A stretch of 64,000 nucleotides of DNA. Origin: Treponema sp. (GTDB lineage: Bacteria; Spirochaetota; Spirochaetia; Treponematales; Treponemataceae). A model generated the notes under the pieces. The model did not search any database. It was not told the origin of the DNA and saw nothing but the letters and a program-made list of their open reading frames with translations. Below, piece after piece: positions 1 to 64,000 of this stretch (position 1 is the stretch's first letter; each line of letters begins with the position of its first letter). Location: NCBI GenBank assembly GCA_024682655.1, contig JAIKYZ010000105.1:19650-83649 (forward strand). Direction: 5' to 3'. Both the position numbers and the translations under genes were made by a program.

Positions 1-998
1 ATAATATCCGGGTAAAGGGTTCCCTGGGCCAGTAACCATTTGTTGTCATCTAAGTGCTGTTTTGCTACAACTTCGTTACGAACTGTAATAAAGTTTTCTC
101 CAACAGCCATACGTTTTTTCTGAGGATCTGTAAGTCCCGAAATTGCCTTTAAGAAACTTTGAGAAGCATCTTCTACTATAAAATTGGTAAAACCGAACTT
201 TTTATAGGCCTGGGCAACATTTGCAGATTCATTTTTACGCATAAAACCGTTATCAATATGAAGACCTAAAACTCTGTCCTGGCCTAAAGCCTTATTCAAA
301 AGGGCAAAAGTGATTGTAGAATCAACTCCACCACTTAAGAATAAAAGTACATTTCTACCATCTGCTTCTTTTTTAATATTTTCAAGAATAATCTGAAGAA
401 CTGTATCCTGATCCCAGTTTTTTTCCATTCCACAATAATTTGCAAAGTTCTGGAAGATCTGATTACCACAAGGTGTGTCTTTTACTTCGCAGTGGAATTG
501 AAGACTGAAGCGTTTTTTAGAAAGGTTTTGAGTTGCGGCAAAAGGACAGTCTTTAGTTGAACCAACTTTTTCAAAGCCTTCTCCCAATTGTAAAACTCCG
601 TCCTGATGGCTCATCCAAACCTGCTGTTCTGGCTGAATTCCCTCAAAAAGTGGGCATTTTACCTGTGGATTTAATTCTAACTTAGCAAAGCCAAATTCAC
701 CTACCTCAGCCTTGCCAACTTTACCCTGGTAACCAAGCTGTACTATGTAGTGACCATAACAAAGACCAAGAATAGGAATATCAAGATTTAAGATTTCTGA
801 ATTAAATTCCGGAACTTTTTCATCGTAAACAGAGGATGGACCGCCGGAAAAAACAATACCCTTACAATTTTCAAAAGCAGATAAATCTGTAGAAGGAAGG
901 GCAATTTCTGAATAATAACCTAACATACGGAAGCGCTTTGCAATCAAATGTGCATACTGGCTTCCAAAATCTAAAACTACTATCTTTGAACGTGACAT
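1..998 (-). CDS. guaA: GMP synthase (glutamine-hydrolysing), partial; runs off the left edge
   Basis: Minus-strand translation from ATG at 998 gives MSRSKIVVLDFGSQYAHLIAKRF...GIVFSGGPSSVYDE...LGLCYGHY...FLSGGVDST, i.e. GATase class I followed by the PP-loop motif. Not in the ORF track because it has no stop within the window. Confidence 0.95.
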   Translation of the reverse strand, partial: MSRSKIVVLDFGSQYAHLIAKRFRMLGYYSEIALPSTDLSAFENCKGIVFSGGPSSVYDEKVPEFNSEILNLDIPILGLCYGHYIVQLGYQGKVGKAEVGEFGFAKLELNPQVKCPLFEGIQPEQQVWMSHQDGVLQLGEGFEKVGSTKDCPFAATQNLSKKRFSLQFHCEVKDTPCGNQIFQNFANYCGMEKNWDQDTVLQIILENIKKEADGRNVLLFLSGGVDSTITFALLNKALGQDRVLGLHIDNGFMRKNESANVAQAYKKFGFTNFIVEDASQSFLKAISGLTDPQKKRMAVGENFITVRNEVVAKQHLDDNKWLLAQGTLYPDI

Positions 999-1043
999 AA
1001 ACAGATTATAGTGAAAATTGAGGGAATGTGGAATAGAAGATTT

Positions 1044-2429
1044 TTATACTTCTTCCTCTTCTTCATTTTCTCCATTAACATTATTTTCTGGAACTTTTCT
1101 GGCAATGTCTTTTTGATCTGAGATTTCTTTTGGTAATTTATGAACCTTTGTAAAATCGTTTACCCTGTTGATTGCCTGTTTTGCAACTCTGGAGTCTTTT
1201 TGAATAATCTGCATAAATTCCTCTTCCGAAAAAGAAACAATTTCACATTTGGTTAGGGCAGTGGCAGAACCTTCGTAAGAGCCATTTATAATACACTGAG
1301 TTTCGCCAATCAAATTTCCTCTTTCAATATAAGAAACGCTTCCGTCTGAATGGGTTTCGCTGATTATTCCCTTGTGTAAATAAAGAACGGCATTTACTTC
1401 TTCGCCTTTATTAAAGATTTTATCTCCTGCTTCATAATAAATTGTATTTTCTTCATTTTGTAAAATTGAAGGATTAATAAAAAGCATTCGGATAAAAGAT
1501 TTTCCAAGTCCTGCATCTGGATCTTTTGGTAAAAAGTAAATCTGGCTTTTTAACAATTGATCAAAGAATTTTGTAACATAAATTGTCTGGGCAAAAAATA
1601 AGAAAAGTACAAAGAAGAAATAGACTTTAACAATCATAATAATGATGGAAGAAATTGTACCATAAACAAAATTATAATTTGTCTTGTTTATCATTGAATC
1701 AAAAAGTTTTACAAGACCGTAAAAAGTTATTGTGTTCAAAAAAGCGCAGATAAAACAGGTCTTAAAAGAAGGTAAAACTCCAGATAAAAATTTATAGGCC
1801 ATGAGGGTACAAATGAATAAAATAAAGTACATTACAATTGTTGCAATTACATTTGAACTTGTTTTGGATAAAAAAGGCCACTTCTTTATTATTTGTTCAA
1901 AAACCGGTTGATTAAGAATCTTTCTTAAAATAAAAGTAGCTAAAATCAAAAGCGCCACGAGTATTATAAAGGCAAATTCCGAAATTAAAGTTACAGCCTG
2001 GGTCCACCAGTTTTTTCTTTTAGTCTGGGAACCAAAGATTCTTTTCATTGCAAGTACAATCGAAAGATTTAATTTTCGGGCAATCCAGATAATCCAAAGA
2101 ATAAGAAGAATATCCACTGCCGAAAATTTATGTTTTGACAGCAGGTTATTTTGAACAATACTGTTAAAATCCAGCATTGGAGAAAGGTTATTTAAAATAG
2201 TCTGAAAGTGTTCAATTGCAACAGGGGAAACTCTAACTACACTAAAAACAATGGAAGTAATAATTAACAGAATCGGGATAAAAGAACAGATAAATCCGTA
2301 AGAGCAGGATGATGCGCTTTCCCAAAGTCCATTTTGATTAAAACAAGAAAAACTTAAATATATAAACTGGCCCAATTTAATACTAAAAGGCGATTTTTTT
2401 TTGTTTGTTTTGATTTTTGCTTTACCCAT
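1044..2429 (-). CDS. YihY/BrkB-family membrane protein with C-terminal cyclic-nucleotide-binding-like domain
   Basis: N-terminal ~290 aa multi-TM with YihY/BrkB-like pattern; C-terminal YYEAGDKIFNKGEEVNAVLYLHKGIISE...GNLIGETQCIINGSYEGSATALTKCEIVSFSEEEF resembles a cNMP-binding fold. Confidence 0.8.
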   Translation of the reverse strand: MGKAKIKTNKKKSPFSIKLGQFIYLSFSCFNQNGLWESASSCSYGFICSFIPILLIITSIVFSVVRVSPVAIEHFQTILNNLSPMLDFNSIVQNNLLSKHKFSAVDILLILWIIWIARKLNLSIVLAMKRIFGSQTKRKNWWTQAVTLISEFAFIILVALLILATFILRKILNQPVFEQIIKKWPFLSKTSSNVIATIVMYFILFICTLMAYKFLSGVLPSFKTCFICAFLNTITFYGLVKLFDSMINKTNYNFVYGTISSIIIMIVKVYFFFVLFLFFAQTIYVTKFFDQLLKSQIYFLPKDPDAGLGKSFIRMLFINPSILQNEENTIYYEAGDKIFNKGEEVNAVLYLHKGIISETHSDGSVSYIERGNLIGETQCIINGSYEGSATALTKCEIVSFSEEEFMQIIQKDSRVAKQAINRVNDFTKVHKLPKEISDQKDIARKVPENNVNGENEEEEEV

Positions 2430-2471
2430 AAAATTTTAAACTCTTATATTAATAATAGCAGAATTTTACAT

Positions 2472-2502
2472 AAAAAAAAGTAGCAGAAATTTTCTGCTAC
2501 TT
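2472..2502 (-). terminator. Rho-independent terminator downstream of asnS
   Basis: Inverted repeat AAGTAGCAGAAA/TTTCTGCTACTT followed by a T-run on the minus strand. Confidence 0.75.
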
Positions 2503-2535
2503 CCTAAATAATTTTACTTATTTATTTTCCAGAAA

Positions 2536-3996
2536 TTAGAAATCAGCTAATTTTGGAGCTCTTGGATAAGGAATTACATCACGAATATTTTCCATTCCTG
2601 TTACGTAACGAATTAAACGTTCAAAACCAAGTCCAAAGCCTGAGTGTGGAACTGTTCCGAATTTTCTAAGATCCATGTACCAGTCGTAAATTGATTCATC
2701 CATTCCGCGGCGTTCAATTTCGGCCTTAAGTTTATTATAATCTTCTTCGCGTTCAGAACCGCCAATTAATTCTCCAATACCAGGAACTAAAACATCAACG
2801 GCTTTTACAGTTTTTCCATCATCATTCTGTTTCATATAGAAAGATTTGATTTCTTTTGGATAGTTATAAACCATTACAGGACAACCAAAAATCTTTTCTG
2901 TAAGATAGCGTTCATGTTCTGTAGCAATATCACAACCCCAGTAAGGTTTGAATTCAAATTTTGCACCCTTATCTGCAGCTTCTTCAAGTTTAGCAATTGC
3001 ATCTGTGTAAGAAATACGAACAAAGTCTGCCTTTGCTACTTTTTCAAGGCTTTCAATCAAACCAGGCTGAATTCTCTTATCAAAGAATTCAAGGTCAGAA
3101 CGACATTTTGTTAATGCCCAGTTCAAAAGATATTTTACAAAGTCTTCCTGAATATCCATATCATCATCCAGGTCGTAGAAGGCCATTTCAGGTTCAATCA
3201 TCCAGAATTCTGAAAGGTGACGAGGTGTATTAGAATTTTCAGCGCGGAAAGTTGGTCCAAAGGTGTAAACACGACTTAAGGCTGTTGCAAGAGTTTCTGC
3301 TTCAAGCTGTCCAGATACTGTAAGACTTGCTTTTTTACCAAAGAAATCTTTTTTGTAGTCTACAATTTTATGAGCATCTTCAATTTTCATGCCACCGGCA
3401 CCAGCTTTAACACCCATTTCTGCAATTTTTTCCAAACTTAAAGTAGTTACCTGGAACATTTCTCCAGCGCCTTCACAGTCTGAACAGGTGATTTCTGGAG
3501 CATTGATATACTGGAAACCTCTTTCCTGGAAAAATGAATGTACTGCAAAAGCCATCTGGTTGCGTACACGGTAAACTGCACCAAAAGTATTAGTTCTGGC
3601 TCTTAAATGGGCATTATCGCGAAGATATTCCATAGACATTTTATTTTTCTGCAATGGATATTCATCTGGATTACAAGTTCCAAGACAGGTGAGTTTTTCC
3701 AAAGTAACTTCTACAGACTGACCACTTGCTGGAGATTCAATTAAAAGACCTTCTGCTCTAAGAGAAGCTCCTGTAGAAAGTTTTTTGAGTTCTTCTTCTA
3801 TATTATTTACATTTGCATTTTTTGAAGGATTATTACGGTCAAAGGTGAGCTGAATATTAGCAAAACAGCTTCCATCGTTAACCTGAATGAAAACAAGACC
3901 TTTTGAGTCACGAACAGAACGAACCCAACCACATACTTTAACAGAGCGTCCGTCGGGAGAAGATGTAAGTAAATCTTTTATTAATACTGGAACCAT
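2536..3996 (-). CDS. asnS: Asparaginyl-tRNA synthetase
   Basis: Class II aaRS motifs: FRAENSNTPRHLSEFWMIEPE; C-terminal GFGLGFERLIRYVTGMENIRDVIPYPRAP. Confidence 0.95.
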   Translation of the reverse strand: MVPVLIKDLLTSSPDGRSVKVCGWVRSVRDSKGLVFIQVNDGSCFANIQLTFDRNNPSKNANVNNIEEELKKLSTGASLRAEGLLIESPASGQSVEVTLEKLTCLGTCNPDEYPLQKNKMSMEYLRDNAHLRARTNTFGAVYRVRNQMAFAVHSFFQERGFQYINAPEITCSDCEGAGEMFQVTTLSLEKIAEMGVKAGAGGMKIEDAHKIVDYKKDFFGKKASLTVSGQLEAETLATALSRVYTFGPTFRAENSNTPRHLSEFWMIEPEMAFYDLDDDMDIQEDFVKYLLNWALTKCRSDLEFFDKRIQPGLIESLEKVAKADFVRISYTDAIAKLEEAADKGAKFEFKPYWGCDIATEHERYLTEKIFGCPVMVYNYPKEIKSFYMKQNDDGKTVKAVDVLVPGIGELIGGSEREEDYNKLKAEIERRGMDESIYDWYMDLRKFGTVPHSGFGLGFERLIRYVTGMENIRDVIPYPRAPKLADF

Positions 3997-4173
3997 TATG
4001 TTCCTCCTTAAAAATGAAATGTAAAATTAATTTTATCATTTTTTCATTTGTGTAGCAATTATGGTCTTTTTTATTGAAAATAACATTACTTTTTTGGTAA
4101 ATGGAGTTTTATTCTATTTTTAGATAGAATTAGAACTGATAATATTTTGCTTTTTGGATATATTTGTTTTGCT

Positions 4174-5565
4174 ATGAAATCTAGGACAAATATTACAGAT
4201 ATGACTGTAGGTTCACCTGTAAAACACATTTTAACTTTTGCAGTTCCACTTTTGATTGGAAATATCTTTCAGCAGTTTTATAACATGGTAGATTCAATCA
4301 TTGTTGGAAATTTTGTTGGTGCCAATGCACTTGCGGCGGTTGGAACCTGCGGATCAATGAATTTTTTCTGTTTTTCTTTAAGTTCTGGCCTTGCTATTGG
4401 TATTGGAATTATTGTATCCCAATTTTTTGGCGCAAAAGATTATAAAAATGTACAGGCGACAATCGGAAATGCAACTTATGTTCTGGCAGGAGCTTCTTTA
4501 ATTGTTTCCTGTCTTGGTTATATTCTTTGTCCCTATGTTTTAAAATTACTACAGTGTCCAGAAAATATTTTACCAGATGCTGTTACTTATATGAGGACAA
4601 CCTGCTATGGAATTATTTTTATAGCCTTTTATAATGGGGTTGCTTCTATATTAAGAGCCTTTGGTGATTCAAAAACTCCTCTGTATTTTTTAATTTTATC
4701 TTCAATAATTAATCTACTTTTAGATTTACTCTTTGTATTAGCATTTGGCTGGGGGGTATTTGGAGTTGCTCTTGCCACTTGTATTTCACAGGCAATTTCG
4801 GCTGTTACAAGTATAATTTACGCTTACAAAAAAGTTTCTTATTTTAGAGTTTCAAAAGAGCAATTCAAACCTCACAGTCAGATTATCATCAACTCTGTAA
4901 AAATTGGATTACCTGTAGCCCTTCAAAATTGTATGATTTCGATTTCTATGATGGTTCTTCAGGGGGTTGTAAATACTTTTGGAGAAAGTATTATGGCAGC
5001 CTACACAATTGTTATGAGGGTAGAGCAATTAGTTCAACAGCCTTACAGTTCAATTGGTTCTGCAATTACAAATTATTCGGGACAGAATCTTGGGGCCGGG
5101 GAATTACAGAGGGTAAAACAGGGTTTCCACCGGGGCACTTTGATTGTTTTGATTTTCAGTCTTGCCGTTCTGCCAATTTTCTGGTTCTTTGGGGAAAATA
5201 TTATTTCTTTCTTTGTAAAAGAAAAAGATGTAATTAAAATTGGGGCTACAGCCTTAAAAATCACCTCTCCATTTTATTTTATGCTTGGAATGATTTATGT
5301 TCCTCGTTCCGTATTAAATGGTTGTGGAGATACAGGATTTGCCATGTTAAATGGTATTACAGAAGTTGCAGGAAGAATTGGTTTTGCTCCAATCCTTACT
5401 AAAATTACAGCAATTACTTTATTTGGACTTACAATTCCAATTGGTTTCTGGGGTGTATGGCTTACAACCGGACTTACCTGGACAATTACGGCTATTGTTT
5501 GTACCATCCGTTATAAATCTGGGGTTTGGAAGAAAAAAAGAATCACTGCTCCTAAAGAAAACTAG
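4174..5565 (+). CDS. MATE family efflux transporter
   Basis: MTVGSPVKHILTFAVPLLIGNIFQQFYNMVDSIIVGNFVGANALAAVG is a typical MATE N-terminus. ORF track starts at 4147; ATG at 4174 (MKSRTN) is the more likely start. Confidence 0.92.
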   Translation: MKSRTNITDMTVGSPVKHILTFAVPLLIGNIFQQFYNMVDSIIVGNFVGANALAAVGTCGSMNFFCFSLSSGLAIGIGIIVSQFFGAKDYKNVQATIGNATYVLAGASLIVSCLGYILCPYVLKLLQCPENILPDAVTYMRTTCYGIIFIAFYNGVASILRAFGDSKTPLYFLILSSIINLLLDLLFVLAFGWGVFGVALATCISQAISAVTSIIYAYKKVSYFRVSKEQFKPHSQIIINSVKIGLPVALQNCMISISMMVLQGVVNTFGESIMAAYTIVMRVEQLVQQPYSSIGSAITNYSGQNLGAGELQRVKQGFHRGTLIVLIFSLAVLPIFWFFGENIISFFVKEKDVIKIGATALKITSPFYFMLGMIYVPRSVLNGCGDTGFAMLNGITEVAGRIGFAPILTKITAITLFGLTIPIGFWGVWLTTGLTWTITAIVCTIRYKSGVWKKKRITAPKEN

Positions 5566-5570
5566 GGGTT

Positions 5571-5603
5571 TTCTTGGAAATTTTACTAAGACTTTTCCAA
5601 GAA
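5571..5603. other. Intergenic hairpin
   Basis: Perfect 10-bp inverted repeat TTCTTGGAAA ... TTTCCAAGAA just after the MATE stop codon. Confidence 0.6.
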
Positions 5604-5654
5604 GTGAAAATTCCTTCTGCAAAAACCCAATATATTGTGGTAAAATAAATTATT

Positions 5655-6890
5655 ATGGAAACTGATAAGACTAAGCAGAAAGATTTAAAAAAAGAAGAAA
5701 AAGAATATAGAAGACATAAAAGAATCTGGTGGTTTTGCAGACATTTTGTTGGTCCTTTTATAATGAATAAATATGGCTGTAAATGTACTGTTACAGAAAA
5801 ATTACCAGAACCTTTTTTACTAGTTGCTAATCATAGTACAGACCTGGATCCAGGAATTATTGGAATGTGCAGCCGCCAGCAAATGTATTTTGTTGCCAGT
5901 GAACATCTTTACCGACTTGGATTTTTATCAAAAATCTTAATCTGGGCATTTAAACCAATCGCTAAAATGAAAGGGTCTTCAGATACTCTGACGGTTATGA
6001 AGGCTATAAGATATTTACGTAATGGTAAAAATGTTTCTTTATTCCCAGATGGAAACCGTTCATTTAATGGTAGAAACGGAGCTCTTACCGATGCCATTGG
6101 AAAACTTGTAAAAACCAGTGGGGCAAATCTTGTAACCTTTAGAATTACCGGAGGATTTTTTACAAATCCTCGCTGGGGTTATGGACTTAGAAAGGGTAAA
6201 ATGACCGCTCAGGTTGTAAATGTTTATCCAAAAGAAGCCGTAAAAGAAATGTCTGCAAGTCAGATTCGCCAGGTAATCGAAAAAGATACTTACGAAAATG
6301 CCTATGAAAGACAGGCTTTGGAAAATATCCGTTACAAGGGTAAAGACCGGGCCTTGGGAATGGAATGTTCTTTGTGTATTTGTCCTAAATGTAAGGGAAT
6401 TGAAACAATTTATACTAAGGAAAATTCTGTTAATTGTGTGAACTGCGGAAAACTTACCGATTACAGTGAATACGGTTATTTTGACCAGGGCTTTGATTTT
6501 AAGACTATCGAAGAATGGGATGACTGGCAGGAAGAATTCTACAAAGAATATGTTCAGACTCTAAAAGAAGGCAAGGGCCCTGAAGCTTTGGGAGTAGAAA
6601 AACCAATCTTTTCAAATTCAGATATCAATATGAACATTGTAAAGGCTGATCACTCTGAAACAGATTTAGGCAAGGGCTCTCTTTCGATTTATCTTGATAA
6701 ACTTGTGATTAAAACAAATGTACAGACAATCGAGATTCCTTTTACAGAACTTCCTGATATGTCTGTTTATGCTAAAACTGGTCTTGTATTTTCGGATGCG
6801 GCCGGAACTCATTATGAATTGAAAACTGATAAATTAATAAATGTAAGAAAGTATATTTACGTATGGTCTAACCTGCGTCAAAAAGTTTAG
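5655..6890 (+). CDS. 1-acyl-sn-glycerol-3-phosphate acyltransferase-like (PlsC) with zinc-ribbon insertion and C-terminal extension
   Basis: NHSTDLDPG (HxxxxD motif) and FPDGNRSFNG; then CPKCKGIETIYTKENSVNCVNCGK and a beta-rich tail. Confidence 0.85.
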   Translation: METDKTKQKDLKKEEKEYRRHKRIWWFCRHFVGPFIMNKYGCKCTVTEKLPEPFLLVANHSTDLDPGIIGMCSRQQMYFVASEHLYRLGFLSKILIWAFKPIAKMKGSSDTLTVMKAIRYLRNGKNVSLFPDGNRSFNGRNGALTDAIGKLVKTSGANLVTFRITGGFFTNPRWGYGLRKGKMTAQVVNVYPKEAVKEMSASQIRQVIEKDTYENAYERQALENIRYKGKDRALGMECSLCICPKCKGIETIYTKENSVNCVNCGKLTDYSEYGYFDQGFDFKTIEEWDDWQEEFYKEYVQTLKEGKGPEALGVEKPIFSNSDINMNIVKADHSETDLGKGSLSIYLDKLVIKTNVQTIEIPFTELPDMSVYAKTGLVFSDAAGTHYELKTDKLINVRKYIYVWSNLRQKV

Positions 6891-6900
6891 GAGGTTCCAT

Positions 6901-8307
6901 ATGGATTATTCTGCTGCAAATGTTGAATTATGGAATAGTATTTTACAAATTGGCATTATTGCTTTTATAGTAATTATTTCTAATGTATTAAGACTTAAAG
7001 TTCCTTTTGTAAAAAAGACTCTTATGCCTACAGCGGTTTTAGGGGGATTTTTATTACTGGGCTTAAAATATCTTGATATCATTAGGATTGATACTAACTT
7101 CTTGGAAATACTTACATATCACTGTCTGGGTATAGGTTTTATTGCCCTGTCTTTGCGTGTAAGTAAAAAAGATGATTCTTCAAAGTCGGATTTTAGAACT
7201 GCGGTAAAAAGTGGAGCAACAATCGTAAGTACCTATTCTATTCAGGGAGTTGTTGGTCTTCTGGTTTCTATTTTCCTGGCTTATACATTTATGCCAGATC
7301 TTTTTAAGGCTTCTGGTTTACTTCTTCCAATGGGTTTTGGACAGGGACCTGGACAGGGAAATAACATTGGTTCAAGTTATGAAAAACTTGGTTTTGCAGG
7401 AGGCCGTTCTTTTGGTCTTGCAATTGCCGCTACAGGTTTTATTGTTGCCTGCCTTGTTGGTGTAATTTATCTGAATATTGGTGCAAAAAAGGGTAAATTT
7501 AAAAGACATTCTGTTAGTCAGAATTCCGGCGAAAATAAGAGTGTTACAATCGAAGATTTTCTTGATAAAGATGAACTTCCTGTCTCACACTCAATTGACC
7601 GTCTCACAATTCAGATTGGTTTAATTTTCCTTGTTTACATGGTTACTTATCTTTTCCTCTGGGGATTTACAAGTTTTCTTTCAAAGAAGGCTCCTGCTGT
7701 TGATAAACTGGTTTCTTCTATGCTCTGGGGCTTTAATTTCCTTTTTGGTACTTTATTCGCTTATGTCTTTAAGTTGATTTCGAAAGGTTTTAAGAAGTTC
7801 AAGGTGATGAGACATCAGTATCAGAATAATTATCTTTTAAACCGTATTTCTGGTCTTGCCTTTGATGTAATGATTGTTTGCGGTATAGGAACAATTAATT
7901 TTGAAGATTTAAAAGGTCTTTGGATTCCATTTATAATCATGTCAATTCTGGGAGGTCTTGTAACCTTTATCCACCTTAAGATTATCAGTAAAAAAATCTA
8001 TAAGGGTTATGAAGAAGAAGGTTTCCTTTCTATGTTTGGTATGCTTACTGGAACAATTAGTTCAGGAGTTCTTTTAGTTCGCGAAATTGATAATAATTTT
8101 GAAACCCCTGCTGCAAATAATCTGGTAACTGGTACTAGTACAGCTGTAATTTTTGGTATTCCAATTATTGTTCTTGTAGGACTGGCACCAAAATCAACAG
8201 GTATGACTTTTATTGTTCTGGGTATTTGTCTTGCTTATTACGCCTGTCTTATGGCAATTATTTTTTCAAAGACAAATGATAAATTATTAGATGATATGTC
8301 GGCCTAA
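6901..8307 (+). CDS. GltS-like sodium/glutamate symporter family protein
   Basis: Multi-TM protein with MPTAVLGGFLLLGLKYL...LLPMGFGQGPGQGNNIGSSYE, which resembles the ESS/GltS family. Confidence 0.8.
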   Translation: MDYSAANVELWNSILQIGIIAFIVIISNVLRLKVPFVKKTLMPTAVLGGFLLLGLKYLDIIRIDTNFLEILTYHCLGIGFIALSLRVSKKDDSSKSDFRTAVKSGATIVSTYSIQGVVGLLVSIFLAYTFMPDLFKASGLLLPMGFGQGPGQGNNIGSSYEKLGFAGGRSFGLAIAATGFIVACLVGVIYLNIGAKKGKFKRHSVSQNSGENKSVTIEDFLDKDELPVSHSIDRLTIQIGLIFLVYMVTYLFLWGFTSFLSKKAPAVDKLVSSMLWGFNFLFGTLFAYVFKLISKGFKKFKVMRHQYQNNYLLNRISGLAFDVMIVCGIGTINFEDLKGLWIPFIIMSILGGLVTFIHLKIISKKIYKGYEEEGFLSMFGMLTGTISSGVLLVREIDNNFETPAANNLVTGTSTAVIFGIPIIVLVGLAPKSTGMTFIVLGICLAYYACLMAIIFSKTNDKLLDDMSA

Positions 8308-8325
8308 CTTTTTAAGGCTTTTTAT

Positions 8326-8368
8326 AAAATGCGTCAAAATGTCTCACTTTTGACGCATTTTTTTTTGT
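8326..8368 (+). terminator. Rho-independent terminator after the GltS-like gene
   Basis: AAAATGCGTCAAAA ... TTTTGACGCATTTT followed by a T-run. Confidence 0.85.
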
Positions 8369-8542
8369 CTGGGTCAAAAAAGCACAGTAAAAATGGGGAA
8401 TTTCTTCAATTTTTCCAAAAGTGGTCAAAAAGACTCGCTTATTTAATAAAAATTTTACTGAAAGGCAAGAAAATTCGTAAAAAAGATAAAAAAAATCAAA
8501 AATTCGTAAAAAATTCAAAAATTATTTTCTCTTTTTATAACT

Positions 8543-8558
8543 TGGCACGATACTTGCT
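8543..8558 (+). promoter_or_regulatory. Sigma-54 (-24/-12) promoter of the sigma factor gene
   Basis: TGGCACG-ATAC-TTGCT matches the consensus TGGCACG-N4-TTGCW exactly, about 39 bp upstream of the ATG. Confidence 0.85.
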
Positions 8559-8596
8559 ATATATTAAGTGTAAATCAAGTTTTGAGGAGATAAATT

Positions 8597-9436
8597 ATGA
8601 AATACGAAGATGAAGTTCTTTCAATGTACCTTAAAGAAATCAATAAGATTCCTTTGCTTACCCGCGAAGAAGAAACAGAACTTGCTGTTAAGGCAAAAAA
8701 TGGAGATCAGGCTGCAAAAAATAAGATTGTAAATTCTAATCTTAGATTTGTTGTAAATGTAGCTAAAAAATATCAGAATCATGGAATTGATTTAGTTGAT
8801 TTAATCAGCGAAGGTAATATTGGTCTTCTTGTTGCAATTAAAAAATTCGATGTTTCTAAAGGTTATCATTTTATCTCCTACGCAGTATGGTGGATTCGTC
8901 AGAGCATCTTAAAGGCTATTTGCGAAAAGAGTCGTGCTATCCGTCTTCCACTCAACAGAGCTAATGAACTTGTTCAGATTGAACATGCTAAGAAAATTAT
9001 TGGCAGCAACAAGACTGAACAGGAAGAATATGAAGAAATTGCCGCTATGCTTAATATGGAAGCATCACATGTTAGAGAAATGGTAAATATTGCCAAAGAT
9101 ATGGTTTCTCTTGATGCAAAAGTTAATAACGGTGAAGACAACACAAGTATTGCAGACTTCCAGGAAGACAAACTTTATGGTCGCCCAGAAGATAAAGCAA
9201 TTGATAATTCTATGGCAGATGATATCGAAAAAGTTCTTGATACTTTACGCCCAACAGAAGCTAAAGTTATAAGAATGCGCTATGGTTTGAACAATACAAA
9301 ACCAATGTCACTCAAAGAAGTTGGCGATAAATGTGATTTGACAAAAGAAAGAATCCGTCAGATCGAAAAACATGCCATTCAGAGATTGCAGCATCCAACA
9401 AGAGCTCGTCGCTTAGTTGATTACTGTGTAGCATAA
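8597..9436 (+). CDS. RNA polymerase sigma-70 family factor (RpoD/RpoS-type, 279 aa)
   Basis: Regions 1.2, 2, 3 and 4: DLVDLISEGNIGLLVAIKKFDVSKGYHFISYAVWWIRQSI; TKERIRQIEKHAIQRLQHP. Confidence 0.95.
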   Translation: MKYEDEVLSMYLKEINKIPLLTREEETELAVKAKNGDQAAKNKIVNSNLRFVVNVAKKYQNHGIDLVDLISEGNIGLLVAIKKFDVSKGYHFISYAVWWIRQSILKAICEKSRAIRLPLNRANELVQIEHAKKIIGSNKTEQEEYEEIAAMLNMEASHVREMVNIAKDMVSLDAKVNNGEDNTSIADFQEDKLYGRPEDKAIDNSMADDIEKVLDTLRPTEAKVIRMRYGLNNTKPMSLKEVGDKCDLTKERIRQIEKHAIQRLQHPTRARRLVDYCVA

Positions 9437-9438
9437 AA

Positions 9439-11652
9439 TTATCGGGAAATATAATTCTGAAGGGCATCTTGCCTTGCCAGAAGAAGTAATTCCTGATCTT
9501 TAGATAAATCGGCAATATTAAATTCTAATTGTCCAGCTTGAAGGGTTCCGGTAATTTCGCCGGGACCTCTTGTTTTTAAATCCTGTTCTGCAATATAAAA
9601 ACCATCTGTACTTTGTCTAAGCACTTTCATTCTTTCTATTCCAGTTTGAGTAAGGTTCTGGCTGTAGATTAAAAAACAGTAAGATTGCTGACTTCCTCTT
9701 CCAACTCTACCTCGCAGCTGATGTAATTGAGCCATTCCAAAACGGTCTGCTTGTTCTATAACCATACAAGTTGCATTTGGAACATCTATGCCTACTTCAA
9801 TTACAGTGGTAGCGGCCAGAATATTTATTTTCCCATCTCTAAAATCCCTGAAAATTCTTTCCTGTTCTTCTTCCGGTATTTTTGAGTGAACTAGGGCACA
9901 ATTGTACTGGGGGAAAATATGCTTGGACAGTTTGTCGAAGGCGAGCTGGGCGGATTTCAACTGAAGAGTTGTATTTTCGCTGTTGATTGAAGGATAGACA
10001 AAATATGCCTGTCTTCCCTTTGCTAATTCCTTGCGAACTTCCTCGTAGGCATTAATTTCATTTCCTTCTTTTACAAGATAGGTTGTAATTGCTTTTCTTC
10101 CTTCCGGCATTGTTTTAATTGTAGAAAGATCTAAATCTCCAAAAACCGTTAAGGCCAAACTCTGAGGAATTGGTGTTGCACTCATCATTAAAAGATGGGG
10201 TTCAAAAGAAACTCCGTTTATTGTTTTTCTTCCTTTTTCCAAAATTGCCTGTCTTTGTAAAACTCCAAAACGGTGCTGTTCATCAATAACTGCCAGTTGT
10301 AAATCTTTGTAAATTGTATTTGAAGAAAATAAAGCGTGGGTTCCAATTATAATATCAATCTGACCTTCTTTAAGGGCTTTTAAAATCTGATTTCTTCCGG
10401 CGGCTTTAACATTTCCGGTCAAAAAGGCAACTCTTATTCCCAAAAAATCAAGGAGACGGGCAGTAGTTTCTGCATGCTGGCTGGCAAGTAATTCTGTTGG
10501 GGCCATAAAAGCACATTGCCCCTTCCAGCTGATTACTCTAAGACAGATAAATAAAGAGACCAGGGTTTTTCCACAACCTACGTCCCCTTGTAATAATCTT
10601 GCCATACTAAAAGGTATTTTCTTTGGCATAGGAATACCTCTTTCGGCTTGATTCTGTAATCTTGCTCTTTCTTCGTAACCTTTATCAATATCACTGTCCA
10701 TCTGATAGATTACTGTCATCTGGTCTGGGGTTAATTTATAGGGCAGTTGATGTAAAAACTGTTTTTGCAAAGGGGACAGGGATTCTTCAAAAACTTCTTC
10801 TTTTACTTTTGGTTCAAGTTTTGAAGTAATATCTGAAACTGCATTTTCTAATTCTGGTAAAGTTCCCTTGTGTTTATAGGCCCTGTCAATTACTGTTTTT
10901 TGGAATAAATAAAGTTCTTCATAAGCTAAAGTTTTACGGGCAAGTTCTGCTTCTTCAAGACTTTGAGGATTATGAATCATTTTTATAGCATCAATTTTGT
11001 GGATTAGATTTCTTTCTTCCAGGAGATTTTGCGGAATTTCATCCTCCAAGCCATAAGTGTACTGTTTGATTGCATTATTTATGGCCTTAATTAAAACTTT
11101 TTGAGTTAAGCCTTCGGTTAGAGGATAGACTGGAAATATTTTATTGTCCGGTGGATTGATTTTTGCCAGAGCGGAATAATCAACCTGGCCTGTTACTTTA
11201 TCAATCAAATCTGGTAATTCAACTTTAGAAGCTTCAAAACTTGTACTTTGCAGGCAATTATATTTAATTCCAAAAGTTCCATGCAGGGAAATAAAAGTTC
11301 CCGGGGGCAGGGAATTTTCTAAAAAGCCCCGCCTGAAACAGATTAATTCTGCATTTGCTGTCCCGTCGTTTACTATGATTTTCAGGGTTTTCATATTTCC
11401 GTAGCCAAACCATTCGTGGCGCAAAACATAGGCTAGGGTGTGAATTTTTGGGTTAATTTCAAACTGGCTCAAAGAAACTCTTTTTGTTCTGTCTTCGTAA
11501 TCGCGGGGAAAATAGCTTAATAAATCTCCTACGGTGAAGATATTAATTTTTGCGAGAGTTTTTGTTAATGCGGGGCCAAGGCCTGTTAATGAAGAAACAG
11601 GCGCATTTATTTCATTTAATTTCACTTTTATTAGAATGGAATCTTTAAACAA
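9439..11652 (-). CDS. recG: ATP-dependent DNA helicase RecG
   Basis: LTPDQMTVIYQMDSDI, LLQGDVGCGKT, IDEQHRFGVLQRQ, MSATPIPQSLALTVFGDLDLSTI, QLRGRVGRG. Confidence 0.95.
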   Translation of the reverse strand: MFKDSILIKVKLNEINAPVSSLTGLGPALTKTLAKINIFTVGDLLSYFPRDYEDRTKRVSLSQFEINPKIHTLAYVLRHEWFGYGNMKTLKIIVNDGTANAELICFRRGFLENSLPPGTFISLHGTFGIKYNCLQSTSFEASKVELPDLIDKVTGQVDYSALAKINPPDNKIFPVYPLTEGLTQKVLIKAINNAIKQYTYGLEDEIPQNLLEERNLIHKIDAIKMIHNPQSLEEAELARKTLAYEELYLFQKTVIDRAYKHKGTLPELENAVSDITSKLEPKVKEEVFEESLSPLQKQFLHQLPYKLTPDQMTVIYQMDSDIDKGYEERARLQNQAERGIPMPKKIPFSMARLLQGDVGCGKTLVSLFICLRVISWKGQCAFMAPTELLASQHAETTARLLDFLGIRVAFLTGNVKAAGRNQILKALKEGQIDIIIGTHALFSSNTIYKDLQLAVIDEQHRFGVLQRQAILEKGRKTINGVSFEPHLLMMSATPIPQSLALTVFGDLDLSTIKTMPEGRKAITTYLVKEGNEINAYEEVRKELAKGRQAYFVYPSINSENTTLQLKSAQLAFDKLSKHIFPQYNCALVHSKIPEEEQERIFRDFRDGKINILAATTVIEVGIDVPNATCMVIEQADRFGMAQLHQLRGRVGRGSQQSYCFLIYSQNLTQTGIERMKVLRQSTDGFYIAEQDLKTRGPGEITGTLQAGQLEFNIADLSKDQELLLLARQDALQNYISR

Positions 11653-12221
11653 AGTCCCATAAGAATTCTAAGAAGCTGGGAACTGACAATTAAAACCAGA
11701 AGAAGGGTAATCCAGGAAATCAAAAGGGAAGTCTGGTAAGATAAATACTTTCTGGCGATTATTCCCGAAATCTTTCTGCTTATATTAGTCAAAAATGAAT
11801 CTATCTGATACCAGATTGAATTGGAATTTGTCTGGCCGTGATTTACCAAAAGTACAATCCATCTAATCAGCATCAAAAGAAAGAGCATTCCAAGTACAAA
11901 AGATAAAATGCTTTGTACCATGCTTAAAATCATAGCAAGAATTGAACCAAAGGTTACTTTTACCGAACCAGATATTCCACCCAGAATTGAAGATAAAATC
12001 GAAAGTAAACCGATTGAAATTACCGGAGAAAAATCCAGATTTCTGATTCTGAACCATCCGCGGTTGGAAAAAAGATTCATGTAAGGATCACAAATGCTGG
12101 AAATAAATCTTCCAAACTTTGTAAATTTTGAACCTGGAATCCAGGTAAGCATTATATTTATAAAACAAAGAATTGTATAAATAATAACTAAAAGTGACAG
12201 TATGCTAAGTGCAATTTTCAT
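11631..12221 (-). CDS. YggT family membrane protein
   Basis: Two hydrophobic repeats: FINIMLTWIPGSKFTKFGRFISSICDPYMNLF and a degenerate second copy. Confidence 0.75.
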   Translation of the reverse strand: MKIALSILSLLVIIYTILCFINIMLTWIPGSKFTKFGRFISSICDPYMNLFSNRGWFRIRNLDFSPVISIGLLSILSSILGGISGSVKVTFGSILAMILSMVQSILSFVLGMLFLLMLIRWIVLLVNHGQTNSNSIWYQIDSFLTNISRKISGIIARKYLSYQTSLLISWITLLLVLIVSSQLLRILMGLCLKIPF

Positions 12222-12230
12222 ATAAAACTC

Positions 12231-15200
12231 CTATTCGGTCCAAACTTCCTTTACAAATGGTAAGTCTTTTATATGCTTTGTAATTTCATCCGAAGTGGCG
12301 ACTCTCATTTGTTCATTTGCCTTAATGACAAAAGGATTATTTCCTGTATCTATATGAAAATATACTGAACATGACCCTGAATTATCAAATAAAAAATCTT
12401 TTAAATCTGAAAGATCTGCTTCTTTATTAAAAAATGGAGTTAATTGGATATGTAAAGAATTAGCAGAGTGATTTTCCAGCTGATTTGGATCTAAAACTTC
12501 ATTTACAATTAAAGAAGGTTTTTCCCTGCTGCCATCAACTCTACCTTTGAAGGCATAGACTTCCCCGGTTTTTAACTGAGCTTTTAAATTTGCCCATTGC
12601 TGGGTAAAGAAGGTACAGTCAATTTGACCTTCAATATCGGAAAGTCTTCCAAAAGCCATAAAATCGCCTTTTTTATTTCTGATTTCTTTAAGCTCGCTTA
12701 ACATTCCAAGGGCAATATATTCTTTTCCATAATTTTTTAACTGCCAGTATTTTGCTCCACTTGCGGCCATTTGTTTTTTCTGAGCTTCTTCTTCGGCGCC
12801 AATTCTATCAATTGTTGAAGATTTAACTGTTACGGCTCTTTCTATTGCTTTGCGGTAGTCATCAAGAGGATGGCCACTTACATAGATTCCGATACAATCT
12901 TTTTCCATGTTTAATTTTTCCATGGTTGGTAAATCATCTACAATTGTGTATTTAAAATCTGGGAAGGCCTTTTCTTCTTCGGTTAAATCTCCAAAAAGAT
13001 CTCCCTGACCTTTCATCTTATCTGCAAGTTCTGACATTGCAAAATCAATTGCGTTTTCCATATTGGCAAGTAAAGTTGGGCGGTTAAGATTCTGGCCACT
13101 TTCTTCTCCACAGTGGTCAAAACCACCGGTTTTAATTAAAACTTCGACAGCCTTTTTGTTTACGGCAACTCTTTCATGACCTTCTTCGTCCTTTTCAATT
13201 CTTGTACAGGCACGTTTTATAAAGTCCATGAAATTTTTATAAGGACCATTTTCTTCTCTTTCGTTTACAATTGTCTGGGCTGCAGATTCTCCCATACCCT
13301 TGATACCTTTAAGACCAAAAACAATTCTTCCGTCTACAACATCAAAAATAACGTCTGAACGGTTTACATCTGGAGGATCAACTGCAACTCCCATTGCACG
13401 GGCTTCTTCAATATAGGCAGGTAATCCATCTGTTGAAGTAATTTCATTTGTTAAGTTTGCTGCCATAAATTCTGCAGGATAATGAGCTTTGAGCCATCCT
13501 GTTCTATAGGCCAGAACTGAATAGGCTGCGGCGTGCGATTTATTAAATCCGTATCCGGCAAAAGGAACCATGATATCAAAGATTTTAGAAGCGTGTTCTT
13601 CTGTGTGACCATTTTTAAGGGCACCGGCAATAAACTCTTCCTTTTTCTTCATAAGGACATCAAGTTTTTTCTTACCCATGGCACGACGAAGCATATCGGC
13701 ACCACCAAGGGAGAAGCCGGAAATAATCTGGGCAACTTTCATTACCTGTTCCTGATAAACCATTACACCGTAAGTTTCTTTTAATAAGCCTTCAAGACTA
13801 GGATCTGGATATTCAATAGTTTCTGGTTTCCATTTACCATCCATGTATTTTGGAATGTAATCCATAGGACCTGGACGATACAAAGCATTTAATGCAACCA
13901 AATCTTCAAGTTTTTCTGGCTGGAATTCACGGAGAATCTTCTGCATACCTGGCGATTCAAACTGGAAAACGGCAACTGAATCTCCTCTTTTAAATAAATC
14001 AAAGGTTTTTTCATCAGTTTCGCTTACCTGATCGGTATGGAATTCTGGTTCACCGGGTTTTCTGTGTTTATTGATAATATCTTCTGCGTAACGTATTAAG
14101 GAAAGTGTTTTTAAACCTAAATAGTCGAATTTTACAAGACCGCAAGGTTCAATAATATCCATTGTGTATTGAACGGCAACTTCTCCAGTTTTAGCATCTT
14201 TGTAAACAGGTGCCCAATTTGGAAGAGGAGTTAAACCAATTACCATTCCCGAAGCATGAAGACCGGTATTTCTTTTTACCCCTTCAAGTTTAAAGGCCAG
14301 TTCAAATAATTCCTGGTAGCGGGGATCATCCTTGTAAGGAATTAACTGACCGCCATCTGGGAATTTTTCTGTTGGTTCAGAAAAAGCATCTTTTAATTTT
14401 GCCTTAGCATTATCTGGAATACATTTTTTCAACATATTAACTTCAGATAAAGGAATTCCTAAGATTCGGCCAACATCGGCAATACAGTTTTTAGGTTTAA
14501 GGGTACCAAAAGTTACAATATGTCCAACGTTTGCGTCCCCATACAAATCTCTTGTGTGCTGGATGATTTCCTGTCTAAAGTCGAAATCCATATCTACGTC
14601 AAAATCAGGCATAGATACACGTTCAGGATTTAAGAATCGTTCAAAGATAAGTCCAAATCTAAATGGATCAATATCTGTAATTGTCATTGCATAGGCAACC
14701 AGGGAACCGGCACCAGAACCTCGACCAGGTCCAATTGGAATGTAATGTTTTTTACACTGGTGAACCGGGTCGTAAAGAGATTTAGACCAGTTGATAAATT
14801 CCCAAACGATAAGGAAGTAGCCCGAAAATCCCATGGAGAAGATTGTATTTAATTCGTAATCGGCTCTTTGACGGATTTCTGGAGTTATTTCCTTGTAACG
14901 TTTTTTAAGACCTTCTTCTACAATATATTTTACATAATCATTTTGATCTGACTGATAATCGTCTCCGTGAGTCTGGAATTCTTTTGGAAGTTCAAAACGT
15001 GGAAGACATTCTTTTAATTCTGGAGTTGTATATTGTTTGATTGTAAGATTACACATATTTGCAATCTTAATTGTATTGTCGTAGGCTTCTGGGCATTGTG
15101 GGAAAAGCTGACGCATTTCTTCTTCTGTTTTAAAGTACCAGTTGTCTAAATCAAGCTCTCCGCCCATTTTTTGATGTTTATCGTGAAGAAGATTTTTAAA

Positions 15201-15959
15201 TCCAATACATCTAAGGGCATCCTGGGCCTTTGCATCATCTTTTTCTACATAGTGAATATCATTTGTAACAACAAGAGGAATATTTAACTTGTGGGCCAGA
15301 TTAATCATTTTTTCGGCAACGATTTTCTGATCTGGAATTCCGTGGTCTTGAAGTTCAATGTAATAATGATCAGGTCCAAAAAGTTTTGAATATTTTAAGG
15401 CTAATTCTTCTGCCTCCTGATCCTTGCCGGCCAGTAAAAGTTGAGGAAGTTCTCCTTGAATACAGGCCGAAAGACAGATAATTCCTTCATGATATTGTTC
15501 CAGAAGTTCCCAGTCTATTCTTGGTTTTCCGTGGTAAAGGGCATTTTCGTCGCAGAAAGAACGGCTTGAAAGCCAGCACATATTTTCGTAACCCTTTTGA
15601 TTTTCGCAAAGAAGAATAAGGTGGAAGTAATGGGCTTTACGCGTTCCATCTTCCCCTTTGTGGGTGTAAGGAACATCATTTTTTTCGTAGTGACTTCCGT
15701 AGGCAACGTAAAATTCTTCACCTACGATTGGATTAATTCCATTAACATGGCAGAGTTTTTCAAAATTCAGGGCACCAAACATATTTCCGTGATCGGTTAA
15801 TGCAAGAGCAGGCATATTCAGCGCTTTAGCCTTTGCTACAAGTTTGTCCAAAGTTGCACAGGAATCCAGAAGGGAATAATCTGAGTGGACGTGTAAATGT
15901 ACAAAGTTTGCTACAGGTGTGCCTTCAGGTGCGGGCGGAAATTCGTGGTAATCTGCCAT
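12231..15959 (-). CDS. dnaE: DNA polymerase III subunit alpha
   Basis: PHP domain FVHLHVHSDYSLLDS; GPGRGSGAGSLVAYAM; PDFDVDMDFDFRQE; full-length 1242 aa. Confidence 0.97.
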   Translation of the reverse strand: MADYHEFPPAPEGTPVANFVHLHVHSDYSLLDSCATLDKLVAKAKALNMPALALTDHGNMFGALNFEKLCHVNGINPIVGEEFYVAYGSHYEKNDVPYTHKGEDGTRKAHYFHLILLCENQKGYENMCWLSSRSFCDENALYHGKPRIDWELLEQYHEGIICLSACIQGELPQLLLAGKDQEAEELALKYSKLFGPDHYYIELQDHGIPDQKIVAEKMINLAHKLNIPLVVTNDIHYVEKDDAKAQDALRCIGFKNLLHDKHQKMGGELDLDNWYFKTEEEMRQLFPQCPEAYDNTIKIANMCNLTIKQYTTPELKECLPRFELPKEFQTHGDDYQSDQNDYVKYIVEEGLKKRYKEITPEIRQRADYELNTIFSMGFSGYFLIVWEFINWSKSLYDPVHQCKKHYIPIGPGRGSGAGSLVAYAMTITDIDPFRFGLIFERFLNPERVSMPDFDVDMDFDFRQEIIQHTRDLYGDANVGHIVTFGTLKPKNCIADVGRILGIPLSEVNMLKKCIPDNAKAKLKDAFSEPTEKFPDGGQLIPYKDDPRYQELFELAFKLEGVKRNTGLHASGMVIGLTPLPNWAPVYKDAKTGEVAVQYTMDIIEPCGLVKFDYLGLKTLSLIRYAEDIINKHRKPGEPEFHTDQVSETDEKTFDLFKRGDSVAVFQFESPGMQKILREFQPEKLEDLVALNALYRPGPMDYIPKYMDGKWKPETIEYPDPSLEGLLKETYGVMVYQEQVMKVAQIISGFSLGGADMLRRAMGKKKLDVLMKKKEEFIAGALKNGHTEEHASKIFDIMVPFAGYGFNKSHAAAYSVLAYRTGWLKAHYPAEFMAANLTNEITSTDGLPAYIEEARAMGVAVDPPDVNRSDVIFDVVDGRIVFGLKGIKGMGESAAQTIVNEREENGPYKNFMDFIKRACTRIEKDEEGHERVAVNKKAVEVLIKTGGFDHCGEESGQNLNRPTLLANMENAIDFAMSELADKMKGQGDLFGDLTEEEKAFPDFKYTIVDDLPTMEKLNMEKDCIGIYVSGHPLDDYRKAIERAVTVKSSTIDRIGAEEEAQKKQMAASGAKYWQLKNYGKEYIALGMLSELKEIRNKKGDFMAFGRLSDIEGQIDCTFFTQQWANLKAQLKTGEVYAFKGRVDGSREKPSLIVNEVLDPNQLENHSANSLHIQLTPFFNKEADLSDLKDFLFDNSGSCSVYFHIDTGNNPFVIKANEQMRVATSDEITKHIKDLPFVKEVWTE

Positions 15960-16021
15960 TAATAAAACCTCCAGAGTATTTTATCATTATAACATATATC
16001 AATTTTTTCTTTTATACACTT

Positions 16022-16900
16022 CTAATTAAAAGTTCTGAAAAAATCACATTCATCATCGTTGCAGTTTTTTGCAATTTCTAATTTTTGATTTAAATGAAAA
16101 ACGTGACAGGCTTGCAAATCCTCTTTGCTACCGTATATTTTTAATTTAGTAAGAATTTCTTTTGATGCCAAAAAATCAGAGAAAATTTTTGCCTGGTCCA
16201 AAAGAAAATCATTTGGAGCGGAAGTTATAAAAGTTGGAGGGAAATCTTTGCTGATATAGTTTTTAATTTCCTTTTCTTTTTGAATTGAATTTTTAACTGA
16301 ACCAAAATAGGCTTTTCCTAAAATTGGATTTTTATCATTATCAATATTGTAAAGTCCACAGTTGAGGGCTATGGCCTTAGGTTTGACGGCTGGGACCTTA
16401 AAATTATATAAGCCTGCATAATCAGGATTTGTAAGGATTGTAGAATAAAAATAGGCAAGGTGAGCTCCGGCGCTGTCTCCTACAAAGAATAATCTTTCCA
16501 AATCTATATTATATTTTGGGGCGTTTTCTTTTAACCAGCTCATCATAAGGTTGCAGTCTTCCAGATGTTTAGGATAGCGATTTTCGGGGCTTAATCTGTA
16601 GTTAAAATTGATAACTGCAAAATCTCTGCCCGCTAAATCTGCGGCGTAAAATTGATAAGTTTCTTTTGTGCCGTAAAAAAATCCTCCGCCATGAAAACTA
16701 ACAATGCAGGCTAGAGGGGAATCGGCATTTTTTGGAAGATTTATATCAAGAAGATTCCATTTTTTGTTCGGTCCGTAGGAAATATCTTTAATTAACTGAA
16801 TATTTTGAGGGATTGTAAAGGATTTATCTCTGTTATAATCATTAATAGCCCAGTTTTTTCTATATTTATTTGCGATGATTTTTAAAATTGGATTAGTCAT
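16022..16900 (-). CDS. Alpha/beta hydrolase (HSL-like esterase/lipase)
   Basis: VSFHGGGFFYGTKE oxyanion motif and GDSAGAHLAY nucleophile elbow. Confidence 0.9.
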   Translation of the reverse strand: MTNPILKIIANKYRKNWAINDYNRDKSFTIPQNIQLIKDISYGPNKKWNLLDINLPKNADSPLACIVSFHGGGFFYGTKETYQFYAADLAGRDFAVINFNYRLSPENRYPKHLEDCNLMMSWLKENAPKYNIDLERLFFVGDSAGAHLAYFYSTILTNPDYAGLYNFKVPAVKPKAIALNCGLYNIDNDKNPILGKAYFGSVKNSIQKEKEIKNYISKDFPPTFITSAPNDFLLDQAKIFSDFLASKEILTKLKIYGSKEDLQACHVFHLNQKLEIAKNCNDDECDFFRTFN

Positions 16901-17013
16901 AAATCTATTATATCATGTTTTTCTACCATTTATTGTATAAATAAGGGCTTTTCATTAAAATAATAAATTGTATCCCGTCACAAGGGACTAATTATCTCAT
17001 TAATATCGAGGAA

Positions 17014-18597
17014 ATGATGGAAAACATCAAAGAAGTTCGCGTTAGATACGCACCATCACCAACAGGAATGCAGCACATTGGTGGTGTTAGAACAGCATTA
17101 TTTAATTATCTTTATGCACGCTCAAAGGGTGGAAAATTTATTCTTCGTTTGGAAGATACAGACCGTACCCGTTATGATGAAAAATATGTAAAGAACCTTT
17201 ACGACACAATGGCCTGGTTGGGAATTGACTGGGATGAAGGTGGAGATAAGGGCGGAGAATATGGTCCTTATGTTCAGTCAGAACGTTTTGAACTTTACAA
17301 AAAATATGCAGAAGAATTAATCAAAAACGGAGAAGCTTACTATTGTTTCTGTGATGCAGAAAGACTTGAACGCATCCGTAAGATTCAGACAGAAAATAAA
17401 ATGGCTCCAGGTTATGATAGAAACTGCCGTCATCTTACTCCAGAAGAAGTTCAGGAAAAATTGGCAGCAGGAGTACCACACGTAATCCGTCTTAAAGTTC
17501 CAATGGAAGGAACAACAAAATTCCACGATCACATTCTTGGCGATATTGAATGGAAAAATGAAGATATTTCTCCAGACCCAGTTTTACTTAAATCTGACGG
17601 TTTCCCAACTTATCACCTTGCAAATATTGTAGATGATCACTTTATGAAGATTTCTCATGTAATGCGCGCTCAGGAGTGGATTCCTTCTACACCTTTACAT
17701 GTTCAGATGTATCGTTCTTTTGGTTGGGAACATCCTGAATTCTGTCACTTACCAATGGTAAATGGTTCAGATGGAAAGAAACTTTCAAAACGTCATGGTT
17801 CAACTTCAGTAAATGAATTCCGTGCCAGAGGATATTTACCACAGGCTATCGTAAATTATGTAGCTATGTTGGGATGTTCTTACGAAGAAGGAAAAGAATT
17901 CTACACTTTGGAAGAACTTGCTAAGGCATTTAAACTTGAACATTTGAACAAGGCTCCAGCCGTATTTGATTACAAAAAACTTGAATATTATAACGCAAAC
18001 TATATCCGTCAGCTTTCTACAGAAGAATTGTATAAGTGGACTCTTCCATTTATTACAGGAACTGGAGATGCTACTTTGGAAATCAACCCAGAAAATCCAC
18101 AGCCAAAACCAAATGTTGGCCCAGAATTTTCAGGAGTTGCACTTGGCGAAGACGGCAGACCATACTGCGTAGACAAGTCAATGAACATGAGTACAGAAGA
18201 TGTAGAAAAAACACTTATGGGACTTATGCCTTTGATTCAGGAACGCCTAAAGTTCTTAACCGAAGCCGCCGAAATGGTACACTTCATGTTCACCGAACCA
18301 GCCGTTCCACCAGCCGACCAAATCATCCCAAAACGCATCGACGCCGCAAAAACTAAGGAAGTTTTGGAAGCCGCTAAAGACTTTGTAAAACAGTGCTTCA
18401 AATTAGACCACGAAGCCGCCGAAGAACTAGCCAAATCCAAAGCCGAATCTCTTGGAATTAAGTTAGGTGATTTTATGATGCCTATTAGAATGGCTGTTAC
18501 TGGTTCTAGAGTTTCACCTCCACTTATTGGATCAATTCTGGTACTTGGAGAAGAAAGATCATTGGCAAGAATTGAGAAGACTTTAGCAACCCTGTAG
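17014..18597 (+). CDS. gltX: Glutamyl-tRNA synthetase
   Basis: RYAPSPTGMQHIGGVRTALFNYL (HIGH region), KLSKRHG (KMSKS-like). Confidence 0.97.
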   Translation: MMENIKEVRVRYAPSPTGMQHIGGVRTALFNYLYARSKGGKFILRLEDTDRTRYDEKYVKNLYDTMAWLGIDWDEGGDKGGEYGPYVQSERFELYKKYAEELIKNGEAYYCFCDAERLERIRKIQTENKMAPGYDRNCRHLTPEEVQEKLAAGVPHVIRLKVPMEGTTKFHDHILGDIEWKNEDISPDPVLLKSDGFPTYHLANIVDDHFMKISHVMRAQEWIPSTPLHVQMYRSFGWEHPEFCHLPMVNGSDGKKLSKRHGSTSVNEFRARGYLPQAIVNYVAMLGCSYEEGKEFYTLEELAKAFKLEHLNKAPAVFDYKKLEYYNANYIRQLSTEELYKWTLPFITGTGDATLEINPENPQPKPNVGPEFSGVALGEDGRPYCVDKSMNMSTEDVEKTLMGLMPLIQERLKFLTEAAEMVHFMFTEPAVPPADQIIPKRIDAAKTKEVLEAAKDFVKQCFKLDHEAAEELAKSKAESLGIKLGDFMMPIRMAVTGSRVSPPLIGSILVLGEERSLARIEKTLATL

Positions 18598-18614
18598 AGT
18601 GGAGATTTCATGAC
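18477..18614 (+). repeat. gltX 3'-tail direct repeat, copy 1 (inside the functional ORF)
   Basis: 138 bp that recurs at 18682..18819. Confidence 0.95.
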
Positions 18615-18619
18615 GCACA

Positions 18620-18682
18620 CTGCGCGCGAGCGCAGCTATATAATAAATTTCCATAAAGCGCCCGACCTGCTTGTCAGGTCGG
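18620..18682. other. GC-rich hairpin spacer between the gltX tail repeats
   Basis: CTGCGC-GCGA-GCGCAG (18620..18635) and CCGACCTG-CTTGT-CAGGTCGG (18662..18682). Confidence 0.8.
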
Positions 18683-18819
18683 ATGCCTATTAGAATGGCT
18701 GTTACTGGTTCTAGAGTTTCCCCTCCACTTATCGGATCAATTTTGGTTCTTGGCGAGGAACGTTCTCTGGCAAGAATTGAGAAGACTTTAGCAACCCTGT
18801 AGAGCGGAGATTTTATGAC
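18682..18819 (+). pseudogene. Remnant gltX 3' tail, copy 2
   Basis: Encodes the same PIRMAVTGSRVSPPLIGSILVLGEERSLARIEKTLATL* with only synonymous changes; no upstream gene body; the terminator follows immediately. Confidence 0.9.
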
Positions 18820-18853
18820 AAAGGTGGTTCATTTTTGAACCGCCTTTTTTTTA
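18820..18853 (+). terminator. Rho-independent terminator after gltX copy 2
   Basis: AAAGGTGGTTC ... GAACCGCCTTTTTTTT. Confidence 0.85.
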
Positions 18854-18919
18854 TCCCGGGTGGATTAACTCTCTTTTTTTATAATATAATTTATCTAAAA
18901 TACTTATGGAGTTACTCTT

Positions 18920-19774
18920 ATGATTAAGAAACGCCCACTTGCCTTTTTGGTAATCCTTTTAGTTTATATTCTTGCTTCAATTTGTGGACTTTTTGCCTAC
19001 AATTTCTTTTCAGCTCCAGAGGGCCCGGCTCTTTCCTACCAGTTATCACTTTTTCTGGCCGATGTAATTGCCACTTTCCTTGTTTTTATTTTCAGCCTTA
19101 TTTTTAAAAACGCCTCAGTTTACGATCCCTATTGGAGTGTTCAGCCACCAGTAATACTTGCCTTTGCAATAATTAAAATAGGACAGGCAAATCTTCTGGG
19201 CTGGCTTTTATTTGCCGCTGTTTTATTCTGGGCCCTGCGCCTTACTGCAAACTGGGCTTATAATTTCAAGAGTTTTGAATATCAGGACTGGCGATATGTG
19301 ATGTTAAAAGAAAAATCAGGAATCTTTTATCCTTTGGTGAATTTTTTTGGAATTCATCTTTTTCCTACAATTGTTGTTTACCTTTGTGTTCTTCCTGCTT
19401 TTACAGCCCTTCACCAAAAAGCAGAATTTAAGCCACTTCTTTTGATTTTTATAATTCTTTCTTTCCTGTCGGCAATTGTACAGGGAATAGCAGATATTCA
19501 GATGCATAAATTCCGAAATTCCGGGGCTTCTGGCTTTAATCGTATTGGACTTTGGAAACATGGCCGTCATCCAAATTATGCCTGCGAAATTTTGATGTGG
19601 TGGGGAATTGGACTTGCTTCTGTAATTTCTCTGGGCGGTCAATATTGGCTTTTAGCAGGAGCCTTAATCAACACACTTATGTTTTTATTCATCAGTATCC
19701 CAATGGCCGAAAAACGTCAGTCCCGAAAAGCTGGTTTTGAAGAATATAAAAAGGAAACAAGAATCTTCTTCTAG
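18920..19774 (+). CDS. DUF1295 / steroid 5-alpha-reductase-like membrane protein
   Basis: SVYDPYWSVQPP and GLWKHGRHPNYACEILMWWGIGL are typical of the DUF1295 family. Confidence 0.88.
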   Translation: MIKKRPLAFLVILLVYILASICGLFAYNFFSAPEGPALSYQLSLFLADVIATFLVFIFSLIFKNASVYDPYWSVQPPVILAFAIIKIGQANLLGWLLFAAVLFWALRLTANWAYNFKSFEYQDWRYVMLKEKSGIFYPLVNFFGIHLFPTIVVYLCVLPAFTALHQKAEFKPLLLIFIILSFLSAIVQGIADIQMHKFRNSGASGFNRIGLWKHGRHPNYACEILMWWGIGLASVISLGGQYWLLAGALINTLMFLFISIPMAEKRQSRKAGFEEYKKETRIFF

Positions 19775-19782
19775 GAGTTTAT

Positions 19783-20235
19783 ATGATTAAAATTCTTTTT
19801 ATTTGTCACGGAAATATTTGTCGTTCACCAATGGCTGAATTTGTAATGAAAGACCTTGTGAATAAAGCAGGCCTTGAATCAGAATTTGTAATTGAATCAG
19901 CCGCTACAAGTCGTGAAGAAATTGGAAATGATATCCACCGTGGTACCCGTCAAAAACTTCTAGAGGAAAATATTCCTTTTACCCGACGTGCTGCCAGACA
20001 AATCAAACCTGCAGACTACGATAATTATGATTACTTGATTGCAATGGATGAAGAAAATCTTTATTACATGAACAGAATGTGGGCCCCAGATCCTCAAGGT
20101 AAAATACATTCACTTTTAACTTTTGCAGGAAAAAATCGAGATATTGCCGATCCCTGGTACACTGGAAATTTTGATCAGACTTTTTTGGATGTAATGGAAG
20201 GTTGTCAGGCTTTTTTAGAAAAACTCAAAAAATAA
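19783..20235 (+). CDS. Low-molecular-weight protein-tyrosine phosphatase
   Basis: FICHGNICRSPMAEFV (CX5R loop) and DPWYTGNFDQTF. Confidence 0.93.
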   Translation: MIKILFICHGNICRSPMAEFVMKDLVNKAGLESEFVIESAATSREEIGNDIHRGTRQKLLEENIPFTRRAARQIKPADYDNYDYLIAMDEENLYYMNRMWAPDPQGKIHSLLTFAGKNRDIADPWYTGNFDQTFLDVMEGCQAFLEKLKK

Positions 20236-20260
20236 TAAAAAAAATACAATTATACAATTT

Positions 20261-20300
20261 CCCCGTTGAAACTTACTAGAGATTTTGACGGGGATTTTTT
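20261..20300 (+). terminator. Rho-independent terminator
   Basis: CCCCGT ... ACGGGG followed by ATTTTTT. Confidence 0.6.
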
Positions 20301-20325
20301 ATTATAAGGCAAAACTGGAGGTTTT

Positions 20326-21354
20326 ATGGAAACTTGGTATGGATTTAATGTTCTGTGGTTATTTAGCGCAGGTGGAAAAGAGCCTTTTGTAGATCCTAGA
20401 TTTATCAGAATAGATGAACATGAATTGGATTTTATGGCAAAAATGGGTTGTAATTTTATTAGAGTTCCAACCGATTACAGATTTTTTGTTCATGATTTTA
20501 AATATGATCAGTATGACGAAGCAATGTTAAAGATTTTGGATAAAGCTGTAGAGGCAGTTGTTTCAAGAGGTCTTCATTGCAGTCTTAATGTTCACCGTGG
20601 ACCTGGTTATTGTATCAACGGAAATGAATTTGAAAGAGATAATCTTTGGACAGATAAAATTGCCCAGGATGCTTTTACTAATCTTTGGACAATGTTTGCA
20701 AAAAGATATGCTTCTTACACTCCAGACCAACTGAGTTTTGATTTATTAAATGAACCTCCAAGTCCAGGTCAGTATGGGCTTACAAGAGAAAATCATAAAG
20801 AAATCATGAAAAGAGTTTCTACCGCTATCAGAAAAGTTAGTCCAGACCGTCCAGTAATTTGTGATGGTTTGAGTGGTGGACACGTTGCCGCTCCTGAACT
20901 TTCAGATTTAAATGTAATTATGAGTGGTCGTGGTTATACTCCAATGAAATTAACTCACTGGCATGCAGAATGGAATCAGAAAATTGGTTCTTTTGAATGG
21001 CCTTATCCAGAATATCCTGGAATGAAAGCCGATGGTCAGATCTGGAATAGACAGGCTTTGCGTGATTTTTATAAACCTTGGAAAGAAATGGCAGATTCAG
21101 GCTGTAAAGTTCATATTGGAGAAGCAGGTTGTTACAACAAAGTAAAAAACGAAACTGCTCTTGCCTGGTATAAAGATTTCTTTGGCGTTTGTAATGAATT
21201 AGGATTTGGATATGCCCTGTGGAATTTCCGGGGTGCCTTTGGAATTGCAGAACACCGCCGGGAAAATACCCACTGGGAAACAATGGACGGCTTTATTGTA
21301 GATAAAGATTTGTACGAACTTTTTATTGCCGGTATGAAAGGTCAGCTTAAGTAA
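20326..21354 (+). CDS. Glycoside hydrolase family 5-like endoglucanase, no signal peptide
   Basis: GCNFIRVPTDYRFF, FDLLNEPPSP (acid/base NEP), HIGEAGCYNK, GYALWNFRGAFGI. Confidence 0.88.
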   Translation: METWYGFNVLWLFSAGGKEPFVDPRFIRIDEHELDFMAKMGCNFIRVPTDYRFFVHDFKYDQYDEAMLKILDKAVEAVVSRGLHCSLNVHRGPGYCINGNEFERDNLWTDKIAQDAFTNLWTMFAKRYASYTPDQLSFDLLNEPPSPGQYGLTRENHKEIMKRVSTAIRKVSPDRPVICDGLSGGHVAAPELSDLNVIMSGRGYTPMKLTHWHAEWNQKIGSFEWPYPEYPGMKADGQIWNRQALRDFYKPWKEMADSGCKVHIGEAGCYNKVKNETALAWYKDFFGVCNELGFGYALWNFRGAFGIAEHRRENTHWETMDGFIVDKDLYELFIAGMKGQLK

Positions 21355-21356
21355 AG

Positions 21357-22232
21357 TTAGTAAATCATTGTACCAATACCGCGGTCGCTGAACATTTCAA
21401 TTAAGAGGGAATGTGGAACGCGGCCATCGATTATATGAGTTCTTGGAACTCCTCCTTCCAGGGCAGTAAGGCAGCAGTCAATTTTTGGAATCATTCCAGA
21501 AGAAATAATTCCTGTTGCCTTTAATGAACCAATGGCAGTTTTTTCAATTCTCTTAATCAATGAAGAAGGGTCGTCTAATTTTCGTAAAACTCCAGGAACA
21601 TTTGTGAGTTGTACAAATTTTTCGGCCTTTAATGCAACTGCAATCTTTGCCGCTGCGGTATCTGCGTTGATATTATAATTAGAGGAATCTCCATCTTCTC
21701 CAAGAGCAACAGTAGAAACTACGGGAATAAATCCTTCGTCCAATAAAGAAGTTAGAATTGCAGGGTTTACTTCTGTAACATCACCTACAAATCCCAAATC
21801 TTTTTCAGTTTTTTTAGCTCTTAAAAGTCCTGAATCAACCCCAGAAAGTCCAACTGCTTTTCCGCCTTTTTGTAAAAGAAGTCCTACAATTTCTTTGTTT
21901 AATTTACCGGTAAGAACCATCTGAACAATTTCCATTGTCTCGGCATCTGTATAACGCAAACCGTCAATGAATTTTGATTCTTTACCCACTTTATCAAGCA
22001 TCTTATTTATTTCTGGTCCACCGCCGTGAACTAAAACTACTTTAACTCCGATTGTACTCAAAAGAACAATGTCTTCCATTACTGCGGCTTTTAATTCTTC
22101 GTTTAACATGGCATTTCCACCATATTTTACAACTACGATTTTTCCACACCAGTTCTTAAAATAAGGAAGGGCTTCTACAAGAACTGTAGACCATTGTTCT
22201 GTTGATAAATTCTGATTGTTTGATTCGCTCAT
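21357..22232 (-). CDS. argB: Acetylglutamate kinase
   Basis: [38 protein letters not shown]. Confidence 0.95.
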
Positions 22233-22263
22233 TTTTATTCCCTTAAAACTTAATTTTTTTTGT

Positions 22264-23541
22264 TTAAGTTCTGTAATCTCCGTTGATTTTTACATAATCG
22301 TAAGTAAGATCACAACCCCAGGCTGTACCGCTGGCATTTCCATCTTTACATTCTACAAGAATTTCTACGGCTTCTTCGCTCATGACTTTTTTTGCTAATT
22401 CTTCGTCAAATTCTAATGGAACGCCATCTTTGTAAACTTGTACGGAATTTTCTCCGTGAACCTGGAAATCTTCGTAATCTTCAAAATATCTTTTTGAATC
22501 TGTCTTACTTGTAAACCAAATGCTTGTTGTATCCGGATTAAAATCTAATCCACTGTAACCCATGGCACATAAGATTCTACCAAAGTTTGCATCTGCTCCA
22601 AACATTGCCGCTTTTACAAGACTTGAACAGATGATTTCTTTTGCAAGGGCTCTGGCTGTTTCTACGTCTTTTGCTCCATTTACATTACATTCAACTAATC
22701 TTGTAGCACCTTCGCCGTCTGCAGCGATTTTTTTTGCCATTATTGTGTTTAATTTATTTAAGGCAGAAAGGAAAGTTTGGTAATCTGAATCTTCTTCTGT
22801 AATTTCTTTATTTCCGGCCAAACCGTTAGCCATGATTGTCAAAGTATCGTTTGTAGAAGTGTCTCCGTCTACGCTAACACAGTTGTAAGTTCCTAAAATA
22901 GAAGAGTGGAGGGCTTTATCCAGCATTTTTGAAGAAATTGCACAGTCTGTTGTAATAAAACTAAGCATGGTTCCCATATTGATGTGAATCATTCCGGAAC
23001 CTTTACACATTGTACCCATTCTGCAGACTTTTCCGCCAACTTCAAATTCAAGGGCACATTCTTTGTAGTGGGTATCGGTAGTCATAATTGCAAGTCTTGC
23101 TTCTTCATTACCTTTTTTATTTAACCCATCTTTTAATAGCTGGATATTGTCTTCTACCTTTGTTACATCAAACTGAGCGCCAATAACTCCTGTGGAATAA
23201 GTAATTACATCCTGGCATTTTATTCCCAGTACCTTTGCTGCGGCTTTTGCCATTCTTAAAGCATTTTCGGCCCCCTGAGCACCTGTACAAGTATTAGCAT
23301 TTCCACTAATTTCGATTGCGGCCTGGGCCTTTCCATCTGCAAGGTGTTTTTTAGCAAGTTTTACACTTTCAGATTGAACTTTATTCTGTGTAAAAACTCC
23401 TGCGGCATTACATGGAACTTCTGAATAAACTAAAGCAGTATCGTTGATTTTTCTGCTGGCCTTAATACCAACTCTAATTCCATTTGCGGTAAAACCTTGA
23501 GGAGCACATACACCGCCATTAATAAATTTAATTTCACTCAT
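22264..23541 (-). CDS. argJ: Bifunctional glutamate N-acetyltransferase / amino-acid acetyltransferase
   Basis: [38 protein letters not shown] (autoprocessing region); [11 protein letters not shown]. Confidence 0.95.
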
Positions 23542-23552
23542 TTTTATTTCCT

Positions 23553-23591
23553 AATGCATATTTATGCATTTTTTATGAATATTTATACAAA
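23553..23591 (-). promoter_or_regulatory. Two tandem ARG boxes (ArgR operator) upstream of argJ
   Basis: AATGCATATTTATGCATT (23553..23570) and TATGAATATTTATACAAA (23574..23591): two 18-mers separated by 3 bp. Confidence 0.75.
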
Positions 23592-23593
23592 CA

Positions 23594-23622
23594 AGTATAG
23601 CAAGTTAGCAGAGCTTTGTGAA
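23594..23622 (-). promoter_or_regulatory. Sigma-70-type promoter of argJ
   Basis: On the minus strand TTCACA - 17 bp - TATACT, immediately upstream of the ARG boxes. Confidence 0.65.
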
Positions 23623-23652
23623 TATCTTTTAAATCCTTTAAAAATACGTCTA

Positions 23653-23714
23653 GTCAAGGCACGCTACGCTCAAAGCCTTGACACAGCCGTTTTTAGGGTT
23701 TGTAATAAACCCTA
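23653..23714. repeat. Pair of intergenic palindromes
   Basis: GTCAAGGC...GCCTTGAC (23653..23682) and TAGGGTTT...AAACCCTA (23694..23714). Confidence 0.7.
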
Positions 23715-23717
23715 AAT

Positions 23718-23745
23718 AAAAGACCGGACCTTTAAGCCCGGTTTT
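23718..23745 (-). terminator. Terminator of the polysaccharide deacetylase gene
   Basis: ACCGG...CCGGT with a T-rich flank on the minus strand. Confidence 0.55.
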
Positions 23746-23748
23746 ATC

Positions 23749-24381
23749 TTATTTTGCCTGAGGAACTAGAGTCCAAAGTTCTCCTTTTTTAGGATTTGTC
23801 TGGCCCTTTAATTTAAACATTTCTGGGGTGGTTACAAAGGTGTAGCCTTCTTCTTTTAGAATAGGAATTATTCTATCTACGGCTTCTAAAGTTGCTTTAT
23901 TTCCTTCCATAACATGTAAAAGGTATAAAACTCCGTCTTGTCTTGCCTCCATAAGAAGATTAAATCTTTCTTGGGCAGAAACATCTGATTCCCAGTCCTT
24001 GCAGCCTGCTCCGCAAATAAATGGAGTTTCAATTACCTGGTGCATAAGGGGACTTACTGCAATATAAGGGGGACGGAAAAATTCAGGCTTTTTTCCTGTG
24101 ATTTTTATAATTGCCTGATCACAAAGTTCATATTCTTTTTGAATTTCTTCTTTTGAAAGATCAGACATTGCAGGGTGGGTCCAGGAATGATTTTCTATAT
24201 CACAACCCATATCAAAGGCTCTTTTAATTACTTTTGTATTTTTTTCATTGATTTTATTACCAATTAAAAAGAAAGAAGCCTTTACTCCGTGTTTTTCCAG
24301 AATATCCAGCATATCATTCATTGTTGTGTCATCGCCCAGATTTGGACCATCATCAAAAGTTAATGAAATGTATTTAGCCAT
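23749..24381 (-). CDS. Polysaccharide deacetylase (NodB homology) family protein
   Basis: ISLTFDDGPN; DIENHSWTHPAMSDLS; FFRPPYI. Confidence 0.93.
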   Translation of the reverse strand: MAKYISLTFDDGPNLGDDTTMNDMLDILEKHGVKASFFLIGNKINEKNTKVIKRAFDMGCDIENHSWTHPAMSDLSKEEIQKEYELCDQAIIKITGKKPEFFRPPYIAVSPLMHQVIETPFICGAGCKDWESDVSAQERFNLLMEARQDGVLYLLHVMEGNKATLEAVDRIIPILKEEGYTFVTTPEMFKLKGQTNPKKGELWTLVPQAK

Positions 24382-24395
24382 ATAAATATCCTTGC

Positions 24396-25340
24396 TTATA
24401 AACCTAAGCCTTCATCCAGTCCCATCCTGATATTCATACATTGAACAGCAGCGCCTGAAGCACCCTTTCCAAGATTATCAAAACGACTGGTAATAATTAC
24501 TCTTTCGTCATTTCCATAAACAAAAATCTGCATTTGATTTGTATTTGTAAGAGTATTTGCTGGAATAAAGGCTTCTGTTAAAGTTCCTTCTCCCATAAAG
24601 CCAGCTACTTTTACAAAGCGACAATCTTTATAGTGTTCATTAAACATTTCCCAGACTGCCTGAGCACTGGCCTTTTTTGCCATAAGTCTTGAGTGAATTC
24701 CCACTGTAACTGTCATTCCCTGGTAATAATCGCAAACGTAAGGATTAAAAATTGGTTCATAGTCCAGGCCCGAAATAAGTTTAATTTCTGGCAGATGTTT
24801 GTGGGCCTGAGTCAGGGCATAAAGTCTTGGAGAATCAAGTTCTGGGTTGCGCTTTGGATCCTGGTACTGGGCAATAGCTTTTTTTCCTGCACCAGAATAT
24901 CCACTGACTGCGTGAATATTTACCGGGTAGTCTTTTGCTATAATTCCAGATTTTATTAAAGGATAAAGAATAGCAATTGAGCCCGAAGCATAACAGCCTG
25001 GGTTTGCAATTCTATTTGAAGTCTGAATTTTTTCTCTAAAAGCTTTATCAAGTTCTGGAAATCCGTAGGCCCAGTCAGGATTTGTTCTGTGGGCTGTAGA
25101 AGCATCAATAATTACAGTATTAGGATTTGTACAAAGTTTTGCAGATTCAATTGCGGCTGCATCCGGAAGACAAAGAAAAGTATAATCCGAAGCATTAATT
25201 AATTTTGCCTTTTCTACAGGGTCTTTTCTTTTTTCTTCATCAATTGTAAGAATTTCTAAATCATTTCTATTTGAAAAACGTTCAAAGATTTTAAGGCCTG
25301 TTGTACCTTCTTTTCCATCTATAAAAATCTTGTAAGTCAT
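24396..25340 (-). CDS. argC: N-acetyl-gamma-glutamyl-phosphate reductase
   Basis: IDGKEGTTGLKIFERF; NPGCYASGSIAILYPL; AVSGYSGAGKKAI. ORF track starts at 25391; MTYKIFIDGKEG at 25340 is the likely start. Confidence 0.93.
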   Translation of the reverse strand: MTYKIFIDGKEGTTGLKIFERFSNRNDLEILTIDEEKRKDPVEKAKLINASDYTFLCLPDAAAIESAKLCTNPNTVIIDASTAHRTNPDWAYGFPELDKAFREKIQTSNRIANPGCYASGSIAILYPLIKSGIIAKDYPVNIHAVSGYSGAGKKAIAQYQDPKRNPELDSPRLYALTQAHKHLPEIKLISGLDYEPIFNPYVCDYYQGMTVTVGIHSRLMAKKASAQAVWEMFNEHYKDCRFVKVAGFMGEGTLTEAFIPANTLTNTNQMQIFVYGNDERVIITSRFDNLGKGASGAAVQCMNIRMGLDEGLGL

Positions 25341-25407
25341 AAATCCATAATACAATTTTTTATTTTCTAAGTCATCAGAAAATTTCTGCATATTTTAGGG
25401 CCAAAAA

Positions 25408-25440
25408 AAAGCCGCCTTCCATTTCTGGTCAGCGGCCTCC
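25408..25440 (-). terminator. Terminator of the 125-aa hypothetical gene
   Basis: Minus strand GCCGC...GCGGCTTTTTTTT. Confidence 0.65.
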
Positions 25441-25460
25441 TCCCATAGTTTACATCTATT

Positions 25461-25838
25461 CTATGCATCCAAACTGAATAGAACTCCAGTTTCTGCCCTT
25501 AAACTTGTGTAAGCGTATGCTGATTGTTTTACAGCCTGCTGAATTTGTTCCTGATAATTTTTTATCAAAACTTCGGCCTGCTGATCAGATATGTCAGTTA
25601 TTGATTCTTTTGGTTGGTTTTTAATTTGCGAAAGTCGGTCAATCAAAGCGTTTAAGATTTGAATCTTAGAGATTGAAACTCCATTTTGTCCGCTTTTTGC
25701 TGCGACTCCCTGAACGTGATCAAAATTTGAATAGACAAGCGAAAGTTTATTTACAGGAACATAAAGTTTTCCACCGGCACCATTTATCATGTTGCTACTG
25801 TATGAGAAAGCATTAATGTTTCCAATTGAACTTGTCAT
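25461..25838 (-). CDS. Hypothetical protein (125 aa)
   Basis: Open frame with preceding RBS and following terminator; no family recognised. Confidence 0.7.
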   Translation of the reverse strand: MTSSIGNINAFSYSSNMINGAGGKLYVPVNKLSLVYSNFDHVQGVAAKSGQNGVSISKIQILNALIDRLSQIKNQPKESITDISDQQAEVLIKNYQEQIQQAVKQSAYAYTSLRAETGVLFSLDA

Positions 25839-26061
25839 AGTAGACTCCTAAAATATTTCCTTTTAACAAGGATTCTTACTTTATTTGTCGGAATTTGAAT
25901 AAAAATGTTTAGAAAAAAATATATAAGGATATATTCTTATTTGGAAAAAAATTGATTTATTTAAATCCTATTAGGTGTTATCTTATTTTGTGTAAAAAAA
26001 ATTGAGGAGGAAGATTAAAGGTTCCGGGAAATTTATTTCTGGGCTTTTAGTTAAAGTTGTT

Positions 26062-27315
26062 ATGAAAAAGTATTTATTTTGTCTTCTTGCAGCACTTCTT
26101 TTCACAGGGTGTATATACGAAGAAAGTCAGGATTATTCAAAATTCATCAATAAAACTACTTATGAGTCTTTTGAGGATTTAAACGATCCGCTAGTTTTGA
26201 ATTTAAATCTTGATATGCTTTTTAATTTGTCTTCAAATAAAGAAAATTCAAGAAATGTAAAAAATGGCTCAATTTTTGTGATTTATGATTGGGAAAATCA
26301 AAAGATTCATGATTATGTTTATGCTCCGGGTTATTCTTCAAGAAACCTTTCTGATTTATCTGCAATGATTTCTGCAAAATCTTCGGACGGAAAATTAAAA
26401 TTCTTTGCAAATGATGATGTTGAATATAATTGTCTTTATCTTTTAGATTCAAGTAAAACAAGTTTATCTACAATCGATTATTCCCACACTAACTGGACCG
26501 CAAATTGGAGCCAGACTTTTATTCCTTCTGACCGTTATTTAATTTCTTTCTATCATAAAGATTCAGAAAATTCTGACAGTCAGGAATTCCATTTTACAAT
26601 TGTAGATGCAGATCAAGATTCAATTAATCAGGATCTTACTCTGGAAAATATTTCTTCATCTCACGATAACGAAAATCTTATTCAAGATTCAGAGGGTAAT
26701 TTCTGGTTAATTTATTTAAGCCCAGTGGATGAAAATAATAAAAGAGCTTCAATCTTAAGAAAAATTGATATTTCTTCAAAGAAAATAGAAGATTCTTTCC
26801 TTAGTCTTGATCGTTTTGAAGGTAAAACTTACAGCGAAGATGAATGGGATGGTTATATTGATTATTCTTTACTCACTTTGTCAGATTCTTATTTGCTTTT
26901 AGGAAAATATGATAGCAGTAAAAATGGCGAAGATTACGATACTACTTATTCAATTGTTACAGTGGATAAAGATTCAAAGGAATTAAATGAAATTTCTTTA
27001 GAGGGTATAAGTAATATCTACAGTGTAAAAGCCGCCTTTGAAGCAGATGATAATTTCTATCTGATTATTTTTACAAAGGAAGGGGAGGATATTAATTCTT
27101 ACCTTTACAAATTAGATTCTTCCAGCCAGACTCTTTCAGAAGAAGCTTCTTTGGGAATTTGCCAGGATAATTTATACGAAACTTTTGCACAAAGAGGAAA
27201 TATTATTTTTAAGGTTTCTTACAGTTTAGATAACACAAGTGCCAGTATTTTATCTTATGATATCTCTACAGGAACTCTTAGCAGCAAGAAGGAAATTTCT
27301 CTTTCTAGTTTATAA
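26062..27315 (+). CDS. Putative lipoprotein
   Basis: MKKYLFCLLAALLFTGCIYEE has a signal sequence with lipobox-like FTGC. ORF track starts at 26002; ATG at 26062 fits the signal peptide better. Confidence 0.8.
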   Translation: MKKYLFCLLAALLFTGCIYEESQDYSKFINKTTYESFEDLNDPLVLNLNLDMLFNLSSNKENSRNVKNGSIFVIYDWENQKIHDYVYAPGYSSRNLSDLSAMISAKSSDGKLKFFANDDVEYNCLYLLDSSKTSLSTIDYSHTNWTANWSQTFIPSDRYLISFYHKDSENSDSQEFHFTIVDADQDSINQDLTLENISSSHDNENLIQDSEGNFWLIYLSPVDENNKRASILRKIDISSKKIEDSFLSLDRFEGKTYSEDEWDGYIDYSLLTLSDSYLLLGKYDSSKNGEDYDTTYSIVTVDKDSKELNEISLEGISNIYSVKAAFEADDNFYLIIFTKEGEDINSYLYKLDSSSQTLSEEASLGICQDNLYETFAQRGNIIFKVSYSLDNTSASILSYDISTGTLSSKKEISLSSL

Positions 27316-27339
27316 AAAAATTAATAATGAGGTTTTAAA

Positions 27340-27918
27340 ATGAAAAAAAATATATTACTTATAGCCTGTTTTTTTATGGTAAGTCTTGCTTTTTCAGATA
27401 TGATGATAAAGGGACAGTTGGGAAGTCCATTTTCTCTTGTTATTTTTAATCATGATACTTTTAATACAAATCAAAAGAATTCTATCAGTGCAGATTATGC
27501 AATTGGTTTAAATTTTGGAATTGCCGGGGCCTGGGAATTTGACACAGAAAATCTTGATAAAAAAATTCACTGGTATGCTGGTGCTTCCTACGACAATATG
27601 ATTCTCCTTTTGAATTCTATAAATCTTTTGGGGGGCTTCAACTGGAAGTTATTTGAGACCCCAAAACATATTTTTGAATTAAACCCAGAAATTTCGCTGG
27701 GTGCTAATGCCCTGATTTTTGGCGAAGTTTCCTGGTCTTTTATAGAAAAAACTTCTGTGGATTTTATAGTTTCAAAGCCAGCTAGAAAAGGTTTTTACTT
27801 TGGCGGTGGACTTGCAGTTTCATCCCTTATGAAAAATGAAATTTTCAAAGGTTATGGTTGGGTCTACGAAAACGAAAATATGATTCAATTAAGGGCTGTC
27901 TGCGGTTATAGATTTTAA
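27340..27918 (+). CDS. Putative secreted / outer-membrane protein
   Basis: Signal peptide MKKNILLIACFFMVSLAFS; alternating beta pattern; ends in RAVCGYRF. Confidence 0.65.
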   Translation: MKKNILLIACFFMVSLAFSDMMIKGQLGSPFSLVIFNHDTFNTNQKNSISADYAIGLNFGIAGAWEFDTENLDKKIHWYAGASYDNMILLLNSINLLGGFNWKLFETPKHIFELNPEISLGANALIFGEVSWSFIEKTSVDFIVSKPARKGFYFGGGLAVSSLMKNEIFKGYGWVYENENMIQLRAVCGYRF

Positions 27919-27980
27919 TTAGATTTTGCTGCTTGATTTTACCTTTCTTTTACTTCAGACAGTAGACTTTGAGGGAAATA

Positions 27981-28108
27981 CAAAGGGGATGTCCAATAAG
28001 ATTTGGCACTGTGGTCATTGAGCTTGTCGAAATGACCATTTACACTATATGTGGTGGTTTCGACAAGCTCAACCACCGCATTATTTACTTATTGGACATC
28101 CCCTTTTG
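27981..28108. repeat. 128-bp palindromic element with nested hairpins
   Basis: Outer arms CAAAGGGGATGTCCAATAAG / CTTATTGGACATCCCC(T)TTTG; inner hairpins GGTCATT...AATGACC and GGTGGTT...AACCACC. Confidence 0.85.
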
Positions 28109-28141
28109 TCATTTAAACTGCCAAATAAGCAAGTCTTTTAA

Positions 28142-29272
28142 TTACACATTAAATTTGAAGAAAAGAACATCTCCGTCCTGTACAACGTATTCTTTACCTT
28201 CCTGACGATATTTACCTGCGGCTTTAATTGCAGCTTCATCACCATACTGGCGAAGGTCGTCAATTGTGTAGGCTTCGGCGCGGATAAAACCTTTTTCAAA
28301 ATCTGTGTGGATTACACCGGCTGCACGAGGAGCTTTATCTCCGGCGTGGATTGTCCAGGCACGGCATTCATCTGGTCCGCCTGTAAAGAAAGTTCTAAGT
28401 CCCATAAGGTGATAGGCCTTGTGAGCAAGAACAGCAAGTCCACTTTCTTTAAGGCCAACACTTTCCATAAAATCTTTTTTATCATTTGGATCTTCGATTT
28501 CGGCAAGGTCAGCTTCGAATTTTCCACAAATTACTACAACTTCTGATTTTTCTTCATCAGCATATTTTTTTACGATTTCAACGTATTTATTTGTACCTTC
28601 TGCAATTGAATCTTCATCAACATTTGCAACATAAAGAGTTGGTTTCATTGTAAGAAGGAACATATCATAGATTGCAGCTTTTTCATCATCTGTAAGGTCT
28701 GCTACACGGGCACATTTTCCATCCTGGAGCAAAGGTTTAATTTTATTTACAGCAGACTGCCATGGTGCATATTTTTTTTCTTCTTCGTGGCCTAAAGAAC
28801 GTACTGCACGGGTTACCTTATCCTGACGAACTTCAATTGTATTTAAATCAGCCTGACAAAGTTCCCAGTTGATTGTAAGAATATCACTTTCTGGATCAAT
28901 TGGCGCTGCTTCGTTAGCATTATCGCGAACATGCATAATATCAGGGTTGTCAAAACATCTTACTACATGAGCAATTACAGAACATTCACGGATATTTGCA
29001 AGGAATTTATTTCCAAGACCTTCACCCTGAGATGCGCCTTTAATTAAACCTGCAATATCAACAAATTTTACTGCGGCAGGAGTCTTTTTCTTAGGATTAT
29101 GTTTACTTGCCAAAAAATCTAAGCGTTCATCTGGTAAATCAACAATTCCAATGTTTGGATCAATTGTACAGAAAGGAAAGTTCTCTGCAGCTGCAGGTGC
29201 CGCTGTCAAAGCCGAAAAAATAGTAGATTTACCTACGTTTGGTAATCCAACAATACCACATTCAAGTGCCAT
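28142..29272 (-). CDS. ychF: Redox-regulated ATPase YchF (OBG family)
   Basis: CGIVGLPNVGKSTIFSALTAA; FVDIAGLIKGASQGEGLGNKFLANIRE; C-terminal YVVQDGDVLFFKFNV. Confidence 0.97.
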   Translation of the reverse strand: MALECGIVGLPNVGKSTIFSALTAAPAAAENFPFCTIDPNIGIVDLPDERLDFLASKHNPKKKTPAAVKFVDIAGLIKGASQGEGLGNKFLANIRECSVIAHVVRCFDNPDIMHVRDNANEAAPIDPESDILTINWELCQADLNTIEVRQDKVTRAVRSLGHEEEKKYAPWQSAVNKIKPLLQDGKCARVADLTDDEKAAIYDMFLLTMKPTLYVANVDEDSIAEGTNKYVEIVKKYADEEKSEVVVICGKFEADLAEIEDPNDKKDFMESVGLKESGLAVLAHKAYHLMGLRTFFTGGPDECRAWTIHAGDKAPRAAGVIHTDFEKGFIRAEAYTIDDLRQYGDEAAIKAAGKYRQEGKEYVVQDGDVLFFKFNV

Positions 29273-29289
29273 ATATTTACTCCATGTTA

Positions 29290-29367
29290 GGTGGTTGAAC
29301 CTTCGCTTGCTGAGTCTTCGCTTACTGAGACTGCGCTTGCTGAGCCTGTCGAAGCATCAAAACCACC
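29290..29367. repeat. Degenerate 15-bp tandem repeats within a GGTGGTT/AACCACC palindrome
   Basis: CTTCGCTTGCTGAGT / CTTCGCTTACTGAGA / CTGCGCTTGCTGAGC followed by CTGTCGAAG. Confidence 0.8.
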
Positions 29368-29379
29368 ATTATTTATGAT

Positions 29380-29622
29380 TTATTCCTCTACAACAGCTTT
29401 TGCCAGCTGGTCGGCACAACTTGTAGCTTTTGAACCGCAAGTGTTACCTGAAAGTATCTTATTGATTTTATCAGCAGGCATTCCTTCGCAAAGTTTTGAA
29501 ATTGCCTTAAGATTTCCATTACAGCCACCGTCAAAGTGAATGTTTGTAATAATTCCATCTTCTGACTTATCAAATGTGATTAAACGGGAACAGGTTCCCT
29601 TTGTTTTGTATGAGTGTGTCAT
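29380..29622 (-). CDS. TSCPD domain protein (TIGR03905-like)
   Basis: GTCSRLITFDKSEDGIITNIHFDGGCNGNLKAISKLCEG...CGSKATSCADQLAKAV. Confidence 0.85.
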   Translation of the reverse strand: MTHSYKTKGTCSRLITFDKSEDGIITNIHFDGGCNGNLKAISKLCEGMPADKINKILSGNTCGSKATSCADQLAKAVVEE

Positions 29623-29688
29623 ATTCTATAAATATAATCATTTTTGAGGAAACTAACAATATAATAGAATAATAGGAAAGAGTCTTTT

Positions 29689-30618
29689 TTAATCTTTTGG
29701 AATAAGGTGATTTAAAGTGTAATCTCTTTGACGCCAGTTTTTATCAACTTTAACCTGCAAATCCAAATCAATTTTCTGAATGTAAATTTCATTTAGTTTT
29801 TTCATTGCGGCCATTCTGATTTCTTTGATTTTAGAGGCTCCCTTACCAATTACAATTCCTTTCTGGCTGTCGCGTTCAACACAGAGGAAGGCTCTAATCC
29901 AAAGTTTTTTACCTTCATTTCTATGTTCAACATCTGCAACTTCAACATAAAGGGCATGAGGAATTTCATCCGAAAGTCTGTTGATTGCTTCTCCACGAAT
30001 AACTTCCTGAATTCTAAAAGTTAAATCCTGGTCTGTGTATATTTCTTCGTCGTAAATTGGCTGACCTTCTGGAGCAATGCTGTAAAGTCCTTTTAAAACT
30101 TCATTAATTCCAATATCTTTTTCGGCAGACATTTCAAAAATTCTTTCTTCTGGAATATCTGGAAGATTTTCTGAAATAAATTTTCTTATTACCTGGCTTT
30201 TACTTGAAGGCAAATCTGTTTTATTGATTGCAACAACGGTTTTTGCCTGAAGTTTTTTTATAAGATTTGCGGTGTTTACTTCTTCCTGGCCTGGAATTCT
30301 ACTTGAATCAATAACGTAAAGAATTCCATCAATATCCGAGATTTGATTTTCGGTAACACTTTTAAGTCTAAGATTTAATTTCTTTTCCGATTCGTGATAT
30401 CCCGGTGTATCAATAAAAATCAACTGTCCAAAGGAAGTATTCACAATACCTTTGATTGCATTTCTTGTGGTTTGAGGTATTGGAGAAACAATGCTTACCG
30501 GCTCCTGGCAGGCTGTATTTAAAAAGGTAGATTTACCTGCAGATGGACGGCCAATAATTGCTACAAGGGCTGTCTTTAAAATTTCCTTGCTTTCTTTGAG
30601 TTCTTGATTTTCTGTCAT
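29689..30618 (-). CDS. era: GTPase Era
   Basis: IGRPSAGKSTFLN, IDTPGYHESEKKLN, INKTDL, KH domain GIVIGKGASKIKEIRMAAMKKLNE. Confidence 0.95.
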   Translation of the reverse strand: MTENQELKESKEILKTALVAIIGRPSAGKSTFLNTACQEPVSIVSPIPQTTRNAIKGIVNTSFGQLIFIDTPGYHESEKKLNLRLKSVTENQISDIDGILYVIDSSRIPGQEEVNTANLIKKLQAKTVVAINKTDLPSSKSQVIRKFISENLPDIPEERIFEMSAEKDIGINEVLKGLYSIAPEGQPIYDEEIYTDQDLTFRIQEVIRGEAINRLSDEIPHALYVEVADVEHRNEGKKLWIRAFLCVERDSQKGIVIGKGASKIKEIRMAAMKKLNEIYIQKIDLDLQVKVDKNWRQRDYTLNHLIPKD

Positions 30619-30636
30619 AAAATATCCTGTCTAAGA

Positions 30637-31356
30637 TTAGAAATCCATTTCGTTTACAATATCATCTTTGAACAGAACTAAGTCCTTTAATTTAATTGAA
30701 TAGTTTGAATCAAGTTCGCTGTGAACACATTCATCTGATTTCAATGTAATTTCAAAATGATGTACGATTGGAGTGTATCCTGGAGCTTCAACTTCAAGTT
30801 TCATCTGGAAAGTTTTAATAATACCGGCTTTTTCGGCAGGTAAGGATTTCATCCAGAAGCAGTAAGCACCTTTTGTTTGTCTTACAATTTTATATGGATT
30901 GTTAAAGGTGTGATCAATCATTTCTGATTTTACACCGTCACAATATAAAGTCAAAGTTGCCCCTGTGATTGGCTCAAAAGTAGAACCGTCAAGTAATACT
31001 CCTGTGATTGTGGAGAAATTAAAAGAAGGTACTTCAAGTCTTTCAGCAGATTCTAATATTGTTTTTTCTTTGTGGAAAGGTCTTTTTGTAGAATTTACAA
31101 TTTTCATTCCTTCCAAAGCAATAGTTTCTATATCAGCCAAAATCTGCTTGTCGTTTAGGGTTTCAGAAGAATGAGTAATGCCTCTGCCAGAAACTATATA
31201 TTTTGGTGCAATTCTATTAAGTACATAGGAAATTGTATCTATTCTGCAATTTTCACAATCACAGGTGAGCCATGGCGCTTTATCCTTCTTTGCCTGATTG
31301 TAAAGCTTATCTACCAGCTTACTTACAACATCTTCCATTAAGTTATGTACTTTCAT
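30637..31356 (-). CDS. ComFB-domain protein with C-terminal beta-rich domain
   Basis: HNLMEDVVSKLVDKLYNQAKKDKAPWLTCDCENCRIDTISYVLNRIAPKYIVSGRG matches the ComFB pattern; the following region is predicted beta-sandwich. Confidence 0.7.
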   Translation of the reverse strand: MKVHNLMEDVVSKLVDKLYNQAKKDKAPWLTCDCENCRIDTISYVLNRIAPKYIVSGRGITHSSETLNDKQILADIETIALEGMKIVNSTKRPFHKEKTILESAERLEVPSFNFSTITGVLLDGSTFEPITGATLTLYCDGVKSEMIDHTFNNPYKIVRQTKGAYCFWMKSLPAEKAGIIKTFQMKLEVEAPGYTPIVHHFEITLKSDECVHSELDSNYSIKLKDLVLFKDDIVNEMDF

Positions 31357-31531
31357 ATAAAACCTCTCTTTATAAAATAAAATTACTTTTTGTATTTTCT
31401 AAATTATAGAACAATTTTTGTTAAAGAACAAATTTCTGTGAAAAAATTATATTTAGGCAAACTTATTAAAGTATTGTTAGAATAATAAAAAAGTGGAATT
31501 TTAGACTATATTGTGCTAAAATTCTCAAATC

Positions 31532-33658
31532 ATGACTGATTTTTCAATTTCCAGCGGGAAACCTTCAGTTTTAGGATCAGTGCTTACAGCTAAAGGCGTG
31601 AATTTCTCAATTTATAGTAAGAATGCAACTAAGGTTCGACTTTGCCTTTTTGATTCAGATATTGCAGCTCAGCCTTGCCAGTTTTTTGATTTTAATCCAG
31701 AAATTAATAAAACCGGGGATATCTGGCACCTTGAAGTAATTGGTGCAAAAGCCGGTACAATGTATTTATATCAGGTTGATGGACCTTATGAGCCAACAAA
31801 TGGTTTTAGATATAATTTTCACAAGTATCTTTTAGATCCACATGCAAAGGCTTTTACAATAGGTTCTGTTTTTAGAAGTTATAATAATCAGCATAAAAAG
31901 GGTTTTCTTTCCAATTCACAGGGGGAACTTCAAGATCTTTCTGACTTTCCAAAATGTGTTGTCGTAGATGATGATTTTGACTGGGAAGGAGATAAACCTC
32001 TTAATTATCCTCTGGATAAGACTATAATTTACGAAACTCATGTAAAAGGCTTTACTGCCTCAAAAACATCTGGAATAGAGCCGGAAATTGCAGGAACTTA
32101 TAAGGCTTTTACACGAAAAATTGATTATCTAAAAGAATTAGGAATTACTTCTGTTGAATTGCTTCCAATTTTTGAATTTGACGAAAACGAAAATGGAAAT
32201 ACAAATCCTAGAACCGGAGAAAAACTGGTAAATTACTGGGGCTATTCTACAATCGGTTTCTTTGCCCCAAAAACTTCTTATGCCTCTGACCGTTCCCCAG
32301 GTGGTCCTGTAAGAGAATTTAAACAAATGGTAAAAGAATTACACAAGGCGGGAATTGAAGTAATTCTTGATGTTGTTTATAACCACACTGCCGAAGGAAA
32401 TGAACACGGCTATACTTTTGAATTCCGCGGCCTGCAGAATAATGTTTATTATTCCCTGCCAGTAAATGACAAGCAGTATTACATGAATTTTTCTGGTTGT
32501 GGAAATTCCATGAATTGTAATCATCCGGTAACAGAACAATTTATTCTTGATAGTTTACGTTACTGGGTTTTGGAAATGCACGTTGACGGTTTCCGTTTTG
32601 ACTTGGCTTCTATTTTAACAAGAGGTCCAAATGGTGCTCCCTGGGATGTACCGCCTCTTACTTATGCAATTAGCCAGGATCCAATTCTTGCAAACACTAA
32701 AATTATTGCCGAGGCTTGGGATGCTGCGGGGCTTTATCAGGTGGGTGGATTTCCTGCCGGAGAAAATAATCGCTGGTGTGAGTGGAATGGTCGTTTTAGG
32801 GATGATTTAAGACGTTTTGTTCGCGGCGATGAAAAATCTGCTACTGCCGCTGCAACTAGAATCGCGGGTTCTTCTGATTTATATAATAATCAGGGCCGTT
32901 CTCCACTGGCTTCAATAAATTTTATTACCGCCCACGATGGATTTACCTTAAACGATCAGGTTAGTTACAACGGAAAACACAATGACGAAAACGGCGAAAA
33001 TAATCGCGATGGTTCAGATGATAATTTAAGTTACAATCACGGTTTTGAAGGGGAATGTACAAATCCTAAAATCGAAAGCCTCAGACTTAAAAAAATAAAA
33101 TCTTCTCTGATGTATCTTATTTTATCTCAGGGAGTTCCAATGTTACTGGGTGGCGACGAAATGCGCCGAACTCAGAGGGGAAATAATAATGCCTACTGCC
33201 AGGATAACGAAATTTCCTGGTATGACTGGAATCTTGCGGTAAAAAATAAAGGCCTCATAAGATTTACTTCTTTACTGATTAATCTTAGAAAAAAGCACAA
33301 TATTTTTAGCCGCAAAAGATATTATAAAGAAAGTTATGATAAAGAAACTGTACCAGATATCAACTGGCTGGATATAAATGCAAAAGTTCCAGACTGGAAT
33401 AAAGCAGACCGTTTCTTAGCATTTAAATTAAACGGAAAAGATTCGGACAACAGTTTTTATATTGCAACAAACACAGATATTTATGATTTAACAATAACTT
33501 TGCCTGCTACCCGGGAAAATCACAGGTGGTACCGATTACTTGATACCTGTCTGGATAGCCCTGAAGATATTCTTGAAGAAGGTAAAGAGGAATTGCTTAC
33601 TGAACAGAGACGTTATGTACTTGTAGCGGGCTGTTCAATAATTTTGATAAGTAAATAG
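31532..33658 (+). CDS. glgX: Glycogen debranching enzyme / isoamylase (GH13)
   Basis: VILDVVYNHTAEGNE, DGFRFDLASIL, IIAEAWDAAG, NFITAHDGFTL. Confidence 0.95.
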   Translation: MTDFSISSGKPSVLGSVLTAKGVNFSIYSKNATKVRLCLFDSDIAAQPCQFFDFNPEINKTGDIWHLEVIGAKAGTMYLYQVDGPYEPTNGFRYNFHKYLLDPHAKAFTIGSVFRSYNNQHKKGFLSNSQGELQDLSDFPKCVVVDDDFDWEGDKPLNYPLDKTIIYETHVKGFTASKTSGIEPEIAGTYKAFTRKIDYLKELGITSVELLPIFEFDENENGNTNPRTGEKLVNYWGYSTIGFFAPKTSYASDRSPGGPVREFKQMVKELHKAGIEVILDVVYNHTAEGNEHGYTFEFRGLQNNVYYSLPVNDKQYYMNFSGCGNSMNCNHPVTEQFILDSLRYWVLEMHVDGFRFDLASILTRGPNGAPWDVPPLTYAISQDPILANTKIIAEAWDAAGLYQVGGFPAGENNRWCEWNGRFRDDLRRFVRGDEKSATAAATRIAGSSDLYNNQGRSPLASINFITAHDGFTLNDQVSYNGKHNDENGENNRDGSDDNLSYNHGFEGECTNPKIESLRLKKIKSSLMYLILSQGVPMLLGGDEMRRTQRGNNNAYCQDNEISWYDWNLAVKNKGLIRFTSLLINLRKKHNIFSRKRYYKESYDKETVPDINWLDINAKVPDWNKADRFLAFKLNGKDSDNSFYIATNTDIYDLTITLPATRENHRWYRLLDTCLDSPEDILEEGKEELLTEQRRYVLVAGCSIILISK

Positions 33659-33835
33659 AAATAGTAAATATTTGCTGTCAATTGAAAAGGCTATTAAAAC
33701 ACTGTAAACTTTTATTTATTAAAAATTACAGGTGTTATAAAAAAAAATTCAGAGTTTAATAAATTCTGATTATAAGGGATTCGTTAAAGCGAATTAGATT
33801 GTAATCCTAGTGTATAAAGTTATAAGGAGATACGA

Positions 33836-36283
33836 ATGGAATTTGACGTAGAAGAGTTTAAAGAAAACCTTTCTGCCCGTTTACGCAGACAGTATGGAAA
33901 GGATATTTCACAGGCAAACAAACATGACTTATTTGATGCAGTTTCTGCTTCGGTATTAGAAATAATTATGCCAAATTGGATGGCAACTCGTGCAGAATAT
34001 GAAAAAAAGCCAACAAAACAGCTTTATTATTTATCAGCAGAATTTTTGATGGGTCGAGCTTTAAGTAACAATCTTATTAATGCAGGTATTAAAGATGCAG
34101 TAAAAGATGTTCTTAAAGAAATGAACATTGATTTTGATATGATTGAAGATGAAGAGCCAGATGCTGGTCTTGGAAATGGTGGTCTTGGTCGACTTGCAGC
34201 CTGTTTCCTTGATTCCCTGGCAACTCTTGATTATCCGGGACATGGTTATGGTATCCGCTATGAATATGGTATGTTTGAACAGAAAATCGAAGACGGATAT
34301 CAGGTTGAATATCCAGATAACTGGTTAAAACACCGTGATCCATGGGAAATTAAACGTTCTGACCTTGCAGTTACTGTAAAATTTGGAGGAACAATTGCCT
34401 ATGGTAGAACTCCAGATGGTCAGCCTTCTTTCCATATCGAAAATGCAGAAGAAATTACAGCTACTCCTTACGATATGCCAATTCTTGGTTACGATACAAA
34501 AACTGTAAACACTTTACGTTTATGGCAGGCTTCTAGTCCTAACGGTTTTGATTTACAGCTTTTTAATAATATGGAATATAACCGCGCTGTAGAACGTCAG
34601 AATTCTGCAGAAAATATCAGCCGCGTCCTTTATCCAAATGATAATGGACCTTCTGGAAAGGCTTTACGTCTAAAACAGCAGTATTTCTTCTCTTCAGCTT
34701 CATTACAGGATTTAGTTCGCCATTATGTTGCTGATTATGGTACAGATTTTTCTAAATTCTCAGATTTACACGTAATTCAGTTGAATGATACTCACCCTGT
34801 AGTTGCAATTCCAGAATTAATGAGAATCCTTATGGATGATTATAATGTTGGCTGGGATGAAGCATGGAATGTAGTTACTCATACTTTTGCTTACACAAAT
34901 CATACAATTCTTGCAGAAGCTTTGGAAAAATGGCCAATTTCAATTTTCCAGGGACTTTTGCCACGTATTTATCAGATTGTAGAAGAAATCAACCGTCGTT
35001 TAGTTATTGAATTGCGCGAAAAATTCCCTAACGATTATTACAAACATGAACATATGGCTATTATCCACAATAACATGGTTTATATGGCCTGGATGGCTAT
35101 TCACTCATGTTTTAGTGTAAACGGTGTTGCTGAACTTCATACAGAATTGCTTAAAAATGTTGAATTAAAAGACTGGTATGCAATTTACCCAGAAAAATTC
35201 AACAATAAGACAAATGGTATTACTCAAAGAAGATGGTGTCTTAATGCAAATCCTCAGCTTGCTAAATTTATTACAGATAGAATTGGTCATGGCTGGGAAA
35301 AAGATTTAACAAAACTCAAAGAACTTGAAAAATTCATTGATGATAAAGATTCAATCAAAGAACTTATTAGAATTAAGGTAGAAAATAAACAGGCTTTGGC
35401 AGATTACCTTAAACACACTCAGAATGAATTCCTTGATCCAGAATCAATTTTTGATGTTCAGGTAAAACGTCTTCATGAATATAAACGCCAGCTCTTGAAT
35501 ATTCTTAATGTAATGTACCTTTACAATAAGATTGTTGATGATCCAAGTTATAATCCACCTGCAAGAACTTTCATTTTTGGTGCAAAGGCTGCTTCTGGAT
35601 ATCGTCGTGCTAAATCAATCATCAAACTTATTAATACTGTTGCAGAAAGAATTAACAATGACCGCCGTGTTCGTGGTAAATTACGCGTTGTCTTTGTAGA
35701 AAACTACCGTGTTTCTGTTGCCGAAAAGATTTTCCCTGCCGCAGATGTTTCTGAACAGATTTCTACTGCTGGACTTGAAGCTTCTGGTACTTCAAACATG
35801 AAGTTTATGCTCAATGGTGCTTTGACTCTTGGAACAATGGACGGAGCAAATATCGAAATCTTTGAAGAAGCAGGTAAAGAAAACGGCTTTGTATTTGGTC
35901 TTTTGACAGAAGAAATCAAGAAGATGGAAGCTGAACACTCTTACAATCCTCAGGATTATCTTGATAGAAATCCAGGCCTTGCTAAAGTTGTTAAACAGCT
36001 TATTGATGGAACTTATGATCCAACACATCAGTTGTTCAAAGAATTACACGATTCTTTAATCTACGGTGTAGAAGGTCAGCGTCCTGATGTTTACTATGTA
36101 CTTGCAGACTTTGATTCTTATACTCAGGCCCGTGAAAAAATTGCCACTGTTTACCAGGACAAAGAAAAATGGGCAAAAATGGCTTTGAAGAATATTGCTA
36201 ATTCCGGCAAATTCTCATCTGACCGTACAATCGAAGATTATGTAAGAGACATCTGGCATTTGGACAGAGTTGTTCTTGATTAA
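33836..36283 (+). CDS. glgP: Glycogen/starch/alpha-glucan phosphorylase
   Basis: DAGLGNGGLGRLAACFLDS; FDVQVKRLHEYKRQLLN; SEQISTAGLEASGTSNMKFMLNGALTLGTMDGANIE. Confidence 0.97.
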   Translation: MEFDVEEFKENLSARLRRQYGKDISQANKHDLFDAVSASVLEIIMPNWMATRAEYEKKPTKQLYYLSAEFLMGRALSNNLINAGIKDAVKDVLKEMNIDFDMIEDEEPDAGLGNGGLGRLAACFLDSLATLDYPGHGYGIRYEYGMFEQKIEDGYQVEYPDNWLKHRDPWEIKRSDLAVTVKFGGTIAYGRTPDGQPSFHIENAEEITATPYDMPILGYDTKTVNTLRLWQASSPNGFDLQLFNNMEYNRAVERQNSAENISRVLYPNDNGPSGKALRLKQQYFFSSASLQDLVRHYVADYGTDFSKFSDLHVIQLNDTHPVVAIPELMRILMDDYNVGWDEAWNVVTHTFAYTNHTILAEALEKWPISIFQGLLPRIYQIVEEINRRLVIELREKFPNDYYKHEHMAIIHNNMVYMAWMAIHSCFSVNGVAELHTELLKNVELKDWYAIYPEKFNNKTNGITQRRWCLNANPQLAKFITDRIGHGWEKDLTKLKELEKFIDDKDSIKELIRIKVENKQALADYLKHTQNEFLDPESIFDVQVKRLHEYKRQLLNILNVMYLYNKIVDDPSYNPPARTFIFGAKAASGYRRAKSIIKLINTVAERINNDRRVRGKLRVVFVENYRVSVAEKIFPAADVSEQISTAGLEASGTSNMKFMLNGALTLGTMDGANIEIFEEAGKENGFVFGLLTEEIKKMEAEHSYNPQDYLDRNPGLAKVVKQLIDGTYDPTHQLFKELHDSLIYGVEGQRPDVYYVLADFDSYTQAREKIATVYQDKEKWAKMALKNIANSGKFSSDRTIEDYVRDIWHLDRVVLD

Positions 36284-36300
36284 TCATAATTAAAGACAGA

Positions 36301-36340
36301 AAATCCGCAGGTTTGAGTAAAATCTGCGGATTTTTTTTAT
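36301..36340 (+). terminator. Terminator of glgP
   Basis: AAATCCGCAG...CTGCGGATTTTTTTT. Confidence 0.85.
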
Positions 36341-36356
36341 CTTTTACTTGTAAAAA

Positions 36357-36396
36357 ATTGCATAAATATACAGTTTTTATTGCATAAAAATACATT
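36357..36396 (+). promoter_or_regulatory. Two tandem ARG-box-like sites upstream of the amino-acid ABC operon
   Basis: TGCATAAATATACA (36359..36372) and TGCATAAAAATACA (36381..36394). Confidence 0.65.
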
Positions 36397-36429
36397 TTGA
36401 TGTATATTTTCCTCAAAAGGGGTATATTT

Positions 36430-37230
36430 ATGAAGAAAATTATCGCTATTTTATTAGTAGCAGGTCTTTGTTTTTCTACAGTTACTGCTGCAAAAAAAAG
36501 TAAAAAATCAAAGAAAGCAGAAGTAAAAATCACTTCTATTGCTGACCTTGATGGTAAAAAAATTGGCTGCCAGAGCGGAACAACAGGTGAAGCTTGGGTA
36601 AGTGAAAATGTAAAAGATGTAAAACTTTCATCTTTCAAATCTGCAATTGACGCTGCTTTGGATCTTAAGGCTGGAGCAATTGATGCAGTAGTTATTGATG
36701 AACTTCCTGCAATGGAAATTGTAAAGAGAAATTCTGATTTAGTAATTGTACGCGATCCATACTTTGCTGAAAATAAAGAAGAATATGCAATTGCCGTTAA
36801 AAAAGGAAATCCTGATCTTTTAGCTCAGATCAATTCTACAATTGCTGTAATGAAAGAAAATGGTGAATATGAAGATTTAGTAAATGCTTTTATGCCAACA
36901 GATGGAAAAATCGTAATTCCTACAGTAGAAGCAGTTACATCTGATTCAGTATTAAAACTTGGTACAAACGCTGCTTTCCCTCCATTTGAATATGTAAATG
37001 GTCGTGATGTAGTTGGTTTTGATATTACAATGGGACAGAAAATTGCATTGAAGGGGGGGCAGACTCTTGAAGTAGTTGATATGGCTTTTGACAGTCTTAT
37101 TCCTGCTCTTCAGGCTGAAACAATTGACTTTATTGCTGCTGGTATGTCTGTAACAGAAGAAAGAAAGAAGAACGTTGATTTCTCAGATCCATACTTTGCT
37201 TCTGAACAGGTTATCATTGTAAGAAAATAA
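36430..37230 (+). CDS. Amino-acid ABC transporter substrate-binding protein, circularly permuted SBP_bac_3
   Basis: Signal peptide MKKIIAILLVAGLCFSTVTA; then SIADLDGKKIGCQSGTTGEAW... (normally the second half) precedes LKLGTNAAFPPFEYVNGRDVVGFDI...ERKKNVDFSDPYFASEQVIIVRK (normally the first half). Confidence 0.88.
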   Translation: MKKIIAILLVAGLCFSTVTAAKKSKKSKKAEVKITSIADLDGKKIGCQSGTTGEAWVSENVKDVKLSSFKSAIDAALDLKAGAIDAVVIDELPAMEIVKRNSDLVIVRDPYFAENKEEYAIAVKKGNPDLLAQINSTIAVMKENGEYEDLVNAFMPTDGKIVIPTVEAVTSDSVLKLGTNAAFPPFEYVNGRDVVGFDITMGQKIALKGGQTLEVVDMAFDSLIPALQAETIDFIAAGMSVTEERKKNVDFSDPYFASEQVIIVRK

Positions 37231-37270
37231 GTATTTAGAAAAACTAACAATTTCTAATTTTTCTTAGATT

Positions 37271-37300
37271 GGGCAGTATTTAAATACTGCCCTTTTTTCT
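37271..37300 (+). terminator. Terminator-like hairpin between the SBP and permease genes
   Basis: GGGCAGTATTTAAATACTGCCCTTTTTT. Confidence 0.85.
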
Positions 37301-37340
37301 TTATAATTTAATTCAAGTTTTATTACTTTTAGGAGTTATC

Positions 37341-38006
37341 GTGTTTCAACAAATTTATGACACCTTAATTTCAGGACAAAGTTACATGCTTATTCTGGAA
37401 GGTCTTGGTGTAACTCTATTAATTGCCATCTGCGCTATTCTGATTGGAACTGTACTTGGTTTTTCCTTTGCCTTGATGAAGATTTCAGACAGTAAGCTTC
37501 TTAGATTTATAGCTAATCTTTATACAACAGTTTTAAGGGGTATTCCTCTTGCTACTCAGTTGATGATTTTCTACTTTGTAATTTTTGCTCCTTTACGCTG
37601 GCCTAGATTACTTGTAGCTATAATTTCTTATGGTTTGAATTCAGGTGCCTATTGTACAGAAATCTTCCGTGCCGGTATTCAGGGAGTTGATATTGGACAG
37701 ACAGAGGCAGGTAGATCTTTAGGTCTTTCTAAATGGCAGACACTTTTTAAGATTGTTTTTCCTCAGGCAATAAAATCAAGTCTTCCAACTTACACAAGTG
37801 AATTCATTGTTTTAATCAAGGAAACTTCAGTTGCAAGTTTTATTGCTGTTCAAGATATGACAAAAGCCGGAGATATGATTCGTAATGCGACCTACAACGC
37901 ATGGATTCCATTATTAACCTGTGCAATCATTTATTTGATTTTGACAGTTGGTCTTACAAAGATTTTTGGACTTCTAGAAAAAAGGTTGGCAAAAAGTGAC
38001 AGATAA
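37341..38006 (+). CDS. Amino-acid ABC transporter permease (GTG start)
   Basis: [52 protein letters not shown] (EAA motif). Confidence 0.93.
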
Positions 38007-38733
38007 GGTTTTGATTAAAGTAAATAATTTAAAAATCAGTTTTGGTGATTTACATGTTTTAAAAGATGTTTCCATTGATATTAAAGAAGGAGAAAAAATT
38101 GTAGTAATTGGTCCTTCGGGTTCTGGAAAATCTACTTTTTTAAGATGCTTAAATAGATTGGAAAATCCAACTGGTGGACATATTATATTTGAAGGCCAGG
38201 ATCTTACAGATAAAAAGGTAAATCTTGATAAATGCCGGCAGAAAATGGGTATGGTATTCCAGCATTTTAATCTTTTTCCACATTTGACAGTTCTGGAAAA
38301 TATAATGCTTGCCCCACTTACCCTTAAATTAAAAAGCCCGGAAGAAGCAAAAAGTCAGGCTCTTGAATTATTGGATAGAGTAGGCTTGGTTGATAAGGCC
38401 GATACTTATCCTTCTACTTTGAGTGGTGGTCAAAAACAGAGAATCGCAATTGTCCGCTCCCTTGCTATGAACCCAGAAGTTCTTTTATTTGATGAACCAA
38501 CTTCAGCTTTGGATCCAGAAATGGTTGGCGAAGTTTTGCAGGTAATTAAAAATCTTGCAAAAGAAGGTATGACCATGGTAGTTGTAACTCACGAAATGGG
38601 ATTTGCCCGCGAAGTTGCCGATAGAGTTTTATTTATGGACGGTGGTTATATTGGAGAAGAGGGAAGTCCAGAGGCTATTTTTACCCAGCCTAAGAGCCCT
38701 CGTTTACAGCAATTCTTAAAGGCAGTTTTGTAA
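37996..38733 (+). CDS. Amino-acid ABC transporter ATP-binding protein
   Basis: [43 protein letters not shown]. Confidence 0.95.
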
Positions 38734-38760
38734 AAAATTACAGTTTTGCCTGTTAAAGGA

Positions 38761-38794
38761 AAAAAGCAGTTTCTTTCGAAACTGCTTTTTTTTT
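38761..38794. terminator. Bidirectional terminator between convergent genes
   Basis: AAAAAGCAGTTTC-TTTC-GAAACTGCTTTTTTTTT. Confidence 0.85.
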
Positions 38795-38810
38795 CGCTCT
38801 AAAAAATATT

Positions 38811-39083
38811 TTACTCTACAATTGCGATTACATCTTCCATTTTAAGAATAAGATGATCTTCACCGTCGATCTTAAGCTGTGTTCCAGCATATTTATCGTA
38901 CATGATTCTATCACCTTTCTTTACAGAAATCTTAACCTTGTCAGTTCCAGGTCCAACTTCTACAACTGTTGCTGTCTGAGTTTTTTCCTGTGCTGCTTCT
39001 GGAATAATAAGTCCGCTTGCAGTTTTAGTTTCTGCTTTGTCGTTCTTAACAAGAATTCTGTCTGCTAATGGTTTAATTTTCAT
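38811..39083 (-). CDS. groES: Co-chaperonin GroES
   Basis: MKIKPLADRILVKNDKAETKTASGLIIPEAAQEKTQ; start at 39083 rather than the ORF-track 39110. Confidence 0.95.
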   Translation of the reverse strand: MKIKPLADRILVKNDKAETKTASGLIIPEAAQEKTQTATVVEVGPGTDKVKISVKKGDRIMYDKYAGTQLKIDGEDHLILKMEDVIAIVE

Positions 39084-39155
39084 ATTTATACCTCTTTTAT
39101 CTTCAATCAATATAATTAAGATAATAATTCAAAATCTAAATCGTCAAGTAAAAAA

Positions 39156-41255
39156 TTATGCACTTTTCTGGGCTTTTTTGGTTTTGATTTTCTTAACAAT
39201 AATTTGATAGCTAATCAAAATTGCCATAAATATAAGTCCAAAAATATCTGTCTTTGTTTCTGGAATTACACAAAGAAGACCTGCAATTATAAATAAAACT
39301 CTTTCAATAATATCAAAAGTCTTAATTAATTTTTTAGATTTTTTACTTCCATGGAAGATTCCTGTAAATGCAAAGCCATAACCTTCAAGTCCAACACTCA
39401 TACCAAACATTCCTATTAAAGCTGTTGCGATAATCGAAATAACTCCAAGAGGGGTAGAATCGATCATAAGCATTCTAGGATTGTAAACAAACATATATGG
39501 AATAATAAAGGCTCCTATGGCCAGTTTCGTGGCATTAAAGGCCGTCTTCATTGGTTTGGCCCGGGCAATAGCGGCTCCTGCAATTGCGGCTAAGGCAACT
39601 GGTGGTGTTACATCGGCAATTATACCAAAGTAGAAGGCAAACATATGGGCTGCCAGAGGTACAACTCCCAGCTGAATAATTGCTCCAGCGGTAATTGTCG
39701 AAGTGATAAGGTAATTGGCGGTTGTAGGAGCTCCCATACCTAAAATAATCGAAGCTAACATAGTGAATAGAAGGGTTAGGAATAATTTTCCGTGGGCTAA
39801 AGAAACAAGTCCTGCTCCAAGTTTAAGTCCTAAACCGGTTAAAGTTACAATTCCAATAATAATTCCAGCCATACCACAGGCAATTGCTACCGAAATAATA
39901 TTTCTGGCGGCGGCACACATAACTTCAAGAATATCTTTACCTCTGAAAGTTGGTTTGTGACCTTTTGCAATATCTACTAAAGAAACTGACAATCCAATAA
40001 GAAGACAGGCAAGAATACCCATAAAGGCAGCGTATACTGCAGTTTTTCCAATACAAAGGAAAACAATGATTACAATCAAAGGCAAAATCATATAAGAGCG
40101 GAGTAAAAGTGGACCAACTTTTGGAAGCTGTTCACGAGGAAGTCCTTTTAATCCAAGTTTTTTAGCTTCAAGGTGTACAGTAATAAAGATTCCAGCAAAA
40201 TATAAAAGGGCAGGAATAATTGCGGCCTTTACAATTGTGATATAAGGCATTCCTAAACTTTCTGCCATAAGGAAGGCTGCGGCACCCATGATTGGAGGCA
40301 TCAACTGTCCACCTGTAGAGGCTGCTGCTTCTACGGCTCCAGCGAATTCTCCTTTATAGCCCAATTTTTTCATCATTGGGATTGTAAAAGAACCTGAACC
40401 AACAGTGTTTGAAACTGAAGAACCAGAAACAGTTCCTAAAAGGGCAGAAGATAAAACTGCTACTTTTGCAGGACCTCCACTGGCACCACCGGCAATTGCA
40501 TTACACAAGTCAATAAAGAACTGTCCAATTCCTGTACGTTCCAGAAGGGCACCAAAAAGAATGAAAAGGAAAATAAAAGTAGAACAGGCCCCAATAGGAG
40601 TACCCATAATTCCTTCTGTATTGTAAAAAAGATGGCATACTACTCTTTGTAAAGAATAACCTCTGTGGTGTAAGAAACCTGGCAGGAATTTTCCAATAAA
40701 GGCATAAAGCATAAAAACTGCCGCAATAATCATGATTGGAAGACCAACAATACGTCGGCAGCTTTCAAAAAGAATTAATATTCCCACAATTCCAATTATT
40801 ACATCAAGAACTGTGTTATTACCGGCACGGCTTACTAAAGTGTTCTGAAAACCGTGGGCATACATCTGAAAGTTTATAACGATGTAAAGCCAGCATCCGG
40901 CACCTGCAAGTCCCAGTGCAACATCATACCAGGGCAGGGTGTTTTTAGGCATTTTTTTAGTAGCGGGGAAGAGCAAAAAGGCAAGAAGTTGAACGAAAGC
41001 AAGATGGGACGCTCTTAAAACCTGGGCTGGAACATGACCCGAAAGACTTGCGTAAAGCTGAAAAACTACAAAAATGATGGAAATGACTACAGTAATGTAC
41101 TGTCTCCAGCATTTATGTTCGCGGTAAGCTTGTTCTCTGTCTAAGTCTTTCATTAATTTCTGCATTTCTTTTTCGTTAGTTGTTGGCAGAATGTTCTCGA
41201 CAGGACCACTGGAGTGCGGATCTTTTTTGCTTTGAGAAGTTTTGTTTTTGTCCAT
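39156..41255 (-). CDS. TRAP transporter large fused permease (4TM/12TM, TAXI type)
   Basis: GSGSFTIPMMKKLGYKGEFAGAVEAAASTGGQLMPPIMGAAAF; ILGMGAPTTANYLITS. Confidence 0.93.
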   Translation of the reverse strand: MDKNKTSQSKKDPHSSGPVENILPTTNEKEMQKLMKDLDREQAYREHKCWRQYITVVISIIFVVFQLYASLSGHVPAQVLRASHLAFVQLLAFLLFPATKKMPKNTLPWYDVALGLAGAGCWLYIVINFQMYAHGFQNTLVSRAGNNTVLDVIIGIVGILILFESCRRIVGLPIMIIAAVFMLYAFIGKFLPGFLHHRGYSLQRVVCHLFYNTEGIMGTPIGACSTFIFLFILFGALLERTGIGQFFIDLCNAIAGGASGGPAKVAVLSSALLGTVSGSSVSNTVGSGSFTIPMMKKLGYKGEFAGAVEAAASTGGQLMPPIMGAAAFLMAESLGMPYITIVKAAIIPALLYFAGIFITVHLEAKKLGLKGLPREQLPKVGPLLLRSYMILPLIVIIVFLCIGKTAVYAAFMGILACLLIGLSVSLVDIAKGHKPTFRGKDILEVMCAAARNIISVAIACGMAGIIIGIVTLTGLGLKLGAGLVSLAHGKLFLTLLFTMLASIILGMGAPTTANYLITSTITAGAIIQLGVVPLAAHMFAFYFGIIADVTPPVALAAIAGAAIARAKPMKTAFNATKLAIGAFIIPYMFVYNPRMLMIDSTPLGVISIIATALIGMFGMSVGLEGYGFAFTGIFHGSKKSKKLIKTFDIIERVLFIIAGLLCVIPETKTDIFGLIFMAILISYQIIVKKIKTKKAQKSA

Positions 41256-41275
41256 TTGGACCTCCTTTTTTATAA

Positions 41276-41818
41276 TTATTTTATTTTATGTAATAAAAAG
41301 TTCATTAAAGAAACTTTTTTGATTTGCAAAATTATACTTGTCTGTGGCTTGAAATAATCGGTTAAGAAATATTCCTTTGTCTTTAGATTATTAAAATCTT
41401 CATTTAATTCAAAAGTGATGGAATGATTAGCAATAATTCCTACAGCCATTACAAGTTTGTCTACTTTTCTTTGTAAATTGCTGATTTTATAACCATTACT
41501 TGTAACAGTAAATTCTGCTCTAGGACTTTCTGAAGCTTCTGGAATTCCTGCTCCGTAAGAAACAAATATTGTCTGATTAATTAAGAGGTTTCCGTCTTTT
41601 AAACATTCGTAATAGTCGTGAACTCTACCCTTATTTACAGAATGGGTATAAGAAAGGGTAAAGCCCTTCTTGTATCCATCCAAAGAATAATAAACTTCTG
41701 AAGGATTTTTTCTATTACTGATACTAAGAAGGGTTATTGCAGGAGTAAATAAGATTACCCCTGCAAGTAATAAAAAGAATAATAATGTAAAAATAAATAA
41801 GTAAGATTTTCTTTTCAA
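41276..41818 (-). CDS. DUF1850-like protein
   Basis: FTLSYTHSVNKGRVHDYYE; position between the TAXI SBP and TRAP permease. Confidence 0.75.
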   Translation of the reverse strand: MKRKSYLFIFTLLFFLLLAGVILFTPAITLLSISNRKNPSEVYYSLDGYKKGFTLSYTHSVNKGRVHDYYECLKDGNLLINQTIFVSYGAGIPEASESPRAEFTVTSNGYKISNLQRKVDKLVMAVGIIANHSITFELNEDFNNLKTKEYFLTDYFKPQTSIILQIKKVSLMNFLLHKIK

Positions 41819-41840
41819 TTTTTTAATTTCATTGAGTAAA

Positions 41841-42803
41841 TTACTCAGTGATTAAACCAAGTTCTTTGTAATATTTAAGTGCACCAGGGTGGAATGGAAC
41901 TGAAACACCTGTAACTGCAGCGGCAGCAGAAACTTCAGCACCTTTTGCATGTCCACGAGCAAGTTCATCTAAGTTTTCGAATAAAGCTTTTGTCATCTGG
42001 TAAACAGTTTCTTCATCAAGTTTAGCACTAACTGCCAAGGTTGCTTTAATTGCTAAAGCAGATGTATCTGTGTCTGTACCCTTATAAGTTCCACCAGGGA
42101 TTGTTGTAAGAGTGTAGAAAGAATATTTACCCATGATTGATTCAGCAGCTTCTCCACTTACTGGAACTAATGAAAGTCCTGCAGTAAAGGCTAATTCCTG
42201 TAAAGCTGAGTTAGGAACTCCGGCAGTAATAAAACATCCGTCCAAAGTACCATTCTGAATACCATCAGCAGATTCTTTGAAAGAAAGGTTATTCTTTTTG
42301 ATATCATCAAAAGAAATTCCGTAGCCTTCCATAATCTGTTTTGCATTGAATTCTACGCCAGAACCAGCATCGCCTACAGAAATACGTTTATCAGCAAAAT
42401 CAGCAACAGAAGTAATTCCACTTGACTGAGCTACTGCAATCTGTACTACTTCTGGATAAAGAGTACCAATTGTTAATACATTTTCGAGTTTTTCGCCGGC
42501 AAATAAGTCTGTTCCGTTATATGCATAATCCATAACATCGTTCTGAACAATTGCGAATTCTGCTTCACCTTTATTAATAAGACGAAGATTTTCTGCAGAT
42601 GCACCTGTTGCCTGTGCTGTTACATTCATATTTTCTACTTTTGTGTTCCAAATATTGGCGATTGCTCCACCGAATGGATAATAAGTTCCACTAGTTCCGC
42701 CAGTTGCAAGAATGTAATCTTTCTTAGCTGTTGTTTTTGTACAACCTGTTAAAAGTACAGCTGCTGCAAGGAGAGCAACTGAAACAATTTTTAATTTTTT
42801 CAT
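41841..42803 (-). CDS. TAXI family TRAP transporter solute-binding lipoprotein
   Basis: LLTGCTKTTAKKDYILATGGTSGTYYPFGGAIANIWN; VGDAGSGVEFNAKQIMEGYG. Confidence 0.93.
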   Translation of the reverse strand: MKKLKIVSVALLAAAVLLTGCTKTTAKKDYILATGGTSGTYYPFGGAIANIWNTKVENMNVTAQATGASAENLRLINKGEAEFAIVQNDVMDYAYNGTDLFAGEKLENVLTIGTLYPEVVQIAVAQSSGITSVADFADKRISVGDAGSGVEFNAKQIMEGYGISFDDIKKNNLSFKESADGIQNGTLDGCFITAGVPNSALQELAFTAGLSLVPVSGEAAESIMGKYSFYTLTTIPGGTYKGTDTDTSALAIKATLAVSAKLDEETVYQMTKALFENLDELARGHAKGAEVSAAAAVTGVSVPFHPGALKYYKELGLITE

Positions 42804-42865
42804 GATTTCCTCCAATCTAAAATATTGTTATATTTTACTATACAAATGGGGTTAAAACAATAAAG

Positions 42866-42893
42866 CCTATGACGGAAATCACAGGCTTTTTTG
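42866..42893. terminator. Intergenic hairpin / terminator
   Basis: AAAGCCTATGACGGAAATCACAGGCTTTTTT. Confidence 0.6.
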
Positions 42894-42966
42894 TTTATTT
42901 GGCACAAAATATATAACTTTTATTCCAGTATCTTGGCTTTTTTAAGATTTTATTTGCTTAAATTGC

Positions 42967-43740
42967 TTACCAGTGGCCGCTTGCACCACCACCGCCAAAA
43001 TGTCCACCGCCCCCGTGGAAGCCTCCTCCAAAAGAAGAACCAGAACCAAATCCGCTGCCAAAGGAAGAATTATTTGACCTTCGGTAGTTACTTCCTCCTA
43101 TAAAGAATAGGGGACCAAAGAAAGATCTTCTTCCACTTCTTGAAATTATTATGATAAAGAGGAAAATCAGCCAGATAATCATAGATAAAATTCCATAGGC
43201 AACTTCGCTGCTTTCGTCCTTATCTTCTTCAACAGAATCTGTGATGAGTTCTGCATTGTCACTTGCTATACCCACCATATTTTTAATTCCTTTTTCAATT
43301 CCAGAAGAATAATCTCCGTCTTTGAATTCAGGAATTATTACATTTCGGATGATTAAACCACATTTTGCATCGGTTAATTTTCCTTCCAGTCCGTAACCAA
43401 CTTCTATTCTTACTAATCTTTCTTGCAGGGCAACCAGTAAAAGGGCCCCATCATCTTTATCTTTTCTACCAATCTGCCATTTTTCTGCCGCTTTGATACT
43501 AAAAGAAGTGATGTCATCTCCCTGAAGGCTTGGAATTGTAAGTACAACCATTTGAATCCCGGTAGAATCTTCCAGAGACTTGAGGTAATTTACGATTTCT
43601 TCTTCTGTATTTTGATTAATGATATTGGCATAATCGTTTACCCGTCCCTTTAAGGCTGGAACTTCAAGTGCCCAAAGGCCTGTAATATTTAATGTAAGAA
43701 GTGCTAATAAAAAGAATCTTTTAATTTTGTTTAGTACCAT
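42967..43740 (-). CDS. TPM domain (YgcG-like) protein with Gly-rich tail
   Basis: VPALKGRVNDYANIINQNTEEEIVNYLKSLEDSTGIQMVVLTIPSLQG; tail GGGFHGGGGHFGGGGASGHW. Confidence 0.9.
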   Translation of the reverse strand: MVLNKIKRFFLLALLTLNITGLWALEVPALKGRVNDYANIINQNTEEEIVNYLKSLEDSTGIQMVVLTIPSLQGDDITSFSIKAAEKWQIGRKDKDDGALLLVALQERLVRIEVGYGLEGKLTDAKCGLIIRNVIIPEFKDGDYSSGIEKGIKNMVGIASDNAELITDSVEEDKDESSEVAYGILSMIIWLIFLFIIIISRSGRRSFFGPLFFIGGSNYRRSNNSSFGSGFGSGSSFGGGFHGGGGHFGGGGASGHW

Positions 43741-44438
43741 TCTTCATCCTCCAGAATTACAAGTCCATCCGAAAGTTCATTTGGATTTTCTTCATGGGCA
43801 GGGAAATTTTCGGCAAGAAGTTGTCCGCATTTTTCAACCGCAATAGTAAAAGCTTCTTTTGTTTTACCGTTTTTAAGATTTTCTGCCATTTCATCAGCAA
43901 TAAGATTCCACATATCCTGACTGATTTTTTTATTTATGCCGGAATCTGCAACAATTCTTACCTGATGTTCCATATAGGAAACAAAAATCAAAATACCGGA
44001 ATGTTCTGCAGTGTCATAAACGCCACTTTCGGTAAAATAACGGAAGGCCCGGTGGGTAACACACTGACTTTGAATTCTTTTTGGAACAATTATTCTGTCT
44101 ATAGCAGGAATATTTGCAAGGTAAAAAGCAATTACAATAGCTGCAAAACAAGAAATTACAAAAAAGGCCGGAAGAATCCATACAGGTTCATTCTGCCAGT
44201 AGAGAACTTTGTAAAGATTGTGAATCTTCTCTGAAAAAGAAAGTAGAACTATAAGTACAATTGCCGCAAAAACATTAGAGGCCAATAATTCCCAGTAAGA
44301 ATAATGGGCACTTTCTGCAGTAACTGCCAGGGCAATTTCCCCGGTAGTTTTTTCTTCTTCCTTTGCAACAGATTCCTTGATATCCTCAAAATCTTTTTCT
44401 TTAAGATTTAGTCTTTTGATTAAAGTTTTATATTTCAA
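43731..44438 (-). CDS. TPM domain membrane protein
   Basis: SGVYDTAEHSGILIFVSYMEHQVRIVADSGINKKISQDMW. Confidence 0.85.
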   Translation of the reverse strand: MKYKTLIKRLNLKEKDFEDIKESVAKEEEKTTGEIALAVTAESAHYSYWELLASNVFAAIVLIVLLSFSEKIHNLYKVLYWQNEPVWILPAFFVISCFAAIVIAFYLANIPAIDRIIVPKRIQSQCVTHRAFRYFTESGVYDTAEHSGILIFVSYMEHQVRIVADSGINKKISQDMWNLIADEMAENLKNGKTKEAFTIAVEKCGQLLAENFPAHEENPNELSDGLVILEDEEWY

Positions 44439-44470
44439 TTAAGTCTCCAGATATAGATTTTTTACTGAAA

Positions 44471-45076
44471 TTAAAATTCAACTTTTGGGGCAGTTTGAGC
44501 TTGAGCAGAAGCAGTAAAGTAGGATTTTTTCTCAAAGCCACTCATGTTTGCAATAATGTTTGAAGGGAAGGCTCTTACAATTTTGTTGTAAACCTTGGCA
44601 CTTTCATTAAAACGCTGGCGGGCAACAGTAATTCTGTTTTCACTTCCTTCAAGCTGATCCTGCAGGGCAAGGAAATTTTCATTTGCCTTTAATTCAGGAT
44701 AATTTTCTGAAACAGCAAGTAAACGCTGGAGGCTTGATCCCAATTGATCTTGAACTTCCTGATATCTTGCAAAGGCTTCTGGATCATTTAAAATTTCATC
44801 ACTAAGGTTAATCTGACCACCGGCTTTTGAACGGGCTTCTGCAACCTGAGTAAATACATCACTTTCGTGGCTGGCTGCTGCTTTTACGGTAGAAACAAGA
44901 TTTGGAATTAAATCTAAACGTCTCTGATACTGATTTTGAACTTCTGCCCAGGCAGCTTCAAGGTTTTCATCAGCACTTACAAGAGAGTTATAAGTTTTCT
45001 TGTAGCAGGAAGCAATTGATAAAAGACAAACCAGAACAATGATTATTGCAATGGCCCATTTTGGAAATTTTTTCAT
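44471..45076 (-). CDS. LemA family protein
   Basis: YNSLVSADENLEAAWAEVQNQYQRRLDLIPNLVSTVKAAASHE; FPSNIIANMSGFEKKSYFTA. Confidence 0.95.
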   Translation of the reverse strand: MKKFPKWAIAIIIVLVCLLSIASCYKKTYNSLVSADENLEAAWAEVQNQYQRRLDLIPNLVSTVKAAASHESDVFTQVAEARSKAGGQINLSDEILNDPEAFARYQEVQDQLGSSLQRLLAVSENYPELKANENFLALQDQLEGSENRITVARQRFNESAKVYNKIVRAFPSNIIANMSGFEKKSYFTASAQAQTAPKVEF

Positions 45077-45231
45077 AGGGATTCTCCTCTCATTCTTTTT
45101 TTTAAATTTAAGTATTCAAAATATTAATGTCAATAAAATAATATAGTTTTATGTTTTTCTTAAACCTTGCCCGCCTTTCAAATTCATTATAAAATAAAAG
45201 TAGTTATATTATTTTTTTAGGAGAATTATTG

Positions 45232-45861
45232 ATGAATAATTTTATTTTCTTAGGACCTCCAGGAGCTGGAAAAGGTTCTTTAGCTGTTAAAGTTGCAGAA
45301 GACTACAAAATCCCACATATTTCTACAGGTGACATTTTCCGTGCTAATATTAAGGCTCAGACTCCACTTGGAGTTAAAGTAAAGGCAATTATTGATTCTG
45401 GTTCATTGGTTAGCGATGAACTTACTTTTGAACTTGTAAAAGACCGCCTTGCTCAGGATGACTGTAAAAATGGTTATATTCTTGATGGATTCCCACGTAC
45501 AATTCCACAGGCAGAAATGCTCGAAGGTCTTGTAGCAGATGTTAAAGTTGTAAACTTCGAAATCCAGGACGAAATTGTAATCAAACGTCTTTCTACTCGC
45601 CGTGTTTGTAAAGCCTGTGGTGCAAACTACAATGTTCTTACTCTTAAACCAAAGGTAGATGGTATTTGTGATAAATGTGGTGGTGAACTTTATCAGCGTG
45701 ATGATGATAAACAGGAATCAATTCTTCACAGAATGGATGTTTACCGCGAACAGACAGAACCTTTAATCAATTTCTATAAAGAAAAGGGAAAGATTACAGA
45801 TTTGGATGCTTCAATCGAAACTGATGTTTTGCTTGGAAAATTCAAAGAAATCTTTAAATAA
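45232..45861 (+). CDS. adk: Adenylate kinase
   Basis: FLGPPGAGKGSLAVKVAEDYKIPHISTGDIFR; zinc-finger lid CKACGANYN...CDKCGGELYQRDDD. Confidence 0.96.
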   Translation: MNNFIFLGPPGAGKGSLAVKVAEDYKIPHISTGDIFRANIKAQTPLGVKVKAIIDSGSLVSDELTFELVKDRLAQDDCKNGYILDGFPRTIPQAEMLEGLVADVKVVNFEIQDEIVIKRLSTRRVCKACGANYNVLTLKPKVDGICDKCGGELYQRDDDKQESILHRMDVYREQTEPLINFYKEKGKITDLDASIETDVLLGKFKEIFK

Positions 45862-45883
45862 GCTTTTTTGAATTGATTTAAGG

Positions 45884-45918
45884 GCCCGCAGATTTTTATT
45901 ATTTGCGGGCTTTTTTTA
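45884..45918 (+). terminator. Terminator of adk
   Basis: GCCCGCAGAT...ATTTGCGGGCTTTTTTT. Confidence 0.85.
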
Positions 45919-45927
45919 TTTAACTTA

Positions 45928-46521
45928 CTAATCGTTAATTCCCAGCGATTTTATAATTTGACCCTGCAAATTGTAGAGACTAACAAGGCCCTTTTCGTAA
46001 ATTGCAAAGCCTGCTGGAGAATCTTCTTTTGGAAGACTGATAGAACCTGGATTACAGATTAAATTTCCTTCTTCATTTTTTTCCAGAAGTTGAACGTGAG
46101 TGTGGCCATAAAGAATAAGGCTTGGATTATTTACAATAATTTTTTTATTTGCAGATTCGCAGCCTTTTGGTAGCTTTCCATTTTTAAGTACCGGTGCGTA
46201 AATGTGGCCGTGACTTGCAAAAATACTTACACCCTGGTCAATTATCTGGAAGTAGTCGCCCATAAGCGGAAAATTCAAAACCATCTGGTCAACTTCAGCG
46301 TCGCAGTTACCCCGGCAGGCAATTATTTTATGAGCCAGGGAATTTAATTTTATGGCCAGCTCTTTAGGATTGTGGCCCTGGGGCAGGGGATTTCTTGGCC
46401 CGTGGTAAAGTAAATCTCCAAGCAATAAAAGTTTATCGCAGTTAAAAGAATCAAAAAAATCTATAATTTTTTCAAAAGCGGTCAAAGAACCGTGAATATC
46501 AGAACAAATTAAATATTTCAT
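45928..46521 (-). CDS. YfcE/MJ0936 family phosphodiesterase
   Basis: SDIHGSLTAFEKI, LGDLLYHGPRN, RGNCDAEVD, YGHTHVQ, NPGSISLPK. Confidence 0.93.
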   Translation of the reverse strand: MKYLICSDIHGSLTAFEKIIDFFDSFNCDKLLLLGDLLYHGPRNPLPQGHNPKELAIKLNSLAHKIIACRGNCDAEVDQMVLNFPLMGDYFQIIDQGVSIFASHGHIYAPVLKNGKLPKGCESANKKIIVNNPSLILYGHTHVQLLEKNEEGNLICNPGSISLPKEDSPAGFAIYEKGLVSLYNLQGQIIKSLGIND

Positions 46522-46574
46522 GGCCCTAGTTTAGCAGAGATAAAAAAATATAACTAGAAAGGCCGGACTTTTTC

Positions 46575-47531
46575 TTATTTCTGGCTGTAAATTTTTAATA
46601 ATTGGTTTACCCGGTTTAGATTTTTCTTTTTGTCTTTTACCCATTCCGGGGCGATTAAAGAATTTTTGGGAGGGTCTCCGGTTAACCTGTGAATTACCAT
46701 TTGGGAAGGCATAAGTTTAAGGGCTTCTTCTACAAGTTCAAAATATTTTTCCTGGCTTAGGGCTGGGAATTCTTTTTGTTTGTAGGGATTTTCTAAGCCG
46801 CTTCCTTTTAATATATATAGTACAGTGATTTTTATACCGTCACTTCCTGCCTGAATAACTCTTTTTACGCTTTTTAATATCTGAGCCTTGTCTTCAATAC
46901 CCCGGGGAAAATCAGGATTAGGAAGTCCAAAAATTAAATGGGTTACCACGTGGATTTTTTTTGATGCCTTGTGCAGGGCTTTTACAGCCTGGTCGTAAAC
47001 TGAAGTCTGGTAACAGCGGTTAAAATACAGGGCACTTTCATCATTTTCTGTTTGAAGACCAAGTTCTACCTGTATAAAAGTTTTTTCTGCAAGCTGGGCC
47101 AAAATCTCCAGCATTTCTTCATTAAGGCAATCGGGACGACTTCCCAGGGCAAGACCTACAATTCCCTCCTGGGACAGGGTTTCTTCCCACTTTGCTTTTA
47201 ATTCCCGGGGATTTCCATAAGTATTGGTAAAATTCTGAAAATAGGCTATGTATTTGCCCTCTTTTATTTCCACTTCTGGATTTTCTTCCAAAAGTCTTTT
47301 ATTTTTTCTGGAAAATTTAGAGTTTACAAGTTTTTTTGCAATTTGAATCTGCTCTGTAATCGAAAGATTTTTTTGAGGAGTAAAATCACCACTGCCCCTT
47401 GCTGAACAAAAACTGCAGCCTGCAAGCCCCTTACTTCCATCCCGGTTTGGACAAGTGCAGCCGGCATCTAAAGAGATTTTATAAACTTTCTGGCCAAATA
47501 AATTTTTGTAAAAATCGCTTACAGAAATCAA
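46575..47531 (-). CDS. TIGR01212-type radical SAM protein
   Basis: YKISLDAGCTCPNRDGSKGLAGCSFCSARGSGDF. Confidence 0.9.
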   Translation of the reverse strand: MISVSDFYKNLFGQKVYKISLDAGCTCPNRDGSKGLAGCSFCSARGSGDFTPQKNLSITEQIQIAKKLVNSKFSRKNKRLLEENPEVEIKEGKYIAYFQNFTNTYGNPRELKAKWEETLSQEGIVGLALGSRPDCLNEEMLEILAQLAEKTFIQVELGLQTENDESALYFNRCYQTSVYDQAVKALHKASKKIHVVTHLIFGLPNPDFPRGIEDKAQILKSVKRVIQAGSDGIKITVLYILKGSGLENPYKQKEFPALSQEKYFELVEEALKLMPSQMVIHRLTGDPPKNSLIAPEWVKDKKKNLNRVNQLLKIYSQK

Positions 47532-47536
47532 TTTAT

Positions 47537-48562
47537 TTATCTTTTTACTTGAGAAAGACCTCTTTTGAATTGAGGAATTCTTGCACAGGTGATTGTATCC
47601 CAGCCGCTTCTGTCACCTCTTTGTAAGAAATGATAGGCAACTCCGGCAATCATTGCTCCATTATCGCCGCAAAGTTTTAATGGAGGGAAAATACAATTAA
47701 TATCTTTTCTTTCGGCTAACATTGCTCTAAGTCTGGAATTTGCTGCAACACCACCACCGCAAACTACGGTTTTCAGGCCAGTATCATCAACTGCTTTGAT
47801 TAATCTTGAAACCAAAGTTTTAATTGCTGTTTCCTGAAAGGCTGCACACATATTTTCTGTGGAATGTTCATAACCTTCCTGCCAGAACTGATCGCACTGG
47901 TGAATTACGGCAGTTTTAAGTCCGCTAAAAGAAACATCATATTTATGTTCAACTTCATCAAGTTTAGGAACTGGGAATCGGGCTGCTTTTGGATCGCCTT
48001 TTTTAGCAAGGTTATCAATTATAACTCCACCTGGATAACCCAAGCCGTAATACTTTGCTACCTTGTCAAAAGCTTCTCCAACAGAATCATCAACTGTGGT
48101 ACCCAATATTTCCAGGTCATCAAAATTATTTACTTTACAAATGATTGAATGTCCACCGCTAACTAAAAGCCCTAAAAATGGATATTGGACGTCAGTCTCT
48201 AACTGGGCTGCGTATAAATGTCCCAGCATATGATTAATTGCAATAAAAGGTTTATTTTTTGCCCAGGCCAGAGTTTTTCCAAAGGTAAAGCCAACCATCA
48301 AAGAGCCCATAAGTCCTGGTCTGTTAGTAGCCGCAATAGCATCAACCTCGTCTAAAGTCATATTTGCTTCGGCAAGGGCCTGTTTTACAACCGGTAAAAT
48401 CCATTCTACGTGTTTTCTAGAAGCAATTTCTGGAACAACCCCTTTATAAATCTGATGAAAAGGAATCTGAGTAGCAACAACATTACTTAAAATAGTTTTT
48501 CCATCTTCAACAATGGCACAGGCTGTTTCATCACAGCTTGATTCAATTCCTAAAACCTTCAT
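47537..48562 (-). CDS. tsaD: tRNA threonylcarbamoyladenosine transferase TsaD
   Basis: VLGIESSCDETACAIVEDG; INHMLGHLYAAQLE; VCGGGVAANSRLR. Confidence 0.97.
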   Translation of the reverse strand: MKVLGIESSCDETACAIVEDGKTILSNVVATQIPFHQIYKGVVPEIASRKHVEWILPVVKQALAEANMTLDEVDAIAATNRPGLMGSLMVGFTFGKTLAWAKNKPFIAINHMLGHLYAAQLETDVQYPFLGLLVSGGHSIICKVNNFDDLEILGTTVDDSVGEAFDKVAKYYGLGYPGGVIIDNLAKKGDPKAARFPVPKLDEVEHKYDVSFSGLKTAVIHQCDQFWQEGYEHSTENMCAAFQETAIKTLVSRLIKAVDDTGLKTVVCGGGVAANSRLRAMLAERKDINCIFPPLKLCGDNGAMIAGVAYHFLQRGDRSGWDTITCARIPQFKRGLSQVKR

Positions 48563-48605
48563 CTAAAAACCTCTATAATAAAGCAATTATTTTCTATTAA
48601 TTAAA

Positions 48606-49853
48606 TTAATTTTTTCTTGCCTTGCTTGTACTTACAAGACTGAAAGTATAACCTTTTTCCTTTAATTCAGGATAAACTTCTACAAGAATGGCAGGAAGAA
48701 AATCTCCGCTCCAAACATGCCCAATCATTATAACGCTTCCCTTTTTGTTGGCATAGTCCAGGCCTTTTTCCAATTCAGAAAGAACATTAGCTCTTGTTTT
48801 TACATTATCCAAAAAGATATTTCTTTCGTAGTAAGAATAACCTAATTCCCCGGCAACATAAGGAACCTGAGTGTCTTTGTTTGTTCGGCTGTCCAAAAAG
48901 TAAATGCCTTCCTGAGAAGCAACTCTAAGAATTACTTCCATTTTCTGGGCATCGGCGGTAATTGCAGAACCTTCGTGATTATTAAAACCTGCAACTGGGC
49001 CAATCTGATTTATATTTGTAAATAAAATACTTTTTATCTGATCTTCGTCCATATCAGGAGTAATTGCTCCAGGACCAGGATTTACATTTGAATTTATAGA
49101 TTGCATTGGCTGGTGTAAAATCAGTTCTTTTCCCGGAGTATTTCTTACTCTTTTTGCAGATTCTACGGAATAAGTAATCTGAGGTAAAACAGCAATAGTC
49201 ACTGGGAAAGGTAATTCCAGGAATTTTTCAAGATGATTAAGATTTTGTCCACCATCATCAAAAACAAAAATCAACTGGGCCGAAGCTACTGCCTTTGGAA
49301 AATTGTAATCTTTTTTTACAGGAGCGGCAGGTGCAGCGGGCTTTTTACTTTCCTCTTTTTTGCTTTCCCCGGCTTTTTCTTTTGAAGTCTCCACTTTTTT
49401 ATTGTTTTTTGCGGAATCTTGATTTTCTACAAGCTGGGGTGTTTTTACAACTTTTGGGCTTTCTGATTTTGGGGCCGGACTTTTTTCTAGATTTTTTTGC
49501 TTAGGACTTTCTTCTGCCTTTTTTACATTTTCACTTTTTGGGGCAGAACTTTTATTTTGCTTATTTTCCTGAGTTTTTCTTTCTTCTTTTGATTTATTTG
49601 ATTTTTCCTCAATTTTTGCAGAAGTATTATCTTTGATATCTTCAAATCTTTCTGTAATTGCAGTCAGGGCAGGGTCTTTACTTTCTGAATTTGCAATTGT
49701 AGTGATTAATAAAAATGTTATGCAGACTACAATTATTACTGCACAGAAGATAATAATCTTATAGGCAGGAATATGTACCTTTCCCTTTGAAAGTTTTACC
49801 TTTGAGGATTTTTTTGATTTTGTCTTTGAAGTTGATTTTTTTCTTTGAGCCAT
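48606..49853 (-). CDS. Divergent polysaccharide deacetylase family protein with low-complexity linker
   Basis: QLIFVFDDGGQNLNHLEKFLELPFPVTIAVLPQ; ELILHQPMQ; GFNNHEGSAIT. N-terminal TM followed by a K/E/S/P-rich linker. The ORF-track start at 49961 would overlap thrH; MAQRKKST at 49853 is likelier. Confidence 0.88.
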   Translation of the reverse strand: MAQRKKSTSKTKSKKSSKVKLSKGKVHIPAYKIIIFCAVIIVVCITFLLITTIANSESKDPALTAITERFEDIKDNTSAKIEEKSNKSKEERKTQENKQNKSSAPKSENVKKAEESPKQKNLEKSPAPKSESPKVVKTPQLVENQDSAKNNKKVETSKEKAGESKKEESKKPAAPAAPVKKDYNFPKAVASAQLIFVFDDGGQNLNHLEKFLELPFPVTIAVLPQITYSVESAKRVRNTPGKELILHQPMQSINSNVNPGPGAITPDMDEDQIKSILFTNINQIGPVAGFNNHEGSAITADAQKMEVILRVASQEGIYFLDSRTNKDTQVPYVAGELGYSYYERNIFLDNVKTRANVLSELEKGLDYANKKGSVIMIGHVWSGDFLPAILVEVYPELKEKGYTFSLVSTSKARKN

Positions 49854-49953
49854 AATATTTTGTTTAGATTGAGTAATTTTAGTCTTTTCTTTGACATATT
49901 TCAATAAATAATCTATTCTTAACCAAAGTTGTAACTTAAACAGAGGAATTATT

Positions 49954-50559
49954 ATGTACATTACTTGTCTTGATCTTGAAGGTGTTTTGGTTCCAGAAAT
50001 CTGGATTGCTTTTGCTGATGCTGTTGGTATTCCAGAGTTACGAAGAACAACTCGTGATGAACCAAATTATGATAAATTGATGCAGTTTAGACTGGGAATC
50101 TTAAAAGAACGTGGTTTAGGTCTTAAAGAAATTCAGGATACAATTAAAAAAATTGATCCAATGCCAGGTGCTAAAGAATTCCTAGATGAATTAAGATCTT
50201 TCTGCCAGACAATTATCATTAGCGATACTTTTAGTCAGTTTGCCGCTCCTCTTATGGAAAAACTCGGCCAGCCAACAATTTTCTGTAACTCTCTTGAAGT
50301 TTCTCCTTCCGGTGAAATTACAGGTTATAAAATGCGCTGCGAAAAAAGCAAATTAACAACTGTAAAAGCTCTTCAATCAATTGGTTATGATACAATTGCT
50401 TCTGGAGATAGTTTTAATGATTTGGGAATGATTCAGGCTTCAAAAGCGGGTTTCCTTTTCCGTTCAACAGAACAGATTATTAAAGATTATCCACAGTATC
50501 CTGCCTTTACAGAATACAGTGAATTGTTAGAGGCAATTAAAAAAATAGTAAATTCTTAA
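49954..50559 (+). CDS. thrH: Bifunctional phosphoserine phosphatase / homoserine phosphotransferase
   Basis: MYITCLDLEGVLVPEIWIAFADAVGIPELRRTTRDEPNYDKLM. Confidence 0.93.
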   Translation: MYITCLDLEGVLVPEIWIAFADAVGIPELRRTTRDEPNYDKLMQFRLGILKERGLGLKEIQDTIKKIDPMPGAKEFLDELRSFCQTIIISDTFSQFAAPLMEKLGQPTIFCNSLEVSPSGEITGYKMRCEKSKLTTVKALQSIGYDTIASGDSFNDLGMIQASKAGFLFRSTEQIIKDYPQYPAFTEYSELLEAIKKIVNS

Positions 50560-50659
50560 TTTTTTTTCAGGATTTATTAATTAAATGGTCTATAATTTGC
50601 CATGTAATATGGTTTGATTTAGAATATTTATATCAATCACATTATAAGGAGGATATGAT

Positions 50660-51334
50660 ATGAAAAAGATAATTTTAGCAGCATTTTTAGCTCTTGGTAT
50701 GGTAAGTTCTTCATTTGCACTGAATTTTAGTATTGGTGCAAAAGGTCTTCTTGGTGCTAATGTTGGTACTTCTGTAGACGGTGCAATGGCTGATGTTACA
50801 GAAATTGTAGGAGATGCAGAATCTCGTGCTAATCTTTTGTATGGTGGTGGAGTTTATGTAGATGCTAGTTTATTTGGTCCTGTTGGATTACAGCTTGGTG
50901 CTAATATTGGACAGAACAAAGTAAGCGTTACAGATGACGATGGAAATGAAGTTTCTACTTATAAAGAGTTATTACTTGATGTACCCCTTATGATTTGGGC
51001 AGATTTTAAACTTGGTCCTATTGGTTTAGGTCTTGGTCTAGGTCCAAATCTTTCTTTCTCTTTGGGAACAGATTATACAATTGCAGGTGCGACAGAAGCT
51101 GTAAAAGCTCTTTTACCAGAAATCAGTGTAAACAAGGCTGTTTGGGGTATTACTGCTGGTGCAAATGCTAAAATCTACTTCAATAAACATTTAGCTTTAG
51201 TTGCAGGTGGCTCTTATACTCTTGATTTACAGAAAAAGGAAATCAATTTGTCTACACTTCAGTCAGGTTCACTTCTTGAATTTAAGAGAAGTGTACTTTA
51301 TGCAAACTTAGGACTTGAATTTAAACTTCTCTAA
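50660..51334 (+). CDS. Putative outer-membrane beta-barrel protein
   Basis: Signal peptide MKKIILAAFLALGMVSSSFA; repeated amphipathic beta strands ending in YANLGLEFKLL. Confidence 0.75.
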   Translation: MKKIILAAFLALGMVSSSFALNFSIGAKGLLGANVGTSVDGAMADVTEIVGDAESRANLLYGGGVYVDASLFGPVGLQLGANIGQNKVSVTDDDGNEVSTYKELLLDVPLMIWADFKLGPIGLGLGLGPNLSFSLGTDYTIAGATEAVKALLPEISVNKAVWGITAGANAKIYFNKHLALVAGGSYTLDLQKKEINLSTLQSGSLLEFKRSVLYANLGLEFKLL

Positions 51335-51358
51335 TTTCAAGTAAAGCTAAGTTAAATA

Positions 51359-51397
51359 GAAAAGGGAATCTTCCACTAGGAAAATTCCCTTTTTTTA
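51359..51397 (+). terminator. Terminator
   Basis: AAAAGGGAATCTTCC...GGAAAATTCCCTTTTTTT. Confidence 0.75.
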
Positions 51398-51410
51398 TGT
51401 TTTTTTGATT

Positions 51411-52034
51411 TTATTTACACAAAAGTAAAAGGCCTTCTACAATTGCCTTGTGTTCTTCCGGGGCAATTCTTTCATACAAAGTATCTGGATTATCTCCAGG
51501 CAAAACAGGAACTTTTTTCTGAATTAAAATCTTTCCGCCGTCGCACTGGCTGCTTACCAAATGAATTGTACAACCGCTTTCTTTTTCGCCGGCTGCTAAA
51601 ACTGCTTCGTGAACATGATGTCCCCACATTCCAACTCCACCAAATTTAGGCAAAAGGGCCGGGTGAAGATTTATAATCATATCCTTATAATCTTCTAGAA
51701 TCTGACCAGATAAAACTGTAAGCCAACCTGCCTGAACTATTGCCTTAGCCTCATATTCCTTACAGATTTTTAAAACGGCATCAGAAACTGCAAGTCTTTT
51801 TTCATCACGGCTTGCGGCCTGGGCTTTTTCTTTACCCATAATGCTGTAGGGGCTTGTAATAGCAGTAGGAATAGAGGCATTTTTTGCTCTTTCCAGGGCA
51901 TAAGCATCTTTGTGATCACTTATTACACAAACAATTTCATAGGGACAATCTTCATTTGCTTTTTGATAGTCAATTAAGGCCTGGAGGTTTGTTCCACCAC
52001 CACTAACCAGGACAATAGTTTTAAGTTTATTCAT
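51411..52034 (-). CDS. purN: Phosphoribosylglycinamide formyltransferase
   Basis: LVSGGGTNLQALIDYQK; INLHPALLPKFGGVGMWGHHVHEAVLAAGEKESGCTIHLV. Confidence 0.94.
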   Translation of the reverse strand: MNKLKTIVLVSGGGTNLQALIDYQKANEDCPYEIVCVISDHKDAYALERAKNASIPTAITSPYSIMGKEKAQAASRDEKRLAVSDAVLKICKEYEAKAIVQAGWLTVLSGQILEDYKDMIINLHPALLPKFGGVGMWGHHVHEAVLAAGEKESGCTIHLVSSQCDGGKILIQKKVPVLPGDNPDTLYERIAPEEHKAIVEGLLLLCK

Positions 52035-52132
52035 AGGCTAAATTTATAGAATGTAATAGCTAAAATCAAGACTAAGAGTGTAAAAAGTATTATATTAGTT
52101 TTAAGCAAAATTAATTTTTACAGGAGATATAA

Positions 52133-53230
52133 ATGCAGAATAGATTTCAGATTGGCGAACCTTTTGAAACAGAAATAGTTGCCATTACAGACAGCACAAT
52201 TTTTATTGATTTAAGTGCAAAATCAGAAGGTATTGTAGATAGAGCTGAATTAGCAGATGAAGAGGGAAATGTTAGCCTAAAAGAGGGCGATAAAATTAAA
52301 GTTTATTTTACTGGCGAAGTTGGCGGCGAAATGCGTTTTACAACAAAATTAGCAGGCCAAAAAGCAGATTCTTCAATGCTGGAAAATGCATATAAAAATT
52401 CTATCCCTGTTGAAGGTCATGTTGAAAAAGAAATTAAGGGCGGTTACGAAGTTAAAATTGGAAATGCCCGTGCTTTCTGTCCATATTCACAGATGGGATT
52501 TAAAAACCGGGAAGAAGCTTCTGCTTACGTTGGAAGAAATATGACTTTTGTCATTACAGAATTCAAAAATGATGGAAGAGATGTAATTCTTTCAAATCGT
52601 AAAATTGGCGAAAGTGAATATGCCGCAAATCTTGGAAAACTTGCCGGTCAAATTACCGAAGGTGCAATCGTAGAAGGAAAAGTCCTTTCTCTGGAAAAAT
52701 TCGGGGCTTTTGTTGATGTTTTTGGATTTAAAACTTTACTTCCAATCAGCGAAATGTCTTACGACAGAGTTTCAGATGCTTCTGATATTCTTGAAGTTGG
52801 ACAGGAAATAAAGGTTCAGGTATTAAAAACTGACTGGAAAAATGAAAGAGTTAGTGTAAGTCTTAAGGCTTTGCAAAAAGATCCTTGGGAAGAAGCCCTT
52901 TCAAAATTCCCAGTTGGAACAAAAGTTGACGGAAAAATCAGTAAGATTATGGATTTTGGAATCTTTGTAAATCTTTCTACTGGAATTGACGGCCTTGTAC
53001 ATATCAGCGAATTGGAAGGGGTAAGTTCAAATACAAATCTTAAGAAAGTTTATAAAACAGGCCAGGAAATGAGTGTTGTTGTAGATAAAATTGACCCTGC
53101 ACAAAAAAGAATCTCTTTACGTCCTGCAAGCAGTGTAGAACAGGATAAAACTGCCCAAAAATATATGTCTTCTCAAAAAGATGATGACGGCGAAACTTAT
53201 AATCCTTTTGCCGCTTTGTTGAAGAAATAG
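52133..53230 (+). CDS. S1 RNA-binding domain protein (ribosomal protein S1-like, four S1 repeats)
   Basis: Repeats such as GAIVEGKVLSLEKFGAFVDVFGFKTLLPISEMSY and GTKVDGKISKIMDFGIFVNLSTGIDGLVHISELEG. Confidence 0.93.
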   Translation: MQNRFQIGEPFETEIVAITDSTIFIDLSAKSEGIVDRAELADEEGNVSLKEGDKIKVYFTGEVGGEMRFTTKLAGQKADSSMLENAYKNSIPVEGHVEKEIKGGYEVKIGNARAFCPYSQMGFKNREEASAYVGRNMTFVITEFKNDGRDVILSNRKIGESEYAANLGKLAGQITEGAIVEGKVLSLEKFGAFVDVFGFKTLLPISEMSYDRVSDASDILEVGQEIKVQVLKTDWKNERVSVSLKALQKDPWEEALSKFPVGTKVDGKISKIMDFGIFVNLSTGIDGLVHISELEGVSSNTNLKKVYKTGQEMSVVVDKIDPAQKRISLRPASSVEQDKTAQKYMSSQKDDDGETYNPFAALLKK

Positions 53231-53247
53231 AAAAATTACGGATGTTA

Positions 53248-53280
53248 AAATTGAATGGCTGAAATATCGCCATTCAATTT
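53248..53280 (+). terminator. Hairpin after the S1-domain gene
   Basis: Perfect 12-bp stem AAATTGAATGGC/GCCATTCAATTT. Confidence 0.65.
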
Positions 53281-53285
53281 AACTT

Positions 53286-53358
53286 AGAGTTTCTTACGAA
53301 ACTCTTATATTGCGAATCAAATATCCTCGGTTGTTGAAACAACCTGCGGTATTTGATT
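53286..53358 (+). promoter_or_regulatory. Structured leader upstream of araD
   Basis: AGAGTTTC-TTAC-GAAACTCT; then AATCAAATA...TATTTGATT enclosing GGTTG-TTGAAA-CAACC, ending 4 nt before GGGAGG. Confidence 0.55.
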
Positions 53359-53374
53359 TTAAGGGAGGATTAAA

Positions 53375-54094
53375 ATGTTATACGAAGATATTAGAAATCA
53401 AGCTTACCTTGCAAATATGCAGATTCCAAAAAATCATCTGGCTCTTTACACCTGGGGAAATGTAAGTGCCTTTGATAAAGAAAAGGGAGTTTTTGCAATT
53501 AAACCTTCTGGAGTTCCTTACGAAGAATTAAGTCCAGAAAGTATGGTTATTGTAGATGTGGAAGGAAAAAAAGTTGATGGAAAATTAAATCCATCTAGCG
53601 ATACCCCAACCCATGCGGTATTGTACAAGGAATTTGGGCTTAAGGATAAGGCAGAAATTGGCGGAATTATTCATACTCATTCTACTTATGCGGTAGGCTG
53701 GGCTCAGGCAAGATATGATGTTCCTCTTTTTGGAACAACTCACGCAGATCATATTCAGACTTCTGTACCTTGTACCCCTTACCTTTCCAAAGAAGCCGTA
53801 GAAAAAGATTATGAATATGAAACAGGACTTTCAATCATAAACTTATTCAAAGAAAAAAATTTAAATCCTTCTGAAGTAAATATGGTTCTTTGCGGAGGAC
53901 ATGGACCTTTCTGCTGGGGAAAAAATGCAGATAAAGCCGTTTATAATGCAACAGTTTTAGAAGAAATCTGTAAAATGGCTATGATTACTCTGTCGGTTAA
54001 TCCTCAGGCCAAAACTTTACCTGAATACATTATTAATAAACATTACCAGAGAAAACACGGTCCAAATGCTTATTACGGACAGGGTAAAAATTAA
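53375..54094 (+). CDS. araD: L-ribulose-5-phosphate 4-epimerase
   Basis: LALYTWGNVSAFDKEKGVFAIKPSGVPYEELSPE; GGIIHTHSTYAVGWAQA. Confidence 0.94.
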   Translation: MLYEDIRNQAYLANMQIPKNHLALYTWGNVSAFDKEKGVFAIKPSGVPYEELSPESMVIVDVEGKKVDGKLNPSSDTPTHAVLYKEFGLKDKAEIGGIIHTHSTYAVGWAQARYDVPLFGTTHADHIQTSVPCTPYLSKEAVEKDYEYETGLSIINLFKEKNLNPSEVNMVLCGGHGPFCWGKNADKAVYNATVLEEICKMAMITLSVNPQAKTLPEYIINKHYQRKHGPNAYYGQGKN

Positions 54095-54097
54095 TAA

Positions 54098-54889
54098 TTG
54101 AACAGATCCTATCAAACCCAGGCTTTGGTTTTAAGTCTAAAGCCTGCGGGAGAAAATAATTCAAATGTTACTCTTCTAACCCCAGACAAGGGAATAATTT
54201 ACGCTACATTATATGGCGGCCCCAAAAGTAAATTAAGATCCCTTGTTTCTCTTTATAATGCGGGGACAATCTGGCTATATGAAAGTCCAGAAAAAAATCA
54301 AACTAAGATAAGTGATTTTGATGTAAAAAACTATCATCCAAACCTTAGTCAAAATCTTTTTAAAATTTATGCCGCAAGTCTTGCAGCGGAACTTTCTATA
54401 AAAACTCACGCAGCGGGAAGCCCTCAGGAATGTTTTAAATATGTCTGTGGATTTTTAGACGGCATGGAATTATGCAATGAAGAACAAAGTCGACTGGGCC
54501 TTATAAGATTTTTGTGGAGATTTTTAATTTTACTTGGCGTAAATCCGGATGTAAAGGAATGCGAAAATTGTAATAAATCTTTTATAGACTTAAAGTTTGA
54601 TATGAAGGAAATTTCATACTATAATATTCTTGATAACACTTTTCTTTGTAAGGATTGTGTTGAATCGACTTTTAATCAGGTGGGAGAAAATCAGAATTTA
54701 CTCCTGCCCTTAAAATTACAGGCGATTAGATATTTAGATGCTCTGAACACTAAAAATCCTAAAGAGGTCAGACAAATAAAAATTGACCAGGAATCTTACC
54801 AGGAAATCAGGAAACTGGTATTTTATCTAATCGAAAAGAATGTTGGAAACAAACTAAACTCAATAGAAACGGGGGCGGGAATCTTATGA
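54098..54889 (+). CDS. recO: DNA repair protein RecO (TTG start)
   Basis: YQTQALVLSLKPAGENNSNVTLLTPDKGIIYATLYGGPKSK; zinc site CENCNKS...CKDC. Confidence 0.85.
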   Translation: MNRSYQTQALVLSLKPAGENNSNVTLLTPDKGIIYATLYGGPKSKLRSLVSLYNAGTIWLYESPEKNQTKISDFDVKNYHPNLSQNLFKIYAASLAAELSIKTHAAGSPQECFKYVCGFLDGMELCNEEQSRLGLIRFLWRFLILLGVNPDVKECENCNKSFIDLKFDMKEISYYNILDNTFLCKDCVESTFNQVGENQNLLLPLKLQAIRYLDALNTKNPKEVRQIKIDQESYQEIRKLVFYLIEKNVGNKLNSIETGAGIL

Positions 54890-56238
54890 GAGCGACAGAT
54901 ATTATTATCAAAAAGCGTGGAATCTTTGTAACAAACGAAAAAGGTCAGAGAGTTTTACAGGGCTCTCAGCCAAATACAAAAGAAGAAATCCAATTTATGA
55001 TAGACGGCTGTACAAATGGCAGTATTCCAGACTATCAGATGTCTGCCTGGTTGATGGCAATTTTCTTTAACGGAATGACTTTTGAAGAAACAGGTTATTT
55101 AACTTCTTCTATGCTATATTCAGGCCAGGTAATTGATTTTCATAAAAACAATGAAAATAAAGATATTATCTATGTAGATAAACATTCAACCGGTGGAGTT
55201 GGAGATAAACTTTCTCTACCCCTTGCAGCAATTGTTGCAGCCTGTGGACTTCACGATCCAATGATGAGTGGAAGAGCCCTTGGTCATACTGGCGGTACCT
55301 TAGATAAACTTGAATCAATAAAGGGCTTTACAACCCAGTTATCAAAAGAAAAATTTATTGAAGTTGTAAACAAATATGGTTATGCCATGATTGGTCAGAC
55401 AAAAGATATTGCACCGGCAGATAAAATCTTATATGCCCTAAGGGATGTTACCGGGACTGTAGAATCTGTACCTTTAATTACGGCAAGTATCTTATCTAAA
55501 AAAATTGCAGAAGGTTCAGACGGTCTGGTTTTTGACGTAAAATATGGTTCTGGTGCCTTTATGAAATCCAAGGCCGACGCTGAAACTTTGGCAAATTTCC
55601 TTGTAAATACTTCAAAAGCAATGGGAAAAGAAGCTTCAGCTCTTATTACCAACATGAATACTCCACTTGGAAAAAAGATTGGTAACTTTCTGGAAATTGA
55701 AGAAAGCATTGAATGTTTACAGGGCAAAGGTCCTCAAGATGTAATGGAAGTTACTTACGCCCTTGCAGTTCAAATGTTAATGATGGCAAAACTTGCTAAA
55801 AACAAGGAAGAGGCCCTGGCAAAATGTAAAGAGGCGGTAGCTTCTGGAAAAGCCCTTGAAAAATTCCTTGAAAATGTTCAGGTTCAGGGGGGAAATAAAG
55901 AAGAACTTATGTCCCAGCTTGGAAAAAGACGTTCTCCTTATAAAAGCCAATTATTTGCCCAAAAAGACGGATATATTTTTATAGATGCCTACAAGACAGG
56001 AATTGCAGGAGTTACTCTTGGAGTTGGTCGAAATAAAACCAGTGATTCTGTTTGTCCAGATGCAGGAATGGTATTAAATGCCGTAAGTGGAGATTATCTT
56101 CACAAGGGTGATTTGATTATGGACATTTACGGAAAAGATCAGGAATGTCTTGAAGGGGCCTTAAATCAACTGTCCCAGGCCGTAACTTATTCTGATAAAG
56201 AGCCGGAAAAAGATTTATTAATTTTTAAGGCAATTTAA
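54886..56238 (+). CDS. Pyrimidine-nucleoside / thymidine phosphorylase
   Basis: VDKHSTGGVGDKLSLPLAAIVAACGLHDPMMSGRALGHTGGTLDKLESI. Confidence 0.95.
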   Translation: MRATDIIIKKRGIFVTNEKGQRVLQGSQPNTKEEIQFMIDGCTNGSIPDYQMSAWLMAIFFNGMTFEETGYLTSSMLYSGQVIDFHKNNENKDIIYVDKHSTGGVGDKLSLPLAAIVAACGLHDPMMSGRALGHTGGTLDKLESIKGFTTQLSKEKFIEVVNKYGYAMIGQTKDIAPADKILYALRDVTGTVESVPLITASILSKKIAEGSDGLVFDVKYGSGAFMKSKADAETLANFLVNTSKAMGKEASALITNMNTPLGKKIGNFLEIEESIECLQGKGPQDVMEVTYALAVQMLMMAKLAKNKEEALAKCKEAVASGKALEKFLENVQVQGGNKEELMSQLGKRRSPYKSQLFAQKDGYIFIDAYKTGIAGVTLGVGRNKTSDSVCPDAGMVLNAVSGDYLHKGDLIMDIYGKDQECLEGALNQLSQAVTYSDKEPEKDLLIFKAI

Positions 56239-56299
56239 CTTCATAAAAAGTTACAATCAAATTAATTAATATTGTAAATAACTCATTAGGAAATATATT

Positions 56300-58435
56300 T
56301 TGGAAAACTTTATTAAAAAACCAATCACAAAGGAGCAGATTTTACCTTTGTGCAATAAGTATGGAATAGATCAGATATTAGCTTCAATATTTGTTCGACG
56401 TGGAATTACTCAGGGCAAAGATATCATGTACTATCTGGAAGATGATTTCAGATTTACCCATCAGGCCTTTTTACTTCCAAACATGGAAGATGCAGTTGAA
56501 AGAATTCTTCAGGCAAAAGAGGAAGAAGAAAAAGTTTTGATTTTTGGAGACAGTGATGTTGACGGAATCACAAGTACGGCCATTCTTTACAATCAACTGA
56601 AAAATATGGGAATTGAAACTTACTGGAAAGTTCCCTGCGGAGATGAACCTTACGGACTTACAATCGACGCTGTAAAAGAATATGCCCAGAAAGAGGTTTC
56701 TTTAATCATAACGGTAGACTGTGGAATTTCTTGTTTTGATGAAGTTGCTTTTGCAAATCAAATGGGAATAGACGTAATTGTAACAGACCATCATAATCCC
56801 CAGGAAAAATTACCTGAAGCAATTTTAATTATTGATCCAAAACTTGAAGATTCTACTTATCCCTTTAAGGATATTTCTGGCGCCGCAGTTGCATTTAAAT
56901 TGGCCTCTGCCCTACGCTATTCTTCCACAGATTTTTATGATTCAGAAATTGCAATTTTTGATATTTGTGAAGATTTAGAAAATAATCGTTACCTGATTAA
57001 CTGTCTTAAAATCAAAAACAATGTAAAGATTAAAGAGATTTCGGAAGTTATAGAAATAGGAAAAACTTCTATCTATGATTTGAGATTTCCCCAATTTTTA
57101 CAAAGCACAATGATTTACGCCTGGGACGCAAAAAAAACTAAAGATATTTTAAGACAAATTTTCGGTTCAAACATTGATTTTAACATTTATGATTTACATT
57201 CACAGGTTGAAAGCCTAATTCCATCAATTAAAAATAAATCGATTCTGGAATTACAGGAAAAATCACTTCTTACAAAATACGAAGTTGAAGAAAAATCAAG
57301 AATCAACACAATTTATAATATTTATCTTTCTTTCTGCCGGGCAATTTTTATAAATAAGTACCCAAAATTATACAAAGAAGAAAGATATGATTTACAGCTG
57401 GTAGCCCTTTCTTCTCTGGCAGATATTATGCCAATGAAAAACGAAAACAGAATCTTTGTAAAAAAAGGCGTTGAATCAATTAAAAAAGACGGACCTAGAC
57501 CGGGCCTTGCAGAACTTTTTATAGAAATGGGAATTTCCACTCCGGGTTACGAAAATCTTAATTCTCTTGAGATGTCCTGGAAAATTAATCCAGTATTAAA
57601 TTCAACCGGAAGACTTGGCCATCCTGATATTTCTGTAAAACTTTTATTATCCCAAGATTCAAAAGAAAGAGTTTTACTTGCAAAAGAAGTAATTGCCTTA
57701 AATGATGAAAGAAAAAATCTTGTTCTTGAAACCGCATATAAAGTTCAGGAAAAAGCAAAAGAAAGTATTGAAGAACATCAAAATAAAGTCTGTCTTGTTG
57801 TAGACCCTGTCATAAAACCAGGATTAACAGGCCTTTTTGCAAATAAACTGATGTCCGATTTTAATCTTCCGGCAATTGCAATTACTTTTTCTGATGATAT
57901 TTGTATCGGTTCAATCAGAAGTAAAGGAACTTTAATTGCAACAGATTTTCTAAATTCTTTTGGAGATTTTTTTATAAATCACGGAGGTCATAATTTTGCA
58001 GCGGGCTTTAGTTTTGAACGGGGTAAACTTGAGGCTTTTTTACAGGGAGTAAAAGAAAGACTGCCGCAAATTTCAGAAAACCTGGGGGAATCACAAATCG
58101 AAATTGATGCAGAAATCCCAAGTCAATATTTTACGGAAGAGGTTTTTAATTTAATTGATATTTTTGAACCTTATGGAAATGAAAATTCTGAATTAACTTT
58201 CCTTACTAAAGAGGCAAATCTTTTTGAAGCCGAAATGAGAGGTTCAAAAGCCCCTTACAGTCTTAAAATGAATTTCAATATGGGAAAAATAAAAGTTCCT
58301 GCAATGCTGTGGAATCAGGGGGAAAGATTAAATAATGATATAAAAATCAGTCAGAATTATGATATAATATATAAAATCAGTAAAAACTATTTCAGGGGAA
58401 ATATTACAAAGCAGTTTGAAATAATTAAAATCTAA
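56300..58435 (+). CDS. recJ: Single-stranded-DNA-specific exonuclease RecJ (TTG start)
   Basis: VLIFGDSDVDGITSTAILYNQL; ITVDCGISC; VTDHHNPQEKLP; LVALSSLADIMPMKNENR; NHGGHNFAAGFSFE. Confidence 0.92.
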   Translation: MENFIKKPITKEQILPLCNKYGIDQILASIFVRRGITQGKDIMYYLEDDFRFTHQAFLLPNMEDAVERILQAKEEEEKVLIFGDSDVDGITSTAILYNQLKNMGIETYWKVPCGDEPYGLTIDAVKEYAQKEVSLIITVDCGISCFDEVAFANQMGIDVIVTDHHNPQEKLPEAILIIDPKLEDSTYPFKDISGAAVAFKLASALRYSSTDFYDSEIAIFDICEDLENNRYLINCLKIKNNVKIKEISEVIEIGKTSIYDLRFPQFLQSTMIYAWDAKKTKDILRQIFGSNIDFNIYDLHSQVESLIPSIKNKSILELQEKSLLTKYEVEEKSRINTIYNIYLSFCRAIFINKYPKLYKEERYDLQLVALSSLADIMPMKNENRIFVKKGVESIKKDGPRPGLAELFIEMGISTPGYENLNSLEMSWKINPVLNSTGRLGHPDISVKLLLSQDSKERVLLAKEVIALNDERKNLVLETAYKVQEKAKESIEEHQNKVCLVVDPVIKPGLTGLFANKLMSDFNLPAIAITFSDDICIGSIRSKGTLIATDFLNSFGDFFINHGGHNFAAGFSFERGKLEAFLQGVKERLPQISENLGESQIEIDAEIPSQYFTEEVFNLIDIFEPYGNENSELTFLTKEANLFEAEMRGSKAPYSLKMNFNMGKIKVPAMLWNQGERLNNDIKISQNYDIIYKISKNYFRGNITKQFEIIKI

Positions 58436-58450
58436 TTTCAGGGAACTAAT

Positions 58451-59428
58451 ATGAAAAAAATTATTATACTTACAACAATTTTACTTACAATTTTTTCTAA
58501 TATCTTTGCAACAAGCGCAAAATATTCTGATGAAAATTATTCAATTGAATTTGAATATAATGATATTTTGATTCCAGGAGATGCCATTTTTGCCAGAATG
58601 AAAATTACAACTCCAAAGAATCATAAAAAATTAAAGACAGAAAATGAAAGAAAGGCCCTTCTTCAACTTTACAGCGATAAAAAAGTTATTGAATCTTCAC
58701 CTTTTTATTCAATTTCCAAAAAGAAAAGCAGTTCTTCTGTAGAAATGTTAGCAGGAGTACCACTTTCTCCATGGATTACAGAAGGTAATTTTTCGGTAAA
58801 AGTAATTTTTAATCTTGCTGATGGTGATAATGATAAAGAATTTACCCTTCCAATTACTTTCCAAGGCAGGGAATTCAATCAGGAAGATATTCCTTTGGAC
58901 CAGAAAAATACTGAAATTAGAAGCGATAATAGTCCACAAAGAGCAAAACAAATTGATAAATTAAATGACATTCTCTTTACCTCTATGCCAGAGGATGTTT
59001 TTAACTTAAAAGCCTTTACTTACCCAACTGAATCAAAAAGATATACAGCCTATTTTGGAGACAGAAGAAAATTCATTTATTCAAACGGTAAAACTTCAAC
59101 AAGTCTTCATTACGGCGATGATTTTGGTATTCCGGAAGGTTCAAGTGTTACCTCTTGTGCAGAAGGACGGGTTGTAATGGCAGAAAATAGAATTACAACA
59201 GGTTACAGCATTGTTATTGAACACCTGCCTGGACTTTACAGCCTTTATTATCACCTTTCCGAAATGAAGGTAGAAGAAGGAGATTATGTAAAACAGGGAC
59301 AGTTGATTGGAAAATCTGGTTCAACTGGACTTGCAACAGGACCACATCTCCACTGGGAAATTAGATTAAATGGAACTGCCGTAAGACCTGATTTCTTTGT
59401 AAAGAATTTTACTTTTGAAGAATTATAA
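58451..59428 (+). CDS. M23 family metallopeptidase, secreted
   Basis: Signal peptide; TSLHYGDDFGIPEGSSVTSCAEGRVVMAE; HLPGLYSLYYHLSEMKVEEGDYVKQGQLIGKSGSTGLATGPHLHWEIRLNG. Confidence 0.93.
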   Translation: MKKIIILTTILLTIFSNIFATSAKYSDENYSIEFEYNDILIPGDAIFARMKITTPKNHKKLKTENERKALLQLYSDKKVIESSPFYSISKKKSSSSVEMLAGVPLSPWITEGNFSVKVIFNLADGDNDKEFTLPITFQGREFNQEDIPLDQKNTEIRSDNSPQRAKQIDKLNDILFTSMPEDVFNLKAFTYPTESKRYTAYFGDRRKFIYSNGKTSTSLHYGDDFGIPEGSSVTSCAEGRVVMAENRITTGYSIVIEHLPGLYSLYYHLSEMKVEEGDYVKQGQLIGKSGSTGLATGPHLHWEIRLNGTAVRPDFFVKNFTFEEL

Positions 59429-61363
59429 GAGCTTGAGGAATTCCTCTTCGTTTATTACAGGAATTCCAAACTTTGCAGCTTTTACATTTTTAGAAGAACC
59501 CGAAGTAGTATCATTTGTAACAAGATAAGACAAATCTTTTGTTACAGATGATTTTATGCTTCCACCATTTGCTTTTACAATTTGTTCGGCATCGGCTCTT
59601 TTCATACTTCTAAGTTCACCGGTAAAACAGAAAGATTTTCCAGAAAGTTTTCCATTTCCAGCCTCTTCAATCTTTATGTAACCTTGCGAAATAAGTTGTC
59701 TCATTTCCTCGGCATTTTCGGCAAGGCCTTCTACAATCATTTTAGCAGTTATTTGGGCAAAGCCATAAACCTGGGTTATTTCTTCCTGGCTTGCATTTAA
59801 AAGTTTTTCCAGAGAATTAAAGCCTGCATCAATTAATTTTTCTACCCTGCTTTCGCCAAAATCTTCAATATCAAAACCTGCAATAAAAACAGATAATTTT
59901 AGATTTCTGTGATTTTGAATACTTTTGTAAACTTTTTCTGCCCCTAAAGATTCTTTTCCCGCTTCCATACTTTCTTCATTTAAAAAATATGGAACTAATT
60001 CCTGGGCAGTTAAAGTGTAAATATCAGAAATTGATGTAAGTCTCTTATCATTAAAAAGCTGGGTAATTAAAGTTACTCCCAAATCCCTGATATCAACGAC
60101 ATCCTGAAACTTTAAGAGTTGATGTAAGATTCTTTTAGAACAATTTTTATTTGGACAGAAAAGTCTTGAACCCTCGTCAATTAATTTACTGCCACAAACT
60201 TCACATACCTGAGGAAAAATTACCGGAGAAGTCTGGATATTTTTTTCTTCCACTACATTTTCGATTTTTGGGATGATTTCTCCACGTTTTACTACTACAA
60301 CATGGCTTCCAATTTGAACTCCCAATTTACGCATTGTATCTGGATTTGCAAGACTTGCTCTTTTTACTTTAGTTCCGTTCAGGTCCACTTCGTCAAAAAT
60401 TGCGACTGGAGTATAAGTTCCACCATTTTTACTCCATTCAACTTCTCTTAAAACCGAAACCGCTTCTTCCAGACTGAATTTAAAGGCAATCTGGCGGTCT
60501 GGACGGGCCCTACTGGCATCTTCTAAATCAATTCTTTTTTCTTTAATTACAAGACCATCAATATCGTATGGAATAGATTTTCTTTCTTCCATTACTTTTG
60601 CCCTGTAAGCAATAACCCGGTCGGCATCTTTACAAATGACCAGTTTTACAACATTAAAACCACAGTCCATTAAAAAGCGGATTTTTTCTTCTTCATTGGT
60701 AAAATAAGATTTTCCATCGGTAGAAAGAGCATCATAAGTGATTAAAGTTAAATACTGGCTGCCATTTCCATCTTTGCGTTTCATTAAACCATTGGCAGCA
60801 TTTCTACAATTAGCCTTGTCCGAAAAATATTTCTGGTGAATCTCGTGAGTCATAATTACTTCACCGCGAATTCCACCTGTGTAAGGAATTAAATGACCAT
60901 CTTTATAAATTCCAGCCTGAACTCCCTGCATTTTTTTTGCGTTTGCAGTAATGTCATCACCAATTGTCCCATCACCACGGGTAACGGCTTTTTTTAGATA
61001 ACCATTTTCGTACTGAAGTTCAAGAGAGGCTCCGTCAAGTTTATACTCAACAAGATAAGAATCATAATTGTGTTTTTGGGCCCAGGCTAAAAACTGCTCT
61101 GGATTTGCAGCTTTTTCCTGACTTCCCATTGGCATTATGTGATTTACTTTTGCAAAATTTCCATTATCTGCCCCAACTTTTTGTAAAATTGGGCTGGATG
61201 GATTTAATTCTTTTAACTGGTCCCAAAGCTTATCAAATTCTGCATCTGAGATTTCACCTTCACCATCATAATAAGACTTCTGGTATTTTTGAATTAAAGT
61301 TTCCAGTTCTTTAATTTTTTTATTTTTTTCTTCTGCATCTGCAATATCAAATAAATCACTCAT
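59423..61363 (-). CDS. ligA: NAD-dependent DNA ligase LigA
   Basis: VEYKLDGASLEL (KxDG), Zn finger CEVCGSKLIDEGSRLFCPNKNC, C-terminal BRCT. Confidence 0.94.
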   Translation of the reverse strand: MSDLFDIADAEEKNKKIKELETLIQKYQKSYYDGEGEISDAEFDKLWDQLKELNPSSPILQKVGADNGNFAKVNHIMPMGSQEKAANPEQFLAWAQKHNYDSYLVEYKLDGASLELQYENGYLKKAVTRGDGTIGDDITANAKKMQGVQAGIYKDGHLIPYTGGIRGEVIMTHEIHQKYFSDKANCRNAANGLMKRKDGNGSQYLTLITYDALSTDGKSYFTNEEEKIRFLMDCGFNVVKLVICKDADRVIAYRAKVMEERKSIPYDIDGLVIKEKRIDLEDASRARPDRQIAFKFSLEEAVSVLREVEWSKNGGTYTPVAIFDEVDLNGTKVKRASLANPDTMRKLGVQIGSHVVVVKRGEIIPKIENVVEEKNIQTSPVIFPQVCEVCGSKLIDEGSRLFCPNKNCSKRILHQLLKFQDVVDIRDLGVTLITQLFNDKRLTSISDIYTLTAQELVPYFLNEESMEAGKESLGAEKVYKSIQNHRNLKLSVFIAGFDIEDFGESRVEKLIDAGFNSLEKLLNASQEEITQVYGFAQITAKMIVEGLAENAEEMRQLISQGYIKIEEAGNGKLSGKSFCFTGELRSMKRADAEQIVKANGGSIKSSVTKDLSYLVTNDTTSGSSKNVKAAKFGIPVINEEEFLKLL

Positions 61364-61377
61364 AATAGTTAATATAA

Positions 61378-62148
61378 TTACTCTTTTTCAAAAAACAACT
61401 CTGTAATTGGTCTATTTGCGGCCTGGCCCTTACGTTCAAATTTGGTTTGTTTACGCCATGGCTGAGGTTCTGCAAAATCATTGTACTTATTTTTAAGGCC
61501 AGGGGTCTGATTTAATTGTTCCAGAGCAAATTCAGCATATTCAAACCAGTCTGTAACAAAATAAAAATATCCGCCTTTCATTAATTTTTTAGACAGCATA
61601 TCAGTTCTTGGGCGCTGTACCATTCTTCTTTTATGGTGTCTTTTTTTAGGCCAAGGATCTGGGAAAAATATATGAAATCCATTTACTGAATTATCATTAA
61701 TCATATATTCCAGAACTTCCATTGCATCGTGTTCAATTATATAAAGATTGTTTAATTTTCGTTTATTGATTTCGTTTAAAAGTTTACCAACTCCAGGGCG
61801 GTGAACTTCAATTCCAATATAGTTGATATCTGGATTTGCTTCGGCTAAAACGGCGGTTGCATCCCCCATTCCAAAGCCAATTTCAATAATAATTGGGTTA
61901 GTGTTTCCAAAAATATCTACAAAATTTAACTTTTTCTCTTCAAATGGAATACACCAAGCTGCTGATAATTCCTGATAAGCCTTCTCCTGGGCTGCAGTCA
62001 TTCTTCCAATTCTTAAAACATAAGTTTTAATTTCTCTTCTGGCTGTAATTTCCTGAATATCCTTAAAATCTTTTTTTTCCGAGGAGGAAGGTAAAGGGTC
62101 TGGATTATCCGCTTCTTCTTTTAGATTAATTTTTTCCTTTTGGTTCAT
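61378..62148 (-). CDS. trmB: tRNA (guanine-N7-)-methyltransferase
   Basis: [54 protein letters not shown]. Confidence 0.95.
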
Positions 62149-62170
62149 CTTTCAATCCTGTTATATTAAT

Positions 62171-62815
62171 TTATTTTGATTCAATCAGTTTTTGAGGGAA
62201 AATCAAATAAACTGATTTATTACTAGAAATATATACATCTTTATAATAAACAGCTTCCGGGTTATCGAATAATAATTGTTCAAAAGAACTATCACCTTTT
62301 TCTAAATCTGAAGAAAAAAGTAAAACATCATTATCGTCAAAAGCTGCTACATTTTTCCTAAAGGATTTTTTACTAACATAAGATTCTAATTCTTCATTTT
62401 TAAGATCATATAAAGAAGAATCATAGTTTAGATTAAAATTCATAGAATAAGTCTCTTCGTCAAAAGTTGTAAAGGTAACCTGATACAATCCCTTAGGAAA
62501 AGCTTCATTAGCAGGCATAGCCATATTATTAGATCCTACATAAAATTTCTTATTTTCCTGAATCTTTATCAAATCTGTCAGATACCAGCTTAAATTACTA
62601 CTTAAAGATTTTACTTCAATTTCCTGAATACGCTGGGGATTTGTTTCAGTTTGCCCAAAATAGGACAATCTTACAAGTGGCTGGGAATCATCTTCAAAAT
62701 AATTAAATAATAAAGCAGCATAGCCCGCTCTCATTTCAGGCGTAGTTTGACTACAAGAGAGAAAAAGAGATAAGAAAAGAGGCAAAATTAATAAAATTAA
62801 AGAAGATCTACGCAT
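62171..62815 (-). CDS. Putative lipoprotein
   Basis: MRRSSLILLILPLFLSLFLSCSQ lipobox; no family recognised. Confidence 0.75.
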   Translation of the reverse strand: MRRSSLILLILPLFLSLFLSCSQTTPEMRAGYAALLFNYFEDDSQPLVRLSYFGQTETNPQRIQEIEVKSLSSNLSWYLTDLIKIQENKKFYVGSNNMAMPANEAFPKGLYQVTFTTFDEETYSMNFNLNYDSSLYDLKNEELESYVSKKSFRKNVAAFDDNDVLLFSSDLEKGDSSFEQLLFDNPEAVYYKDVYISSNKSVYLIFPQKLIESK

Positions 62816-62816
62816 A

Positions 62817-63980
62817 TTAGAAGTTGAAATTCAAGTTGATAACGGTAAGATCACTTGCCGAGAACTGGTTTACAATAGATTCAAACTTAACATTTACTTT
62901 TTTACAAGCATCATCAAGATAAGAAAGATAATACAAACCTAAGTCAGTTCCTTCCTGACCATCTGGCAATTCTCTATAGAAATCAATCAAAGATTTTTTG
63001 TTGTTATTAGCATTTTTAGCTGTTTCAATATTTTCCTTAACTTCCTGGAATTCATCATCTTTATTGTAAAGGGTAATAGAAAGACTTCCCTGTTTACCAA
63101 TAGATTTTGAACCACCGCCTAATTTCCAGGAAAGGAATACCAATTCGTGTTTTCTCTGTAATTCTTTTACAATTTTAGCCCTAACTTCAGGGTCAAAAAT
63201 CAAGGCATCAATATCATCTGCAGAACCATACATATTTCTGGCTTCTTTTCTGATATTGGTGTTTTCGTTGTTCAAAGCCAATTCCATTACCATTACAGAA
63301 ATATATTCTGCAACTTTTGATTTTTCCATATAAGAATTCAAAAGATTTCTGATGGCAATAAACATTTCGTTGGCACCTTCTTTTTTGTAGAAGGAAGTAA
63401 TGATATACCAGCTCATTAAACTAAGTCTGTTTAAGAATTTTTCTGTCATTAAAAGGTAAATATTCTTTTCTTCAGAAGAATATTCAGGATTACTCATAAT
63501 TGCCTGCCAAACAGGATCAAGAATAATCTTTCTTGTAGTTTGAATTACATTTTCTTTTGTACTTAAAGAAGATCTCAACTGTCTATCGCTGATTTGAGTT
63601 CTTTCGTCAATTAATTTTGAAGGATTTGCGCGGTTATGTTTTCTTACACATTCACATTCAATTAAAGCGGCATAAACATCACGGTCAAACTTTTTATACA
63701 AAAGTGAATAAACTATAACCTTTGAAAGGTCCATAACTTCCTGTCTGGAAGAAACAAATTCAGACATGGAAATTTCGATTTTGGAAATGTAATCCAGAAG
63801 AATCATGCTTTGAATAGATTGTGGTGAAAATTTATTCAAGGAAATGCCGTATTCTTCGACATTGTCAGCGAGACGGAATCTTAATAATTTTTTGTTGTGA
63901 CTAATAAAGTTTGAAGTACCGTCTTCTGTAAGCACTATTTTTAAGGGTAATTCAAGAATAAATTTCTTATCAGTTGCCAT
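62817..63980 (-). CDS. Hypothetical protein (387 aa)
   Basis: Long open frame directly upstream of the lipoprotein gene; no recognised domain. Confidence 0.75.
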   Translation of the reverse strand: MATDKKFILELPLKIVLTEDGTSNFISHNKKLLRFRLADNVEEYGISLNKFSPQSIQSMILLDYISKIEISMSEFVSSRQEVMDLSKVIVYSLLYKKFDRDVYAALIECECVRKHNRANPSKLIDERTQISDRQLRSSLSTKENVIQTTRKIILDPVWQAIMSNPEYSSEEKNIYLLMTEKFLNRLSLMSWYIITSFYKKEGANEMFIAIRNLLNSYMEKSKVAEYISVMVMELALNNENTNIRKEARNMYGSADDIDALIFDPEVRAKIVKELQRKHELVFLSWKLGGGSKSIGKQGSLSITLYNKDDEFQEVKENIETAKNANNNKKSLIDFYRELPDGQEGTDLGLYYLSYLDDACKKVNVKFESIVNQFSASDLTVINLNFNF

Positions 63981-64000
63981 GTATTCCTTCTCAAAGCACT

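Follow-up and report, generated by a model that had tools for sequence, protein, structure and literature searches.

A perfect sigma-54 promoter precedes the gene of a 279-aa sigma-70 family factor of Treponema sp. The promoter itself, its conservation, the presence of rpoN and of an activator gene in the genome, a conserved enhancer-like motif and the sharing of these promoters with small heat-shock protein (Hsp20) genes are shown below. We consider it likely that the sigma factor and Hsp20 are driven by an ancient stress switch composed of a histidine kinase (HK), an enhancer-binding protein (EBP) and RpoN, and, by a narrower margin, that the Borrelia cascade is derived from it; in this model the transcription start, the rpoN dependence, the binding of the activator, the signal and the second-tier genes are inferred, and the evidence consists of sequence data and of arrays from another species.

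A conserved sigma-54 promoter upstream of the sigma-factor gene

In the 64-kb stretch of DNA analysed (the window), TGGCACGATACTTGC at positions 8543–8557, contained in TTGGCACGATACTTGCT (8542–8558), is a perfect −24/−12 element on the plus strand. Its −24 element TGGCAC (8543–8548) and −12 element TTGC (8554–8557), both supported by sequence, pattern scan and orthologue conservation, satisfy the sigma-54 promoter criterion TGGCAY-N5-TTGC with exact spacing. From the −12 C (8557) to the ATG of the sigma-factor gene (8597) there are 39 bp; the original prediction of a full-consensus sigma-54 promoter about 39 bp upstream of a 279-aa sigma factor therefore held in both respects. Directly 3' of the −12 element lies TATATATTAAGTGTAA (8558–8573, plus strand), which is identical at both hsp20 promoters of the genome (L003 and L006), and an RBS-like GAGGAG is seen in the sequence at 8584–8589 on the same strand. 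Sigma-54 spacing rules predict a transcription start near 8568–8569, an inference from sequence alone.

The 8543 site is the sole perfect TGGCACN5TTGC match in the window, where 0.04 would be expected from base composition, and the whole genome contains 8 perfect matches versus about 1.8 expected. Four of the eight are located 54–106 bp before genes in a common context, ACTTGGCACGNNNNTTGCWATAT, and the genes behind them encode the sigma factor, two Hsp20 proteins and a 319-aa ORF; among the remaining four, three lie within ORFs and one is intergenic with different flanks. Several perfect or near-perfect matches elsewhere in the genome are inside genes and were dismissed as chance. Window matches with at most one mismatch were not commoner than in shuffled sequence.

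Conservation is a stronger test of the 8543 site than these genome-wide counts. Among 90 same-genus orthologues of the sigma factor (55–100% identity), 88 have a site of at least 9/10 within 250 bp (69 perfect, 19 at 9/10), against none of the 90 in which a reversed control pattern reached 9; the chance rate of such a site in a random 250-bp stretch is 0.28%. On the strength of this difference, the 8543 site is not a chance match. The two orthologues lacking a site within 250 bp carry one farther upstream (10/10 and 9/10), and over all 90 orthologues TGGCAC and TTGC are the most constant positions, with variable flanks. Outside the genus, 9–10/10 sites were found in most Spirochaetia-type sigma orthologues, and none were found in non-spirochaete relatives. 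The sigma promoter site of a 1.1-Mb genome of the same family, which we take to be T. pallidum-like, is TGGCATGATATTTGC. Four genomes of 1.0–1.5 Mb, taken to be Borreliaceae-like from their Borreliaceae genome layout, have 9–10/10 sites before a small sigma factor (rpoS), for example TGGCACGATTTTTGC.

The downstream gene encodes a group-2 sigma-70 family factor

The intact ORF at 8597–9436 (plus strand) encodes a 279-aa protein of the sigma-70 family, in which Pfam finds sigma regions 1.2, 2, 3 and 4. The protein scores below the cut-off of every curated RpoS and RpoD model, with 252.6 bits against a cut-off of 378.7 for the RpoS model TIGR02394, so that the proteobacterial RpoS criterion is not satisfied. 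The earlier description as RpoD/RpoS-type was thus only partly confirmed: membership of the sigma-70 family held, the RpoS and RpoD cut-offs were missed, and "sigma-70 family, group 2" is consequently a safer label than "RpoS". The genome encodes RpoD (633 aa, contig C106) and a WhiG/FliA-type factor (contig C4) separately from this factor, which is found in 188 of 196 genus genomes. Phylogenetic placement, which had been proposed as a check, gave no support for E. coli RpoS as the closest relative; a single clade of Borrelia RpoS and the treponeme factor was neither rejected nor recovered (p-AU 0.296), the Borrelia branch being very long.

Hsp20 genes and a 319-aa ORF share the promoter

Sigma-54 sites of at least 9/10 are present in all 51 genus Hsp20 promoters checked (38 perfect), and the reversed control pattern reached 9 in none of them. 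Many of the genus's Hsp20 promoters also have AGTGWA around the predicted +1 position. According to a 2025 survey of sigma-54 regulons, sigma-70/32 genes and IbpA are sigma-54-associated in general; in its relevant sections the IbpA cluster is tied to Planctomycetota and Bacteroidota, not to Spirochaetia.

The 319-aa protein gene (G000:C122:30722–31678, minus strand; L009) is fast-evolving and present in 120 of 129 genus genomes, and a sigma-54 site precedes 22 of 30 orthologues. Only one weak match to the enhancer-like motif described below was found in these 22, so not all sigma-54 promoters of the genus use the enhancer. A structure model of the protein (mean pLDDT 77.5) gave only weak Foldseek matches in the PDB, the best being sigma-E (E 0.87), and VIA-align returned Z 6.8 for gp55 (residues 2–118) and Z 6.5 for sigma-E region 2. 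These matches to sigma-E and to region 2 of phage gp55 are too weak to call the protein a sigma factor.

Tandem palindromes resemble enhancers of an AtoC/ZraR-type activator

When the sequences preceding the −24 elements were searched for k-mers, TGTGTCAA was recovered from 67 of 161 promoters versus 1.6 expected. The corresponding enhancer-like motif is a 17-bp palindrome, TGTGTCA-WWW-TGACACA, which usually occurs as a pair with a spacing of exactly 40 bp (seen in 65 neighbouring pairs) and is mostly positioned about 100–240 bp upstream, in both the sigma-factor and the Hsp20 promoter classes. In the window, candidate enhancer (UAS) copy 1, TGCGTCAAAATGTCTCA (8330–8346), scores 17.3 bits at −213 from the −24 element, and copy 2, TGGGTCAAAAAAGCACA (8370–8386), scores 14.7 bits; the spacing between the two is exactly 40 bp. 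A weak half-site-like sequence, GTGGTCAAAAAGACTCG (8421–8437), is below threshold at under 8 bits and may be nothing. A terminator-like hairpin of the upstream gltS-like gene (8326–8361) overlaps copy 1, so one sequence may have two roles.

The two promoter classes predict each other's motif: a matrix trained on sigma promoters matched 48 of 51 Hsp20 promoters at 10 bits or more, and a matrix trained on Hsp20 promoters matched 82 of 88 sigma promoters at the same threshold. Counts obtained with a matrix on its own training set are in-sample; the cross-trained results and those for E. coli are not. The sigma-trained matrix gave no match of at least 10 bits in the rest of the 64-kb window, and the jointly trained matrix gave one extra match (position 48209, 13.2 bits), which is within a tsaD-like gene and has no −24/−12 element near it. 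The palindrome extends to sigma factors of 45–60% identity, was matched once in 62 outgroup promoters, and was found in none of 13 non-genus spirochaete orthologues without a −24/−12 element. By matrix scan it is absent from the T. pallidum-like promoter and from the four Borreliaceae-like rpoS promoters.

When 7 kb of the E. coli zraPSR region was scanned, the two best matrix matches (15.0 and 12.7 bits) both fell in the zraP–zraS gap; 407 kb of outgroup DNA yielded one match of at least 12 bits. ZraR is known to bind in the zraP–zraS gap. Because of the position of these two matches, the palindrome looks like an AtoC/ZraR-type enhancer, an assignment that appears likely and is inferred from co-conservation and the analogy with ZraR, without binding data.

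rpoN and a candidate activator are present in the genome

The original prediction called for rpoN and a bacterial EBP to be confirmed in the genome and would have been refuted by the absence of rpoN. Both were found, so this ground for refutation fails: rpoN is present as a full 498-aa frame, and a REC-AAA-HTH sigma-54 activator (C106:37100–37603) with the motif GSFTGA adjoins a histidine kinase. Across the genus, rpoN was detected in 191 of 196 genomes and in all 84 of good quality. The activator satisfies the criterion for an AtoC/ZraR-type EBP (REC, sigma-54 AAA and Fis-type HTH domains); its best NCBIfam matches are AtoC and ZraR, with scores under both equivalog cut-offs. Orthologues of the activator across the class have a GAFTGA-type motif and the HTH region GIGRKTL (recognition helix), the counterpart of which in E. 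coli ZraR is GITRKTL. In most lineages examined, the kinase and a DNA polymerase delta'-like gene adjoin the activator; in one lineage (G198) the sigma gene, too, lies directly beside activator and kinase, and the sigma gene is about 6–7 kb from the activator in the Borreliaceae-like genomes and in genomes G311 and G323.

In total, the genome contains seven PF00158 matches. A second sigma-54 AAA protein (C146:55491–55976, L033) has the motif GSYTGA and no DNA-binding HTH; it is possible that this protein also acts, perhaps at enhancer-less promoters. Another PF00158 match has an HTH and lacks a GAFTGA-type motif. In the T. pallidum-like genome (L382:3638–4941), the kinase beside the Rrp2-type activator is split across two frames and so may be broken, or the split may be a sequencing artefact.

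A proposed stress switch

In the mechanism that we propose, RNA polymerase with RpoN would wait at 8543–8557 and the NtrC-family two-component activator (AtoC/ZraR/Rrp2 type, C106:37100–37603) would bind the palindromes at 8330–8346 and 8370–8386, loop over and open the complex using ATP, with transcription of the sigma gene predicted to begin near 8569. The sigma factor may then extend the response to second-tier genes. The same switch would drive the small heat-shock proteins, which points to general stress as its probable input signal. The E. coli ZraSR and AtoSC systems employ an activator of the same family; ZraSR targets zraP, whereas the targets inferred for the treponeme switch are the sigma-factor gene and the small heat-shock protein genes.

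Published arrays of T. denticola (PMC2965109) agree with this model, the stress role thereby resting on another species. TDE0937, the orthologous sigma factor, was up 2.8-fold in heat, 21.8-fold in oxygen and 14.0-fold in osmotic stress, and was induced together with the Hsp20 gene TDE1029 (9.5-, 8.5- and 6.7-fold, respectively). That study gives no promoter or sigma-54 link for TDE0937, and no promoter work on TP0519, TP1012 or TDE0937 was found in the literature searched; RpoN, the EBP and the enhancer are added here, as a proposal, to the published TDE0937 core stress response. Each published TDE0937 primer agrees with the locus of genome G214 in 19 of its 20 bases. A scan of approximately 398 kb of this genome returned a single strict sigma-54 site, which precedes an Hsp20 gene and has an enhancer copy upstream; the promoter of the TDE0937-like sigma gene is weaker (8/10, TAGCAT). 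A sigma-54 switch is a likely cause of the stress induction of TDE0937 and Hsp20 reported for T. denticola.

Relation to the Borrelia RpoN–RpoS cascade

As in the Hk2/Rrp2–RpoN–RpoS system of Borrelia, a sigma-54 −24/−12 promoter precedes a small sigma-70 family factor in Treponema. The C106 activator shares 51–53% identity with the one EBP that the Borreliaceae-like genomes have, and the two are syntenic orthologues, both located beside the kinase and the DNA polymerase delta'-like gene. Since the promoter is conserved in the genus and at Borreliaceae-like rpoS and the activator is a syntenic orthologue, the original prediction of an RpoN-to-sigma-70 cascade equivalent to that of Borrelia is supported as an inference. 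It is refined by the enhancer-like sites and the co-control of Hsp20: the Hsp20 promoters with the same element, the paired palindrome and its absence from Borreliaceae-like rpoS all go beyond what had been proposed.

The Treponema system is not a copy of the Borrelia one. Conserved tandem enhancer-like sites, whose function is inferred, are present in Treponema and missing from Borreliaceae-like rpoS; Hsp20 is co-controlled, as inferred from its promoters, unlike in the Borrelia cascade; and the treponeme sigma factor is only about 35% identical to the Borreliaceae-like protein. Rrp2 has been reported to activate rpoS enhancer-independently (PMC1976401), and a Borrelia study described direct RpoN control as unique to that organism's rpoS (PMC2940757). 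In the genomes analysed here, the activator, the kinase and the same promoter logic recur across Spirochaetia.

On a bolder reading, to which we incline by a narrow margin, an HK–EBP–RpoN switch with tandem enhancers spaced by 40 bp was the ancestral stress response of Spirochaetia, controlling a sigma factor of group 2 and, in the treponemes, Hsp20 as well; the Borrelia virulence cascade, and probably that of T. pallidum, are reduced descendants after loss of the enhancer. If true, this loss would account for the puzzle of why Rrp2 is enhancer-independent. The treponeme data tie the sigma-54 switch to small heat-shock proteins and name the exact sequences to mutate.

Alternative explanations

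The best-surviving alternative, which we regard as unlikely, is that the sigma-54 promoter is real and its activator is enhancer-independent like Borrelia Rrp2, the palindromes belonging to another regulator such as a redox or stress repressor. The overlap of copy 1 with the terminator-like hairpin is in favour of this view. However, the position at −100 to −240, the exact 40-bp tandem spacing and the match in the E. coli zraP–zraS gap are more readily accounted for by an EBP site than by a repressor site. So is the distribution of the palindromes, which are shared by the two sigma-54 promoter classes and found in 0/13 of the non-genus spirochaete orthologues without a −24/−12 element.

Still less probable is a mainly sigma-70 promoter (e.g. 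an extended −10, TGCTATATAT, around 8555–8564) with a minor or vestigial −24/−12 element. A TATA-rich stretch does follow the −12 element, but a promoter scan gave no acceptable −35/−10 pair on the coding strand, and it is TGGCAC and TTGC, not their flanks, that stay most constant across the orthologues.

That the −24/−12 match is a functionless chance sequence, as the unremarkable number of window matches with at most one mismatch might suggest, is practically ruled out by the 88/90 versus 0/90 conservation, the genome-wide excess and the linked enhancer.

Follow-up and report, generated by a model that had tools for sequence, protein, structure and literature searches.

Locus and order of the domain halves

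The 266-amino-acid open reading frame at positions 36430 to 37230 of the window (the whole 64,000-nucleotide stretch of Treponema DNA that was analyzed) encodes an amino acid substrate-binding protein (SBP) in which the two parts of the domain occur in swapped order, with coordinates and motifs matching those given in the preliminary description. The gene, its parts, and the transporter genes that follow it are listed below.

36430..37230, + strand: gene for the permuted amino acid SBP, 266 aa (Pfam, NCBIfam, and PDB matches, genus search, rotation)
36430..36489, + strand: signal peptide MKKIIAILLVAGLCFSTVTA, without a lipobox and with an SPase I-like end (sequence and regular-expression census)
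36490..36519, + strand: Lys-rich spacer AKKSKKSKKA preceding the folded domain (sequence; low pLDDT in the model)
36520..36894, + strand: former C-terminal part, now first, residues 31 to 155 (Pfam, NCBIfam, and PDB matches, half-domain HMM, model)
36895..36945, + strand: linker between the old C and N termini, residues 156 to 172 (alignment with canonical orthologues, census)
36946..37227, + strand: former N-terminal part, now last, residues 173 to 266 (Pfam, NCBIfam, and PDB matches, half-domain HMM, model)
37341..38006, + strand: cognate permease, BPD_transp_1, polar amino acid type (Pfam and NCBIfam, neighborhoods, permease trees)
37996..38733, + strand: cognate ATPase, GlnQ-like (Pfam and NCBIfam, neighborhoods)

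Against PF00497 (SBP_bac_3), the protein scored 120.5 bits (cut-off, 26.4) in two stretches, with both parts of the profile significant. The best stretch placed profile positions 1 to 92 at residues 175 to 266, with the C-terminal part of the profile matching upstream, and positions 103 to 249 of TIGR01096 fell on residues 15 to 154. Several NCBIfam models likewise matched in two swapped pieces, as did the PDB relatives TmArgBP (6svf), AncQR (4zv1), and GlnBP (1ggg). The collinear SBP_bac_3 order, N part followed by C part, was regained only when the sequence was rotated back by hand, upon which nearly all listed PDB hits aligned in a single stretch over the full length. For example, scores rose from 156 to 169 bits for 6svf, from 152 to 168 for 4zv1, and from 105 to 118 for 1ggg, the gain being 12 to 16 bits in the examples checked. 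Because the swapped pieces fuse to single full-length matches on rotation, the open reading frame is one complete SBP_bac_3 domain, circularly permuted. The preliminary description had placed the C-terminal block first and the N-terminal block second and had predicted two partial profile matches in swapped order, both of which were borne out, as was its reading of a permuted single domain: the presence of only one domain length and the single matches after rotation rule out a fusion, a duplication, or a two-domain protein. None of the three other SBP_bac_3 genes found in the window genome is split in this way.

An exact 15-bp repeat, GATCCATACTTTGCT (encoding DPYFA), occurs at 36754 to 36768 and again at 37186 to 37200, one copy in each half of the gene. 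The repeat lies away from the breakpoints, may be chance, and was set aside.

Topology, export signal, and probable function

Residues 31 to 155 cover lobe 2 except for its opening strand, then hinge 2 and the closing helices of lobe 1, while residues 173 to 266 cover the beginning of lobe 1, followed by hinge 1 and the first lobe-2 strand, ending in VIIVRK. The chain runs from lobe 2 through the end of lobe 1, the linker, and the start of lobe 1 to the first lobe-2 strand, and the mature protein begins in the loop ahead of the first lobe-2 helix (SIADLDGKK). The native termini are indeed joined by a short linker (about 14 residues), as first described, but the break needs to be moved from the inter-lobe hinge, where the preliminary description had put it, to the loop behind the first lobe-2 β-strand (VIIVRK), about 8 residues past hinge 1. 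For crystal constructs of TmArgBP containing only lobe 1 (6gpc and 6y16), the match ends at residue 257, and a strand at residues 260 to 265 follows in predicted models, so that the break falls within lobe 2. As a result, both termini shift from lobe 1 to lobe 2, as does the lipid anchor in members that have one. Lobe 1 is an uninterrupted inserted domain and lobe 2 bears both termini, whereas in the canonical protein these roles are exchanged.

Two AlphaFold2 runs with an input of 22 permuted sequences gave models of the full protein (pLDDT, 80.7; pTM, 0.71) and of the protein without its signal peptide (pLDDT, 83.7; pTM, 0.76). The order of strands and helices in the mature model was as expected for a type II SBP after permutation. 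Full-length Foldseek TM-scores were low (0.49 for OpuAC), in a comparison that follows sequence order and is uninformative about permutation. From the sequence and this good, though not excellent, model, we infer an ordinary two-lobe flytrap fold.

The permuted gene is under purifying selection: dN was 0.025 and dS 0.314 relative to the nearest relative (dN/dS about 0.08), and other pairs had dN values of 0.07 to 0.22 with dS near 1. Invariant positions in 22 permuted homologues (window numbering) included R245, D90, G50-T51-T52, N180, F183, G238, and S240, which we take to be the amino acid site residues, with roles mapped from GlnBP. The SBP_bac_3 pocket motifs ERK...DFS, GTT, xVxD, and FPPFE are conserved as well. 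The conserved pocket suggests that the ligand is an amino acid.

The permease gene lies directly 3' of the SBP gene and the ATPase gene comes next in most loci, with both proteins 66 to 99% identical in most loci. A census of 82 distinct permuted homologues, in which export signals were judged by sequence pattern using regular expressions rather than a signal-peptide predictor, found a strict lipobox in 56 and a lax lipobox in 8. In place of a lipobox, the window protein and some dozen further members have a basic spacer and resemble SPase I substrates. Because the protein has an export-signal-like N terminus, is encoded ahead of cognate permease and ATPase genes, is conserved, and is under selection, it is very probably functional. 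This agrees with the signal peptide, the gene order, and the probable function proposed in the preliminary description, the gene order being seen both in the window and in most other loci.

Distribution and history of the half order

A collinear permuted homologue, 47 to 100% identical, was present in 99 of the 196 sampled genomes of the genus, as counted from the matches listed by the genus search. The carriers are gut and rumen treponemes, represent roughly half the species sampled in the genus, and include complete genomes (G119, G145, G132, and G076); a scan of named genomes showed the protein in Treponema bryantii NK4A124 and XBD1002, among others. The same break is common to orthologues in about 100 sampled species, and the permuted protein is present in several genera of the family. 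The search of other spirochaetes proposed in the preliminary description thus recovered the permuted order, more widely than stated there. Rather than the canonical order in all close relatives that the same description had named as counting against a permutation, about half of the sampled genus proved to be permuted and 14 genomes carried a canonical orthologue.

The window genome is a draft in 151 contigs, a circumstance in which an assembly or MAG artefact might be suspected. However, the sharing of this order by 99 genomes, some of them complete and some from isolates, rules out an assembly artefact, and purifying selection rules out a pseudogene; together with a fusion or duplication, at odds with the single domain length, these explanations have a negligible probability.

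Permuted SBPs with 51 to 71% identity also occurred in five genomes (G601, G533, G455, G434, and G442; L195 to L201) placed in different families or classes within the phylum, where they could reflect horizontal transfer or binning contamination. One genome (G095) encodes two permuted paralogues (L122 and L123), one of them 47% identical and without a nearby homologous permease.

Bearing on the history of the permutation are the canonical-order orthologues in 14 sampled genomes of the same genus, which are 50 to 65% identical by halves. In 13 of the 14 fetched loci the adjoining permease is 65 to 71% identical to that of the window, and outgroup permeases reach at most about 50%. Among these loci, L105 to L118, several lack a neighboring GlnQ-like ATPase within the DNA fetched.

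When sequences were brought into one shared order by rotation before tree building, the canonical orthologues nested inside the permuted clade, with the same topology for SBP, permease, and concatenated alignments. Support for the mixed clade was 98/94 and 96/92 in SBP trees, 98/95 in a further SBP tree, 100/99 for the permease, and 100/98 for the concatenation of SBP, permease, and ATPase. Since canonical orthologues with the same permease fall within the permuted clade, these trees suggest that the half order switched more than once, possibly by reversion. A single permutation without reversion, with the canonical proteins as the ancestral sister state and their nesting a product of weak single-gene trees, seems unlikely. 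Monophyly of the permuted proteins survived AU tests on the SBP alone (P = 0.09) and the permease alone (P = 0.21), and one canonical junction (L105, IIIKKGNSKITCAADL) resembles the family consensus, both as expected if no reversion took place; however, forcing the permuted proteins into one clade was rejected by the SBP, permease, and ATPase concatenation (P = 0.0225), and the mixed clade was well supported in every tree.

The linker bears on the same question. The canonical Treponema orthologues end in a C-terminal tail (MPxDGxIxI...) that matches the first part of the permuted linker (residues 156 to 172) and has no counterpart in the outgroup proteins compared. This tail is either the fossil of the linker, as reversion would leave it, or its ancestral source, as a history without reversion would have it. 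In an rpoB tree, the hosts of the canonical proteins stood in several separate places among the permuted hosts, indicating that transfer or differential loss was also involved and that vertical descent is not directly readable.

Apparent recurrence of the break and relation to known binding proteins

A scan with half-domain HMMs revealed permeases fused to substrate-binding domains (SBDs) in C-first order, with the architectures C-N-TMD, (C-N)2-TMD, (C-N)3-TMD, and (C-N)4-TMD, in treponemes, other spirochaetes, one Lachnospiraceae, and one Ruminococcus MAG. For the single-unit C-N-TMD proteins, no canonical reading is possible. Fusions from a cyanobacterium (L068) and a planctomycete MAG (L103) are N-C-TMD. 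Automated annotation is expected to label the permuted proteins as ordinary SBPs and would be expected to draw the domain boundaries of the fused (C-N)n-TMD permeases wrongly.

L057, 1333-4434; L061, 3869-5476; L190, L191, and L213 to L224: C-first SBD-permease fusions (half-domain HMMs)
L189, 1799-2713 (G298, from a different family in the order): divergent permuted SBP, unfused, 305 aa, identity about 30%, adjoining a permease

The SBP tree placed the fused units, the Ruminococcus array, and L189 apart from the window family, so permutation at the same site looks recurrent; that of L189 looks independent. Recurrence raises the alternative that several same-site permutations arose independently within the window family itself, with the canonical order ancestral throughout. 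The fused SBD-permeases, the Ruminococcus array (L057), and L189 in other parts of the tree provide precedents, but such a history takes more changes by parsimony and must accommodate the near uniformity of the family, and we regard it as improbable. Because 73 of the 82 distinct permuted proteins share one end point on the profile (linkers of 13 to 30 residues, median 14) and the spacing from lipid Cys to domain is nearly the same across them, one permutation is favored over many.

The fusions could also have been the source of the free protein, by gene fission of a fused C-N-TMD chain, with a stop codon arising behind VIIVRK. Both spirochaetes and Bacillota have (C-N)1-4-TMD fusions, the Lachnospiraceae fusion (L061) is collinear over the SBP, stop, and permease of many treponemes, and the permuted SBP ends exactly where the fused chain continues into the TMD. 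Against this, the SBP tree puts the window protein closer to canonical proteins (L063, L120, and L209) than to the fused SBDs, and the permease tree supports no particular order of events, so fission appears to be a minor contender with a low probability.

The explanation that fits best, and is very likely, is a working permuted SBP of a polar amino acid ABC importer that arose once and later reverted in some treponemes. The permutation would have occurred as a single event for the window family, in which a canonical gene would have been duplicated in tandem and the outer halves then lost, with the old C-terminal tail and N terminus becoming the linker, and the canonical order would later have returned in some treponeme lineages. 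With moderate confidence, the trees point to one permutation and then one or two such returns. The result would be a flytrap tethered by lobe 2 instead of lobe 1 that keeps its cleft and permease docking faces, with a lipid anchor on lobe 2 in most orthologues, an argument that does not extend directly to the protein in the window, where no lipobox is present.

A broader proposal, which we hold tentatively at somewhat less than an even chance, is that half order acts as an evolutionary switch, with a fixed site in lobe 2, repeated origins (free SBPs, (C-N)n-TMD fusions, and other spirochaetes), and a reversal in treponemes that left the linker as a C-terminal tail. Switching may be driven by the choice of the lobe that is held at the membrane or permease. 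Pairs of permuted and canonical proteins offer a clean natural experiment on how chain order and the tethered lobe affect SBP folding, closure, and docking, and the duplication-and-trimming model of circular permutation, along with its reversibility, would become directly testable.

The preliminary description knew of no account of this arrangement. For the amino acid family that view stands, in that no earlier description of a permuted SBP_bac_3 protein was found in the literature searched (most subscription journals lay outside its coverage); for the kind of rearrangement it does not, since permuted binding proteins are known in other families. A close precedent is TpMglB-2 (Tp0684) of T. 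pallidum, a circularly permuted glucose-binding lipoprotein for which "Type Ic/cluster Bc" was proposed, and which keeps ligand binding and closure despite the permutation (PMC4990184). Treponemes and Gram-positive bacteria account for most occurrences of this permuted protein, and the authors proposed that its topology might be linked to membrane anchoring (PMC4990184). The window family shares with it a natural circular permutation of an ABC SBP in treponemes and Gram-positives, mostly membrane tethered. However, TpMglB-2 has a sugar-binding type I/cluster B fold permuted within one lobe, with a fourth hinge crossing added, whereas the window protein is an amino acid SBP_bac_3 protein of type II/cluster F with its break in lobe 2, a different family and an independent event. 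Consistent with this, the window protein matches SBP_bac_3 and no type I sugar-binding family, and its PDB relatives are amino acid SBPs.

Among amino acid SBPs, GlnH, ArtJ, TmArgBP, and GlnPQ-type fusions (e.g., 6h30) share the domain family, pocket motifs, and permease and ATPase type, but have the N half before the C half and their termini on lobe 1. Permuted topologies also occur among type II binding proteins, where CPSARST identified OpuAC (2b4l), ProX (1r9l and 1sw1), molybdate-binding proteins, and CysB as a circular-permutant family (PMC2395249). The permuted model matched OpuAC 2b4l, among others, sequentially over the full length, a weak structural similarity (TM-score, 0.49) accompanied by no Pfam match to the OpuAC family (PF04069). 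The kind of rearrangement is therefore known, while we found no account, in the literature searched, of its occurrence in the amino acid family, of repeated permutation at a single site, or of the apparent changes of order among orthologues. Whereas the OpuAC/ProX permutation reflects divergence between families at <24% identity, the window family has both orders alive among orthologues that are >50% identical and lie beside the same permease, a rare situation.
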